Origin: Campylobacterota bacterium
GTDB taxonomy: Bacteria > Campylobacterota > Campylobacteria > Campylobacterales > Sulfurimonadaceae
Length of the DNA: 49,858 nt
Assembly (NCBI GenBank): GCA_013607665.1
Contig: VCAX01000003.1
Coordinates: forward strand, 1 to 49,858
Direction: 5' to 3'
In this document: piece after piece, positions 1 through 49,858 of the stretch
How positions within the stretch are numbered: position 1 is the stretch's first letter
Layout: the number at the start of each line of letters is the position of its first letter
The notes under the pieces: model-generated
The model's input: the letters and a program-made list of their open reading frames with translations, nothing else
What the model was told of the DNA's origin: nothing
The model's database searches: none
Position numbers and translations under genes: made by a program

Positions 1-663
1 AGGTCATTAGAACATGGCTATCTTTAGAATCTCTTGAAAGATCATGATCCTGATGTTCATAATGTGTTCTATTTTGCTTTGTATGACTTGCATATACATA
101 ATAATTTAAGTCTTCTGAGGCAGAAGCATACGATATATTTTCATGGTTTGTACCTCGTGAACCGACATAAGCTTGTACATTTGTCCCAGCTTCTCTTGTC
201 GGATCTTTGGAGTAAATCTTTATTGTAATAACTGAAGGTTCAGAGTTAATATAGCTCGATGTACTGCCTTCATAAATTTCAACATGATCAACAAAACCCA
301 AATCAATATTACCATAAATAAAAAGCCCACTTCCCGTATAAGCTGATGCTATTTCATGATTATTTATAAATATTTTAACCACATCACTAGAGTACAGAGA
401 AGGATCAGTATGCAAAACATCAGGAAAACCCAACATATCTTCATCATAGCGAAAAGAACGTAGGGAATTAAGCAGCTCACCCAAATTATGTGCCTGCATT
501 CTCTCAATATCATCACGGGTATATACTGTCAAAGCCCTAGTGATTCGTTTTTTGTTTTCTTGGAAAGGTCGCTATCTTTGCGGTACAAATCAAGCATCTG
601 ATCAATGTTGTACGCAGATAACAATGTAGAAAAAGTCATTATAAATAGAAAAAATAATTTCAT
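1..663 (-). pseudogene. TonB-dependent receptor, 5' part, one frameshift, truncated by window edge
   Basis: Not in the ORF track. Reading the minus strand from an ATG at 663 (AAGAG just upstream) gives a signal peptide (MKLFFLFIMTFSTLLSA), then DLYRKDSDLSKK and ESLG, then a stop at 529-531. Shifting the frame by one base at the GGG at 535-537 continues the protein without a break to the window edge: ALTVYTRDDIERM, LGELLNSLR, DHVEIYEG, then a start of beta-strand-rich sequence. This is the usual order of a signal peptide, TonB plug domain and barrel in outer-membrane receptors for metal chelates, haem or vitamins. One extra G would restore the frame, so this is either a broken gene or a sequencing indel. 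The substrate cannot be told from the plug alone. About 220 residues are visible. Confidence 0.75.
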
Positions 664-672
664 TATTACTCT

Positions 673-710
673 TATATTGTATATTGTATATTGTATATTG
701 TATATTGTAT
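673..710. repeat. Tandem heptamer TATATTG, 5.4 copies
   Basis: Five perfect copies of TATATTG (673-707) plus TAT lie immediately upstream of the TonB receptor gene, ending about 10 bp before its ATG. On the coding strand each unit reads CAATATA, so every copy junction contains a TATACAAT string that resembles a -10 box. Short perfect arrays in this position can vary in copy number by slippage and change expression. That role is inferred. Confidence 0.9.
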
Positions 711-732
711 CGGAAATGTGCCCATAAAGAAC

Positions 733-746
733 TTAATATACATCAA
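733..746 (-). promoter_or_regulatory. Possible Crp/Fnr-type box upstream of the TonB receptor gene
   Basis: The minus strand reads TTGAT-GTAT-ATTAA, matching TTGAT-N4-ATCAA at 9 of 10 positions. A TACAAT hexamer (709-704) follows 23 nt downstream, inside the first repeat unit. The four better sites in this window have 22 nt. The region is AT-rich, so chance is a real alternative. Confidence 0.35.
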
Positions 747-841
747 TAAAACAGAATAATTATCAATTAATAAAAGTTAAAGTACTAAAAGAAAAATTTG
801 GAAATAAAGAAATTTTAGATTTGCTGTAGATTGTACAAAAC

Positions 842-879
842 ATCCAACAAAGGCTAGGCTGTAGCCTGCCGTGTTGGAT
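842..879 (-). terminator. Hairpin downstream of porB, probable terminator
   Basis: ATCCAACA at 842-849 pairs perfectly with TGTTGGAT at 872-879, and the interior AGGCT/AGCCT can pair as well. It lies about 40 nt past the porB stop. On the minus strand it is followed by GTTTTG, on the plus strand by TTTTTG, so it could work in both directions. No gene lies between it and the TonB promoter region. Confidence 0.65.
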
Positions 880-918
880 TTTTGTGCAAGATATAGTGAA
901 GTTGGAAGTTCGCGAAGA

Positions 919-1875
919 CTAAACTCTCGCTTCTTCTCTTCTGTTTAAGTATGCCCAGTTTGCATCTACACGCTCTTGCCACTCTTTGATGAGATATTTA
1001 TACTCATCTTTAAATAAGTGTTTAAAACGCCCTTGCGCCGCAAGATACTCTTCAACAGGGATTACATTTTTTGGACGATATGTAATGTTTAACTCATGCC
1101 CATCAATGATCTCATAAAGTGGGAAGACTAAAGAGTCTGTCGCAAGGTCTGTTAAATGCATGGTGTCTTTAGGGTCAAATTTCCACTCAGTAGTACAAGG
1201 AGAGACCGCATTGATAAATACAGGACCTTCTACTGCCATACCATGTTGAATCTTTTTCACCATATCTTTCCATTTGTTTGGAGCAACTTGCGCTGCATAT
1301 GGAATACTGTGGCTTGCCATAATAGCTACCATATCTTTTTTATTTTTCTTCTCACCATAACTTACGCGACCAGCAGGTGCAGTTGTAGAAGATGAACCGA
1401 TAGGTGTTGAAGATGAACGCTGTCCACCAGTATTTGCATAGACTTCATTGTCAAGAACAACGTGCATAATGTTATGCCCACGTTCCATACAGCCAGAGAT
1501 CCACTGAAAACCAATATCATAAGATGCACCGTCACCCGCAAATGATACAAATTTAGGGTTACGATCAGGTTGCTTTAGGCGACCTTTACGTTTGAGTGCG
1601 TTGTACATTACCTCAGCACCGGCAACGGCTGTAGAGCCATTTTCAAAACCGATGTGAATCCAAGAAGCATCCCATGAAGTGTATGGGTAAACTGCTGTAC
1701 AAACTTCAAGACATCCAGTAGATGCAGAAAGAACTAAATCATCATTAGTAGCATTTAATACTTCACGAACAATGATAGAGTGCGCACAACCAGGACAAAG
1801 AAGGTTTGCACCTTCAAAACGGTCAGCCGATGTTGAAAACTCTTTTAAGTTTTTAATTTTTTTCATTTCGCTCAT
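919..1875 (-). CDS. porB: Pyruvate:ferredoxin oxidoreductase, beta subunit
   Basis: Thiamine-diphosphate-binding subunit of the enzyme that interconverts pyruvate plus CoA and acetyl-CoA plus CO2 with ferredoxin. In autotrophic Campylobacterota it carboxylates acetyl-CoA next to the reductive TCA cycle. 318 aa. CPGC at residues 27-30, C55 and the Cys of SPCTTEW near 226 have the spacing of the [4Fe-4S] ligands of this subunit family. GDGASYDIG followed by NEVYANTGGQ is the TPP/metal motif typical of pyruvate rather than 2-oxoglutarate enzymes. It is the last gene of the por operon, 9 nt after porA, with AGGAAG before the ATG. Membership is secure; the direction in vivo is inferred. Confidence 0.96.
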   Translation of the reverse strand: MSEMKKIKNLKEFSTSADRFEGANLLCPGCAHSIIVREVLNATNDDLVLSASTGCLEVCTAVYPYTSWDASWIHIGFENGSTAVAGAEVMYNALKRKGRLKQPDRNPKFVSFAGDGASYDIGFQWISGCMERGHNIMHVVLDNEVYANTGGQRSSSTPIGSSSTTAPAGRVSYGEKKNKKDMVAIMASHSIPYAAQVAPNKWKDMVKKIQHGMAVEGPVFINAVSPCTTEWKFDPKDTMHLTDLATDSLVFPLYEIIDGHELNITYRPKNVIPVEEYLAAQGRFKHLFKDEYKYLIKEWQERVDANWAYLNRREEARV

Positions 1876-1884
1876 AATATCTTC

Positions 1885-3108
1885 CTATAAAAATGCTAAT
1901 TTCGGTCCACGAACACCGATAAACTGCTGCAATGGAGTAGTGATTTTTCCTGCATCTACATTTGCCTGTAGCTCAGTGAAAAGATCTGTTAAATGTTTCT
2001 TCGTTAAGTCACGACCACCAAGACCATATACATAACCGCTTAGCATAGCCTTTGTATCTGTGTTAAACAAACATCCAGCCAACTCATTAAAGAGCATTCC
2101 CGGAGCACCGTTTGGTGAAGATCTGTCAAGTGCAGCAATCGCTTTTACATCTTTGAGTGCTTCTTGAATTTGGAAGAATGGGAATGGACGAATAACACGC
2201 AGACCTACAACACCTGCTTTTATTCCCTTCTCTCTCATCTCTAAAGCAACTTCACGAGCAGTCTCAACAGACGTACCCATACATACTACAGCAACATCTG
2301 CATCGTCCATATCATACTTCTCTACAATATTGTAACGACGACCTGTAAGCTTCTCAAAATCATCAAAAGCAGCTTCTATTTTTGGAAAAACTTTTGTCAT
2401 AAGGTCATTATGTTGACGCGCTTTATGCTCAAAGTGCCAATCTTCTTCTGTTTGTACACCATGTGTTACAGGATGTTCAAAATCAAGCATATCGTTCATT
2501 GGTTTAAAATCACCAACAAAGCCATATGCTGTATCGTCATCTATAGTATGTACACCCTGTGCAGTATGTGACGTCATGAAACCATCTTGGTGTACCATTG
2601 CCGGTAATCTTACATCATGATCTTCTGCAACACGGAATGCGATGAAGTTTAAGTCATATGCATCTTGTGGACAGTAAGCGTCAAATTGAATCCAACCAGA
2701 ATCACGTCCAAGATACATATCAGAGTGGTCACCATTAACATTGAGTGGTGCAGCAAGTGCACGGTTTACAACGTTAAGAACGATTGGTAAACGTATACCA
2801 GATGCTTGATACAGTGTTTCAACCATAAGTGCAAAACCTTGTGAAGATGTTGCTGTGGCAACACGTCCACCCGCAGCAGCAGCACCGATACATCCTGACA
2901 TTGCAGCATGCTCAGATTCAACCATTACGAATTCACCTTCGACATAACCATCTGCTAAAAACTTCGCATAACCTTCAACGATAGGAGTTGAAGGAGTAAT
3001 CGGGTATGCAGATACAACGTCAATTTGACACTGTCTCATAGCTTGAGCTGCAGCGAAGTTTCCATCCCATACTTCGATATCTCTTAATTCCATTTTATCA
3101 AATGCCAT
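1885..3108 (-). CDS. porA: Pyruvate:ferredoxin oxidoreductase, alpha subunit
   Basis: 407-aa catalytic partner of PorB that forms the pyrimidine side of the TPP pocket and the CoA-binding region. AYPITPSTPIVE (about 35-46) and ESEHAAMSGCIGAAAAGGR (about 64-82) are hallmark segments of the alpha subunit, and TSSQGFALM follows. The length is right for the separate four-subunit POR; the 2-oxoglutarate homologue is usually near 375 aa. GAAGGAGA precedes the ATG. The start abuts the porD stop, which suggests coupled translation within gamma-delta-alpha-beta. Confidence 0.96.
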   Translation of the reverse strand: MAFDKMELRDIEVWDGNFAAAQAMRQCQIDVVSAYPITPSTPIVEGYAKFLADGYVEGEFVMVESEHAAMSGCIGAAAAGGRVATATSSQGFALMVETLYQASGIRLPIVLNVVNRALAAPLNVNGDHSDMYLGRDSGWIQFDAYCPQDAYDLNFIAFRVAEDHDVRLPAMVHQDGFMTSHTAQGVHTIDDDTAYGFVGDFKPMNDMLDFEHPVTHGVQTEEDWHFEHKARQHNDLMTKVFPKIEAAFDDFEKLTGRRYNIVEKYDMDDADVAVVCMGTSVETAREVALEMREKGIKAGVVGLRVIRPFPFFQIQEALKDVKAIAALDRSSPNGAPGMLFNELAGCLFNTDTKAMLSGYVYGLGGRDLTKKHLTDLFTELQANVDAGKITTPLQQFIGVRGPKLAFL

Positions 3109-3507
3109 CTATTTCTCCTTCTCTTCTTTGCTCGGCCACTGAGCAATCTCTGTCTCTTCGTCTGCTTGTTCAGGGAACATTAAAAGTGATTTTGGATTTG
3201 TAGGACATACCTCAACACAAATACCGCACCCTTTACAGTGATCCATATCAACACCTATCATCTTTTTATCTCTTGAAATAATAGAAATATCCGGACAATA
3301 AATCCAGCAGAATTGACAATCAATACAATAGTCTTTATTAAATACCGGTTTTTCAATTCTCCAGTCAGCAACAGAAGCAGTAAAAGAGCTGTTTGGTGAA
3401 TAGTTACGATCTTCTTGGAGTGTTCCTGCGATATCTTCTATAGCGCCATCAAAAGTACGAAGCATTGCTCCGATTTCAAATTCGTCCCAACCTGTGTTTG
3501 CCATCAT
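3109..3507 (-). CDS. porD: Pyruvate:ferredoxin oxidoreductase, delta (ferredoxin-like) subunit
   Basis: 132-aa electron-transfer subunit with two [4Fe-4S] binding runs, CIDCQFCWIYCP (about 62-73) and CKGCGICVEVCP (about 91-102), ending in a charged tail. It passes electrons between the PorB cluster and soluble ferredoxin or flavodoxin. Two ATGs are adjacent. AAGGAG lies 3 nt before the first (3507) and 6 nt before the second (3504), so 3504 is the likelier start. It lies between porC and porA in one operon. Confidence 0.95.
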   Translation of the reverse strand: MMANTGWDEFEIGAMLRTFDGAIEDIAGTLQEDRNYSPNSSFTASVADWRIEKPVFNKDYCIDCQFCWIYCPDISIISRDKKMIGVDMDHCKGCGICVEVCPTNPKSLLMFPEQADEETEIAQWPSKEEKEK

Positions 3508-3514
3508 CAGCTCC

Positions 3515-4072
3515 TTATTTCACTTCGTCGTATGCACGCTGAATAGCGATCATATTTGCATCAACAATTTTTTGAGGTAATTTTGCGAGAATTCTCTGCA
3601 TACTCTCTTTAAAAAACTCAATATCATACATACCAGATATTTTCATAAATGCACCAAGCATCGGTGTATTTGGAATAGGACGACCAATAGTCTCCTGAGC
3701 AATCTTGATACAGTCAACGATATAGACCTCTTTGCCCTCTAGTTTAGGTTGAGATGCTACCAACTCATCAGTGCTCATATGTGTTGTAATGATATACTTC
3801 GTATCTTCTTTTCCATTGATAGTTACATCAGTAGTATAGACCAAAGCTGGATCGATAACAAAGACGTAATCTGGTTCCATATATTTTTCATGATTCATAA
3901 TCATCTTATCGTCAACACGATTGTATGCTGTCATCGCAGCCCCACGTTTTGCTGAACCATAGAATGCAAATGCCTGCACATGCTTCCCAGTTGTAGAAAT
4001 AACGTCTGCCAAACCTTTAGCACCTGTTACAGCCCCTTGACCAGCACGACTATGCCATCTAATTTCTAGCAT
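3515..4072 (-). CDS. porC: Pyruvate:ferredoxin oxidoreductase, gamma subunit
   Basis: 185-aa gamma subunit (also named porG) and first gene of the por operon. The N-terminus EIRWHSRAGQGAVTGAK is the conserved opening of 2-oxoacid:acceptor oxidoreductase gamma subunits. NTPMLGAFMK near residue 137 is another family motif. AAGGAGAATTT precedes the ATG. The promoter should lie in 4073-4193, where several TATAAT-like strings occur on the minus strand, but no -35 stands out. Confidence 0.95.
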   Translation of the reverse strand: MLEIRWHSRAGQGAVTGAKGLADVISTTGKHVQAFAFYGSAKRGAAMTAYNRVDDKMIMNHEKYMEPDYVFVIDPALVYTTDVTINGKEDTKYIITTHMSTDELVASQPKLEGKEVYIVDCIKIAQETIGRPIPNTPMLGAFMKISGMYDIEFFKESMQRILAKLPQKIVDANMIAIQRAYDEVK

Positions 4073-4193
4073 AAATTCTCCTTCTTTTTTGTCAAGAAAT
4101 ATTTAAGTATTTTCTATCAATTCTATTTATCTGTATTTTAGGTAAACGGCACTTAAATATAGCTTGATGATATAATATAGATTATAACATCAG

Positions 4194-4841
4194 TTAATTG
4201 TGTGATAATTTTCTACTTTTCAACCACTTTACAGCTTCATATGCATCATTAAAAATAACATCTGTAAATTTTTTCAGTGTATCATGAGACTCATATCCAC
4301 TCAGCACTGCTATCGCTTTTATTCCCGCAGCCTCTGCGGCGATGAGATCCATCTGAGTATCGCCGATCATCCACACTTCCCGCTCTTGTATATCAAAAGC
4401 TTCCAATGCCTTTAGAATCGGCTCTGCGTGAGGCTTTGGATGCTCTACATGCTCACGCCCGATGAGCACTTTAAACTTATCCATTAACCCAAAGTGCTCC
4501 ATAAGAATTTGTGAATATTTCCCCGTTTTTGTCGTCACAATACCAAGCTGGGCAAAGCTGCTTGCCAATTCTACCGCTTCTCTTGCGTGAGGCAGCAACA
4601 CTGTTTTTTGTGTTGAGATTTCTCTGTAATGCTCTTTATAGACTGCAACGAAATCCCACACGCGACCCTCCTCAACACCCAAATGGGCAAACATATAATC
4701 AAGCGGATGTCCAATGAGCGCCTTAATGGAAGCATCATCGGGATGCGCGTAACTGTAAAAATCAAAGGCATAATGAAAACTCTCAAGTATTGCCTCTGTT
4801 GAGCCTATCAGTGTGCCGTCCAAATCAAAAAGTAGTATCAC
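4194..4841 (-). CDS. HAD-superfamily phosphatase, phosphoglycolate phosphatase type
   Basis: About 215 aa. Motif I LLFDLDGTLIGS carries the nucleophilic Asp. The helical cap follows, then motif II in IVTTKTGK, and motif IV MIGDTQMDLIAAEAAG near the C-terminus. The closest functional class is Gph-like (2-phosphoglycolate) but these enzymes are promiscuous. The ORF track starts at 4853, yet no ribosome-binding site precedes that ATG. GTG at 4841 has GGGAG five bases upstream and overlaps the stop of the upstream gene as GTGA, so it is the likelier start. Translational coupling to the solute-binding protein gene follows from that overlap. Confidence 0.85.
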   Translation of the reverse strand: MILLFDLDGTLIGSTEAILESFHYAFDFYSYAHPDDASIKALIGHPLDYMFAHLGVEEGRVWDFVAVYKEHYREISTQKTVLLPHAREAVELASSFAQLGIVTTKTGKYSQILMEHFGLMDKFKVLIGREHVEHPKPHAEPILKALEAFDIQEREVWMIGDTQMDLIAAEAAGIKAIAVLSGYESHDTLKKFTDVIFNDAYEAVKWLKSRKLSHN

Positions 4842-6337
4842 TCTTTCTCCCATGTAATGTAATTATGCCAGATACCACCGAGTACCGGCTGAATATGTTT
4901 TATCTTTTTATTAACTGCTGTAATTGAATTTGGAATGTATAAAAAGAGATAGGGATTGTCATGTGTGATGATGGCAAACATCTCACGCCACATCGCGCCA
5001 AGCTTCTCTTTATCTATAACGGATTGTGACGCTTCTATCAGTCTGTCAATCTTTTTATTATGATAGCCCACAAGATTAAAGCCGCCCTTTTTATCACTCC
5101 TGCTGTGCCAAAACAGATAAGGATCAGGTGTAGGCGAAAGTCCCCAACCTAAAAGTACTGCATCAAATTTATGCGGGAAGACCACCATATTTAAAAAGGC
5201 CTGCCACTCCATTACACGCAGCTTTACAACAACCCCTGCCTTTTGCAGTTGATACTGCAGTATCTCTGCTGCATAAGGACGAATGGAGCTTGCGTTGGAA
5301 GTCGCTATTTCAAAAACAAAAGGGTGCTTTACATCATACCCAGCCTCACGCAGCAGTTCTTTGGCTCTTTTTATATTTTGCTTTGGTGCTTTTACATCCG
5401 GATTGAAGGCATTTGTTCCCGGTAAAAATGGACCTGTGCAGACTTTTGCATGATTAAAAAAGAGAATGTCAACCAACTCCTCTCTGTCAATTGCCAAAGA
5501 GAGCGCCTCACGCACACGCGGATCGGCAAACTTCTTCTTTCGCAGATTAAATCCAAGATAGGTATAGGAGAGGGATATCTTTTCATAGATATTAAACTTC
5601 TCAAAAAAATCACGTTTGAGTTGGCGTTCCATCACAAGCGGCTCAATACTCCCAATGTCAAGCTCAGCGTTTTTGAGCATCAAAAGTCGTGTCATCGGGT
5701 CAGCTATGACATGAAAGGAGATCTTGTCTATTTTTGGCCGTCCCTCAAAATAGTCATCGAAGGCCGAGAGTTCAATATTTTTAGAAAACTCAAGCTGCGT
5801 GAGCCTGTAGGGACCCGTTCCTATTGGGTGCGTATTAAAAGAGGAACTCATCAGATTTTTTTCATCTTTTAGAATGTGCTCAGGGAGTATGCCCATCATC
5901 CAAGTCTCTAAGGCTTTAAAGTAGGGGTTTTTATAATCTACTTCTATTGTATAGTCATTCAAAACTTTCACATCTTTTACAAAACGAAATCCCGAGCTGT
6001 AAGGCGAAGCTATCTTATCTGAGATGAGTGTTTTATAGGTAAAGAGGACATCTTTTGCACTAAATGGCTTGCCATCATGCCACTTTACTCCCTCACGCAG
6101 CTCAAATATCAGCGTCATAGAGTTTTTAAAGTAGAACTTCTTTGCCAAATCTCCAATGATCTCTTTGGAATCTTTGTCATACTTCACAAGCCCGTTAAAT
6201 AAAAAGCCTGTAATTTCAGAAGAAGAGGAGTCTGTTGCTAGAATCGGATTGAGCCGTGAAGGGTTGAAGGACGTTGCCAGCTGCAGCGTTGCAGCAAAAA
6301 GCTCTGTAATAAAAAAGAGTAAGAGTAATATTTTCAT
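4838..6337 (-). CDS. Peptide/nickel-type ABC transporter solute-binding protein (SBP_bac_5)
   Basis: 499 aa with a signal peptide (MKILLLLFFITELFAA), so periplasmic. FELREGVKWHDGKPFSAKDV (about 95-115) is the family signature, and IGTGPYRL and DPRVREALSLAIDRE follow. Ligand may be oligopeptides, nickel chelates or other small solutes; the sequence does not decide. No permease or ATPase genes lie nearby, so it is an orphan component here. A TATAAT on the minus strand ends only 7 nt before the ATG and no ribosome-binding site is visible, so the message may be nearly leaderless or the gene may be read from rpsI. Confidence 0.9.
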   Translation of the reverse strand: MKILLLLFFITELFAATLQLATSFNPSRLNPILATDSSSSEITGFLFNGLVKYDKDSKEIIGDLAKKFYFKNSMTLIFELREGVKWHDGKPFSAKDVLFTYKTLISDKIASPYSSGFRFVKDVKVLNDYTIEVDYKNPYFKALETWMMGILPEHILKDEKNLMSSSFNTHPIGTGPYRLTQLEFSKNIELSAFDDYFEGRPKIDKISFHVIADPMTRLLMLKNAELDIGSIEPLVMERQLKRDFFEKFNIYEKISLSYTYLGFNLRKKKFADPRVREALSLAIDREELVDILFFNHAKVCTGPFLPGTNAFNPDVKAPKQNIKRAKELLREAGYDVKHPFVFEIATSNASSIRPYAAEILQYQLQKAGVVVKLRVMEWQAFLNMVVFPHKFDAVLLGWGLSPTPDPYLFWHSRSDKKGGFNLVGYHNKKIDRLIEASQSVIDKEKLGAMWREMFAIITHDNPYLFLYIPNSITAVNKKIKHIQPVLGGIWHNYITWEKE

Positions 6338-6344
6338 GAAGAGA

Positions 6345-6350
6345 ATTATA
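6345..6350 (-). promoter_or_regulatory. TATAAT directly before the solute-binding protein start
   Basis: TATAAT on the minus strand with only 7 nt to the ATG at 6337, preceded by an overlapping TATACT. If used, transcription would begin at or next to the start codon. The -35 region has no good match. Confidence 0.35.
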
Positions 6351-6400
6351 GTATAAAAAGGAAAAAGTTTGAGGAAGTTTTAAAGAAAAAGGGATTTTAC

Positions 6401-6417
6401 CAAGAGAAAAACTCTTG
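6401..6417 (-). terminator. Small hairpin downstream of rpsI
   Basis: CAAGAG and CTCTTG are separated by five bases, 18 nt after the rpsI stop on the minus strand. The following T content is modest, so this is a weak terminator at best. Confidence 0.3.
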
Positions 6418-6434
6418 ATAAAAAAGTGAAACGA

Positions 6435-6827
6435 TTAACGTTTAGAGAACTGACGAGAACGACGTGCTTTACGTTTACCTGGTTTCTTACGCTCAACAAC
6501 ACGTGAATCACGAGTCATCATACCTTCAGGTTTTAGAATAGTTTTTAACTCTGGGTTAAAAGCTACAAGTGCACGGCTGATACCGTGACGAAGTGCATCA
6601 GCTTGACCACCGAAACCACCACCTAAAGTAGTAGCAACAATGTCAACACTTTCATTTTGTTTTGTTAAAACAAGTGGTTGTTTTACACGAAGTTTTTTCG
6701 CTTCAAGTCCACCTAACCATGCGTCTAATGAAAGACCATTGATAGTGATTTTACCAGTTCCTGGAGTTAACCATACTTTTGCGATAGATGCTTTACGACG
6801 ACCAGTTGCATAAATTTTATTTGCCAT
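6435..6827 (-). CDS. rpsI: 30S ribosomal protein S9
   Basis: 130 aa. The N-terminus [19 protein letters not shown], the [19 protein letters not shown] segment and the basic tail ending RRSRQFSKR are diagnostic; the C-terminal tail reaches the ribosomal P site in known structures. TAAGGATTAAC precedes the ATG. It follows rplM by 8 nt in the usual rplM-rpsI operon. Confidence 0.99.
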
Positions 6828-6835
6828 GTTAATCC

Positions 6836-7258
6836 TTACTTAGCAATTTGTGCAGTGTGAGGATGCTCAGCACCTGCATATACTTTTAATTTTTTAAGCA
6901 TTTTTGCACCAAGCTTAGTTTTAGGAAGCATACCACGAGTCGCTAATTTGTATAGTTTCTCAGGATTTTTCTCTAAAAGCTCAGTCATTTTAACGCTCTT
7001 TGTGCTACCGAAGTAACCAGAGTGTGAAAAATATTCTTTATTAGCTATTTTTCCAAGACCGTTAAATTTTGCTTTAGAAGCGTTGATGATAACTACATAG
7101 TCACCACAATCAATGTTAGGTGTAAAACATGCTTTGTTCTTACCACGAAGTATAGTAGCTACTTCAGTGATCAAACGACCAAAAGTTTTACCTTCAGCAT
7201 CAATCAAAACCCATTTTTGATCGATTTGTTCAGGAGTTGCAATTTTAGTAAATTTCAT
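6836..7258 (-). CDS. rplM: 50S ribosomal protein L13
   Basis: 140 aa. [14 protein letters not shown] near the N-terminus, [11 protein letters not shown] and [21 protein letters not shown] near the C-terminus identify L13. The ORF track begins 11 codons earlier at 7291. I prefer the ATG at 7258 because AAAGG lies 8 nt upstream and family members begin at this MKFTKIA segment. First gene of the pair with rpsI. A TATACT-like -10 occurs upstream in 7300-7400 but the promoter is not clear. Confidence 0.97.
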
Positions 7259-7478
7259 TCTTGAACCTTTCTTGAGGAATTTTTTTAACAAACATCTAAG
7301 AAGGTCTTTCTAGAAACATCTGTTTTAGTGGCGAAAGTATATCTGCATAAACTTATAAAGAGCTGAATTTAAGTGATTTATAAGGTTTTTGATTTGTTGC
7401 GAGTTTTTAAAATATAACACAATTTTTAGCTATTTCGTATTATACTACTCTTTTATAAATTTTTATAGACAGGTAGAT

Positions 7479-8225
7479 ATGAAAAAGCTTTTCACCCTCT
7501 TATTTTTGAGTTTTTCCCTGCTTCACGCAGGAGTTGTCAATGTTGCACTTGCAGCCAATGTGAGTTATGCCATTGATGAGCTCAAAACTCTCTTTGCTAA
7601 AAAATATCCTGATACAGAAGTAAAGATTACTCTTGGCGGCAGTGGAAAGCTCACAGCACAGATAAATCATGGCGCACCCTATGATATTTTCATGTCTGCC
7701 AATATGCGCTACCCAAATGCCCTTTACAAACAAAATCTCGCTCTCACGCAGCCAAAAATCTATACAAAAGGCGCACTCGCCATCCTCTCACTCCATCCAC
7801 ACGACTTTACAAAAGGCATCACTCTTATCGCAGAAAAAAGTATCCGCCGCATCGCCATTGCAAACCCAAGAACAGCCCCTTATGGCAAAGCCAGCGTCGA
7901 AGCACTGCAAAATGCCAAACTTTATGAAAAGGTGAAAAAGAAGTTTATCTATGGTGAGTCTATCGCGCAAACTGTCACGTATGCTGTAACGGCAGCAGAT
8001 ATCGGTTTTATTGCAAAATCAGCACTTTACTCCCCAAAAATGCAACACTTCAAAGAAGGGAGAAACTGGATAACAGTAGATGAAAAACTCTACAGACCAA
8101 TTGCACAGGGCATTGTTCTCTTAAAACAGGCAAAAGACAATCCTGATGCGAAACATTTTTATGACTTTATCCTCAGCCATGAAGCAAAAATGATATTTAA
8201 AAAATATGGATACAATACCTTATGA
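7479..8225 (+). CDS. modA: Molybdate ABC transporter, periplasmic binding protein
   Basis: 248 aa from the ATG at 7479. The track start at 7389 adds 30 residues without signal character, whereas MKKLFTLLFLSFSLLHAG is a proper signal peptide and AGGT precedes it. LGGSGKLTAQINHGAPYDIFMSAN (about 45-70) and PRTAPYGKASVEAL (about 135) are ModA features that bind the oxyanion. Mature protein delivers molybdate or tungstate to ModBC. First gene of a four-gene operon whose members overlap by a few bases. Molybdate would serve molybdenum enzymes encoded outside this window. Confidence 0.93.
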   Translation: MKKLFTLLFLSFSLLHAGVVNVALAANVSYAIDELKTLFAKKYPDTEVKITLGGSGKLTAQINHGAPYDIFMSANMRYPNALYKQNLALTQPKIYTKGALAILSLHPHDFTKGITLIAEKSIRRIAIANPRTAPYGKASVEALQNAKLYEKVKKKFIYGESIAQTVTYAVTAADIGFIAKSALYSPKMQHFKEGRNWITVDEKLYRPIAQGIVLLKQAKDNPDAKHFYDFILSHEAKMIFKKYGYNTL

Positions 8226-8620
8226 ATAAGATATCCGCAGCTGTTGTAAACATACAAAATGTACAAAACCTCACACAGGTTACTTTTACTACAGCTACGC
8301 ATGAACTCAAAATGATAGGGCTTGAACTTCCTCAGCAGATAGAGGCAAATACAAAGGTCACACTTACATGTAAAGCGACCAATATAGCTATCGCAAAAAC
8401 AAGTGACATGCTGCTGAGCTTTAGCAATCAACTCCATGTTACTGTAAAAAAGATCGAAATGGGTGCACTGCTCTGCGCTTTGGAACTCTCTTTTGAGTCT
8501 ATTACACTTGAGTCCATCATCACAGCCGATTCTGCCAAGCGTATGAACTTACAGCTTGGAGAGAGTGTCGTTGCACTTATTAAATCAAGTGACCTCTCTA
8601 TTGCCGAGGTACTTTCATGA
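8222..8620 (+). CDS. TOBE (molybdopterin-binding-like) domain protein
   Basis: 132 aa, no DNA-binding helix-turn-helix and no signal peptide. The second half ([15 protein letters not shown] to [25 protein letters not shown]) matches the TOBE/Mop fold that binds molybdate; the first half is a more degraded repeat of the same plan. It overlaps modA by 4 nt and modB by 4 nt. Possible roles are molybdate storage or a ModE-like sensor without the DNA-binding part; neither is shown. Confidence 0.85.
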
Positions 8621-9288
8621 ATTTTGAACCTTTTGTTCTCTCTTTTAAGCTTGCAGCACTCACGGCACTCTTACTTTTTTGTATCGCTCTGCCGCTTGCA
8701 TGGTACCTCTCACAGACAAGATCACGAGCAAAGCCTTTTTTAGAAGCACTCACTGCCCTGCCTATTGTGCTGCCACCTTCAGTTTTGGGGTTTTACCTGC
8801 TTTGGGCACTCTCCTATAACTCCCCTTTAGGCGCTTTTTTTGAAGACACCTTTGGCGTGAAACTTGTCTTTTCATTTACAGGTCTCGTTGTGGCGAGCTG
8901 TTTTTACTCTCTGCCATTTATGGTGCAGCCATTACAAAACGGATTTGAGAGCCTGAGTAAAAGCATGCTTGAGGCGAGCTACATTGCAGGAAAGAGTAAA
9001 TTGACAACACTTTTTAAAGTAGCCCTGCCAAATATGAAACCCTCCCTCATTACAGCACTCATCATTACCTTTGCCCATACAGTCGGCGAATTTGGTGTAG
9101 TGCTCATGGTAGGAGGGAGCATTCCGGGAGAGACAAAAGTGGCTTCTGTGGCAATCTATGAGATGGTTGAGATCATGGATTATAAAAGTGCGCATATCTA
9201 CTCTGCTATCTTACTTGTTATCTCTTTTGCGGTCCTGCTGAGCGTTTACATCTTCAATGCCAGACAGACAAGAAGGTTTGGACTATGA
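8617..9288 (+). CDS. modB: Molybdate ABC transporter, permease
   Basis: 223 aa, about five membrane helices. [19 protein letters not shown] (about 45-64) and the cytoplasmic EAA loop around [20 protein letters not shown] (about 120-140), followed by [20 protein letters not shown], are typical of ModB. Forms the inner-membrane channel with ModC. Overlaps both neighbours by 4 nt. Confidence 0.96.
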
Positions 9289-10136
9289 TAGATATCAATG
9301 TCACAAAAGAGCTCCATGGAGCAGACGGTAATATGCAGCTTGCAGTCAACCTGCGTATTGCGCAAGGCGAGTTCGTCGCCCTCAGCGGGAAAAGCGGCAG
9401 TGGAAAGACAACGCTGCTGCGTATTCTAGCAGGTCTTGAGGAAGCAGAGGGTACAATATCTGTCGATACAGAGCGTTGGCTGCGTGAGAAGCATGCCCTG
9501 CCACCGCAAAAAAGAGAGATCGGTTTTGTCTTTCAAGACTATGCGCTCTTTGAAAATATGACCATCGAACAAAACCTGCTCTTTGTTGCCAATGACAAAG
9601 CCCTTGCCAAAGAGCTTTTGGAACTTACAGAACTGACAGCACTCAAGAACAGACACCCGCATACACTCAGTGGCGGACAGAAACAGCGTGTGAGTATCTG
9701 CCGTGCCCTGATGCGACGACCAAAAATACTCCTGCTAGATGAACCGCTCTCAGCACTCGATGCCACAATGCGCACAAAACTGCAAAACGAACTGCTCACA
9801 CTCCACAAAACATTTCAGACAACGACAATCATGGTCAGCCATGATCCAAGTGAGATCTATCGTCTCGCCTCTCGCGTTATTGTGCTAGAAAATGGCACTC
9901 TAAGCAATGACAGCAAACCTACCGATGTACTGCTTAAACAACAGGGAAGCCAAAAGTTTACATTTCAAGGAGAACTTTTAGAGATAAAAAAGGTCGATGT
10001 TATCTTCATAGCCATTGTCGCCATCGGACAGCAACTTGTTGAAGTAGTGCTCTCTGCCGGTGAAGCAACTAAGCTACATGTAGGTGATAAAATTACACTC
10101 AGTACAAAAGCCTTTCACCCTACAATCACAAACTAG
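9285..10136 (+). CDS. modC: Molybdate ABC transporter, ATP-binding protein
   Basis: 283 aa. Walker [10 protein letters not shown] (about 33-41), Q-loop in [10 protein letters not shown], signature [15 protein letters not shown] (about 127-141), Walker [13 protein letters not shown] and switch His in MVSHDPSE. The C-terminus from about 225 looks like a single short TOBE-like region, so the protein is shorter than the E. coli ModC. Converges with addA; the two stop codons overlap. Confidence 0.95.
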
Positions 10137-12850
10137 ACTTGAACTAATCGAATTTCATCTTCTAAAAGATAGCACAAATACCCCTTTGCCGGAGTCCCTG
10201 TTATTGTCTTGACTGCATGCATATAACCTCGCACCTGTTTTAAGTGCTCTTCATGCGCATGCAGACCACTTTTATAGTCAATAATAATCTGCGTTTTATC
10301 CTCTTTTTGTATGAAAAGATCAAGATAGAAAAGATTTTTTTTGTAGCGCAGTGCCTTCTCTTTGTAATATTTGGCACCCTCTAAAAGCGCAATAAATTCC
10401 TGATGTTGCAGTAGGCTCTCTACACGATTTACAATAGCATCTATCTCTTTTTCTTCAAGTAAAAACCCATATTTATTAAGCAGCATATCTTTTGCCGGCT
10501 CTATTGCTTCAACCTCAAATGCTGGGAGCATCTCTAACATATAGTGCATTCCAAGCCCAAAGTTTATAGCGTTTAAATCTTCCTCTTCCTGACGCTCTAA
10601 TGCCAGCAAATTACTTTGTGTTCCATAGTAGAGGTTTTCATAGCGAAGCTTTTTTCTTTTTTCTTCTATTCGCTCTTGACTCTTGCTAACTTGCAAGACT
10701 CCATAACTACCACTTGCAAGCTCTAAAATATCAAATTGCGACTTCTCGCTCTTTTTAATCACAAAGAGGTGCTCTTTTGCGCGCGTAAAAGCGACATAGA
10801 GTGCATTGAGACTATCCTCACGCACAAGCGCCTCCTCTTTTGCAAGCGCATTGGCATAGGCAGTATCGATCGCATCACGTCCTGAAGTACGCAGATAGAT
10901 ATTTTGCAGCGCAATTCCCTCATATTCATAGATAACAGGGCTGCGTGAGGCAGGTGCACGTTTAAGTCTGTCCATCACAATGACATGTTTATACTCCAAA
11001 CCTTTTGATTTATGCACAGTCAGCACACGCACACCGCTCAAGTCTGAAGCCGCCGCACTCACATCGAGCCGTTCATACTCAAAAATAAGCGCATCGATAT
11101 CGCTGTATTTTTGCACAGCATCCAAAAAGCGGATGAGATGAAAATCATCGCTAAAGAGATTATACTTCTCAATGCAGCGTTTAATGATGTCAAAAAGTGC
11201 CACTTGATTTATATTCACACGCTCTATTGCCGTACTCTCTCTGCCAATGAGCGCAAAAAAGTTGTGTCGGTAGATATCTTCGCCAAAATAGAGATATTTC
11301 AGATACTCAAGCAGTGCCTGCACACTGCGTTGATTGATAAGCTTTGTTGTTGTCTCGGTCACGACCTCTATCGCTCTGCTCTGCAGAAGATTTTTAATCT
11401 CTTCTCCATCGCCGTTTGTTGCGCACAATACTGCAATGTCATCAAGCTTCGCACCAAGTTCAATAAGATGCTCTATCTGCGCAAGCGTTGCTTCAAGCAC
11501 TGCATCATTTTCTATAACTTCTACATAGCCGCCATCAGCCTCTTTGCGTGTAAGCTGTGGTGTGTAGTTTGCAATTTTATCCCTAAAGACACGGTTAACA
11601 AACTCTATGACCTCTTTTTGTGAGCGGTAGTTTGTCAGTAGTTTTTTTACCTCAGTGCCATTCTCACGTGCCACCTCGCCAAAGAGTGCTGAGACACCAC
11701 CGCGAAAGCGATAGATTGACTGCTTCACATCCCCGACAAAGAAGAAACTTCCCGCTTCAAAAACACCCTGCCCTGAGACAATCTCACCAATGAGCGGTTG
11801 TAAGATTTTATACTGCATAATGCTCGTATCCTGAAACTCATCAAGCAGCATATGCTCAATGGTTGCATCGAGTCGAAAGTAGAGAAATTCACTGTCATCC
11901 AAACGGTGCAGGATTGTATAGACAAGCTGCGTGACATCAGAAAAGCCTAATTCACGCTCCTCTTTATAGAGCGCTTTTTTTGCTTTTTTATAGAGTGCTA
12001 CAAGCGCACGCAAGGCATAAAAGAAGTTCTGCTCTTTGGCACGGTTGTAGTCTCGAACAGCCTCTTGAATTTTCGTAAGTGCATCATCCATCTCAGGCAC
12101 ATAGCACTTTTTAAAGACCCAGTACTCCAAAGACTCTTTGCCAATCCAGCTCTTTGTGCGCAATGCTTCAAAGTTTTCTGCCTGCACTGCCTTTTGCAGT
12201 GTTGGCGATGCCCCTTTACAATTTGCAACTATATTTTGAAGTTGCGTGAGTGCTGAAAGTGCTGCATCCTCATACTGCGTGAGAGGAGATTGTTTAAAAT
12301 TAATCCCGCGCAGCTCCTCCTCTTTTTCATAAAAAGCATCGAGCAGCTGAAAAATGTCACTCACACGTTTTTTAGATTCCAGCGAGAGTGAAACAAGGAG
12401 ATCTTTTTTATTTGTGACACTCACCTCCTGTAAAAATCGCAGCAGCAGTTTTTGTTCATGTTGGGAAGCGAATGTTGTAAAATCAGGCATCAAAGAGGCA
12501 TGGAGCGAGAATTTTCTCAGTATCTGCGTAAAAAAACTGTCTATGGTCATGATTTTTGTATTTGCCGCTAAAAACTCATGCAACACTTTTTCTCTGCGTG
12601 CAAGTATCTCTTGGCGTGTGAGTCCGCACTCTTTTACTATCTCATCGAGCTCTCCACGCGACTCCAACTGCTCTAAAGTCTCTACAATTCGCTCACTCAT
12701 CTCAGCAGCCGCTTTGTTTGTAAAGGTAAGGGCTAGGATTTTTGTTGCATCTGCACCGCTAAAGAGCAAAGAGAGATAACGCACAACGAGCATAAAGGTC
12801 TTTCCGCTTCCCGCACTCGCTTCATAGGCCAAATTTCTTACAAATGCCAT
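10133..12850 (-). CDS. addA: AddA-type helicase-nuclease (RecB-like)
   Basis: About 905 aa. UvrD-family helicase motifs run in order: Walker A YEASAGSGKTF near the start, LALTFTNKAAAEM, DEFQDTS near 335, VHKSKGLEYKHVIV near 620 and YVAFTRAKEHLFV near 690. A PD-(D/E)XK nuclease follows with IIIDYKSG near 880. With AddB it processes double-strand ends for RecA loading. The track start at 12892 is 14 codons too early: ATG at 12850 has GGGAGGG upstream and shares one base with the addB TAA, which implies coupled synthesis. Confidence 0.92.
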   Translation of the reverse strand: MAFVRNLAYEASAGSGKTFMLVVRYLSLLFSGADATKILALTFTNKAAAEMSERIVETLEQLESRGELDEIVKECGLTRQEILARREKVLHEFLAANTKIMTIDSFFTQILRKFSLHASLMPDFTTFASQHEQKLLLRFLQEVSVTNKKDLLVSLSLESKKRVSDIFQLLDAFYEKEEELRGINFKQSPLTQYEDAALSALTQLQNIVANCKGASPTLQKAVQAENFEALRTKSWIGKESLEYWVFKKCYVPEMDDALTKIQEAVRDYNRAKEQNFFYALRALVALYKKAKKALYKEERELGFSDVTQLVYTILHRLDDSEFLYFRLDATIEHMLLDEFQDTSIMQYKILQPLIGEIVSGQGVFEAGSFFFVGDVKQSIYRFRGGVSALFGEVARENGTEVKKLLTNYRSQKEVIEFVNRVFRDKIANYTPQLTRKEADGGYVEVIENDAVLEATLAQIEHLIELGAKLDDIAVLCATNGDGEEIKNLLQSRAIEVVTETTTKLINQRSVQALLEYLKYLYFGEDIYRHNFFALIGRESTAIERVNINQVALFDIIKRCIEKYNLFSDDFHLIRFLDAVQKYSDIDALIFEYERLDVSAAASDLSGVRVLTVHKSKGLEYKHVIVMDRLKRAPASRSPVIYEYEGIALQNIYLRTSGRDAIDTAYANALAKEEALVREDSLNALYVAFTRAKEHLFVIKKSEKSQFDILELASGSYGVLQVSKSQERIEEKRKKLRYENLYYGTQSNLLALERQEEEDLNAINFGLGMHYMLEMLPAFEVEAIEPAKDMLLNKYGFLLEEKEIDAIVNRVESLLQHQEFIALLEGAKYYKEKALRYKKNLFYLDLFIQKEDKTQIIIDYKSGLHAHEEHLKQVRGYMHAVKTITGTPAKGYLCYLLEDEIRLVQV

Positions 12851-15195
12851 TACGCCCTCCCACAAAGCAAAGCATAAGGGCAGTACTGACACGCTTTAAT
12901 ACCTTCAGTGAGTTCAAAATTAACTTCCTCTACTGCCAAAAGATCTGCTATGTGCGCTTTGAGAATTTCCAGTTTCTCTTGCAAAAATTGCTCCAGCACA
13001 ATTTTACCCTCTTTGAGATCATAAAAGCCGCAACTGCTGACATTACCCTCTTTACCTGTAAGCAGATAGTAAAACTCAAGCTGAAAATCCGTTGCATCAG
13101 GAAAGTTGTTTTTATTATAGAGTGTATAACTGCCCGTCTTATAATCAAGTACATCAAGCAGATTCTCTTTTTTATCTACTCTATCTATCTTGCCTTGGAG
13201 TGTCATACCCCCAAAGTGTACTTCAAAAGGTTCCTCGACATATGCCACACGCCAGCCTGCACGAAAACGCGCTATCTCGTTCTCACAAAAAGCCTGTAGT
13301 CGCTTTTTCTCTATGGCACACAAATAACGCTCTAACTCACTTGAGCCCATCGCCGCTTCCAGCTCCTTTTCCAAATCCGACTGCAACTCTCTTACATCAT
13401 CATATGAGTCTCTTTTTTTATAGAGTCTCTCAAACGCTTTGTGGATATTTGAACCGATAGCATGCTCTTGGGGCATATCGCGCGGAATTTCATGCTCTTT
13501 TATATGCTTGACATAGGCATAATAGTAACGTCGCTTACATGTGAGATAGGTTTTAAGACGCGAATTGGAGAGTTTTACTTTCTCAAAGCTGTAGGGCTCA
13601 ATAATCTCTTTGACAGTTTGCACATTTGGCTTACTAGGTGAGAAGAGTATTTCTGCATACTCCTTTTCATCATAACCCTGCTGTGTTTTTATACCCAACT
13701 CCTTTAAAAAACGAGAGGGTCTGTTTTGCTCAGAAGCGGTGTAACAGATAGCTGCCTCTTTTGATCGGGCCAGTAGCATCTCATAGTAGTGCTTCTGTAA
13801 ATTCTCACGATCTTGCATCGTCGGCAGGCCTGCGAGCTCACGCAGAGATGTGTTTAAAAACATATCTTTGTTGGAGCGTTTTGGCACAGAGTTATCATCA
13901 AAATCAATAATTATCACGGCATCAAAAGCAATGCTTCTCGTCTCTAAAACTCCCATAACTGTCACCTTACCGCCGCGTACATCATCCATGCTGCGTGAGG
14001 CAAGTCGTTGCAGGAAAAGATTAAGTACAGAACGAGTGTTCATCTGCTCTAAAAAAGGGAGTAGCTTCACAAATTTATGCAGCTCTTCTTGAAATATTTT
14101 TGCTTCGATTTTATTTGCAATGCTTGGTGTGAGCTCTTGCATCAGCGCTTTAAAATCAACTTCGGTAATATTTTTTTTATAGTGTGCTGCAAATATTTTG
14201 TAATACTCCACACCCAGACGCTCAACTCTTTTCGTGTTTTCACAGATTCCATCATCCATATAGTCAAATGTTGCACGCAGTTTTTTATAGACCTCACTCT
14301 GCGTAAAGCTCTCACCCATGGCAAAGTTTAGATTTGATTTCTCATCGAAACTTCTAATACTCTGTGCAGCATGCTCATTTGGCAAAATAACAGCGATTTT
14401 TTCAGCTTCATACCCTTTTTTTACAAACTCATAAATTTTTTGCTTTATAAAAGCAATTTGCAAAATCTGCTCACTAAAACTCTCACAGCTAATCTTGGTT
14501 TTTCTCTGCAACGGCTCTTTTTTCAAAATGGTTTTGTCATTGAGCAAGAGCAAATAGTGTCCTTCTCCATCTATAGCAAACCCAAGTGCTTGGAGTTTTT
14601 TTTGCATTTTAACATTAAAACGCGAGGCATCAAAATGAATTATAACCCTGCAAAATTCCGTTGCTTTTTGCAAGAGCTCAAGTTCAAAATTTGTCAGATA
14701 CCCCTCTAGCACTATCTCAACTGTTTCAAAAGCCTCCAGATACTCAGCATTAAAGGTATACTCTTTTGGCAAAAAGATTCTATCGAGTAGTTTTTTCTTA
14801 CGGCAGAGTGCTTCATAACGCCGATAAAGCTCTTGCAAGATTCTAATGTGCTCTTCAAACTCTCCATACAAATCTGCACTACTGAGACGCTCTATCTCAT
14901 AAAGTTCCGCACTGAGCTCTTCAAAAAATTTAAAAATATAGGCACTATTTTTGGTAAAGGTAAAAAAGTTTCTCTCGATTTGAAGGTTTTGAAAGTTTTT
15001 AAAGTCAGAAGCTTCAAGTAAAAGCAGGGTACGACTATCTTCATCTAAAAACTTGTACCCTTTGACAAGGGCAAGTTTTGCGATGAAATCACTCATGGTG
15101 ATATAGTGAGGGAGAAAAAGGCTCTCCTCTTCTAAAGTAAGCTGCTTATGCCGAATGGCACGAGCAGAAGGTAGGACAATGCAGGTATCATCCAT
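12850..15195 (-). CDS. addB: AddB-type nuclease subunit
   Basis: 781 aa. The C-terminal PD-(D/E)XK nuclease includes LDVLDYKTG near 695. One Cys in KTYLTCKRRYYYAY and three in ACQYCPYALLC give the four-cysteine arrangement known for AddB Fe-S clusters. The N-terminal helicase-like half has no recognisable Walker A, so it is probably structural. First gene of the addB-addA pair, 3 nt after the fixH-like gene on the other side of the cbb3 cluster, so transcription may be shared or merely adjacent. Confidence 0.88.
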   Translation of the reverse strand: MDDTCIVLPSARAIRHKQLTLEEESLFLPHYITMSDFIAKLALVKGYKFLDEDSRTLLLLEASDFKNFQNLQIERNFFTFTKNSAYIFKFFEELSAELYEIERLSSADLYGEFEEHIRILQELYRRYEALCRKKKLLDRIFLPKEYTFNAEYLEAFETVEIVLEGYLTNFELELLQKATEFCRVIIHFDASRFNVKMQKKLQALGFAIDGEGHYLLLLNDKTILKKEPLQRKTKISCESFSEQILQIAFIKQKIYEFVKKGYEAEKIAVILPNEHAAQSIRSFDEKSNLNFAMGESFTQSEVYKKLRATFDYMDDGICENTKRVERLGVEYYKIFAAHYKKNITEVDFKALMQELTPSIANKIEAKIFQEELHKFVKLLPFLEQMNTRSVLNLFLQRLASRSMDDVRGGKVTVMGVLETRSIAFDAVIIIDFDDNSVPKRSNKDMFLNTSLRELAGLPTMQDRENLQKHYYEMLLARSKEAAICYTASEQNRPSRFLKELGIKTQQGYDEKEYAEILFSPSKPNVQTVKEIIEPYSFEKVKLSNSRLKTYLTCKRRYYYAYVKHIKEHEIPRDMPQEHAIGSNIHKAFERLYKKRDSYDDVRELQSDLEKELEAAMGSSELERYLCAIEKKRLQAFCENEIARFRAGWRVAYVEEPFEVHFGGMTLQGKIDRVDKKENLLDVLDYKTGSYTLYNKNNFPDATDFQLEFYYLLTGKEGNVSSCGFYDLKEGKIVLEQFLQEKLEILKAHIADLLAVEEVNFELTEGIKACQYCPYALLCGRA

Positions 15196-15198
15196 AAT

Positions 15199-15711
15199 TT
15201 AAAATTCAAAAGCCTCTTTAATGCGGGTGTCGGCTTTTATATTATAAAATCGGTAATCATCTCCAACTTGTATCTTGGCAATGATGTTATAAACACCGAT
15301 CTTTGGAAATTGAGCACCTTCAACAGAGTAAATGCCATTATCAACTTTTGCATTTGAGAGCTTTTGATCATATTTATTTGTCTCTGGTCTGCTGATAGCA
15401 ACGGTAATAATTGCATCATTGACAGGATTACCATGAGTATCGCTTACTTGGTACTTAATAACAGGGTTTTCACCACCTATTGATTCTGTTACATAGGCTA
15501 TCTTGTATTTTTTATCAAATTGAATTCTTGCTTTTATAAATTCATTCGCTTTTGCATCTGCATCCTGATAATTCGTCATATAGGCATCACTGCTTTGTAT
15601 ATCTGCCTTGCTTGTCACAATAACCGTGGCAACACAAAACCCAAACACCAAAATAATCGCTAAACCGATTGCGTAGGGCCAAATTCTGCCGCTACTCTGT
15701 TTTTTGCTCAT
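15199..15711 (-). CDS. FixH/CcoH-like membrane protein
   Basis: 170 aa. One N-terminal membrane helix (about 10-32) follows SSGRIWPYAIG, then a periplasmic beta-rich domain with VSDTHGNPVNDAIITVAISRP typical of FixH family proteins, which help assemble cbb3 oxidase. Overlaps the TPM-like gene by 20 nt and ends the cco operon. Family-level call; role in assembly is by analogy and by position. Confidence 0.8.
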   Translation of the reverse strand: MSKKQSSGRIWPYAIGLAIILVFGFCVATVIVTSKADIQSSDAYMTNYQDADAKANEFIKARIQFDKKYKIAYVTESIGGENPVIKYQVSDTHGNPVNDAIITVAISRPETNKYDQKLSNAKVDNGIYSVEGAQFPKIGVYNIIAKIQVGDDYRFYNIKADTRIKEAFEF

Positions 15712-16405
15712 TTTTATACCTTATTTTATATATTTTTCTTCTAATATACATAACTATACCATATAAAACAAAACCGTAGAAAAACAGCTTGACATAAAAA
15801 ATTGTCTCCTGATTTGCATCACCGGGATCATTTTCTAAAGTGATCCCTTTTGCTGTTGCTATCTGATGTGCAATATCAAGATAACCGTTATACATCGATC
15901 CTGCATACTTTCCTACAACCTGCTCTTTTTTTGCTTTTTGCGCTAAGAGAGGAAGAATAGTGCCACCATAATCCTGACGTATCTCATTGAAGCTTTTGAA
16001 GTCTTTTGCATAGACTACAGCCATAATAAATGCCTGAACTGCAGAAGAAACAGGGCTTAGCACCTGCTTTCTGTCAAAATATTTATATAAAGATGTATCA
16101 TTTGTTTCTATATCTACCTCTTTATCCATTTCTGAAAAAGTAAGTAAAATAGTAGGTTCATGAAATTTTGCAAGCAGCTCTCTTTCATATGCAAGCATAC
16201 TCTTGCCCTGAGGCAGTTCACGCAGCATAATCAAACGCAGAGCAATACCCGTCTTTTGATGCAGTTCACTTCCTAGTTTTTCAATCTGCTCAGTGAATGC
16301 AGGACGATGAACAACTTCATCTTTATATAAATATTCCGCTAATAGTTGTGTGTGAAATACAATTGTGAGGATGAGGGCAAAAAGCCCTCTGGTTAAAATT
16401 TTCAA
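15692..16405 (-). CDS. TPM-domain-like membrane protein of the cco operon
   Basis: 237 aa beginning at TTG (16405): signal peptide MKILTRGLFALILTIVF, a periplasmic alpha/beta domain (about 30-150) with the TPM-like segment EQIEKLGSELHQKTGIALRLIML, one C-terminal helix (about 205-225) and a basic tail. TPM domains occur in proteins tied to membrane-complex repair or assembly. Its position after ccoP and before fixH suggests oxidase biogenesis, but that is inferred. TTG is preceded by AGGTTAA, which overlaps the stop of the small peptide gene. Confidence 0.7.
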   Translation of the reverse strand: MKILTRGLFALILTIVFHTQLLAEYLYKDEVVHRPAFTEQIEKLGSELHQKTGIALRLIMLRELPQGKSMLAYERELLAKFHEPTILLTFSEMDKEVDIETNDTSLYKYFDRKQVLSPVSSAVQAFIMAVVYAKDFKSFNEIRQDYGGTILPLLAQKAKKEQVVGKYAGSMYNGYLDIAHQIATAKGITLENDPGDANQETIFYVKLFFYGFVLYGIVMYIRRKIYKIRYKNEQKTE

Positions 16406-16411
16406 GAAAAA

Positions 16412-16501
16412 TTAACCTATAAATAAATGGTTAGGTGTAACAACCGCGTAAAGTGTGTAAGCAGCCATAAATACAAGGCCCCAAGAAATAATTTTTTCCA
16501 T
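16412..16501 (-). CDS. Small single-helix membrane peptide in the cco operon (29 aa)
   Basis: Too short for the ORF track. ATG at 16501 with GGAG 8 nt upstream encodes MEKIISWGLVFMAAYTLYAV, then TPNHLFIG and a stop at 16412. It lies 11 nt after the DUF4006 gene and 6 nt before the TPM-like gene, all on one strand, and fills the only gap in this operon. The hydrophobic span of about 20 residues is one transmembrane helix. Small subunits like CcoQ and CcoM-type peptides accompany cbb3 oxidases; this may be another. Identity to any of them is not claimed. Confidence 0.75.
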   Translation of the reverse strand: MEKIISWGLVFMAAYTLYAVVTPNHLFIG

Positions 16502-16512
16502 CTTTACACTCC

Positions 16513-16731
16513 TTACTTCACTGGTTGAAATGCAAGATTTGCATTCTCAACACTGTTTGCTTTAATATTTTTTTCAATATCACTGTTCCATTTATAGTAA
16601 TTCTCCGCATTGGCATGCTGTACACTCATCGCGTTAATCGATAAAAATGCAAGAATACTAAGTAACAAAACTGTTGCTATCAACATTCCAGTTACGCCGT
16701 CAAGAGCGAATACACTTCTATTTTCATTCAT
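16513..16731 (-). CDS. DUF4006 family protein
   Basis: 72 aa. VFALDGVTGMLIATVLLLSIL forms one N-terminal membrane helix, followed by a short periplasmic tail with ENYYKWN. In Campylobacterota this family sits behind ccoP, as here (1 nt gap), so a link to cbb3 oxidase is likely. AAGGAG lies six bases before the ATG. Biochemical function unknown. Confidence 0.85.
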   Translation of the reverse strand: MNENRSVFALDGVTGMLIATVLLLSILAFLSINAMSVQHANAENYYKWNSDIEKNIKANSVENANLAFQPVK

Positions 16732-16732
16732 G

Positions 16733-17671
16733 TTACTCTCCTTTGCTTAAGCTAATGATATAAGCAGCCGCAGCTTCTTTTTGTTTAGCGTTAAGTCTGT
16801 CAAATGCTGGCATTTTACCAATAGCGCCTTTTTTACCATGTGTAAGAACATTCACTACTAACGCAGGTGTAAACTCAGCAATATTTGGAGCAACATACTC
16901 CATACCTTTTCCATCTGGTCCATGACAAGAAGCACATGTGTTAGCAAAAACTTTTGCTCCCTCACTGTTAGCATCTTTTAAACCATTTGCAACATATTTA
17001 GCAACTGCATCAATCTCAGCATCTGTAATAAGTGTACCAGTAGCAGCATTGAAAAGTCCATTACGATCCGGCATTGGCATTTCAGTACCTAAAAGCTTGT
17101 TATTTGAACCATGTTCAATAACATATTTTACAGATTTCTCTTCAATTCTTTGATTTAAGTTTGCTGCTTTACCGTCAATACCATCAGCAGCAATACCATG
17201 ACATACTTTACACTCAGCTAGGAAAACAGATTCTCCCATCTCAACAAGTCTGTCACCTTGAATATTTGCATACTCTTTTTCAAACTTAGCATTTTTCTCT
17301 GCTACTTCTTCATTGTATTGTCCAATTTGAGAAAACGCATTTACCGGATAACCAACTGTAAAGTACCACATACCCCAAATCATCGTTCCTAAGAACATAA
17401 TCGCCCAACCAAATGGTACCGAGTTTTTATATTCACCAATGTTGTCCCAAGATTCCTCAGCCAATTCACCAGTTGCCTGGTCAGTTTGCATTTGACGAAC
17501 ATACTTGATTACAACAAAAACTGTAATAATTACAAGCGCAACCGCACCTGCAACTGCAAGCATATTGACGATATCACCATTAAGACCACCTTTACTCATG
17601 CCGACAGATAAATATGTCGCACCAAGCATAGCAGCTGTAATAATGAGTCCCCAAAGATAAAGCTTATTCAT
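16733..17671 (-). CDS. ccoP: cbb3-type cytochrome c oxidase, dihaem subunit III
   Basis: 312 aa. Two N-terminal helices, then ESWDNIGEYKNSVPFGW, which is typical of CcoP, a further membrane segment (about 90-112), and two periplasmic c-type haem sites, CKVCHG (about 155) and CASCHG (about 247), each followed by a downstream Met ligand region. It feeds electrons from c-type cytochromes to CcoO. AGGAGA before the ATG. Fourth gene of ccoNOQP. Confidence 0.97.
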   Translation of the reverse strand: MNKLYLWGLIITAAMLGATYLSVGMSKGGLNGDIVNMLAVAGAVALVIITVFVVIKYVRQMQTDQATGELAEESWDNIGEYKNSVPFGWAIMFLGTMIWGMWYFTVGYPVNAFSQIGQYNEEVAEKNAKFEKEYANIQGDRLVEMGESVFLAECKVCHGIAADGIDGKAANLNQRIEEKSVKYVIEHGSNNKLLGTEMPMPDRNGLFNAATGTLITDAEIDAVAKYVANGLKDANSEGAKVFANTCASCHGPDGKGMEYVAPNIAEFTPALVVNVLTHGKKGAIGKMPAFDRLNAKQKEAAAAYIISLSKGE

Positions 17672-17680
17672 ATATCTCTC

Positions 17681-17884
17681 CTATTTTTCTTTATCGCGTG
17701 ATAAAGGCTTTACCGGAGTAGAACCAATATCATCATCAAGTGCCATATTACTGTACTCTTCATAGTCATGCCCCTCTGCATCTTTTCTTTTTGTGTAGAG
17801 ATGATATATATACCCATATAACGCTACCACCAAAAAGAGTGTCAATGCAAAGTATGCATAAGCTTGCATTTCAGTAATATTCAC
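17681..17884 (-). CDS. ccoQ: cbb3-type oxidase small subunit CcoQ
   Basis: 67 aa: one membrane helix (about 9-29, AYFALTLFLVVALYGYIYHLY) followed by an acidic cytoplasmic tail. Size, topology and place between ccoO and ccoP identify it. It stabilises the oxidase complex. Confidence 0.88.
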   Translation of the reverse strand: MNITEMQAYAYFALTLFLVVALYGYIYHLYTKRKDAEGHDYEEYSNMALDDDIGSTPVKPLSRDKEK

Positions 17885-17894
17885 TTTTTATCCT

Positions 17895-18587
17895 CTATTT
17901 TAGACTGTTTAAGTATGCAATAAGTGCAACGATTTCTGGAATTTCCCCTCGTGCAACCGCATCTTTAACATCTTGGTCTTTCATATCTGCAGCAACTTTT
18001 TTCGCTTCTTCTAAGGCTAAAGCGTGTGCTTCTGCAACTGATTTACCCATTTTCACAACAGCTGTAGACCCATCTTTCATAGGAACAGGTTTGTTATAAG
18101 GAACTGCAAAGAACTGTGCAACAGTTAATTGCTCTGCGTAAGCAGTATCTATATCAGCTTTGTTTGTAAACATCCACGGATATCCTGGCATAATTGAGCC
18201 TGGGACAACTGCAGCTGGGTTTTTCATATGATTCTCATGCCAGTCAGTAGTTCTATAGTTACCAACACGCATTAAATCCGGACCAGTTCTTTTTGAACCC
18301 CAAAGGAAAGGTCTGTCGAATGCATACTCACCACTTAAAGAGTAGTGACCATAACGGTCAGTCTCTGCTTTAAACGGACGAATTAACTGTGAATGACATG
18401 CATTACAGCTGTTTTTAATGTAAACGTTACGACCTGCCAACTCTAATGTAGAGTAAGGTTTCGTACCGATTACCGGACGAGAAGCTTCAGCAAAGTTTGG
18501 AACGATTTCGATCAAACCTGCAAAAGCAATTGTAATAAATACACCTACCGCGAACAAGAATGGGTGTTTTTCTAACCAATGAAACAT
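17895..18587 (-). CDS. ccoO: cbb3-type oxidase monohaem subunit II
   Basis: 230 aa. N-terminal anchor (LFAVGVFITIAFAGLIEIVP), then haem c site CNACHS near 60 within GRNVYIKNSCNACHSQLIRP, and WGSKRTGPDLMRVG, all CcoO hallmarks. Accepts electrons from CcoP and passes them to CcoN. Follows ccoN by 18 nt. Confidence 0.97.
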   Translation of the reverse strand: MFHWLEKHPFLFAVGVFITIAFAGLIEIVPNFAEASRPVIGTKPYSTLELAGRNVYIKNSCNACHSQLIRPFKAETDRYGHYSLSGEYAFDRPFLWGSKRTGPDLMRVGNYRTTDWHENHMKNPAAVVPGSIMPGYPWMFTNKADIDTAYAEQLTVAQFFAVPYNKPVPMKDGSTAVVKMGKSVAEAHALALEEAKKVAADMKDQDVKDAVARGEIPEIVALIAYLNSLK

Positions 18588-18605
18588 AATATAATCCTCC
18601 CTTTC

Positions 18606-20099
18606 TTAAGCGCCCATAGGCGAAGCATTTAAACGCTCTGCATCTACTTCACGATCTGAAGTCCATGTTTTGTAGATATTGTAAGCGAACATTAGGAAAC
18701 CTACTAAATAAAGCAGACCACCAACACCACGAATAGCATAGTATGGATGCAGTACTGTAACTGTATCGATGAATGAGTAAGCCAAGTTACCGAACTCATC
18801 ATGAGCACGCCACATCATACCTTGTGTAATACCTGCGATCCACATAGAAGTGAAGTAAAGAACAACACCTAATGTTTGGATCCAGAATTGTGCGGCCATT
18901 AAAGACTTAGAATAGATCTCACGTTTGAATACACGTGGAGCCATATGGTAAAGTGCAGCCATGATCATAAAGCCAACCCAACCAAGAACACCATCGTGAA
19001 CGTGACCAACGATCCAGTCAGTGAAGTGTGCAATCGCATTAACAGATTTGATAGCTTGGATAGGACCTTCTAATGTAGAGAACATATAGAATGTAGAACC
19101 AAGAACCATAAATTTGATCAATGGAGATGCTGCAACTTGTTGCCACTCACCCTTCATTGTAAGAAGCATATTGATCGCTGAACCCCAAGATGGCAAGATA
19201 AGGATTACTGAGAAGATAGAACCCATAGTCTGCATCCAGTCAGGAACAGTTGAATAAAGAAGGTGGTGACCACCAGCCCATAGATAAACGAACATCAATC
19301 CCCAGAAAGAGAGCAATGAAAGCTTATAAGAATAAACTGCTTGACCAGACTCTTTTGGTAAGAAGTAGTAGATCATTGCAACAATAGGAACAGTAAAACC
19401 AAATGCAACCGCATTGTGACCATACCACCATTGAACAAGTGCATCATTTGTACCAGCGTACATAGATACAGAGTGCCACCAGTTACCAATACCAGTCTCA
19501 CCGGCAGGTGAAGTAGCAAGCATAGTTGGAACTTCCATATTGTTAAACAGATAAAGCATAGCTATACCTAAGAATGTAGCAATATAATACCATACTGAAA
19601 TGTATAATGACTTCTCACGGCGAATACCGATAAGACCAAAAATACTTATACCAAACAGTACCCAAACAACAACGATAGCGATATCGATTGGCCATTCAAA
19701 CTCTGCATACTCTTTTGAAGTTGTTACACCGGCAAAAAGTGATACTACAACTGCAGCAACACCTACGATATATAACCAAAAGTGTAGTTTCCCAATAAAC
19801 ATCAAGAAACCAGATTCTGCCATCGATACTTTAAGTACACGCTGACCAACATAATACCAAGTAGCAAAAATACCACTTAATGTAAAACCAAAAATAACTG
19901 CATCCGTATGCAGTGGACGAAGACGACTAAAGTTAGTATATTCAGCCAAACCACTTCCAAGTATTGTATTAATACTAGGGAAAGCAAGCTCAAATGCTAA
20001 AGTTACACCGATGAGCATACCAACAATTCCTAAAAGAACTGTAGTAAGCATAAACATCTTTGCAACCGTATAGTCGTACTCTAATGGACGATTCTCCAT
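18606..20099 (-). CDS. ccoN: cbb3-type oxidase catalytic subunit I
   Basis: 497 aa with about 12 helices. It carries the haem b and haem b3-CuB site: WWYGHNAVAFGF contains the CuB His, YLWAGGHHLLYS the His pair and HFTDWIVGHVHDG the haem ligands. High-affinity terminal oxidase that pumps protons. AAGGAGG lies six bases before the ATG, the strongest ribosome-binding site in the cluster. A perfect 12-bp inverted repeat lies 33 nt upstream of the start. Confidence 0.98.
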   Translation of the reverse strand: MENRPLEYDYTVAKMFMLTTVLLGIVGMLIGVTLAFELAFPSINTILGSGLAEYTNFSRLRPLHTDAVIFGFTLSGIFATWYYVGQRVLKVSMAESGFLMFIGKLHFWLYIVGVAAVVVSLFAGVTTSKEYAEFEWPIDIAIVVVWVLFGISIFGLIGIRREKSLYISVWYYIATFLGIAMLYLFNNMEVPTMLATSPAGETGIGNWWHSVSMYAGTNDALVQWWYGHNAVAFGFTVPIVAMIYYFLPKESGQAVYSYKLSLLSFWGLMFVYLWAGGHHLLYSTVPDWMQTMGSIFSVILILPSWGSAINMLLTMKGEWQQVAASPLIKFMVLGSTFYMFSTLEGPIQAIKSVNAIAHFTDWIVGHVHDGVLGWVGFMIMAALYHMAPRVFKREIYSKSLMAAQFWIQTLGVVLYFTSMWIAGITQGMMWRAHDEFGNLAYSFIDTVTVLHPYYAIRGVGGLLYLVGFLMFAYNIYKTWTSDREVDAERLNASPMGA

Positions 20100-20131
20100 A
20101 TATAGCCTCCTTAAGATTCAAAGCAATAAGC

Positions 20132-20159
20132 TTCATAAATGTATGTTTACATTTATGAA
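20132..20159. promoter_or_regulatory. Perfect 12-bp inverted repeat upstream of ccoN
   Basis: TTCATAAATGTA and its exact complement are separated by TGTT. It may be an operator or a hairpin in the ccoN leader. There is no following T-run, so it is not a terminator. A possible TATACA -10 at about 20170-20180 on the minus strand would put the repeat in the transcribed leader. Confidence 0.7.
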
Positions 20160-20299
20160 ACTAATCAACACTTGTATATTAGCAAGCTATATGTTTAAAT
20201 AATCTTAATTGAGAGGAAATTAGAGGGAAAGATTATCTTTTTGTTTACTTTTGGAATTTTATTTCCACTTAAGTTAGTAGAAGTTTTTACGTCAGCCAC

Positions 20300-20320
20300 A
20301 AAAGAGCATCTTACTCTTTT
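20300..20320 (-). terminator. Hairpin after carA
   Basis: AAAAGAG and CTCTTTT are separated by 7 nt, starting 4 nt after the carA stop on the minus strand. The T-rich 3' arm supports a weak terminator separating carA from the cco operon. The rest of 20100-20299 holds the cco promoter region; no gene seen. Confidence 0.4.
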
Positions 20321-20324
20321 ATTG

Positions 20325-21461
20325 CTATCTTTTAATTAAAGAGAGAAATTCGGAAAATATGTAGCGACTCTCTTTTGGTCCGGGAGAAGCTTCCGGGTGA
20401 TGTTGCACAGAAAAAACCGGCTCATCATTGTAACGCAGCCCTTCAATTGTATCATCAAAAAGATTTTCATGTGTCACTTCTGCAATCTCTGTGATGTTAT
20501 CAGGAACATTGTAGTTATGGTTTTGCGCCGTAATCTCCACAAGCCCTGTTTTTTGATTTTTTACAGGGTGATTGCCTCCATGGTGACCAAATTTCAACTT
20601 AAATGTCTCATAGCCATGCGCAATACAAAGCAGTTGATGCCCAAGGCAGATACCAAACATCGGAACTTTGGCAGCGATGAGCTTTTTGATCTGCTCTTGT
20701 TCTTTCTTTAGCACCAGTGGATCACCGGGACCATTTGAGAGAAAAACACCATCAATCTCTTTTGCATTGTATTTTGCTATAAGATCCTCTGCAACGAAAT
20801 CATTTGGTACAACTTCAACCTCAATACCGGCAGAGACTAATTCATTTAAAATATTACGCTTGACACCAAAGTCAATAGCAACAATCTTTGCTTCTGCTTT
20901 TGGTGGTTCGTCATATTGGAATTTTCTATAATTATAGGTGCTTGAGTTGTGCTTATATGTCTCTTTTGTACTCACTTTTTCAATATAGTTCACATCTTCG
21001 ATGCGCGGTGAATTTTCTAAAATCTTTTTGAGTTCTGCTTTGTCACTCACCTCAGCAGAAGCGACCATCATCATGGCACCTTCCTTGCGAAGCATCTTCG
21101 TTAAAAATCTTGTATCGACATCACACAGGCCCATAACATCAAATTTTCTCAAAAACTCTTGCAAAGAGCTCTCTGCTCTAAAGTTTGAGTAACGCTCTTG
21201 ATACTTGCGAACGATCATTCCCTTTGCATGTGCCCCAAGCGATTCCATATCTTCATCATTCACACCGACATTACCGATCTCAGGCATTGTAAAAGTAACA
21301 AATTGTCCGGCATATGAAGGGTCAGACATAATCTCTTGATACCCTGTCATAGAAGTATTAAAAACTATTTCACCCACTTCCGTTTTATCGGCACCAAAGC
21401 TTTTTGCTTTTATAAAAGTACCATTTTCCAAATATATCCAAGCTTGTTTTAGTGACTCCAT
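20325..21461 (-). CDS. carA: Carbamoyl-phosphate synthase, small (glutaminase) subunit
   Basis: 378 aa. The N-terminal CarA domain has VGEIVFNTSMTGYQEIMSDPSY (about 26-47) and GMIVRKY. The C-terminal class I amidotransferase has the nucleophile in FGICLGHQLL (about 271-280) and the His-Glu pair in SVQHHPEASPGP. Releases ammonia from glutamine for carbamoyl phosphate, used in arginine and pyrimidine synthesis. Starts 2 nt after the DUF507 gene; the large subunit is not in this window. Confidence 0.98.
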   Translation of the reverse strand: MESLKQAWIYLENGTFIKAKSFGADKTEVGEIVFNTSMTGYQEIMSDPSYAGQFVTFTMPEIGNVGVNDEDMESLGAHAKGMIVRKYQERYSNFRAESSLQEFLRKFDVMGLCDVDTRFLTKMLRKEGAMMMVASAEVSDKAELKKILENSPRIEDVNYIEKVSTKETYKHNSSTYNYRKFQYDEPPKAEAKIVAIDFGVKRNILNELVSAGIEVEVVPNDFVAEDLIAKYNAKEIDGVFLSNGPGDPLVLKKEQEQIKKLIAAKVPMFGICLGHQLLCIAHGYETFKLKFGHHGGNHPVKNQKTGLVEITAQNHNYNVPDNITEIAEVTHENLFDDTIEGLRYNDEPVFSVQHHPEASPGPKESRYIFSEFLSLIKR

Positions 21462-21463
21462 AA

Positions 21464-22015
21464 CTACTCCATTCCTCTCTTCATCAGCTCTTCATGATAC
21501 AGTTTTTCATGTAAAATCTCAAATTCATCCGTTCCGGGAATAAATTTTCTTTTATAAGAACGAATCTTCTCCATTACGGCATCTTCGATCTCGGAAGTAT
21601 CTGCCAAAAATGATGTGATTGCATTATAGATGATATTTTTCACACGATTCTCATTGACATCAAAGTGGATAAGATCCTCTTCGTAGAGCTCATCCAAAAT
21701 CTTGTGTGCAATATCTGAAAAACGCTCTTCATAATCTAAAATCACATCAAAATCAGGTGCAAGTTTTTTCTTTATCATGAAAAAAAGCTGGCGCTCATCT
21801 GCAAGCATAAACTCAATCTCTTCTTCATTTTCTTCAAGATATTCATTTACTTTTTCTTCAAGTGCCATCTCTCTTTTGACACTCTCTTGCAGAACTTTTT
21901 CTGCCTCATCAGCGACAGGTTCAAGCCCTCGTGTTAATGTGACGGCGCCACTCTTTGCCAAGTCAATAGATACTTTGTTGGATATATGTGGAATAGTTTT
22001 TAGTGATATTTTCAT
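21464..22015 (-). CDS. DUF507 family protein
   Basis: 183 aa, strongly acidic and helical, soluble. FMLADERQLFFMIKKKLA (about 69-86) and YEERFSDIAHKILDELYEEDLI (about 97-118) are typical of DUF507. Function unknown. It sits between the MotE-like gene and carA, an arrangement I recall from Campylobacter jejuni as well. Confidence 0.85.
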   Translation of the reverse strand: MKISLKTIPHISNKVSIDLAKSGAVTLTRGLEPVADEAEKVLQESVKREMALEEKVNEYLEENEEEIEFMLADERQLFFMIKKKLAPDFDVILDYEERFSDIAHKILDELYEEDLIHFDVNENRVKNIIYNAITSFLADTSEIEDAVMEKIRSYKRKFIPGTDEFEILHEKLYHEELMKRGME

Positions 22016-22088
22016 GATGGCGACCCTGCTTATTAATAAAATTAAAGCATTTTACAATAACTTAGGTAAAAATCTTATTAGAGTAAAA

Positions 22089-22601
22089 TTACTCTGCAAG
22101 CAGCAGTGTTAATTCAGAAGCTTTTTTAGGATCCATTTTCGTTAAAATCTTACCGACAACCTTTGGTTTGAGCGATTGTAAAATAGCGGCTGCCTCTTGT
22201 GTTTTCATATCTGAGAGTATATTTGCTGCAGAAGCTGCTTTCATCTTTGCAAAAGTCTGCGCGATTTTATTCATCTTCGTTGATTTAAGCTCAGCTAAAA
22301 CCTTTTTATTTTCAGCAAGCATCTTCTTTAGGGCCGCTTCTTTTTTCGTTATTTCTTGGAGTTTTTGATTTATCTGTTCTTCTTGCAGATCGAGCTTCGC
22401 TTTTTTCTTTTTTAGTAAGGCCTCTGTTGCGGTTTTTAAGGCATTGAGTGACTGTTTTTGTTCATCAATACGCTCTAACTCGACTAAAAGCTCACTTTTT
22501 CGCTCTTTAAATATCTCTGTACATTCAAAAAGTTTGTCACTCGTTTGCAAAGCCAAAAGAAGATTTTGCAGCAGCAGAAAAGCAAGGAATAATCGTATCA
22601 T
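22089..22601 (-). CDS. MotE-like periplasmic/flagellar-associated protein
   Basis: 170 aa: signal peptide or N-terminal anchor (MIRLFLAFLLLQNLLLAL), a long coiled coil (about 35-110) and a C-terminal MgtE_N-like domain, with AANILSDMKTQEAAAILQSL and VGKILTKMDPKKASELT. This architecture is that of MotE-type proteins tied to the flagellar motor. It overlaps the FliJ-like gene by 4 nt. The motor link is by family; the homologue in C. jejuni is, from memory, Cj1496c. Confidence 0.7.
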   Translation of the reverse strand: MIRLFLAFLLLQNLLLALQTSDKLFECTEIFKERKSELLVELERIDEQKQSLNALKTATEALLKKKKAKLDLQEEQINQKLQEITKKEAALKKMLAENKKVLAELKSTKMNKIAQTFAKMKAASAANILSDMKTQEAAAILQSLKPKVVGKILTKMDPKKASELTLLLAE

Positions 22602-23032
22602 GAAGCTTGCCTTATTTTTGTTTTTTTCGTATGTGTCATCAACGCTACTTCATCTAAATCTTTTGCTTCTTGGAGTTTTTGTGCTTTGAGGATTTTCTCT
22701 ATCTCTTGCAGCTCGAGATACTTAAACTTTTCATACTCTATCATCGCATGTTTGAGCTGTTCTTTTGCTTCTAAGAGTTCTTTTTGCGCATATGTTACCC
22801 ACTCTTCATTATGCGCGATTAACGCTCTTTGTGCATCAAGCAGACTTCTATTAGCCAAAAACTCGGCCATATTACCCTCTTTTGGGCTTGTAATCTCTTC
22901 AAGAGAGCGCAGAGATTCTTGCAGTGCTTCTTTTGCATTAGCAAGGTTTTGATTGGCCTTTTGCACTACCCGTTCACTCTTTTGCATGCTGTTTTTCTTT
23001 ATAGTCACCAAAGAGCTAAAACGAGTTTTCAT
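22598..23032 (-). CDS. FliJ-like coiled-coil protein
   Basis: 144 aa, almost entirely coiled coil. It begins MKTRFSSLVTIKK and has no signal peptide; length and heptad pattern resemble FliJ, the export-ATPase stalk protein. Sits 17 nt after purA and overlaps the MotE-like gene, so the pair may be co-produced. Low-complexity coils make the family call uncertain. Confidence 0.55.
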   Translation of the reverse strand: MKTRFSSLVTIKKNSMQKSERVVQKANQNLANAKEALQESLRSLEEITSPKEGNMAEFLANRSLLDAQRALIAHNEEWVTYAQKELLEAKEQLKHAMIEYEKFKYLELQEIEKILKAQKLQEAKDLDEVALMTHTKKTKIRQAS

Positions 23033-23049
23033 CTGCGTGCAGTCCTTAT

Positions 23050-24309
23050 TTAGAGGATTATTGTATCATCTCTCTCAGGGGAAGTAGAAATGATACCGAC
23101 TTTTGTTTGGCTTATCTCTTCGATAAGTTTAACATAATCTTGGGCACTTTGTGGTAAATCTTCAAATTTTCTCGCACCTACAGAGCCATTCCAGCCTTTA
23201 AAAGTTTTATAAATCGGTTTGACATTTTCCAAATCAACCGGCACATAATCGATCTCTTTTCCATTGTACTCATAGGCAACACACACTTTTACCTCATCAA
23301 ATCCGTCAAGAACATCGAGTTTCATAAGAGCAAACTCATCACAACCATTGAGGCGTGAAGCATAACGTGTCGCTACTGCATCGAACCAGCCGCAACGGCG
23401 TGCACGTCCTGTTGTCGTTCCAAACTCATGGCCCTGCTCACCAAGACGTTTGCCATCCTCGCCCATATCTTCACTTGGAAACGGGCCATTCCCGACACGT
23501 GTACAGTAGGCTTTAACGATTCCTGTCACTTTTCCTATGTCTTTTGGATTGATTCCAAGTCCTGTACAGGCACCTGCACTTACAGTCGAACTTGACGTAA
23601 CATACGGATAGGTTCCATGGTCAATGTCAAGCATCGTTCCCTGTGCACCCTCTAAAAGGACATGCTTTCCTTCCGAATCAAGTGCGCGCCACACCATTTG
23701 TGTAGTATCTGTAATAAATGGTGCAAGCTTCTCTTTATAGCCTTGCAGCTCTGCTAGAAGCTCCTCTTTTTTAGGTGCATGCAGATCCATAACATCAAAA
23801 ATAGGTTTGTTCTGTGCAAAGTAATCTAAAATAGTCTGACAGAGTTTTTCAGGGTTTAAAAGCTCACCAACACGGTGCCCAATACGATTGATCTTATCAG
23901 AATATGCAGGCCCAATTCCTTTACCTGTCGTACCGATGGCTTTGTCACCTTTAAGGCGCTCTTTTGCCTGATCGATCGCTGCGTGATAGGAGAGATTGAG
24001 GTGTGCTTTGTCCGAGATATAAAGACGTCCCTCAAGCCCTTCAAACTGCTCCATCTCTTTAATGATAGAACTCGGAGAAAGTACAGCACCATTTCCAACA
24101 ACATTCACAGCCTTAGGATTGAGTACACCGGAAGGAATAAGGTGCAGCGCGTATTTCACACCGTCAACCCAGATCGTGTGCCCTGCATTGTGTCCACCCT
24201 GACTTCTACAGACCATATCGTACTCTAAGGCAAGTTTGTCGACAATCTTTCCTTTGCCTTCATCACCCCACTGAATTCCAACAATTACATCAGCTCTATT
24301 TCTATTCAT
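23050..24309 (-). CDS. purA: Adenylosuccinate synthase
   Basis: 419 aa. The GTP loop [11 protein letters not shown] (about 14-24) with catalytic Asp, GGHNAGHTI with catalytic His, [37 protein letters not shown] and [11 protein letters not shown] are all present. First committed step from IMP to AMP. Follows hisZ by 3 nt. Confidence 0.99.
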
Positions 24310-24312
24310 TAC

Positions 24313-25170
24313 TTACTTTTCCTCTTTTTCTAATGCTTCACATAAAGCATCTGTATATATCGCAAATCCGACCGATGTCAGTTCACCGTCTTTATATCTG
24401 CCACCGCGAGCATAGACTTCATTATCTACAATGCAGCGAAAATAAAGCTCATCATAATAGAGCATCTTTGCATAGTACATTGGTGCTAACACTGCATTCT
24501 CACACTGCATATCTTCACACAGTTCCTTCATTTTTAAAAGTTCCTCTGTAATCGCTTTTGGTGCAATGGCAATGACCTCATCGATCTGTGAGACATACTG
24601 CAGATAGACAAGTTTTGTCAGCCACTCCTCTTTGAGATTGATAAACTTGTCAATGTTAATATGACGAAAATCATCAATATCAAACTCTGCAAACATCTCA
24701 GTTAGGAGTTCTGGTATCTTCATATTTGATATCTGCATCAATGGATTGAGATCGAGCTTTTCAAAAATTGCAACTGCCAGATTCATCACAGATGAAAGTT
24801 TTGTCTCTCCCATAAACTCTACACCGACTTGATACTGCTCATTTGTCGGGTAGGTAAAAACAGGTTGAATGTAGAACCATTTTTTCTGCTTTGTATTTTG
24901 CCCCAGACGCTTTTGAATAATACGCACAACATCGATCGTTGAGTCTGCACGCAGTGAAAGTGAATTGTTTTTCTCATCATTGATACGAATAAGATCCCGC
25001 TCATCGGCAATAGATTTGTGTTGATGATAAGAAAAAATCGGTGTGACGATCTCTTCAAATCCGTTTGCATCAAGTATTTCACTTGCCGTATGCTCAATAT
25101 GGCGCTTGAGCTTCGCACTCTTTGCAAAATAGAGTTTCGACCCGTTTGGAATCTCGTGTTCAAGTATCAT
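24313..25170 (-). CDS. hisZ: ATP phosphoribosyltransferase regulatory subunit
   Basis: 285 aa, a histidyl-tRNA synthetase-like domain without the tRNA-binding part: GFEEIVTPIFSYHQ (motif 2 region) and SLRADSTIDVVRI; the C-terminal GGRYKDGELTSVGFAI replaces the motif 3 region. HisZ pairs with short HisG in histidine synthesis. No hisG in this window. Its start abuts the preceding stop. Confidence 0.9.
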   Translation of the reverse strand: MILEHEIPNGSKLYFAKSAKLKRHIEHTASEILDANGFEEIVTPIFSYHQHKSIADERDLIRINDEKNNSLSLRADSTIDVVRIIQKRLGQNTKQKKWFYIQPVFTYPTNEQYQVGVEFMGETKLSSVMNLAVAIFEKLDLNPLMQISNMKIPELLTEMFAEFDIDDFRHINIDKFINLKEEWLTKLVYLQYVSQIDEVIAIAPKAITEELLKMKELCEDMQCENAVLAPMYYAKMLYYDELYFRCIVDNEVYARGGRYKDGELTSVGFAIYTDALCEALEKEEK

Positions 25171-26298
25171 CTATATCTCTTTTTTTTCTAAAGCAGTTTT
25201 AAAATAGGTCTCATTGTACACTTTTGAAGCAAGACCACTGTATGTCAAGCGTCCCATACGGTGTAAAATAAGTTCAATTGCATTAACAACCCAAATAGAT
25301 TCATGCGGCGGAATAATTCCCATTTGATTGATACGGAATATTTTGCCTTTAAGATGGTCTTGACCACCTGCAACATTCACACCGTATTCCTCTTTTAAGG
25401 CAGAGCGGATCTTTGATGCATCCGCATCATCGATCGTCGTCATACTCTTTGCAGGCACCTTAGGATAGCTGTGCAGGCCAATGGCCTCTAGTGCCGCTCG
25501 TGTTGCTTTTGCACGACGTGCCGTATTACAATAAAGCACACCAATACCGCCCTCACGCTCAATCATCTCCAAGACCTCTAAAAGTCCAATGATGAGCGTT
25601 GTCGCTGCCGTATAGGCAGTTGTATTTTGACGCTGTTTTTTTATCTCTGAAGCAAGATTGAAGTAGTATCCTGTACCCGAGCCGATCTTCTCTATCGCAG
25701 CATTTGAAAGACCTAGAATTGCAAGCCCCGGTGGCAGCATCAAAGCTTTTTGACTTCCGGCAATCAAACAGTCAATGTTTGTAACATCAACACGCTCAAC
25801 ACCCACAGCTGTAATGCCGTCTGCTATAATCATAATATCTGGATTAATTGCTTTTGCAGCAGCAGCAAGCTCTTCAACAGGATGACGCAGACCACCTGCT
25901 GACTCACTGATCTGTACAGCAATGGCATCGATGTTCGGATCTGCTTTGAGTGCTTCTACGACAGCATCAACACTTACAGGGGTGTCCCACTCGTTTTTAA
26001 TCTCCACATTTTTAAGTCCATGCGCTACGGCAATCTTTCCGAAACGCTCACCGAATTTTCCGGAATTCACGCTTAAAAGTCTCTTCTTACAGAGGTTTAT
26101 CACCGCTGCTTCCATCGCACCTGTTCCACTTGAAGCAATCATCACCACTTCATCGGTTGCAAAAAGTTTAAAAAGATGTTGGCGTGTCTTTTCAAAAATC
26201 GCTTCAAATTCCGGTGTACGGTGGTGCATTGTCTCATCTGCCATGGCATTTCTGACATTTTGCGGTACTGGAGTCGGTCCAGGAGTAAAAAGTAACAT
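25171..26298 (-). CDS. Class V aminotransferase (serine/alanine-glyoxylate type)
   Basis: 375 aa. It opens LLFTPGPTPVPQNVRNAM. The PLP-lysine lies in LIAGSQKALMLPPG (about 190-203), with ADGITAVGV upstream and SSGTGAMEAAV in the phosphate-binding area. Family reactions are serine-pyruvate, serine-glyoxylate or alanine-glyoxylate transamination; exact substrates unknown. First gene of the operon to carA. A TATAAT on the minus strand at 26357-26352 is a candidate -10. Confidence 0.88.
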   Translation of the reverse strand: MLLFTPGPTPVPQNVRNAMADETMHHRTPEFEAIFEKTRQHLFKLFATDEVVMIASSGTGAMEAAVINLCKKRLLSVNSGKFGERFGKIAVAHGLKNVEIKNEWDTPVSVDAVVEALKADPNIDAIAVQISESAGGLRHPVEELAAAAKAINPDIMIIADGITAVGVERVDVTNIDCLIAGSQKALMLPPGLAILGLSNAAIEKIGSGTGYYFNLASEIKKQRQNTTAYTAATTLIIGLLEVLEMIEREGGIGVLYCNTARRAKATRAALEAIGLHSYPKVPAKSMTTIDDADASKIRSALKEEYGVNVAGGQDHLKGKIFRINQMGIIPPHESIWVVNAIELILHRMGRLTYSGLASKVYNETYFKTALEKKEI

Positions 26299-26393
26299 GC
26301 TGTTTCCTATTGTATTGTCTCGTTTAATGTTTAATTTTAAAAAAACCTCGTATTATATCGAAATATGTTTAAATTTTTGTTTTAAGGGAAAAA

Positions 26394-27164
26394 ATGACCA
26401 TTTTTGATTCTGTTATTTTAGGAAGTATCGAAGGTTTTACCGAGTTTCTGCCTATCTCTTCGACCGGACACCTCATTGTTGTTTCAAAATTTCTCGGAAT
26501 CGATCAGACAGCAGTTACAAAAGCCTACGAGGTCATCATTCAATTTGCTGCTATTTTGGCTGTTGTACTTAACTACAAAGAGAAATTTTCCCTGCAAAAA
26601 ATAGAACTCTGGAAAAAACTCATTTTAGCATTTATTCCTATTGGAGCAGTTGGATTTGTTTTCTCCCATCAGATAAAAGCACTCTTTAGTGTCGAGATAG
26701 TAGCTATTATGTTCATCGTCGGCGGCATCATCTTTTTGCTTGTTGAGAAATTCTATATCCCAAAAGAGAGAACACAGATTGAGAGTGTAGAGCTTGTTAC
26801 TTATAAACAGGCACTCTGGATAGGAATTGCTCAGATCTTTGCACTCATTCCCGGAACAAGTCGTGCGGGTTCGAGCATCATCGGTGCACTGCTTGTCGGC
26901 CTCTCACGCAAGGCAAGTGCCGAGTTTAGCTTTTTACTCGCTGTGCCTGTCATGTGTGCCGTAACAGGCTATGATCTGCTCAAACATTACCATGAATTTT
27001 CAGATACCAACCTCATCACACTCGCTGTTGGCTTCGTTGTCGCTTTTGTCGTTGCCTTTATCACCATCAAGCTCTTTTTAAAATTCTTAGAAAAATTCAC
27101 TTTCGTTGCTTTTGGTATCTATCGAATTCTCTTTGGCATGCTTCTTTTAACATTATTTAACTAA
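26394..27164 (+). CDS. uppP: Undecaprenyl-diphosphatase
   Basis: 256 aa, about eight helices. Motif 1 [20 protein letters not shown] (about 11-30) and motif 2 [22 protein letters not shown] (about 147-170) are diagnostic of the BacA/UppP family. Recycles the lipid carrier for peptidoglycan and surface polysaccharide. AAGGGA precedes the ATG. Divergent from the aminotransferase operon. Confidence 0.97.
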
Positions 27165-27180
27165 AATAATTTTTAACATT

Positions 27181-27196
27181 TGGAACACAATGTGCT
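27181..27196 (+). promoter_or_regulatory. Sigma54-type promoter
   Basis: TGGAACACAATGTGCT has GG and GC exactly 12 positions apart, as RpoN promoters require, and matches the Campylobacter-type form GGAA-N6-TTGCTT with one mismatch. A start site near 27207 would give a leader of about 27 nt to the small ORF. Confidence 0.6.
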
Positions 27197-27233
27197 TTAT
27201 TTTTAGCATCCAATAGATGTTAAAGGAGATATC

Positions 27234-27326
27234 ATGCAGAATTTCAGCAGATATAACGCCCACCTACATTTAGTTTTAGAGAAACTTGAGCGCTCATTTT
27301 ACAAACTGAGTTGCAAGTTTTTATAA
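27234..27326 (+). CDS. Small protein (30 aa) behind a sigma54-type promoter
   Basis: Too short for the ORF track. AAAGGAG lies six bases before the ATG; the product is [20 protein letters not shown] and then [10 protein letters not shown], a probable single amphipathic helix with a Cys near the end. It overlaps the rdgB stop by 6 nt, convergently. No family recognised. In Campylobacterota RpoN mostly drives flagellar genes, so a flagellar link is possible but unproven. Confidence 0.6.
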
Positions 27327-27911
27327 TACTTTTAGTACTTTCGATGCAAGAGCGAGGGCTTTTGATCGGTGTGAAAGCTCTTTTTTTACTCCGTCATCAA
27401 GCTCTCCTAGTGTTTTGTCGAATCCAGCAGGTACGAACATCGGGTCATACCCAAACCCTTTCTCCCCTCTTGCTTCTGTTATAGCCGTTCCATACATCCA
27501 GCCATGCACTGTTCTTTCTTTATCTTTTGTAACAATCGCAATTGCTGCTGTATAGTGCGCAGGTGAGCTGCTTGCTCCTTTTGCCTTTATCTCCGCTATA
27601 AGCTTATAGAGATTCTCTTTGTCACTTGCATTCACACCGCCATAACGTGCAGAGAAGATTCCAGGAGCACCCCCTAAGATATCAACACTGATGCCACTGT
27701 CATCTGCAAGAACAACAGCATCTTCATCACCCAAAGCCTCATAAACCGCGCGTGCTTTGATAAGCGCATTGCCTTTAAATGTATCAGCATCTTCGACAAT
27801 CTCAAACTCTTCAATAAGATCCGTATAAGGGGCAACCTCATACGCTTTGCAGAGTGCTTTAATCTCTTTTACCTTACCTTTGTTCGCAGTTGCCAGTACT
27901 AATTTTTTCAA
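27321..27911 (-). CDS. rdgB: dITP/XTP pyrophosphatase
   Basis: 196 aa. [16 protein letters not shown] at the start, [23 protein letters not shown] (about 67-90), [13 protein letters not shown] and LSHRSKAL are the HAM1/RdgB motifs. Removes non-canonical purine nucleotides. The start at 27911 is TTG with AAGGAAG upstream; no better ATG exists. Confidence 0.96.
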
Positions 27912-28016
27912 TGCTCTTCCTTAAACTATCTTTTAAATTCTCTTTTTTATCTTTTGCAAATCAATTATAAATAATAGTTGCTCTATAATTTCAAAATTAT
28001 ACTATAAAGGTTTACT

Positions 28017-29342
28017 ATGTTCAAAAAAGTTTTACCACTTTCTACAATTTTGTTCCTAAGATTTTTAGGACTTTTTCTCGTTTTACCGGTTTTATCTGTT
28101 TATGCTCTTGACCTAGAAGGGGCAACACCTTTTCTAGTCGGTGTCGTTGTCGGTGGCTATGCACTCACACAGGCTATCTTTCAAGTTCCTTTTGGAAGCA
28201 TGAGTGATAAGATAGGCAGAAAACCCACTATTCTTTTTGGTCTTCTTATCTTCTTGGTCGGCTCCCTTATCTGTGCCTATTCAACAGATATCTATACGCT
28301 GATGCTGGGACGTTTTTTACAAGGAGCCGGTGCTATCGGTTCAGTTGTAACAGCTATGATTGCCGACCTAGTTGAAGAGAAGACTCGAGGACATGCAATG
28401 GCTATCATGGGCGGATTCATTGCCATGAGTTTTGCATTTGCTATGGCGCTTGGTCCTGTGATTGCAGCACATTACGGTATCAGCACAATCTTCGTCATCA
28501 CTGCGGTTTTAGCGTTTGTTGCCATTGTTGTTCTCTTTACAAAAGTGCCGACACCTCCAAAGATAAAGCATATCTATCATAATAAGACAAAAACAAGTGA
28601 TATCTTAAAAGATCCAAATCTCTTAAGTATGATTATCATCAATGCAATGCAAAAAGGGCTTATGACAGCGGCATTTGTTATCATTCCTGTGTTTCTCACG
28701 CAGCCGGAGTACGGTTTTAACTGGGCAAAAAGTGATCTATGGATGGTCTATGCACCGGCAATGGTTGCAGGACTTGTAGCTATGGGACCTGCTGCTGTAT
28801 TTGGTGAAAAGCATAATATTCCAAAACAGATATTTCTACTCTCTATCGTACTTTTTACAGCATCTTTTTTAATGATGGGGCTTACAAACTCCTCTGCGAT
28901 TTTTATCACGGCTGTTATCTTCTTCTTTATTGCTTTTAATATGATGGAACCGCTTGTACAGTCAATGATCTCCAAATTTGCAAAAGTACACCAAAAAGGT
29001 GCAGCGCTTGGGATTGCAAACTCTGCGGCATACTTTTTTACTTTTATCGGTGGTACTTTTGCAGGACTCTATCTCGATGTCAGTTCACGTGAGACACTAG
29101 GACTTACTATTGGGGGCATCAGTCTTGTATGGTTACTCTGGACAGCACTTAAGATGAAAAATCCGCTACGCTACTCACACCTTATCATTCCTGAAAATGA
29201 AGTTGATTTTGACAAACTCAATGCCTTAGAGCATGAGCATATTGCAGAGTGGTTTATTAACGAAACAGAAAAAGTTGTAGTAATCAAATATGCAAGCGAA
29301 AAACTTGAAGAAGATGATTTAAAAGCGAAAATAATGAAATAG
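28017..29342 (+). CDS. MFS transporter, YajR-like
   Basis: 441 aa with 12 predicted helices. GSMSDKIGRKPTILFG (about 60-75) is the conserved MFS loop A motif and LGRFLQGAGAIGS matches motif B. A cytosolic C-terminal tail of about 50 residues (from LIIPENEVDF) recalls the small domain found in YajR. Substrate unknown. AAAGG six bases before the ATG. The nosL promoter lies right after its stop. Confidence 0.85.
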   Translation: MFKKVLPLSTILFLRFLGLFLVLPVLSVYALDLEGATPFLVGVVVGGYALTQAIFQVPFGSMSDKIGRKPTILFGLLIFLVGSLICAYSTDIYTLMLGRFLQGAGAIGSVVTAMIADLVEEKTRGHAMAIMGGFIAMSFAFAMALGPVIAAHYGISTIFVITAVLAFVAIVVLFTKVPTPPKIKHIYHNKTKTSDILKDPNLLSMIIINAMQKGLMTAAFVIIPVFLTQPEYGFNWAKSDLWMVYAPAMVAGLVAMGPAAVFGEKHNIPKQIFLLSIVLFTASFLMMGLTNSSAIFITAVIFFFIAFNMMEPLVQSMISKFAKVHQKGAALGIANSAAYFFTFIGGTFAGLYLDVSSRETLGLTIGGISLVWLLWTALKMKNPLRYSHLIIPENEVDFDKLNALEHEHIAEWFINETEKVVVIKYASEKLEEDDLKAKIMK

Positions 29343-29344
29343 TA

Positions 29345-29386
29345 TTGATTTATATCATCTAATATTCCATAATAATAAGCTAGAAT
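29345..29386 (+). promoter_or_regulatory. Crp/Fnr-type box and -10 of nosL
   Basis: TTGAT-TTAT-ATCAT at 29345-29358, then 22 nt, then TAGAAT at 29381-29386. The box centre falls at about -41.5. The same layout occurs at three other promoters in this window. Confidence 0.75.
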
Positions 29387-29409
29387 AATCTCTAAAAAAG
29401 GTTTGCCTT

Positions 29410-29859
29410 ATGATGAGATTACTCTTCTTGTTTCTACTTGTTGCATTCACACTCCTTAGCACAACAGGATGTGATAAAAAAACAGACTCTCAAGTTCGTA
29501 AAGTTCATTTTGATCGTGATATGTGCGCGCGCTGTGCCATGGTTGTCAGTGACAGACAAAACACAGTACAAGCCATTAACCCGGAGACAGGAAAACATTA
29601 CCTTTTTGATGACATTGGCTGTATGGTTTTATGGTTTGATGAAGAAAAGATCCCTTGGAAGGACAAAGCTGTTATTTGGGTAACCGATGTCAAAACAGGA
29701 AAATGGATAGATGCGCGAAAAGCCTTTTATGATACAGAAAACATTACACCTATGGCCTATGGTTTTTCAGCCCATACCGCAAAAGAAGATATTGCAAAAG
29801 AGCAAGAGATCATTGACTACAATGAAGTTGTAAAAAGAGTCAGAGCTATCGGAAGATAG
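29410..29859 (+). CDS. nosL: NosL, copper-binding lipoprotein
   Basis: 149 aa. Lipobox TLLSTTGC at residues 15-22, so outward-facing lipoprotein of the inner or outer membrane. DMCARCAMVVSD (about 41-52), GCMVLWF and ITPMAYGF are NosL features; the Cys/Met residues deliver Cu(I) for NosZ. It is separated from the main nos operon, faces it, and overlaps nosD2 by 14 nt at the 3' ends. AAAAGG precedes adjacent ATGs at 29410 and 29413. Confidence 0.9.
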   Translation: MMRLLFLFLLVAFTLLSTTGCDKKTDSQVRKVHFDRDMCARCAMVVSDRQNTVQAINPETGKHYLFDDIGCMVLWFDEEKIPWKDKAVIWVTDVKTGKWIDARKAFYDTENITPMAYGFSAHTAKEDIAKEQEIIDYNEVVKRVRAIGR

Positions 29860-31087
29860 GTTTTTTATCTTTCATAATAAGATTTGGTTCTACAAAAGGA
29901 GCTAATTTCAACAAAAAATCTAAAAGTGCCATAATAGGGGCGCCGTAAAAGAATTTAACTTTATGATTTTCCTGCCAAAGCAGATCTGCGTGCTGATATA
30001 CTTCAAAAGGCGTATCGCCTATGCCATCCTTGTCAGCATCAAAACCATCGTACCTGTCCCAATAATTATACTCCACAACATTAGATACATCAAAATTGCC
30101 CCCGGTATCTTTTACAACATCATCTATATTTCCAAAAATCCTGTTATGTACAATGGTATTGTCTTTGATACTTGCATGAAAATGAAGTGCTTCGGCGTTG
30201 TAAGCGATTTCATTGTTTTGGATATAGCGCTTCATACCCTGTGCTTTTTCTGTACCTTGAATATAAAGGCCTTTTGCATTATAGCGTACGCGGTTATTTT
30301 TAAAGACAAAATTGGCAACACCGCCTATCATCACACCGATACCCGCAGCCCCTTTGGAACTAAAAATCGTGTTTGCTGTGACCTCTGTATCTTTTGCTCC
30401 CATAAACATCATCCCCACGGCATTATACTTATAGCTGTTATTCTCAAATTTATTCGCATTACTAAGTTCTACATATGTAGCAAATCTGTTGTTTATGAAT
30501 CTATTGTCTGCAAAGAGATTATGGTGAGAGTAGTGGAGCGTCACATCTCGTGTATCGTGGATTTTATTATTTCGTATCGTATTGAAATGGCTGTAGTACA
30601 TTTTCAAACCATTTCCCTGCAGAGAAATTTCATTTTTTTTCACACTAATGTCATTTCCCTCAATATGAGCGTTTTGTACACTATCCATATCTATGCCATA
30701 GAGCAGATCAAAAAGACGACAGTTTTTTAAGGTAAAATCAGTGACTTTTACAAGGCTTATACCTGCATCGATTTTTTGCATATTTTGCCCGCTATGCGAA
30801 ATCATAAGATTTTGCAAAGTGACATGTGAACTCAGCACTTTTACAACAGAGTCTTTGCCATCTCCTTTAATATGCACATTTTTACCTACTCCAAGGATTG
30901 TCAAAGGCTTGGTAATAACAATATTGCCTTCATACACACCATCTTGCAGTTTAATAATTGCACCGCTTGAAGCACGCTCTATTGCATCTTGTAGGGGATT
31001 TGCAAATAAAACAGAGCTAAAAAGGAAAAGGAAACTAATAAAATTTATGAATCTCTTCCATAATATTGGCAAACTCAATATCATCAC
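29846..31087 (-). CDS. NosD paralogue 2
   Basis: About 410 aa of periplasmic right-handed beta-helix with an N-terminal signal (FINFISFLFLFSSVLFA). Many CASH/NosD repeats, and the nos-specific ending KVKFFYGAPIMALLDFLLKLAPF shared with nosD. Where nosD has SLHFMY, this one has ATYVEL, so a motif usually kept in NosD is lost. It overlaps the PAS gene by about 50 nt; GTG at 31087, ATG at 31084 or TTG at 31078 are possible starts and AAGG fits TTG best. Probably helps NosZ copper-site assembly with altered specificity. Confidence 0.8.
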   Translation of the reverse strand: MMILSLPILWKRFINFISFLFLFSSVLFANPLQDAIERASSGAIIKLQDGVYEGNIVITKPLTILGVGKNVHIKGDGKDSVVKVLSSHVTLQNLMISHSGQNMQKIDAGISLVKVTDFTLKNCRLFDLLYGIDMDSVQNAHIEGNDISVKKNEISLQGNGLKMYYSHFNTIRNNKIHDTRDVTLHYSHHNLFADNRFINNRFATYVELSNANKFENNSYKYNAVGMMFMGAKDTEVTANTIFSSKGAAGIGVMIGGVANFVFKNNRVRYNAKGLYIQGTEKAQGMKRYIQNNEIAYNAEALHFHASIKDNTIVHNRIFGNIDDVVKDTGGNFDVSNVVEYNYWDRYDGFDADKDGIGDTPFEVYQHADLLWQENHKVKFFYGAPIMALLDFLLKLAPFVEPNLIMKDKKPIFR

Positions 31088-31559
31088 CCTTCTCTTTCAA
31101 AAATGAAATAAGATATTTTTCACTTGCCTCAATCCCTTGTGACTTTTCAATTTCCAAAAGTTTTGCATACAAATCTGCAATGATCTCTATTACATGGCGT
31201 GAGATCTTCTTTCTTGAAGCGTGATAACCGATGATTTTTCCGGTATCTGTATCTTTACGAATCTCAAACTCTGTAAAGATCCAGTAGTATCTGCCATCTT
31301 TTGCCAGATTTTTTACAACGGCATTGATGTTTTTTCCGGCGCCTATGGTCTCCCAAAGCAGCTTAAAGACGACCTTTGGCATATCGGGATGACGCACAAT
31401 GGAGTGCGGTTTGCCAATAAGTTCCTCTTCGCTGTATCCTGAGACCTCCTGAAAGTAGTCATTTGCATATGTAATCTTACCTTTTTCATCCGTTTCACTT
31501 ACAATATAACGCTTTGGGTCTAATACTATCTCTTCATCAATCGGTGTCGGTTTTGTCAT
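31035..31559 (-). CDS. Single PAS-domain protein, Aer/CetB-like
   Basis: 174 aa, soluble. PAS domain at about 15-125 with KGKITYANDYFQEVSGYSEEELIGKPHSIVRHPDMP and GRYYWIFTEFEIR, the pattern of FAD-binding Aer and CetB PAS domains, then a helical tail. No histidine kinase, GGDEF or methyl-accepting domain is attached. CetB in C. jejuni is a similar short PAS protein that works with a separate transducer in energy taxis. Its position inside the nos operon suggests it senses the state of N2O respiration; that is inference. Confidence 0.8.
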   Translation of the reverse strand: MTKPTPIDEEIVLDPKRYIVSETDEKGKITYANDYFQEVSGYSEEELIGKPHSIVRHPDMPKVVFKLLWETIGAGKNINAVVKNLAKDGRYYWIFTEFEIRKDTDTGKIIGYHASRKKISRHVIEIIADLYAKLLEIEKSQGIEASEKYLISFLKEKGDDIEFANIMEEIHKFY

Positions 31560-31568
31560 TTTATTCTC

Positions 31569-32039
31569 CTATAGGCTGTCATTAAGCCAGTTAATAAGCC
31601 CTCGGCTTACTTCTCGAAAACCAAAAATTCGCTTTCCGTTATGCAGCTTTGCAAACTCTTCAGCCTGCTTGTAAGAATCAAAGGGTACCAAATCATCACC
31701 TGCAGGTGACGTAACATCACTACCATAGACGTAAAAAGCTCCTTTTGCCTTCACACTTTTTGTAGTGGCATAGTCCGTTACATAGATATTTTTAAAATCG
31801 CTCTCACTTTTGATGTTAAATTCAGGCCATTTCCCTGGTCTGAAATAGAACTCAAACATGGATTTTGGTGATATAAAATATATCTCTTCGCCACTTGCAA
31901 GCTCTATCTTGGCAGCCCATTTTGGATACTTGTAAAGCTTCATATGCCGTACAAGTCCTGTTGTGTTTTTATCATAGTTTATTTCAGAAGAAAAAAGCAG
32001 AGTGACAACAAGTAACAGTAAAGTAGTTATTTTTTTCAT
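31569..32039 (-). CDS. NosL-family protein without cysteines
   Basis: 156 aa with signal peptide (MKKITTLLLLVVTLLFSSE). The C-terminal half, AFYVYGSDVTSPAGDDLVPF and KRIFGFREVSRG, follows the NosL pattern. It has no Cys at all and PAG replaces the usual PMG, so the known Cu(I) ligands are missing. It occupies the place of nosL at the end of the Wolinella-type order. It may be a partner of the true NosL or bind something else. Confidence 0.75.
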   Translation of the reverse strand: MKKITTLLLLVVTLLFSSEINYDKNTTGLVRHMKLYKYPKWAAKIELASGEEIYFISPKSMFEFYFRPGKWPEFNIKSESDFKNIYVTDYATTKSVKAKGAFYVYGSDVTSPAGDDLVPFDSYKQAEEFAKLHNGKRIFGFREVSRGLINWLNDSL

Positions 32040-32048
32040 ATTTATCTC

Positions 32049-32876
32049 CTAAACCAAATCTTTTTTCTCAAAAATTTTGTACCCAAAAAAAGCAAAAAGC
32101 AGCCCAAGCAGCAGTGGATATGCTATAGAGAGCAGTACAAAGGTACTTTGTGAAACAGAGTCCAAAATATAAAATGCCACAGGCCCCATCACTGTTAACT
32201 GTGGATCAAAAAGAGAAATAGCCGCAACACGAAAAATCTCCATAGGATTGATCAAACTGATAAAGATGATAATCCCTTCAGCAACACGCTGCTGCATCAT
32301 CAATGAAATAAGTGCTATATCTATAAAGGCAAGTAAAAATATCCAGATGAAAAAAGCAATGCCAAGTGCTACTTCAGATGATTTGACAAAAGAAGAGATA
32401 AAAAAAGCAATCCCCAAAAATGTTGCACTCATCGCAAAAAGGAGTCCTGTATATAAGAAGAAGATATTCCACGGAATAGCGGCACCCTTAAAAGCTCCAT
32501 AGATGACAGCGATAATCATCGCAAAAACTACCGGTAGATAGACTGTTATAAATCTTCCGATGATTTTTCCCCAATAATACTGCTTCAGTGAAATTGGAAA
32601 GGAGAGCATATACTCCAAAATATGGCTGTCTCTGTCTCCTGAAATCGAACGTACTGTCGTAATGAGTATAAAAATAGGCAAAATTACAATGGTAATTTGA
32701 ATATACATCAGAAGCAGTCGACTCAGACCGCTAAAACCCATCACCTGTGATTCAGTTACACCTGCTATAAAAAACAGAGCGATCAATCCGCCAAAAACCA
32801 AAGAGTAAACCAGAAACCATTTTGCCCGAATCGATTCTTTTAGATCCAGATAGGCTATTAAATATAAATTTTTCAT
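32049..32876 (-). CDS. nosY: NosY, ABC transporter permease of the nos system
   Basis: 275 aa, about six helices. RSISGDRDSHILEYMLSFPISLKQYYWGKIIGR (about 76-108) is the conserved cytoplasmic loop of NosY-type ABC-2 permeases. With NosF it exports a sulfur species or drives NosD for CuZ assembly. Start abuts the nosF stop. Confidence 0.92.
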   Translation of the reverse strand: MKNLYLIAYLDLKESIRAKWFLVYSLVFGGLIALFFIAGVTESQVMGFSGLSRLLLMYIQITIVILPIFILITTVRSISGDRDSHILEYMLSFPISLKQYYWGKIIGRFITVYLPVVFAMIIAVIYGAFKGAAIPWNIFFLYTGLLFAMSATFLGIAFFISSFVKSSEVALGIAFFIWIFLLAFIDIALISLMMQQRVAEGIIIFISLINPMEIFRVAAISLFDPQLTVMGPVAFYILDSVSQSTFVLLSIAYPLLLGLLFAFFGYKIFEKKDLV

Positions 32877-33515
32877 CTACAACCTCTCATCGGAAACTAT
32901 CTTTCCCAAGTCCATATATATCTGTCTGTTGATGAGCTCTTTTACCTCTTCGAGTCTGTGTGTTACAAAGAGCAACACCTTCTCCTCTTCATTCTGCTTT
33001 AAAAGTCTGTAAAAATCATCTCGTGCTTTTGGATCAAGGTTTGCCGTCGGTTCATCATAAATGATAATATCACTCTCTTTTGCCAAAGAGATGGCAATAA
33101 GCAGTTTTTGCTTCATCCCGCCGCTTAGCTTGAAAAAAGATTTATTCAGATTCGTATTGATATCGAGCTTCATCTCATTTGCATAGTGCTTAATACGTTC
33201 TTTATCAACATTTGTACTCACGCAGATATACTGCAACAACTCTTCAATGCTAAGCTTGATTGGAGGCGGCAGCTGTGGAACAAAGCTGATATGTTTGAGT
33301 ACCGCAACACGCTGTTTTATAGGGTTGAGTCCATTAATGAGCACCTCTCCAGCATCTGGGTGATAATACCCCATAATAGAGCGGATAAGTGTAGTTTTTC
33401 CGGCTCCATTTGCACCCATCAAGGCGATAGATTCATTTTTATTAAATTCACAGTTGATATTCTCAAGTGAGATATGTGAACCAAACTTCTTTGTTACATT
33501 GTTTACTTTTATCAT
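32877..33515 (-). CDS. nosF: NosF, ABC transporter ATPase of the nos system
   Basis: 212 aa. Walker A GANGAGKTTLI (about 34-44), signature KLSGGMKQKL (about 128-137), Walker B IIYDEPTANLDP and switch His in LFVTHRLEE. Shorter than the usual 300 aa NosF because the C-terminal extension is absent. Directly followed by nosY. Confidence 0.94.
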   Translation of the reverse strand: MIKVNNVTKKFGSHISLENINCEFNKNESIALMGANGAGKTTLIRSIMGYYHPDAGEVLINGLNPIKQRVAVLKHISFVPQLPPPIKLSIEELLQYICVSTNVDKERIKHYANEMKLDINTNLNKSFFKLSGGMKQKLLIAISLAKESDIIIYDEPTANLDPKARDDFYRLLKQNEEEKVLLFVTHRLEEVKELINRQIYMDLGKIVSDERL

Positions 33516-33517
33516 AG

Positions 33518-34426
33518 CTACACCAAACTTTTGAGTCTAAAGTCAAAATTAAGAGCATCTTCATGGCATACATCGATGCAGCGTCCACAGAGCGTACAAT
33601 CTGCACCGGTAATATATTCACGAGTGATTCCCTCTTCTTCTCTTTGTTTATCATATTTCGCTTTTGTAATCTCTAGCACTTGATTCTCAAAACAGACATC
33701 GTGACAAACCATACAGTGGTCACAGTTATCATTCCATTCAACCCGCAGTGCTGAGATTTTTCCTATCATACCATAAGTTGTTCCTATAGGACAAATATAT
33801 GTACACCAGGCACGGCGTGAGAAAAATACCTCAAAAGCAAGCACGACAACGACCCAGATAAGTGTAAGACTCCAGCCATAGGCAATCGCTCTACTTAAAA
33901 TACCGACAACATTGAAAGTCTCAAATACCAAATAACCGCTTGTAAAAGAGAGAATGAGAAAAATAGCCCAAAAAGCATAACGAATACGATGATCGAACTT
34001 TCTATTTTTTATAATTTTTTTATGCACAAGCGTATCATGCCACTTTTCACCTATCTCACTCAAAATGCCGTATGGACAGACCCATGCACAGTATGTACGT
34101 CCTCCAACAAGAATATAGAATATAACGATTGTACTCACCCCGATTATAATATTGATATGCAGATGATGCTCCGCCATCAGCATCTCCAAGGTCGTAAAAG
34201 GATCAATCAGGTGAAATCCCAGAAAACGTGAGCCGCTCAGTGTTCCCTCAAGTGTCTGTATATCAATAGCAAACGATAAAAAGAAAAGCAGATGAATTGC
34301 AAACACAAGTATCCACCGCTTCATACGATAGCTCAAAACCGTTTTCCCATCTCTTGTTTTGTTGAAAAAAGTTGACCAGAAGGTAGTTCTTCTTATCGTT
34401 TCTCTATTGTTATACTTATCCATCAT
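33518..34426 (-). CDS. nosH: NosH, NapH-like membrane Fe-S protein
   Basis: 302 aa with four membrane helices, CxxxCP motifs CAWVCP and CTYICP on the loops, and two [4Fe-4S] sites near the C-terminus (CDHCMVCHDVC, CTLCGRCIDVC). Proposed to oxidise menaquinol and pass electrons to NosG and onward. Order H after C2 is the Wolinella order. Confidence 0.92.
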   Translation of the reverse strand: MMDKYNNRETIRRTTFWSTFFNKTRDGKTVLSYRMKRWILVFAIHLLFFLSFAIDIQTLEGTLSGSRFLGFHLIDPFTTLEMLMAEHHLHINIIIGVSTIVIFYILVGGRTYCAWVCPYGILSEIGEKWHDTLVHKKIIKNRKFDHRIRYAFWAIFLILSFTSGYLVFETFNVVGILSRAIAYGWSLTLIWVVVVLAFEVFFSRRAWCTYICPIGTTYGMIGKISALRVEWNDNCDHCMVCHDVCFENQVLEITKAKYDKQREEEGITREYITGADCTLCGRCIDVCHEDALNFDFRLKSLV

Positions 34427-34444
34427 CTTATCCTATAATCTCTT

Positions 34445-34945
34445 TTATTGTTCGTTTTTCAGTGCCTCTGCACGCGCCGGGAACTCTCCTATCTCATCAG
34501 CAAACTTTCTCAAGTCATCTTTGGACATATGCAGCAGCAGTCCCTTCATAACCATATTTTCTTTACGACCTGATTTGAAATCTTCCAGTTTTTTATAGAG
34601 TACATCAGCACTTTGTCCAAAGAGTTTTGGTCCCATCAGTTTTTTCCCATACTGCATTCCGCTTCCATCAACACCATGGCATGAAGCACATTTACTTTTA
34701 TAGGCATCACTTACTTTAAAGCCTCCGATATTTCCAGCCTTCTCACGCAGCGCACTCAGCTCCTCAGCCTCTTTTTCTCTATCACTTTTCTCTTCAACTG
34801 TGGCAACCTGTGCAGCTGTTCTGTTACCAAGGTCTGCGATAACTTTACCATGCTCTCCACCATTATAAGCACCGCCGTTCATAGCTGTCCATGCCATCAG
34901 ACCAAAAATTATCAGTGTCAAAATCCCTACAATTATATTTTTCAT
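34445..34945 (-). CDS. nosC2: NosC2, membrane-anchored monohaem cytochrome c
   Basis: 166 aa: N-terminal anchor (IIVGILTLIIFGLMAWTAM), a charged linker and a class I cytochrome c domain with CASCHG (about 82-87) and a later GLLLHMSKDDLRK Met ligand region. Likely electron carrier to NosZ. The last base of nosC1 is the first of nosC2. Confidence 0.9.
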   Translation of the reverse strand: MKNIIVGILTLIIFGLMAWTAMNGGAYNGGEHGKVIADLGNRTAAQVATVEEKSDREKEAEELSALREKAGNIGGFKVSDAYKSKCASCHGVDGSGMQYGKKLMGPKLFGQSADVLYKKLEDFKSGRKENMVMKGLLLHMSKDDLRKFADEIGEFPARAEALKNEQ

Positions 34946-35559
34946 TATTTGTTCCTCATCTGTTTAATTTCTTTGTTAAAGTTGTATATCTCATTTGCCA
35001 TGCTTTTTATCTCTGCATCGCTCATCATATTGATAAGATCGTTCATCAAAGGATTTGACTTTTTACCGCTCTTAAAATCCTGAATCCTTCCATAGATATA
35101 ATCAGCATCTCTCTCCAAAAGTGATGGTCCGATAATGCCGTTTGCATAATCATTATGGCAAGGTGAACATCGCACGATAAAGTTCTTGCTCAGTTTTTTT
35201 ACAAGCATAGAGACCTTCACCTCTTCATAAGGAGAACGCACATGCATATTTGCATCGACGGCTGTTCGTGGGCGTACTCTGACAGAGGCATCTTTATTTG
35301 CCGGCTGTGCATTTTGATCATATTCGCTCTTCTCTCCATAATCATAATAGTATGAGCTTCCTTTTGTTTTGTCGCCGCTCTTTTGTTCTACCTTTATTGC
35401 ATGTGCATCACTGTTTTGGACTATCTCTATCTTTGGTGCAGCTGAGGCAGCCTGCGCTGCTTTTTGCTTTTGTGATTTTTCCTGCGAGTCATCACTACAT
35501 CCGCTAAAACCGACAATCAATATAAAAGACGATGCTAAATATAAACTCTTCATTTTCAT
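34945..35559 (-). CDS. nosC1: NosC1, lipoprotein monohaem cytochrome c
   Basis: 204 aa. Lipobox LIVGFSGC, a long low-complexity linker rich in Ala, Lys and Gln, then a single haem site CSPCHN (about 131-136) with NPLMNDL as likely Met ligand. Partner of NosC2 in electron delivery from NosG/NosH to NosZ. Ends where nosC2 begins (ATGA-like overlap). Confidence 0.9.
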   Translation of the reverse strand: MKMKSLYLASSFILIVGFSGCSDDSQEKSQKQKAAQAASAAPKIEIVQNSDAHAIKVEQKSGDKTKGSSYYYDYGEKSEYDQNAQPANKDASVRVRPRTAVDANMHVRSPYEEVKVSMLVKKLSKNFIVRCSPCHNDYANGIIGPSLLERDADYIYGRIQDFKSGKKSNPLMNDLINMMSDAEIKSMANEIYNFNKEIKQMRNK

Positions 35560-35562
35560 TTC

Positions 35563-36303
35563 CTATGCTTTATTATAATACTCTTCATACGTTACTCGTG
35601 GTTTTACGACAATAGATGGTGTCTGTGTCGGACATATCTCTTCACATGCACCACAACCGATACAACCATCATATATCTCCGGTCTGTTTCCACCACCACT
35701 ATCTCTTACCATAGAGATAGCACTCAGAGGATTTGGAACAGGACAGATATCTGCACAAAGTGTACACTCTTTTCCTTCATATCCACTCATGCGCTCAAGC
35801 AGTTGCAGCTCTAACTCTGTTACATTGTTGACAGATGCTGTAAACTCTTTCATCGGCTCAAGATAGTTATCCGGAACAGGAGTATTATTCATCGCCAAGC
35901 ATCTATCTGGGAACTCTAAAACAGCTATACCCATTTGAATATCTTCTGCTTTTTCACAGCTATGATCCAAAGCCCCGCTAGGGCATGCCAAAACACATGG
36001 TACGGCATTACATGCGTAACACCCTCGCTTTGTTGCATCAATATATGGCGTGCCGACACCATGCCCTTGGGCAATGTCTGCAAGTTCAATAGAGTGGTAA
36101 GGGCATACCTGAAGACACTGTCCACACTTTATGCAGAGTGCCAGGAACTCTTTTTCAGGCACTGCCCCAGGTGGTCGCAATCTATTTTCAGCATGCAGCA
36201 CATAAGGGCTAAATACAACACCGCCTCCTAACACAAGTCCCAGTATTCCTAAAGTAGAGTACTTGATAAACTCTCTTCTATCAGTTTGTACTTTTTTTGC
36301 CAT
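35563..36303 (-). CDS. nosG: NosG, NapG-like periplasmic Fe-S protein
   Basis: 246 aa. Twin-arginine signal DRREFIK followed by a hydrophobic stretch shows Tat export of a folded protein. Four [4Fe-4S] binding segments: CIKCGQCLQVCP, CYACNAVPCVLACP, CTLCADICP and CIGCGACEEICP. Works with NosH as a quinol-oxidising module. 4 nt before nosC1. Confidence 0.94.
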   Translation of the reverse strand: MAKKVQTDRREFIKYSTLGILGLVLGGGVVFSPYVLHAENRLRPPGAVPEKEFLALCIKCGQCLQVCPYHSIELADIAQGHGVGTPYIDATKRGCYACNAVPCVLACPSGALDHSCEKAEDIQMGIAVLEFPDRCLAMNNTPVPDNYLEPMKEFTASVNNVTELELQLLERMSGYEGKECTLCADICPVPNPLSAISMVRDSGGGNRPEIYDGCIGCGACEEICPTQTPSIVVKPRVTYEEYYNKA

Positions 36304-36318
36304 ACTATCTTCCCTTCT

Positions 36319-37539
36319 TTAAAATATTTTACTCACGCGTGGTTTGTCATCTTCCATCAAAAAGAGCGGTTTTGTAAATGGTGCCAGTTTTGCTAAAAAG
36401 TTCAGCAAAGATATCACCGGTGAGCCATAAAAAAACTTTACATCCGAATTATACATCCATAACTGGTCTGCATACTGATAGACTTTATGTGGTGTATCAC
36501 CGATGCCGTCGTTATTTTTATCAAATCCTTCATAATTATCCCAGTAATTAAACGCTATCTCATTCTCATTTGTTTTTGAGCCTCTACTGTCATTGACAAT
36601 ATCTTCAATATTTCCTGCAATGATATTGTTCTTGATAATATTATTTTCACTCAGTGAGTGAAAATGTATCGCTTCTGAATTATATAAAATCTTATTGTTC
36701 TCTATCCAGTTATGCGTATCCGGTTCAAAAGGGCTTCTGTCAATGTAAATTCCCTGTGCACAGTATAAAACCGTATTATCTTTGATCGTAAAGTTTGAGG
36801 CATCTTTAAGTCCTATGCCCATTCCCGTTGCACCCTGAGAACTTTTAACGATATTACCTATTGCGATGGAGTCTTGTGAGTACATAAAGAAGATACCCAC
36901 AGAGTTTAACTCATAGGTGTTGTTTTTTATCAGGTTTTTCCCTGCATACATAAAATGCAGAGAGTATCTGTTGTGTTTGCCGTAATTATCGACTATCTCA
37001 TTGCCATGCGAATACCAAACAACCATATCGCGTGATTTTACCAAGGAGTTGGCTCTGATGATATTGTCATTTGAATACCATAGTCGAAGACCATCTCCAC
37101 GCAGACCAAGCGGCAGATCTTTTGAACTTATATAGTTATTAGCAACTAAGGAGTTATGTACCATCTGCATGTCAATTCCAAAAAGACAATCATCGATAGT
37201 ACAATGACTTATCTCACATTGTGAAGCATCGCTAAGAGAGATCGCAGCATCAACTTTTTCATGTCTGTTGCCACTGTTGATAATCTTTAGGTTCTTGAGA
37301 GTCACATATGAACTCGTCACTTTTATAACCGTACCTTTATTCTCACCATCAATGATAACCCCCTCATCTTTACCTATAATGGAGAGAGGCTTATCTATAA
37401 CGACAGAACCCTTATAAACTCCGGCAGGGAGTTTTAAGATCGAGCCTTGTGGCGCTTTGTCAATAGCATCTTGCAATAGATTATCTGCACTTAATGTTGT
37501 AACACTAAGAAGAAAAAATGCAAGTGCTAAAAATTTCAT
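36319..37539 (-). CDS. nosD: NosD, periplasmic copper-site maturation factor
   Basis: About 406 aa from ATG 37539, 1 nt after the nosB stop; the track start at 37593 adds 18 residues and lacks signal character. MKFLALAFFLLSVTTLSA is the signal peptide. Beta-helix repeats follow, SLHFMYAGKN (about 195) is the conserved NosD motif, and the C-terminus KFFYGSPVISLLNFLAKLAPF is NosD-specific. Works with NosFY on the NosZ CuZ site. Confidence 0.93.
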   Translation of the reverse strand: MKFLALAFFLLSVTTLSADNLLQDAIDKAPQGSILKLPAGVYKGSVVIDKPLSIIGKDEGVIIDGENKGTVIKVTSSYVTLKNLKIINSGNRHEKVDAAISLSDASQCEISHCTIDDCLFGIDMQMVHNSLVANNYISSKDLPLGLRGDGLRLWYSNDNIIRANSLVKSRDMVVWYSHGNEIVDNYGKHNRYSLHFMYAGKNLIKNNTYELNSVGIFFMYSQDSIAIGNIVKSSQGATGMGIGLKDASNFTIKDNTVLYCAQGIYIDRSPFEPDTHNWIENNKILYNSEAIHFHSLSENNIIKNNIIAGNIEDIVNDSRGSKTNENEIAFNYWDNYEGFDKNNDGIGDTPHKVYQYADQLWMYNSDVKFFYGSPVISLLNFLAKLAPFTKPLFLMEDDKPRVSKIF

Positions 37540-37540
37540 T

Positions 37541-38329
37541 TTATTTCTCTGCTTCCATCTCTTTAAATGCTTTTTGTTTTGCAAAAAATGCAAGAATACT
37601 AAGCAAACTGACCGCTACAAGCATATAAAAGCCAATTGTAGGATAGGAGTGCGTTGTAAACTGTGCAATTTTTCCATCTCCAAAAACAGTAGGCATAAAA
37701 GGTTTTATTTTAAAAGCTCCCCAATCATGCAAATTATGTCCAAACCAATAGAGCCAATAGGAGTAATCGGCTATAAAGATAAGCGGCAATGCAGCAGGAA
37801 TAAGCATAATATAGTTCAAATATTTTTTATCGTATGCAATGAAAAGAATAATCCCTAAAGAAAGAAATAAAAGTGCATAGATACCGATAGCACGTTCAAA
37901 ATGACCACCTACCCACATTGGATCCATTCCAACATAGTGGTTGATTGTATTCATCTCATGTACTTCTCCACTGTAACCGTCAAAATGGAAATAGACGGGA
38001 ATTCCCTGTGGAAAAGCCTCTTTTGGATAGTTAGGTGCTTCAAGAGAAACAGCCCAAATCGGCAGTGATGCTACACCAATCTCCGAGGCGCTCTCTATCA
38101 TCTTTTCTAAATCGTTATGAGCCTCTTTTGGTGTAGTGACACTCTTATATCTTCCTTGATTGTAAAGATTCCAAATTGTTTTGCTAAATGATGAGACCTC
38201 ATCAGCTTTTCCTGCATCTATTTTATTTAACGTTTCATGAAATGCAATCATTGGCAATGTAAATGAAAATGTTAAAATGAGCAGAGCTAAAGTAGCAAAA
38301 ATCTTAGCTTTGATTAAACTAGGGTGCAT
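37541..38329 (-). CDS. nosB: NosB-like membrane protein
   Basis: 262 aa. Helices at both ends and in the middle (about 12-30, 145-165, 170-190, 232-252), with a large outer loop (about 30-140). YWLYWFGHNLHDWGAF is a His/Trp-rich segment. No family beyond the NosB of clade II nos clusters is recognised. Position directly after nosZ identifies it. AAGGA before the ATG. First gene of the accessory operon with its own promoter. Confidence 0.8.
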   Translation of the reverse strand: MHPSLIKAKIFATLALLILTFSFTLPMIAFHETLNKIDAGKADEVSSFSKTIWNLYNQGRYKSVTTPKEAHNDLEKMIESASEIGVASLPIWAVSLEAPNYPKEAFPQGIPVYFHFDGYSGEVHEMNTINHYVGMDPMWVGGHFERAIGIYALLFLSLGIILFIAYDKKYLNYIMLIPAALPLIFIADYSYWLYWFGHNLHDWGAFKIKPFMPTVFGDGKIAQFTTHSYPTIGFYMLVAVSLLSILAFFAKQKAFKEMEAEK

Positions 38330-38405
38330 AGCGTTTCCTTCATATGAATTCTAAATAAAAATCTATTGTTATAATTAATTATAAAGTTAATTATAGACTG
38401 AACTT

Positions 38406-38447
38406 ATTGTATCGAAAGTTTACATGAAAATTAATGATATATATCAA
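38406..38447 (-). promoter_or_regulatory. Crp/Fnr-type box and -10 of the nosB operon
   Basis: On the minus strand TTGAT-ATAT-ATCAT (38447-38434), 22 nt, then TACAAT (38411-38406). Centre at about -41.5. It follows the nosZ terminator, so the accessory genes can be transcribed apart from nosZ. Confidence 0.78.
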
Positions 38448-38462
38448 TGTATAATAGAAAAC

Positions 38463-38484
38463 GAGAGAGGAGAACTCCTCTCTC
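38463..38484 (-). terminator. nosZ terminator hairpin
   Basis: GAGAGAGGAG and CTCCTCTCTC form a perfect 10-bp stem with an AA loop, 22 nt after the nosZ stop, followed on the minus strand by GTTTTCT. Confidence 0.85.
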
Positions 38485-38506
38485 AAAATGTAGAAGCTTA
38501 TTCCTC

Positions 38507-41107
38507 TTAGAATAAGTTAGCATTTTCATCGACCCATTTAAGGTATTCGATGATGTTTTTCGTCTCTTCTTCACTCATATGTTGATTAGGCATTTTTAGA
38601 TTAAAGTAATCAATCATACTTTTAACATATGGATCTTTATATTTAGATGCTGGGTTCATGATAAAATCTTTTACCCATTTTTCTGCATTTTCATGTCTCA
38701 TAAGAACACCTGTCAAGTCAGGACCAGATGACACTTTACCAATTACGTGACATCCACCACATCCACCTTCACCAAATGCTCTCTCACCAGCTGCTGCTGC
38801 AGGAGATTGCGGCGTTGCAACTTTTCTTACAAGAAGATCTTTCGCACGAATACCAACATCCGCAGTTTTAACCATGTACTGCCAGATCATATTTTCAAAC
38901 AGAACAGCTTTTTCATAATCACCGGCTTTTACAGCTGCATCAGATTTTTTCTTCTGCTCAGGAATTTTTCCATACTGATCAAGGGCATCTTCAACCAATG
39001 CTTTTACTGTTGGGTATTTTTCATAGTGATTCTCTTTTAAGAATTTCACTACCGATTGAATAACTGCATCTGTTGCATTATTTACTGCAACTGTTTTGTC
39101 ATATTCAGCTTTTAACTCAGCTTTTGACATTTTTTTCATTTTCAGTTTTTGTGCACTTACATATTTTTTATTAGGGTCTTTAACCATAAGGTAACCCATC
39201 ATCTCTAAGTGAAGTGCAGAACAGAACTCTGTACAGTAGTAAGGAAATACTCCCTCTATATCTGCTTTAAATTTCAACTCAGCAGTCTCACCTGGCTCGA
39301 GTGATGCATGAATATCGAAATTATCAACTGTAAAACCATGTGTCTCATCTTGTGCACGTTCAAGATTTGTCAAATAAATAGTTACAATATCACCTTTATT
39401 TACTGTAATTCTCTCAGGATTGATGTGAGATCTTACAAGTGTTGCATAAACAGTTACTTTGTTCCCTTTTCTAACGATTCTCTCTTGACCTGCTAAAGTT
39501 TTACCAACATGCGGTTTACCGGTTTTTGTATTTGTACCCATTTTATAGCGAACTGCAGGGTGAAGCTTACTTGCACGAATAGCTACTGCCTGGTGTGGCT
39601 CACCTAATGGTAACGGCATATCAACAAGGAGATCCATTTTTTTACCGCTTACATCGATCAACTGGTGATTTTGCGGATGTAATGGCCCAACAGGATCAAA
39701 TCTGTCAATTGCGAGTTTGTTTAAAGAGATGATATATTTCCCTTGTGGGTCAGCAGATTTTCCTTCCATTCCACAAAGGTGTCCAACGTTATAGTGAACA
39801 TTCTCTTTATCTAAAACTTTGAGTGTTTTATAGTTCCATTTTACGATTTGAGAATCAACGTAAAGAGAAGTATAAATTTCACCGTCAACATTTGAGTACT
39901 GGTTATGCAGTGGCCCAAGTCCCAACTCCACTTGACCATGAAGTGATTTTTTCATATCAAGAATTGGAATTCCATACGGATCTTTCCCAGCATACTCTTT
40001 GTTTTTAATAAGCTTTTTGATTTTACTCCATTTATAAACAGAAGCGTGTGTATCTAGCTTACCACAAACTGTAATATATTCACCATTTGGTGAAACATCA
40101 ACACCATGCGGTGATTTTGGCTCTGGAATTAAAAAAAGACAGTTATTTTTTACTGCTACGTCCATTGGAATCACTTTAATTCCATTGACCATTTTATAAT
40201 TCTTTTTATTTTTAGCGAGCTCAGCTAATTTTTTCCAGTTATATACATGCAAGAAGTCAGTATCATTTCTTGACATACCTGCTTCAAACGGAGGCATACC
40301 AACTTCGATACCACCTGTATACATTTCTGAGTTAAATGAGTTTGTAAATCCCCAACCATAAGATGCACCTTTACCTGCATCACTTAAATCCTGCATATAT
40401 GGAGGCAGTTCAAGCACAAAAGAGTCTTTTTCTTTAATGCGCCCTTTTTTACTGTCAAATTTCCATAGAGTTACACCACCACGATATGTCTCTTTGTACT
40501 CTTCGATTGGATGGTAGTTATTATCAAACGGGGCAGCATATTGACATGCTTCAATGATGTACTCAGAGTTAGGTGTAAAGAATGAACCACCATGTTCTGA
40601 TTTGAAAACAGGATTGACAACAATCTGTTTTGTCTCAAAGTCATGCAGGTCGATAATAGCAATACGAGGATTGGCTTTATCATTGATAGCTAACCATTTT
40701 CCGTCATATTTCCCATCTTTTTCAGATAGACCAGGGTGGTGCGTATCTCCCCAGTTTATTTCACGTCCGCGAATGTTACCCTGACGTAAAATCTTTTTAG
40801 AATCTTCATCGTATCCATATCCTTGCCATGGCTCTGGCGTAAATACAGCGATATACTTTAAAATTCTCATAGTTGGAACACCGTAAACAATTATCTGTCC
40901 ACTTTGTCCACCAGAACTAAATACAATAAACTCATCTCTTCCACCTGATGGTGTATAAGTTTTTGCAGCACGAATGACATCGTTTTCCGTAAGTCCCCTT
41001 GCTTTCATCACTTTTTGCAGTTCTCCCCCAATAGCAGCAGATGCAACTGTTGCCGCTAGAGACGTCCCAACAATAAGTGAAGTCAGCTTACTTAAATGAC
41101 TAGACAT
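38507..41107 (-). CDS. nosZ: Nitrous oxide reductase, clade II with C-terminal cytochrome c domain
   Basis: 866 aa from ATG 41107, which has AAGGAG six bases upstream; the track start 41122 has none. Reduces N2O to N2 in the periplasm. The signal peptide (LTSLIVGTSLAATVASA) has no twin arginine, so Sec export as in clade II. The propeller supplies CuZ ligands, for example DTHHPG and HGVDVSPNGEY. The CuA domain has CTEFCSALHLEMMGY. A fused haem c domain at the C-terminus has CGGCHV. It is 180 nt upstream of nosB and ends with its own hairpin. Confidence 0.98.
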   Translation of the reverse strand: MSSHLSKLTSLIVGTSLAATVASAAIGGELQKVMKARGLTENDVIRAAKTYTPSGGRDEFIVFSSGGQSGQIIVYGVPTMRILKYIAVFTPEPWQGYGYDEDSKKILRQGNIRGREINWGDTHHPGLSEKDGKYDGKWLAINDKANPRIAIIDLHDFETKQIVVNPVFKSEHGGSFFTPNSEYIIEACQYAAPFDNNYHPIEEYKETYRGGVTLWKFDSKKGRIKEKDSFVLELPPYMQDLSDAGKGASYGWGFTNSFNSEMYTGGIEVGMPPFEAGMSRNDTDFLHVYNWKKLAELAKNKKNYKMVNGIKVIPMDVAVKNNCLFLIPEPKSPHGVDVSPNGEYITVCGKLDTHASVYKWSKIKKLIKNKEYAGKDPYGIPILDMKKSLHGQVELGLGPLHNQYSNVDGEIYTSLYVDSQIVKWNYKTLKVLDKENVHYNVGHLCGMEGKSADPQGKYIISLNKLAIDRFDPVGPLHPQNHQLIDVSGKKMDLLVDMPLPLGEPHQAVAIRASKLHPAVRYKMGTNTKTGKPHVGKTLAGQERIVRKGNKVTVYATLVRSHINPERITVNKGDIVTIYLTNLERAQDETHGFTVDNFDIHASLEPGETAELKFKADIEGVFPYYCTEFCSALHLEMMGYLMVKDPNKKYVSAQKLKMKKMSKAELKAEYDKTVAVNNATDAVIQSVVKFLKENHYEKYPTVKALVEDALDQYGKIPEQKKKSDAAVKAGDYEKAVLFENMIWQYMVKTADVGIRAKDLLVRKVATPQSPAAAAGERAFGEGGCGGCHVIGKVSSGPDLTGVLMRHENAEKWVKDFIMNPASKYKDPYVKSMIDYFNLKMPNQHMSEEETKNIIEYLKWVDENANLF

Positions 41108-41155
41108 TTTATTCTCCTTCATTTCATTTTGAGAATTTTCTCAAATGATAGGAAA

Positions 41156-41197
41156 ATAATAATACACAAATCGCGTGAAAAATTTGACTCAGGTCAA
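41156..41197 (-). promoter_or_regulatory. Crp/Fnr-type box and -10 of nosZ
   Basis: TTGAC-CTGA-GTCAA on the minus strand (41197-41184), extended to 8-bp perfect arms (AATTTGAC), then 22 nt, then TATTAT (41161-41156). The right half overlaps the stop codon of the upstream sensor gene. Confidence 0.8.
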
Positions 41198-42144
41198 ATT
41201 AGTAAACTAATATCTTTTTTTAAGCTTTTGAGTTTATTTGAAGAGAGGCTGAGTTCATCAAGTGTTTCAATAAGAACATCCTCTTTTTTCAAGAGTTCTT
41301 TGTCGATATTTTCACTCGTTTGCATCGCTGCAATAAGCTCTATCAGGTTTTCAATCTTCTCTTCAACATCTTCTAAGGCATCAACACTGCCCTGGATGGA
41401 TTTTTCTGCATATGTGATTGACTCATTTATGTTTTGAACTAAGAAGTTAAAATCATTGGCAGCCTCAGAAACATCTTGAACATTTCCTTCGGTTTCAATT
41501 GGCTGCACGCCCTTAACCGTTGATTTTTTGATAATACTTTTGGATGTTTTTAAAAACTTTTGAATAAATCCCAACAGACCTTTCAACTGTGTAAAAAGGT
41601 AAACAAGGAGCAAAAGCAGTGTCACAAAGAGAGTTATCTGTATTATTCTGTTTTTCTTTTTACTCTTGTCAAAATACTGTTTATGCATTGTTATGAGTCT
41701 GTCAAATGCAACAATTAAGTCTAGATTTGCATTATAAATTTGATTGACAAGCTTTTGTAATATAATATTCGTATAGCCGTTATGTACCCGGCTCACATCC
41801 CTGAACTTCTGTACAAGCAGGTAGAAACGGTTCCATAAAACAATAATTTTTTGTATTTGATCGCGGATATCGGCATTGTCCAAATCTTCTAATATCTCTT
41901 CTTTTTTATTGACATTTGCAACAAATGATTTAATAGACGCATCAAGTTGCTGCGTTGATGCATGTTTATTGTTGTAGATATAAAAAATATTTTTGGATAT
42001 CTCCTGCGTAAATGCCTTTTGCTCATTGATTGCCTTTAGGAGTGTTAGACTGGCATCATTTTCTTCTGCAATATGTTTTGAATAGAGTGCCAAGATGACA
42101 GAGAGTACAAATATAAGCGCACTGATAATTTTTATTTTATTCAT
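41194..42144 (-). CDS. Two-helix membrane sensor, PilJ/NarX-like, no output domain
   Basis: 316 aa. Helix 1 at about 5-22, a helical periplasmic region (about 23-165) with ALTLLKAINEQKAFTQEISKNIFYI-type pattern like the nitrate-sensing PilJ/NarX N-terminal domain, helix 2 at about 170-190, then a cytoplasmic coiled coil (about 235-315). No kinase, GGDEF or methyl-accepting signalling tip is present. Overlaps the regulator gene by 8 nt, so the two are coupled. Ligand unknown; nitrate or another N-oxide is a guess. The family call is tentative. Confidence 0.6.
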   Translation of the reverse strand: MNKIKIISALIFVLSVILALYSKHIAEENDASLTLLKAINEQKAFTQEISKNIFYIYNNKHASTQQLDASIKSFVANVNKKEEILEDLDNADIRDQIQKIIVLWNRFYLLVQKFRDVSRVHNGYTNIILQKLVNQIYNANLDLIVAFDRLITMHKQYFDKSKKKNRIIQITLFVTLLLLLVYLFTQLKGLLGFIQKFLKTSKSIIKKSTVKGVQPIETEGNVQDVSEAANDFNFLVQNINESITYAEKSIQGSVDALEDVEEKIENLIELIAAMQTSENIDKELLKKEDVLIETLDELSLSSNKLKSLKKDISLLI

Positions 42145-42805
42145 CTACCTTGTCCTTGTAAATTTCTTCTAATGCCTCTGCATCCAAAACTTCAACTTTT
42201 CCATGTATTATAGCAATAATATTATTGCGTTTGAGTCTGTTTAGTACACGAGAAAGCGTTGCAGGCTGTATATGCAGCATCAAAGAGATATCATGACGTT
42301 TGAGTTTGTTAAACATCGCAAGATCCTCACGCAGCATCATACTCACCTTTGAAACTGCGTCAAAAAGAAACTCTCTGTTTATCAGTGACTGCATCTGCAG
42401 AGATCTCTCTAAGAGTGCTGCAGTAAATTGATGACACAAAATATGTTGGTCCAAAAACAGTTCTTTGAATTTTTTATAATTTATTTTCAGGACTTGGGAA
42501 TCTTCAACAAAAGATATATTTGAAAAAGAGCGCAGCGTGAACGCTTCTGTACTTGAAATCTCTGAGAGCATAGAGTTTTCATAAATGTAGTAGAGAAAAA
42601 TCTCATTATCATGTTTATCAAGTTTATAGGCCTTGGCCAAGCCTTCTACCAAAAAACAGAGTTCTGATGTCTCATCTCTTTCATAGTAAAGAATATACTC
42701 TTTTTCATACTGTTGCACAGTTGCCAAAGAAGCAAGTTTTTCAAGCTGATCTGCAGTGAGACTTTGGAAAAATGTGTGTTTCACGATAATCTCTTTTACA
42801 GACAC
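42137..42805 (-). CDS. Crp/Fnr-family transcription regulator, Nss-like
   Basis: 222 aa starting with GTG (AGG six bases upstream). N-terminal cyclic-nucleotide-like barrel (about 15-115), dimer helix, C-terminal helix-turn-helix with KRHDISLMLHIQPATLSRVLNRLKR (about 167-192). Only two Cys are present (in SELCFL and HILCHQ), so it has no Fnr-type Fe-S cluster. In the recognition helix the Fnr Glu is replaced by Ala (PATLSR). Wolinella uses Nss regulators for nitrate, NO and N2O; this may be one. Four matching boxes lie around it. Confidence 0.9.
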   Translation of the reverse strand: MSVKEIIVKHTFFQSLTADQLEKLASLATVQQYEKEYILYYERDETSELCFLVEGLAKAYKLDKHDNEIFLYYIYENSMLSEISSTEAFTLRSFSNISFVEDSQVLKINYKKFKELFLDQHILCHQFTAALLERSLQMQSLINREFLFDAVSKVSMMLREDLAMFNKLKRHDISLMLHIQPATLSRVLNRLKRNNIIAIIHGKVEVLDAEALEEIYKDKVDE

Positions 42806-42812
42806 ATCAAAC

Positions 42813-43259
42813 CTATTTCATACTTTTGTATGCACATTTCTCTTTAGTGATATCAAAACGAAACAGTGTTCTTTTTGTTTTCGCACTTTGATAAAGATAG
42901 GAAATATTGATACCTGATTCCAAAAATCTCTGTGACGACTGACAGACACCTTGTGTCACAACTTTTTGCATACGGGTATGGTCTTCTTTTATAATGGCTT
43001 CATCACTCTTAGCGCCGGTATTTATACTAAACGTATAAATTAAAGTAGCGTCTTTATTTGTAATAGATAAGAGTGTTGTATATTTGTCAATTCTTTGGGG
43101 AAGTGTTTTAGAAAGCTCTTTTGCTGCTAAAGAAGCAACTAAAACCTTTTGTTTTTGCAGTTGTTCTTTTGGAAGCTCTTGTGCCTGTATCTGCGGCTCT
43201 TTCGCAGAGACAGACAGAGCAAGGAGTAATAAAGCACATTGTATAAAAAACTTTTTCAT
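42813..43259 (-). CDS. Secreted protein of unknown function, first gene of the regulator operon
   Basis: 148 aa. Signal peptide MKKFFIQCALLLLALSVSA, then a Gln/Leu-rich segment and a small domain with two Cys (GVCQSS and KCAYKS) that could pair. No family recognised. GGAGAAAAG precedes the ATG. It is 7 nt upstream of the regulator gene and shares its Crp/Fnr-type promoter, so it may belong to the signal path. Confidence 0.8.
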   Translation of the reverse strand: MKKFFIQCALLLLALSVSAKEPQIQAQELPKEQLQKQKVLVASLAAKELSKTLPQRIDKYTTLLSITNKDATLIYTFSINTGAKSDEAIIKEDHTRMQKVVTQGVCQSSQRFLESGINISYLYQSAKTKRTLFRFDITKEKCAYKSMK

Positions 43260-43285
43260 TCTTTTCTCCGACTCAGTTTAGAAGA

Positions 43286-43327
43286 ATTATACCTTCTCAA
43301 CTCTCATAAAAGAATGATATGTGTCAA
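43286..43327 (-). promoter_or_regulatory. Crp/Fnr-type box and -10 of the regulator operon
   Basis: TTGAC-ACAT-ATCAT on the minus strand (43327-43314), 22 nt, TATAAT (43291-43286). Centre at about -41.5. Suggests autoregulation. Confidence 0.8.
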
Positions 43328-43336
43328 TAAATGCGT

Positions 43337-43855
43337 TTACTTTTTCGGCACCACATACATATTGTAGTATCGGCCTTCAAATTTCGGTGGTTTTTCCATA
43401 ACGGCTATATCTTCCACCATTGGCCAGACACGCTCAAGCACCTCACGGGCTGCTTCTGGGTGTGCCATTTCACGACCACGCAAAAATACTCTGAATTTCA
43501 CATGCTTTCCTTTTTCTAGGAATTCACGTGCATGCTTCACTTTGTAAGCGATGTCATTTTCTGCAATTTTTACAGAGAGTTTAATCTCTTTGACATCGAT
43601 CTTTACTTGATTTTTTCTCTGTTCTTTGAGTTTTTTCTCTTCTTGGTATTTAAACTTACCGTAATCCATGATCTTAGCAACAGGCGGTTTTGCATTTGGT
43701 GCTATCAGGACTAAATCAAGCCCCAACTCATTTGCTTTTATCATAGCCTCATCAGTAGAGATGATGCCTAAGCTCTCTCCACCATCTACATTACATCTTA
43801 CTTCAGGAACACGGATGTCATCATTCATGATGACGCGGTCTTTGTTTTTACTCAA
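43337..43855 (-). CDS. infC: Translation initiation factor IF-3
   Basis: 172 aa. [12 protein letters not shown] near the start, [27 protein letters not shown] (about 45-71) and the [26 protein letters not shown] segment are diagnostic. It begins with TTG that overlaps the thrS stop (TTGA), with GAGG six bases upstream. Rare start codons in infC are the known basis of IF-3 autoregulation in E. coli (AUU there). Confidence 0.97.
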
Positions 43856-45660
43856 AAATTTACCTCGTTTATTTTAGTTTGTATAAGCTGGAGGAACTCC
43901 TCTTCGCTCATAGTGTATTGCTCTCTAGTACGTCTGTCACGGATCGCAACTGTCTTGTTTTCAATCTCTTCATCCCCAATGACTACAATCATAGGAACAC
44001 GAGTTTTCTCTGCAGTTCTGATTCTTTTGTTTAAAGAATCGTTCTTCGCGTAGATTTCACTATCGGCATTAATGTCGATAAGTTTATCTGATAAAAGCTT
44101 AGCATATTCTTTATGACTCTCCGCAACAGGTACGATTGCAACTTGTGTAGGAGCAATAAACATCGGAAACTCTCCGGCATAATGCTCTGTCAAAATTCCT
44201 ATGAAACGCTCAAAAGAGCCAAGAATTGCGCGGTGAATCATAACTGGCTGAATCTTGTCATTCTCTTCGCCGTTGTATTCAAGTTTGAATCTTTCCGGAA
44301 GATTAAAGTCCAACTGAATTGTTCCACACTGCCACTCACGTCCGATGGCATCTGTGATTTTAATATCGATTTTTGGCCCATAAAATGCGCCTCCGCCCTC
44401 ATCGATCTCATAAGGAAGCTCATGTTTATCCATTGCAGCTTTGAGTGCATTTGTAGAGATCTCCCACACTTCATCACTTCCAACAGCTTTCTCAGGACGC
44501 GTTGAGATCATCATTTTATAGTCAAACTCGAATGTTGACATAATCTTATCTACAAAATCAACTACTTCAATGATCTGCTCTTCGATCTGATCGGCACGAC
44601 AGAAAATGTGTGCATCATCCTGCGTGAACTCACGCACACGGAAAAGCCCGTGCAGTGCGCCTGTGAGTTCATGACGATGCACAACACCATACTCAAAGTA
44701 TTTAATCGGCAAGTCACGATAGGAGTGTAATTCATCTTCATATACTTTAATATGCCCGACACAGTTCATCGGTTTGACACCAAATTCAAGCTCATCGATG
44801 TGTGTGAAGTACATATTTTCGCCATAGTTTTGATAGTGCCCTGATGTTTTCCACAAATCTGAACGCAGCATCTCAGGTCCACGCACAGGTTCATAGCCGC
44901 GTTTTCTATGTGCTTTAAAAAGCAGTGACTCTAAACGTGCACGCAAACGACCACCGGCAGGCAGCCAGATGGGAAAACCAGCCCCTACCTCTTCACGGAA
45001 AGTAAAGAGCTTCATCTCGTTTCCAAGCTTACGGTGGTCACGCTTTTCGGCCTCAGCCATCATCGTCATATAATCTTTGAGTGCCTCTTTTGTTGCAAAT
45101 GCTATACCATATATACGAGTAAGCATCTCATTTTTAGAATCTCCACCCAAGTAAGCACCCGAAATCTTTGTCAACTTGAAATAACGAATAAGCCCAATGT
45201 TTGGCAAGTGAGGTCCACGACAAAGATCCTCGAACTCTCCTTGTTTATAGATGCTGACATCCTCATCAGGAATCATATCAAGCACAGCTTGCTTGAGGTG
45301 ATCACCCTTAAACTTCTCACGTGCTTCGTCTTTAGAGATGACATACCGTTCAATTGGGTACTTTTTCTTTGCAAAAGAGAGCATCTGTTTCTCGATTTTT
45401 TTCAAATCTCCCTGCCCTATCTCAGCCGAAGTTTTAAAATCGTAGTAGAAACCCTCATTTACAGTCGGTCCAACATAAAACTCTGCATCAGGGTAAAGCG
45501 ACTTTATCGCCTGTGCCATTAAGTGAGCTGTGGAATGGCGAAGCACCTCTAAAGCTTCAGAAGAGTTATCTAATTCTATCTCCTCGCCTTTGAGTCCAAG
45601 CTCCTCAGCAGTCTGTAAATCTACTATAGTGTCATTATATTTTATTGCTATTGCGCTCAA
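43852..45660 (-). CDS. thrS: Threonyl-tRNA synthetase
   Basis: 602 aa. It lacks a full TGS-type N-terminus; the editing domain shows [13 protein letters not shown] (about 38-50) and the [11 protein letters not shown] linker; catalytic motifs include [24 protein letters not shown] (motif 2) and [13 protein letters not shown] (motif 3), then the anticodon-binding domain. Start TTG at 45660 with AGGAA upstream. Between ilvD (8 nt) and infC (overlap). Confidence 0.97.
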
Positions 45661-45668
45661 TTTTATTC

Positions 45669-47357
45669 CTATAATTCAGTTTTTAATACTGCACCGTTTG
45701 ATGCGTTAGATACAAGAAGCTGGTAGCGTTTGAGCCATTTTGATTTGACTTCGTTTTTATATGGTTTATATGCCGCTCTTCTTCTTGCTATCTCTTCTTC
45801 ACTTACATTAAGTTGTAAGATGTGCTTGTCAACATCGAGCTCAATTTCATCGCCGTCTTCTATTAATGCGATAAGTCCACCTTCTGCAGCTTCAGGAGAG
45901 ACATGACCGATTGATGCACCTTTTGTAGCACCACTGAATCGTCCATCAGTAATAAGTGCAACACTCTCACCAAGTCCCATACCTTGAATAAGTGCCGTAG
46001 GGGCTAGCATCTCTTGCATACCCGGACCACCCTTTGGGCCTTCATAACGAATAACGACAACATCACCCGCTTTTACTTTTTTACTCATAATGCCCGCAAT
46101 CGCTTCTGGCTGTGAATTAAAGCAGATAGCACTCCCTTTAAAGTGACGCATACTGTCAACAATTCCAGCTGCTTTGATAACCGCACCCTCTTTAGCCAAG
46201 TTACCAAATAAAATTGAGAGTCCGCCAACCGCTGAGTAGGCATTTTCATTCGTATGGATAATAGAAGTGTCTTTAATCTCGGCATCTTTTATACGCTCAC
46301 CAAGTGTCTCACCTGTAATAGTCAATGCATCCAAGTTGAGAATGTCACCTCTGCGTGAGACCTCTTTCATAACGGCATTTACACCGCCTGCATCATCGAT
46401 GTCTTTCATATGAACAGTTGTTAATGATGGAGAAATTTTTGCGATATGGGCAACTTTCTCGGCAATTTTGTTGATATTTTCTATTTTATATTCAACATCC
46501 GCTTCTCTTGCGATTGCAAGCATATGCAGTACTGTGTTTGAGCTTCCACCCATTGCCATATCGACGACAAATGCATTGTGAACTGCTTTTTCATTCAAAA
46601 TATTTTTAAAATTATACTTTTCGTTGTTTTCCATCTTTGCCAGCTCAACGATACGCTTAGCAGCTTTTTTTACCATTGCAATACGCTCAGGAGTCATGGC
46701 AAGTACCGTTCCGTTACCCGGAAGTGCAATTCCCATCGCTTCACAGAGTGTATTCATAGAGTTAGCCGTAAACATTCCTGAACAGCTTCCTCCGCTTGGG
46801 CAGGCTTCACACTCTATCTCATGCAGCTCTTCTTCAGTCATCTTGCCATCATTAAACTGTCCAACCGCTTCAAATGCAGTTGCAAGGTCAATAGGCGTAC
46901 CATCTTTTTTGTGACCAGCCGGCATTGGACCACCTGAAACAAAAATAGTAGGCACATTCACACGAAGCGCTCCCATTATCATTCCCGGAACGATTTTGTC
47001 ACAGTTTGGAATACAGATCATTGCATCGAGTTTATGCGCATTCATAACTGTCTCTATTGAGTCAGCGATAATCTCACGCGAAGGAAGGGAGTAAAGCATT
47101 CCATCATGTCCCATTGCAATTCCGTCATCAACACCGATCGTGTTAAATACAAAGGGAACACCGCCCGCTTCACGGATAGCCTCTTTAACAATCTCTCCAT
47201 ATTCATGCAGAAAAAAATGTCCCGGAATAATGTCGATGTAAGAGTTTGCAATCCCGATAAAAGGCTTGTCAAAGTCCTCATCTTTTAAACCTGTCGCACG
47301 CAGTAAAGAGCGATGCGGTGCTTTGTCAAAACCTTTTTTGATGATGTCACTTCTCAT
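45669..47357 (-). CDS. ilvD: Dihydroxy-acid dehydratase
   Basis: 562 aa. The Fe-S and active-site regions [12 protein letters not shown] (about 119-130) and [20 protein letters not shown] (about 190-209) are diagnostic. Third enzyme of valine, leucine and isoleucine synthesis. AAGGA before the ATG. First gene of ilvD-thrS-infC. Confidence 0.98.
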
Positions 47358-47399
47358 TGATGGTCCTTAATAGTCTATAGATATTTATATTTGGATGGG

Positions 47400-47405
47400 A
47401 TTATA
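47400..47405 (-). promoter_or_regulatory. Extended -10 of the ilvD operon
   Basis: TGCTATAAT on the minus strand (hexamer 47405-47400) is an extended -10; the -35 is weak. Leader of about 36 nt to the ilvD ATG. Divergent from the tRNA promoter. Confidence 0.6.
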
Positions 47406-47436
47406 GCATTTTTTTACTATTTTTAGCTAAAAACTC

Positions 47437-47465
47437 TTTACAAATAAAAAATAAATCGCTATAAT
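47437..47465 (+). promoter_or_regulatory. Sigma70 promoter of the tRNA cluster
   Basis: TTTACA (47437-47442), 17-nt spacer, TATAAT (47460-47465), followed by a GC-rich discriminator (TCCGGC) as is common for stable-RNA promoters. Transcription would start near 47472, about 26 nt before tRNA-Gly. Confidence 0.8.
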
Positions 47466-47497
47466 TCCGGCTCACTTACAAATAGTAAGATGAAAAT

Positions 47498-47572
47498 GCG
47501 GGAATAGCTCAGTGGTAGAGCACAACCTTGCCAAGGTTGGGGTCGCGAGTTCGAACCTCGTTTCCCGCTCCA
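47498..47572 (+). tRNA. tRNA-Gly (GCC)
   Basis: Cloverleaf with acceptor GCGGGAA/TTCCCGC, anticodon GCC in CTTGCCAAG, TTCGAAC in the T loop, and encoded CCA at 47570-47572. Confidence 0.97.
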
Positions 47573-47607
47573 TTTAATTTACGATTTATAAAAACAGAGA
47601 CACCCAT

Positions 47608-47694
47608 GCCCGGGTGGCGAAATTGGTAGACGCAGGGGACTTAAAATCCCCCGGTAGCAATACTGTGCCGGTTCAAGTCCGGCCCCGGGCACCA
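47608..47694 (+). tRNA. tRNA-Leu (TAA)
   Basis: 87 nt with acceptor GCCCGGG/CCCGGGC, anticodon TAA between GGGGA and TCCCC, a long variable arm and TTCAAGT T loop; CCA is encoded. Confidence 0.97.
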
Positions 47695-47713
47695 CTGATA
47701 AAAAACTGAAACT

Positions 47714-47787
47714 GGTGCCATCGCCAAGTGGTAAGGCCGCAGCCTGCAAAGCTGCTATCCCCAGTTCAAATCTGGGTGGCACCTCCA
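47714..47787 (+). tRNA. tRNA-Cys (GCA)
   Basis: 74 nt, acceptor GGTGCCA/TGGCACC, anticodon GCA in CTGCAAAG, discriminator T, encoded CCA at 47785-47787. Confidence 0.97.
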
Positions 47788-47819
47788 GTTTTATGATCAA
47801 ACCTTTCTAAATACAATGT

Positions 47820-47908
47820 GGATCTTTGGCTGAGTTGGTCGAAAGCACCGGTCTTGAAAACCGGCGAGGGTCACACCTCCCAGAGTTCGAATCTCTGAGG
47901 GTCCACCA
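47820..47908 (+). tRNA. tRNA-Ser (TGA)
   Basis: 89 nt with a long variable arm, anticodon TGA between CCGGT and ACCGG, and T loop TTCGAAT. Acceptor GGATCTT pairs with AGGGTCC through two G-U pairs. The discriminator is A, whereas bacterial tRNA-Ser usually has G. CCA is encoded at 47906-47908. An integrase gene follows, so the 3' end may be an attachment site. Confidence 0.93.
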
Positions 47909-48022
47909 CTTCTTAATCCAATACAATCCAAGTACATCTAAATAAACCCCTTAAATACGAACTTCTATATTTTTATTAGTCTGACTTAATTCAATGTATG
48001 CTATAGTAATCCCAACTTTTTA

Positions 48023-48078
48023 GGGGCTAATTTGAGGGCTTATTTCTTGTAAGCCCCATACTAATCAAAAATAAGCCC
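48023..48078. repeat. Inverted GGGGCTTA-type repeats before the integrase
   Basis: GGGCTTA and TAAGCCC form a 7-bp stem (48036-48056), flanked by GGGGCTAA at 48023 and AATAAGCCCC at 48069, so four related copies lie within 56 nt. They may be integrase arm sites, an operator, or a terminator. The rest of 47909-48100 holds no gene. Confidence 0.6.
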
Positions 48079-48100
48079 CTTTTTTACATAGGGAGTTTTT

Positions 48101-49315
48101 ATGGCACGAATTACAACACCACTGACCGATACAAAAATCAAAACCTCAAAAGCAAAAGAAAAAGACTACAAGTTATCTGATGGTGGTGGCTTATATCTCT
48201 TAGTCACTAAAGCAGGAGGTAAACATTGGAAACTCAAATATCGTTTTAACAACAAAGAAAAAAAACTATCTTTAGGGGCTTATCCAAGTATATCTTTATC
48301 AAAAGCAAGAGAGCTAAGAGAACATTATAAGTCTCAAATTGCTACAAACATTGACCCTAATGAAGTTCTCAAAAGTCAAAAAACCACTAAAGAACAAGAA
48401 GAAATCAAAAATCAAAATACATTTCAAAAAATTGCCTTAAAGAGATTAGCTCAAATTGAATCAGACATTAGTGAAAGCCACTATAAAAGAAGCTACAATG
48501 GTTTAGTTAATGATGTATTTCCTATAATTGGGAATAAGCCTATCGATAATGTAGTCGCAGAAGATATTATCTATATACTCCAAGTTATGATGAAACGAGG
48601 TGTAAGAAATAGTGCAAAACAGGTTTATCATGCTATTAGCAAAACATTTAAATGGGCTGTCGCAAATGCAAAAGCCAAAAGAAATCCAGCAGCCGATATT
48701 GAAGTAAGTGAGATAATAGGTAAATCAAATGAAAAACATTATCCAACTATTACAGATGATATGGGGATCAGGAATCTACTAATTTCAATAAATGAATATA
48801 CCGGTGAGTATAGTACAAGACAAGCTCTAAAAATGATGGCATATACATTTGTAAGAACTATAAATATTCGCTATTTAGAGTGGAAAGAAATTGACTTTGA
48901 AACAAAACTTTGGACAATACCAGAGCATAAAATGAAAGACAGAAAAGAATTTATTGTACCCCTTACAAATACTGTAATAAACCTACTAAAAGATATGAAA
49001 CTTTATTCAGGTACAGCTAAATATGTCTTTCCAAGTGTTAAAAGTCAAACAACTCCAATGTCTGATGGAGCCTTACTAGGTGCAGTACGACGAATGGGAT
49101 ATTCAAAAAATGAGTTCACACCTCATGGTTTTAGAGCAATGTTCTCAACTATAGCGCATCAAAAAAGTAAGTTTAACTTTGATGTCATAGAAACCCAACT
49201 AGCACATAGTGTCGGTAACTCTGTATCAAAAGCCTACAATAGAGCTAAATATCTTGATGAGAGAGTGGAACTGATGCAATGGTGGAGTGATTATCTTGAT
49301 AATATTCAACAATAA
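48101..49315 (+). CDS. P4-type tyrosine-recombinase integrase
   Basis: 404 aa. N-terminal arm-binding DUF4102 domain: ITTPLTDTKIKTSK and LSDGGGLYLLV, then LSLGAYPSISLSKAREL. Core-binding domain about 105-205. Catalytic residues: Arg in TFVRTINIRYLEW, His-Arg in PHGFRAMFST, His in QLAHSVGN and the nucleophile in KAYNRAKY. GGGAG lies six bases before the ATG. Such integrases insert islands at tRNA 3' ends; tRNA-Ser is 192 nt upstream. Confidence 0.93.
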   Translation: MARITTPLTDTKIKTSKAKEKDYKLSDGGGLYLLVTKAGGKHWKLKYRFNNKEKKLSLGAYPSISLSKARELREHYKSQIATNIDPNEVLKSQKTTKEQEEIKNQNTFQKIALKRLAQIESDISESHYKRSYNGLVNDVFPIIGNKPIDNVVAEDIIYILQVMMKRGVRNSAKQVYHAISKTFKWAVANAKAKRNPAADIEVSEIIGKSNEKHYPTITDDMGIRNLLISINEYTGEYSTRQALKMMAYTFVRTINIRYLEWKEIDFETKLWTIPEHKMKDRKEFIVPLTNTVINLLKDMKLYSGTAKYVFPSVKSQTTPMSDGALLGAVRRMGYSKNEFTPHGFRAMFSTIAHQKSKFNFDVIETQLAHSVGNSVSKAYNRAKYLDERVELMQWWSDYLDNIQQ

Positions 49316-49424
49316 TGAAATAGTGAAATAGTTAGGTTAATCGAAGTCCTATCTTATATACTTTATAGAAAATTAAAAGTTTTTCCTTTAAACTATATAA
49401 AAATAAAGTTCAAAAGAAAACTAT

Positions 49425-49838
49425 ATGCAAATATACATAGAAGCAGACGACATTATAAAAGAAGATACTGAAGATATAATATTAGAAAAAACAGATTATC
49501 TTCGTATACTAGTTCTCCAAGCTAAAAGTATTAATCATGGATGGAATCCCACAATATCACAATTATATTTTAATACATCATATCATAATGCAGTTATTAT
49601 ATTAAAGAGCAACAAACAAATATCAAAATTAATTAAGATGTTACCACTACATAATAAAAATCATTTCATTATACTTGACAACATAATTGACAACATAAAA
49701 CATGAACAAGATGGTTTGTCGGATTTATTTACCAAAAAATCTAGAATTAATGCCTTAAAAAATAACAATCATTATTTTGCAAAATTTCATCAAGAAAACA
49801 TAAAAAATGAACAAAATGATTTTATTCAAAAAGTGTAG
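49425..49838 (+). CDS. Hypothetical protein, island cargo
   Basis: 137 aa, rich in Ile, Asn and Lys, no signal peptide or membrane segment and no motif I recognise. Base content is visibly more AT-rich than the core genes, which fits acquired DNA. A promoter may lie in 49316-49424 (ATATACTTTATAGAA). The gene lies 110 nt after the integrase on the same strand. Confidence 0.6.
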   Translation: MQIYIEADDIIKEDTEDIILEKTDYLRILVLQAKSINHGWNPTISQLYFNTSYHNAVIILKSNKQISKLIKMLPLHNKNHFIILDNIIDNIKHEQDGLSDLFTKKSRINALKNNNHYFAKFHQENIKNEQNDFIQKV

Positions 49839-49858
49839 ACACGCATCCTATTTGGACA

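Follow-up and report, generated by a model that had tools for sequence, protein, structure and literature searches.

A sigma54-driven 30-codon gene of Sulfurimonadaceae with a predicted read-through lock embedded in its promoter

The stretch of DNA analysed here, referred to as the window, comprises positions 1 to 49,858 of contig VCAX01000003.1 (49,858 nt; assembly GCA_013607665.1, Campylobacterota bacterium, Sulfurimonadaceae) and contains a small gene that, judged from comparative sequence, is almost certainly a real protein-coding gene driven by sigma54. The explanation that best accounts for the observations as a whole, held with fair confidence, is that of a mid-stage small-protein gene of the RpoN regulon with a promoter-embedded lock against read-through. 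In its full form this reading is narrowly favoured: the sigma54 promoter would double as an anti-Shine-Dalgarno (anti-SD) arm, a flagellar-regulon micropeptide of an unnamed family would be translatable only from RNA starting at that promoter and never from read-through RNA, and the leaders of some flgI and flgB genes in the genus may do likewise. The predicted promoter-embedded anti-SD arm, which was missed in the first-pass annotation of this DNA, and the peptide family are new.

Locus layout, coding evidence and distribution

The small ORF, which had not been listed before, sits between uppP, encoded on the same strand, and the convergent rdgB. The features of the locus are as follows:

26394..27164, + strand: uppP/bacA, from the ORF list (PF02673, E 4e-72), co-directional and upstream
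27181..27196, + strand: sigma54 promoter, -24 TGGAAC and -12 TGCT, from the sequence; exact spacing in 72/75 loci
27201..27210, + strand: predicted anti-SD arm, forming the left arm of the inverted repeat in the leader, most of it 5' of the expected +1 (folding, covariation)
27207, + strand: expected sigma54 +1, placed by sigma54 geometry 12 nt past the C of the -12 GC
27216..27225, + strand: the repeat's right arm, which shares bases with the Shine-Dalgarno (folding)
27222..27228, + strand: Shine-Dalgarno (SD) AAAGGAG, which in close relatives lies inside the near-invariant leader ATGTTAAAGGAGATATC
27234..27326, + strand: 30-codon small ORF, ATG at 27234 and TAA ending at 27326, with a predicted single amphipathic helix (residues 2-29)
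27321..27326, no strand: palindrome TTATAA, read as Leu-stop on both strands, forming the shared 3' ends of the small ORF and rdgB
27321..27911, - strand: rdgB (PF01725), convergent, neighbour in 68/75 loci
27354..27390, + strand: terminator-like stem-loop with a T run, on the antisense strand of the rdgB coding region (consensus scan only)

The uppP stop lies 16 nt 5' of the -24 element, a gap into which a terminator would not fit, and this distance is usually 0-23 nt across the 75 loci that were examined in detail. The uppP gene is found upstream in all 75 loci (adjacent by script in 74, and farther off in L034), including the seven in which rdgB is replaced by another gene, and the small gene therefore goes with uppP. 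Where rdgB is present, the 3' ends of the small ORF and rdgB share 6 nt in 40 of the 68 loci, including the locus described here. The transcript probably ends at the stem-loop at 27354..27390, which would give an RNA of about 180 nt. A similar stem and T run is also seen in genomes without the small gene, so this site may end uppP transcripts. A sigma70-like TTTACA-18-TATAAT (11/12) at 27298-27327 on the + strand spans the end of the small ORF and is directed into rdgB, and is possibly a by-product of conserved codons. In one genome without the small gene (G050, locus L099), uppP itself is preceded at a distance of about 50 nt by a perfect sigma54-like site, TGGAATACTATTTGCT, and no sigma54-like site directly before uppP was found in the other loci checked.

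The ORF is exactly 30 codons long in 70 of the 75 loci, and in four others the start codons were shifted by hand. The dN/dS ratio is 0.38 for moderately close pairs and 0.26 for closer pairs, whereas 30 column-shuffled alignments gave 0.78 on average and never less than 0.49; since the loci are related by descent, test p-values are optimistic. Divergent copies located by synteny retain both the ORF length and the promoter. The in-frame purifying selection, the fixed length and the ribosome-binding site mark the small ORF, at the level of comparative sequence, as a protein-coding gene. The first-pass annotation would have given up the gene if neither ORF nor promoter were conserved in close relatives and no transcript arose at 27207; on conservation the opposite is found, as ORF and promoter are retained jointly throughout the genus and also in sister genera, and the homologue search it proposed with the 30-residue peptide finds the gene at this position in most genomes of the same genus. 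Its further suggestion that the RNA might act on the convergent rdgB 3' end is not supported, as purifying selection acts on the reading frame and the gene persists without rdgB downstream in 7 of 75 loci, for which reason an rdgB-directed RNA was rejected as the general function.

Of 120 same-genus genomes, 86 carry the peptide according to a profile search. With a broader profile, it is detected in 108 of the 228 family genomes, which represent 5 of 18 genera; outside the family, homologue matches in the order do not rise above chance level. On a midpoint-rooted uppP tree with many open forks, carriers are confined to one clade of 45 genomes (34 carriers and 11 without an intact copy), and a second clade of ten genomes holds no carriers, a pattern that fits one gain followed by several losses. 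The genus holds two very different uppP types, with about 75-90% and about 50% identity to the uppP of the window. Several genomes without the small gene retain rpoN and flhA, and its loss on several occasions in flagellated species indicates that the small gene is not required for flagella. A second rpoN-like gene is present in several genomes of the genus.

Promoter class and the flagellar regulon

The promoter consists of TGGAAC (27181-27186), a spacer of 6 nt and TGCT (27193-27196), which places the GG (27182-27183) and the GC (27194-27195) 10 nt apart in the canonical sigma54 geometry. The first-pass annotation had described a sigma54-type promoter with -24/-12 spacing followed by AAAGGAG, an ATG and a 30-codon ORF, and these positions are confirmed. 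The motif alone proves nothing in the window, since TGGNAY-N6-TGCT occurs once where 1.15 occurrences are expected; the element is raised above chance by the conservation of the peptide, the ORF length and the promoter, with correctly spaced -24 and -12 elements at most 85 nt upstream of the ORF in 72 of the 75 loci. The exact TGGAAC-N6-TGCT is found 10 times in the genome versus once for a reversed-pattern control, and the host genome encodes rpoN (G000:C98, E 5.9e-49). When 84,980 species were scanned for the sigma54 motif combined with AAAGGAGATAT(C/T)ATG, 19 matches were obtained, and all 19 are the small gene; the records are all labelled Sulfurimonas apart from one, labelled Helicobacteraceae bacterium. 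G010 has a decayed copy, damaged both in its -12 element and over the first third of its ORF.

Across six genomes of the genus, 64 sigma54 sites were identified versus 12 in controls. The same motif precedes flgB, flgF, flgH, flgI, flgL and flagellin genes (representatives confirmed with NCBIfam), as well as some non-flagellar or unknown genes. This shared motif assigns the promoter to the flagellar RpoN class and bears out the link between RpoN and flagella drawn in the first-pass annotation. The small gene shares its -24/-12 motif with the middle-class flagellar regulon of Campylobacterota RpoN but differs from the members of that regulon in that it is not a known flagellar gene, lies outside flagellar operons and is patchy within the genus. 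Its membership in the flagellar regulon is likely, while the chance that the peptide itself functions in flagella or motility is about even.

Among flagellated species, the presence of FlgM, rpoN and flhA does not track the small gene, which is absent from several flagellated species and from G012, the only aflagellate complete genome. The latter (same genus, 1 contig, 1.9 Mb) is without rpoN, FlhA and FlgM, an apparent loss of the entire flagellar system. Co-loss in G012 was rejected as proof of function, because its flagellated relatives on the uppP tree, G066 and G092, are also without the gene. Replacement of FlgM by the peptide was likewise rejected, FlgM (PF04316) being encoded separately in carriers and non-carriers. 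At four loci (L008, L154, L166 and L182), a protein starting M(D/E)IVLRNNLILITTGFDTLN and without an NCBIfam match recurs, in several genomes, behind the same sigma54 motif, and may represent a further uncharacterised gene of the RpoN regulon.

The leader inverted repeat and its proposed role

An inverted repeat lies between the -12 element and the ATG. When the leaders are folded from the C of the -12 element the mean z-score is -2.26, and when they are folded from the expected +1, twelve bases further on, it is -0.16. In predicted ensembles, the unpaired probability of the SD is 0.19 in RNA that includes 60 nt of upstream sequence versus 0.63 in RNA from +1, and lock-like folding is predicted in 50 of 71 loci; roughly 15-20 of the 71 leaders are without a clear hairpin. 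For 40 other sigma54 genes of the genus, the corresponding unpaired probabilities are 0.42 and 0.55, and 8 of the 40 are lock-like. The arms of each leader pair more stably with one another than with permuted arms (-8.46 versus -6.87 kcal/mol; reached in 0 of 20,000 permutations, a p-value that is optimistic because the loci are related by descent), and this is also observed for 45 non-redundant leaders (-7.86 versus -6.39 kcal/mol).

The bases that pair with the SD are concentrated in the promoter region, with 92% of them 0-11 nt past the C of the -12 element and upstream of +1 (71/75 paired loci). Among 20 leaders of 43-67 nt, 19 also have the anti-SD arm just upstream of +1, which argues that its position is fixed relative to the promoter rather than to the SD, and leaders from sister genera differ in sequence and have the same arm arrangement. 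As the uppP stop is usually within 0-23 nt of the -24 element, read-through from uppP is unavoidable unless the RNA is ended otherwise, and the inverted repeat is probably a lock against translation of this read-through RNA.

A comparable arrangement is known from the genes e, soc and I-TevI of phage T4, in which the SD is sequestered in a longer RNA initiated upstream and a late promoter is located inside the 5' arm of the hairpin (PMC3014915, PMC2988022). The predicted folding of the leaders follows the gene e pattern, with the SD paired in the upstream-initiated RNA and free in RNA from the proximal promoter, and in both cases the proximal promoter is placed so that it would yield a translatable transcript without the 5' arm. 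The candidate lock differs from the T4 examples in being located on a bacterial chromosome, in having a sigma54 promoter and a 30-codon gene, and in having been deduced by sequence comparison. A literature search found no sigma54 example of such a lock and no matching flagellar peptide, although journal coverage was partial and this is weak evidence. The T4 precedent is joined here by covariation evidence on a bacterial chromosome, and a lock of this type would offer a compact, testable way to tie expression to the promoter from which an RNA originates.

In the proposed mechanism, sigma54-RNA polymerase, presumably activated by FlgS/FlgR like the other RpoN flagellar genes, would initiate at about 27207; the role of FlgR as activator of the small gene is carried over from Campylobacter (PMC11187230). 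The resulting short mRNA would have a free SD, and the 30-residue helix would be made only with the middle flagellar genes on. Read-through RNA from uppP would carry the extra promoter bases upstream of +1, which would pair with the SD and block translation, so that the promoter would double as the anti-SD arm of the lock and only sigma54-initiated RNA would escape. Comparative sequence covers the conservation of the coding region and the promoter, the promoter class, the covarying pairing and the position of the anti-SD arm, and from these we infer the start site, the activator, the silencing of the read-through RNA and all of the peptide's action.

The peptide and alternative explanations

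AlphaFold predicts a single helix for residues 2-29 of the peptide (pLDDT 92). Positions 4, 7, 11, 14, 15, 18, 22, 25 and 29 are hydrophobic in 99-100% of the 30-residue copies and position 23 in 97%, and the hydrophobic moment is 2.8 sd above that of shuffled sequences. The mean net charge is +2.65, the mean hydrophobicity is -0.05, and the near-invariant residues are E19 (69/70), S26 (68/70) and K28 (66/70). Searches of the peptide against Pfam, NCBIfam, PHROGs and PDB sequences gave nothing significant. The predicted helix, its conserved hydrophobic face and the near-invariant residues make a docked amphipathic helix the likely form of the peptide. The hydrophobic face (residues 4, 7, 11, 14, 15, 18, 22, 25 and 29) would dock on a partner protein or on the inner membrane, and the peptide would most likely act as an accessory or regulatory factor in flagellar assembly or motility.

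Several other explanations share parts of this evidence. With the same gene and promoter, the inverted repeat could act in the DNA as an operator at the start site, or as a hairpin at the 5' end of the sigma54 mRNA that controls the translation or stability of this mRNA, for example as a CsrA target. The repeat does straddle the expected start, the motif ATGTTAAAGGAG is common to close relatives, and AGGA motifs suit CsrA; however, the arms covary as the leaders diverge, in a second genus as well, whereas a fixed protein site would not behave in this way, and the hairpin is largely gone when folding begins at the expected +1 (the z of -0.16 versus -2.26 given above). This explanation is unlikely, though it keeps some weight. 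The function of the peptide could also lie with UppP, a membrane protein encoded by the adjacent gene, instead of with flagella. The constant upstream position of uppP in all 75 loci, the confinement of the gene to one uppP clade and the sigma54-like site before uppP in G050 all point in this direction, but the adjacency may be plain vertical inheritance and 11 genomes of the same clade are without an intact gene, which leaves a role with UppP rather improbable.

The length of 30 residues, the amphipathic character, the positive charge, the tight expected control and the 3' overlap with rdgB (6 nt, in 40 of 68 loci) would also suit a possibly membrane-active, TisB-like toxin whose translation is locked for that reason and whose antisense control is the convergent rdgB message. 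Such a toxin is distinctly improbable, as the mean hydrophobicity is low, the near-invariant E19, S26 and K28 point to a specific interface, some loci have another neighbour than rdgB and no antitoxin RNA was seen. Finally, the RNA could be the functional product, either as a dual-function RNA, as an antisense on rdgB or as a trans-acting RNA, with the ORF secondary. RpoN-dependent flagellar sRNAs are known in Campylobacter, among them CJnc230 (FlmE) of C. jejuni, a non-coding sRNA processed from the flgE mRNA (PMC11187230), and the small gene has a terminator-like site antisense in rdgB. The two transcripts are alike as short RpoN-dependent members of the flagellar regulon (by prediction in the present case) but differ in that the small gene has its own sigma54 promoter and codes for a conserved peptide. 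The purifying selection on the frame, the fixed length, the lack of an Rfam match for the RNA, the maintenance of the peptide and of the SD pairing as the leader diverges, and the variable downstream neighbour make a primary RNA function highly improbable.

A regulon small protein behind a promoter-embedded lock, the explanation preferred here, would bring into the flagellar regulon of widespread marine sulfur-oxidising bacteria a peptide family that has no known relative. A gene of 30 residues is below the size called by many annotation pipelines. The fixed 30-residue length and the few near-invariant residues make a partner search tractable. SpoVM and TisB are also peptides of about 26-30 residues that form a single amphipathic helix. 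The likeness to them is limited to size and the single helix, the peptide being without a match in the databases searched.

Lock-like leaders among the 40 other sigma54 genes show no clear trend with the presence of an upstream co-directional gene. At L147 and L155, both flgI, and at L143, which is flgB, a leader hairpin is predicted to hide the SD in read-through RNA.

Follow-up and report, generated by a model that had tools for sequence, protein, structure and literature searches.

An output-less PilJ-type receptor paired with a Crp-family regulator beside nosZ and nap in Campylobacteria, a candidate route for nitrogen-oxide signals

Introduction

How might a membrane sensor that has no output domain of its own pass on its signal? 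The question is raised by a locus of a Campylobacterota bacterium where, in a stretch of 49,858 nt that was analysed as a whole and is here called the window, the gene for such a receptor lies between a gene for a Crp-family regulator and nosZ. The nos cluster is on the minus strand, in the order thrS, infC, S148, Crp-family gene, receptor gene, nosZ and nos accessory genes, and this order is repeated in the close relatives, which are Sulfurimonas MAGs. The original prediction for this locus, made from the DNA letters alone, described the protein as an orphan sensor of the NarX/PilJ type that is coupled to the regulator. It has been reported that the Nss regulators (NssA, NssB and NssC of Wolinella succinogenes and NssR of Campylobacter jejuni) raise Nap, Nrf and Nos on nitrate, NO or N2O (PMC11539149, PMC6682613, PMC8139620), and that TTGA-N6-TCAA is the site used for regulators of the Nss/Dnr type (PMC11539149). 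How the Nss factors sense nitrate, NO and N2O has been stated not to be understood (PMC8139620; PMC11539149).

The features discussed below are, in window coordinates:

41194..42144, minus strand: receptor of the output-less, nosZ-linked type (ORF of 316 aa with ATG start; family profile, AlphaFold2 and Foldseek), with a PilJ/NarQ-type periplasmic four-helix sensor, two transmembrane (TM) helices, a HAMP-like connector and a cytoplasmic helical hairpin
42016..42027, minus strand: codons of receptor residues 40–43 (N-E-Q-K), aligned to G-K-Q-R of nitrate-binding relatives (ORF position and alignment columns)
42137..42805, minus strand: Crp/Fnr-superfamily transcription regulator (cNMP_binding and HTH_Crp_2; ORF and domain matches), invariant partner of the receptor
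42813..43259, minus strand: S148, an exported protein of 148 aa and the first gene product of the operon, with two invariant cysteines and a fold like that of the AspS pilotin and PA3611
41183..41198, no strand: predicted operator TTTGAC-TCAG-GTCAAA (palindrome of the TTGA-N6-TCAA class) upstream of nosZ
38507..41122, minus strand: nosZ, clade II cytochrome-c N2O reductase (ORF and search), predicted target

Results

The receptor belongs with PilJ and NarQ sensors and ends after a cytoplasmic hairpin

Hydropathy peaks place TM1 at about residues 1–27 and TM2 at about residues 165–195 of the receptor. In the AlphaFold2 model (mean pLDDT 82.9), helices span residues 2–58, 65–85, 91–118 and 125–207 and correspond to TM1, a periplasmic four-helix bundle and TM2; a linker (208–222) and a hairpin (223–274/282–315) follow. 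Two membrane helices around a helical periplasmic region, as originally proposed, are confirmed. The cytoplasmic part had been described as a coiled coil without an output domain, and only the latter half of this description stands. Neither Pfam nor NCBIfam gave an output domain in the window receptor, and the relatives scanned likewise had no output of the kinase, MCP, cyclase or DNA-binding kind above cut-off. Instead of a plain coil, however, the model has a helix–connector–helix with a return helix, which would have HAMP-like geometry; Pfam gave no HAMP match, and we use the term HAMP-like for the geometry after TM2. The DHp and ATPase domains of the NarX/NarQ kinases are absent from the window receptor, which ends after the hairpin, and for the MCP signalling hairpin (PF00015) the best match of any member had an E-value of 0.31, with the ortholog L002 at 9.6 bits against a cut-off of 34.6. 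In the receptor alignment E288 is invariant in 97/97 sequences of all types and D289 is nearly so.

A search for the PilJ domain (PF13675) gave no match above cut-off for the window receptor by itself, and L002 reached 12.7 bits against a cut-off of 26.6, whereas nap-linked and tandem homologues exceed the cut-off with 52–92 bits (E-values of 6e-21 for the nap-linked homologues and 4e-26 for a tandem homologue). The proposed relationship to PilJ and NarX is borne out at the level of the family: a profile of 76 receptors matched the solved structures of PilJ (7zjr, 2e-9) and of the nitrate receptor McpN (6gcv, 4e-8), and the NarQ family model was matched by 17 receptor relatives. Foldseek with the receptor model returned four-helix ligand domains of MCPs and NarQ fragments, with weak E-values (best 0.087). 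By these profile comparisons the receptor family is homologous to the PilJ/McpN domains. The homologues fall into three architectures: the nosZ-linked one has about 316 aa, the nap-linked one about 336 aa, and the tandem one, in most cases with two PilJ repeats, about 455 aa.

A Crp-family gene accompanies the receptor throughout

The receptor ORF and its 8-nt overlap with the regulator gene (42137–42144) are as originally described, and the protein encoded by the latter matches cNMP_binding (36.7 bits) and HTH_Crp_2 (38.1 bits), both above cut-off. Across Campylobacteria, a Crp-family gene lies directly upstream and on the same strand in 98/98 distinct receptor homologues sampled, with a gap between the two genes of −74 to +17 nt, most often −4 or −8, and the same arrangement was seen in every larger locus fetched. 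The claim that receptor and regulator are coupled passed both checks that the original prediction had named as able to refute it: the neighbourhood survey found no receptor without the regulator (98/98 paired), and the domain scans found no hidden output domain in the relatives scanned. The word orphan, on the other hand, does not suit a receptor that is partnered by the Crp gene and, in the nosZ-linked branch, by a third gene, for a periplasmic protein, as well. Distant Crp homologues without an adjacent receptor (24 rows sampled) form a solo clade apart from the partnered regulators (SH-aLRT 99), and the nosZ-linked branch is a single clade with a support of 100 in the Crp tree and in the receptor tree.

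When NosZ or NapA is controlled for, distances between Crp proteins still correlate with those between receptors (partial r 0.66 and 0.91). Within the nap set, no part of the receptor correlates better (0.90) or has diverged less than the cytoplasmic hairpin. These correlations agree with receptor and regulator being physical partners, but such values can also be raised by shared operon linkage. Residue covariation, measured as mutual information with APC, was no better than shuffled pairing in the nosZ set (0.390 compared with 0.395); in the nap set one pair exceeded it (0.464 compared with 0.368), located in TM2 and uninterpretable. At the effective sample of about 30 per type, nothing usable was obtained at residue level and no interface was located. 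No natural fusion of the two genes was seen among the loci scanned.

The nitrate motif is kept beside nap and replaced beside nosZ

Nitrate binding in NarQ, NarX and McpN requires G-x-x-R at the dimer interface, and changes of the R, including to K, render NarX/NarQ insensitive to the ligand (PMC8199190). The N-box of nitrate-binding PilJ domains reads [IVL]-[ND]-x-A-G-x-Q-R-M-L-[ST]-Q, and nitrate binding was not seen for PilJ domains without it (PMC6381276). GxxR is kept in 46/46 nap-linked receptors, 30 of which have the strict N-box, and in 17/18 tandem receptors. In the nosZ-linked receptors GxxR and N-box were found in 0/33, with K in place of R in 33/33; the G is never present (N in 30 of 33), and K43 and Q47 are identical in all 33. 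Since the motif is intact in the nap-linked and tandem receptors, their ligand is probably nitrate, while the replaced box (N-x-Q-K) suggests that the nosZ-linked receptor answers something other, so that nitrate sensing of the NarX type is not borne out for this branch. Both receptor types occur in several genomes (for example G005, G012, G015, G020, G024, G025, G029 and G036) and are therefore likely to respond to different signals. The nosZ-linked receptor has possibly been retuned to N2O, whose appeal as a ligand comes from the target gene and from nothing else.

Within the genus, nosZ-type receptor and nosZ were both present in 17 cases, the receptor only in 0, nosZ only in 1 and neither in 19 (Fisher p=1.1e-9, in a test that near relatives inflate). 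In G019 the receptor pair and nosZ are on different contigs, and in G047 as well the pair lies away from a nosZ that is present; the tie is therefore not only positional. Motif type and target gene do not go together without exception, as in one genus (L114, G249) a GxxR-type pair precedes nosZ. Separately, genomes that already have the main nosZ were noticed to carry another, divergent nosZ of about 70% identity (G012:C1:1175364 and G036:C20:52762); G004 has only the divergent kind and is without a nosZ-type receptor.

Operator and neighbouring genes

The TTGA-N6-TCAA site is present before nosZ in 17/17 loci (0.17 expected) and before napA in 31/40 (0.38 expected), and in 0/12 before thrS/infC. 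Over the whole window, however, the number of core sites does not exceed chance (4 found, 2.7 expected), and we therefore rejected its count there as evidence by itself. It had been noted that the operator lies over the receptor stop codon, and this is correct as to position, the palindrome at 41183–41198 covering the codon at 41194–41196. In 17 relatives, however, the site starts 10–73 nt downstream of the last base of the receptor gene, so the overlap is a local accident peculiar to the window genome and was rejected as a functional feature, the conserved part being the site before nosZ. About 68 nt separate the centre of the window site from the annotated start of nosZ, and a TATTAT hexamer, read by eye, has a spacing that would place the site at about −40, as expected of an activator. 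The window's own genome also has a napA (L174, G000:C54, at 4343) with a TTGACATATATCAA site at −98. No nap-type receptor pair was found in this genome, which is 88% complete, and the nosZ-type pair may therefore control nap too.

Pairs adjoin nap, nosZ, norCB-nirS (L107, L108), moaA or cytochrome-biogenesis genes (L039, L125); nap and nos neighbours were identified by search against reference proteins, and the other names are our reading of the protein sequences. In L107 and L108 the pair is directly upstream of the genes that read as norCB and nirS, and the module may therefore also serve nitrite/NO respiration. In many Sulfurimonas-like genomes (L034, L035 and similar) a membrane protein of 416–432 aa with an MCP-like N-terminus is encoded divergently from the nap-linked pair. 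Beside the pair in L119 there is a 776-aa MCP-like receptor (8066–10396) with an N-box-like motif of its own, LINLSGKQRMLSQ, which is likely to be a nitrate chemoreceptor. At the edge of the window, near ilvD, an ORF on the plus strand (48101–49315) reads as a tyrosine recombinase/integrase and possibly marks the boundary of a mobile element.

S148 accompanies the nosZ-type pair

Where the contig allowed a view, nearly all nosZ-type pairs have S148 in front of them; at nap-linked pairs it was not found in the loci fetched. The S148 model (pLDDT 88) has matches in PA3611 (1e-7) and in the pilotins of type II secretion (1e-6), and S148 distances correlate with those of both receptor and Crp. S148 is a possible periplasmic co-sensor.

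Discussion

With a probability of about two in three, we suggest that the two genes form one unit, in which a membrane receptor passes its signal straight on to a Crp regulator, without phosphotransfer, and so drives nosZ or nap. A homodimeric receptor would detect a nitrogen-oxide signal with its PilJ/NarQ-type periplasmic four-helix sensor, and the signal would move TM2 and the HAMP-like connector and alter the cytoplasmic helical hairpin. In line with the direct contact or sequestration that the original prediction suggested, the hairpin would then act directly on the co-encoded Crp/Fnr regulator, be it by release, by holding or by a change of shape, and the regulator would bind TTGA-N6-TCAA, probably as an activator, switching on nosZ in the window and, in the case of the paralogous pair, nap. 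For the nosZ-linked branch the candidate signals would be N2O, a different N-oxide or one that reaches the receptor through S148. We favour direct action of the hairpin on Crp because of the pairing, the absence of any other output and the conservation of the hairpin with its invariant E288, although the invariant gene order and the correlated distances could also reflect co-inheritance of a fixed operon. A more specific version, in which the output-less receptor acts by contact on Crp and the nosZ branch is a duplicated nitrate pair that became a true N2O receptor through the change from G-x-x-R to N-x-Q-K, is in our estimate unlikely.

Other divisions of labour between the proteins have to be weighed against direct hand-off. 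Crp-family proteins usually bind an effector of their own, and the partnered regulators have a conserved effector domain, so the regulator might itself sense NO or redox state while the receptor merely adjusts the amount of regulator or anchors it at the membrane; NssB answers NO (PMC6682613). We regard this as distinctly unlikely, as the partnered clade carries a receptor that the sampled solo relatives do not have, most receptors have a recognised ligand motif, and the partnered regulators share no single cysteine set across types, with C93/C140 in the nap and tandem types and C124 in the nos type. For the nosZ branch alone, and as a variant of the direct hand-off, it is conceivable, if rather doubtful, that the receptor has no ligand of its own and relays a signal bound by S148, or the state of NosZ or copper reported by it. 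The presence of S148 before nosZ-type pairs, with none seen at nap-type pairs, its pilotin-like, protein-binding fold and its distance correlations would be in agreement with this, as would the proposed periplasmic protein and membrane relay DrpA/DrpB of Thermus (PMC6282519); but beyond the two cysteines S148 has no known ligand or metal motif, and distance correlation within one operon is weak evidence.

The sensor domain is common to chemoreceptors and NarQ, and two members gave weak, sub-threshold MCPsignal matches, which would be consistent with a helper receptor whose signal goes in trans to a chemotaxis array or to a histidine kinase and which has the Crp gene as mere operon company. This seems very improbable to us, given that an MCP hairpin or kinase domain was above cut-off in no member scanned and that company can hardly explain a 98/98 pairing across many genera and three architectures. 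That the nosZ-branch receptor is a paralogue in decay that has no function might be read from the loss of the nitrate motif and of the Pfam-level PilJ match, yet the reading frames are open, K43, Q47 and E288 do not vary and the presence of the receptor tracks nosZ, so that we give this notion hardly any credence.

The direct hand-off that we prefer can be set beside several known systems. The Nss proteins belong, like the window regulator, to the Crp/Fnr superfamily, come from the same bacterial class and have the TTGA-N6-TCAA site that is predicted for the window regulator, the likeness being one of site and setting; unlike the window Crp, the Nss regulators appear without mention of a membrane receptor partner in the papers describing them (PMC11539149, PMC6682613, PMC8139620). 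No published receptor partner of these regulators was found in the openly readable literature. Judged by site and setting, these are regulators of the Nss kind. With McpN and PilJ (PF13675) the receptor shares the periplasmic four-helix sensor, and its nap-linked relatives carry the N-box (PMC6381276), but the family is without the MCP signalling domain and the nosZ branch without the N-box. With NarX and NarQ it has in common the sensor fold, two TM helices and a HAMP-like connector; it differs in having neither kinase nor NarL partner, its output appearing to go to a Crp-type regulator instead. The nearest logic is that of DnrS/DnrT and DrpA/DrpB of Thermus, where DnrT, a Crp-type activator, is fed by separate sensors. 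DnrT activates nitrate respiration while itself ignoring nitrate and oxygen, and the sensor proteins feeding it include a membrane protein proposed to act on DnrT (PMC6282519). However, DnrS is of the GAF type while the window partner is PilJ-like with two TM helices, and DrpA/DrpB, the genes for which lie downstream of nar, are unrelated proteins from a different phylum (PMC6282519).

In sulfidic and marine environments N2O is consumed by Campylobacteria that have a clade II NosZ, and the invariant pair beside nap and nosZ provides a named candidate for each signal, with the nitrate motif intact in one and replaced in the other. If the direct hand-off is true, a kinase-free route from a periplasmic receptor to a Crp-type regulator would be added to those known; and if the nosZ-linked protein were a true N2O receptor acting by direct contact, this would be a new transmembrane signalling architecture.
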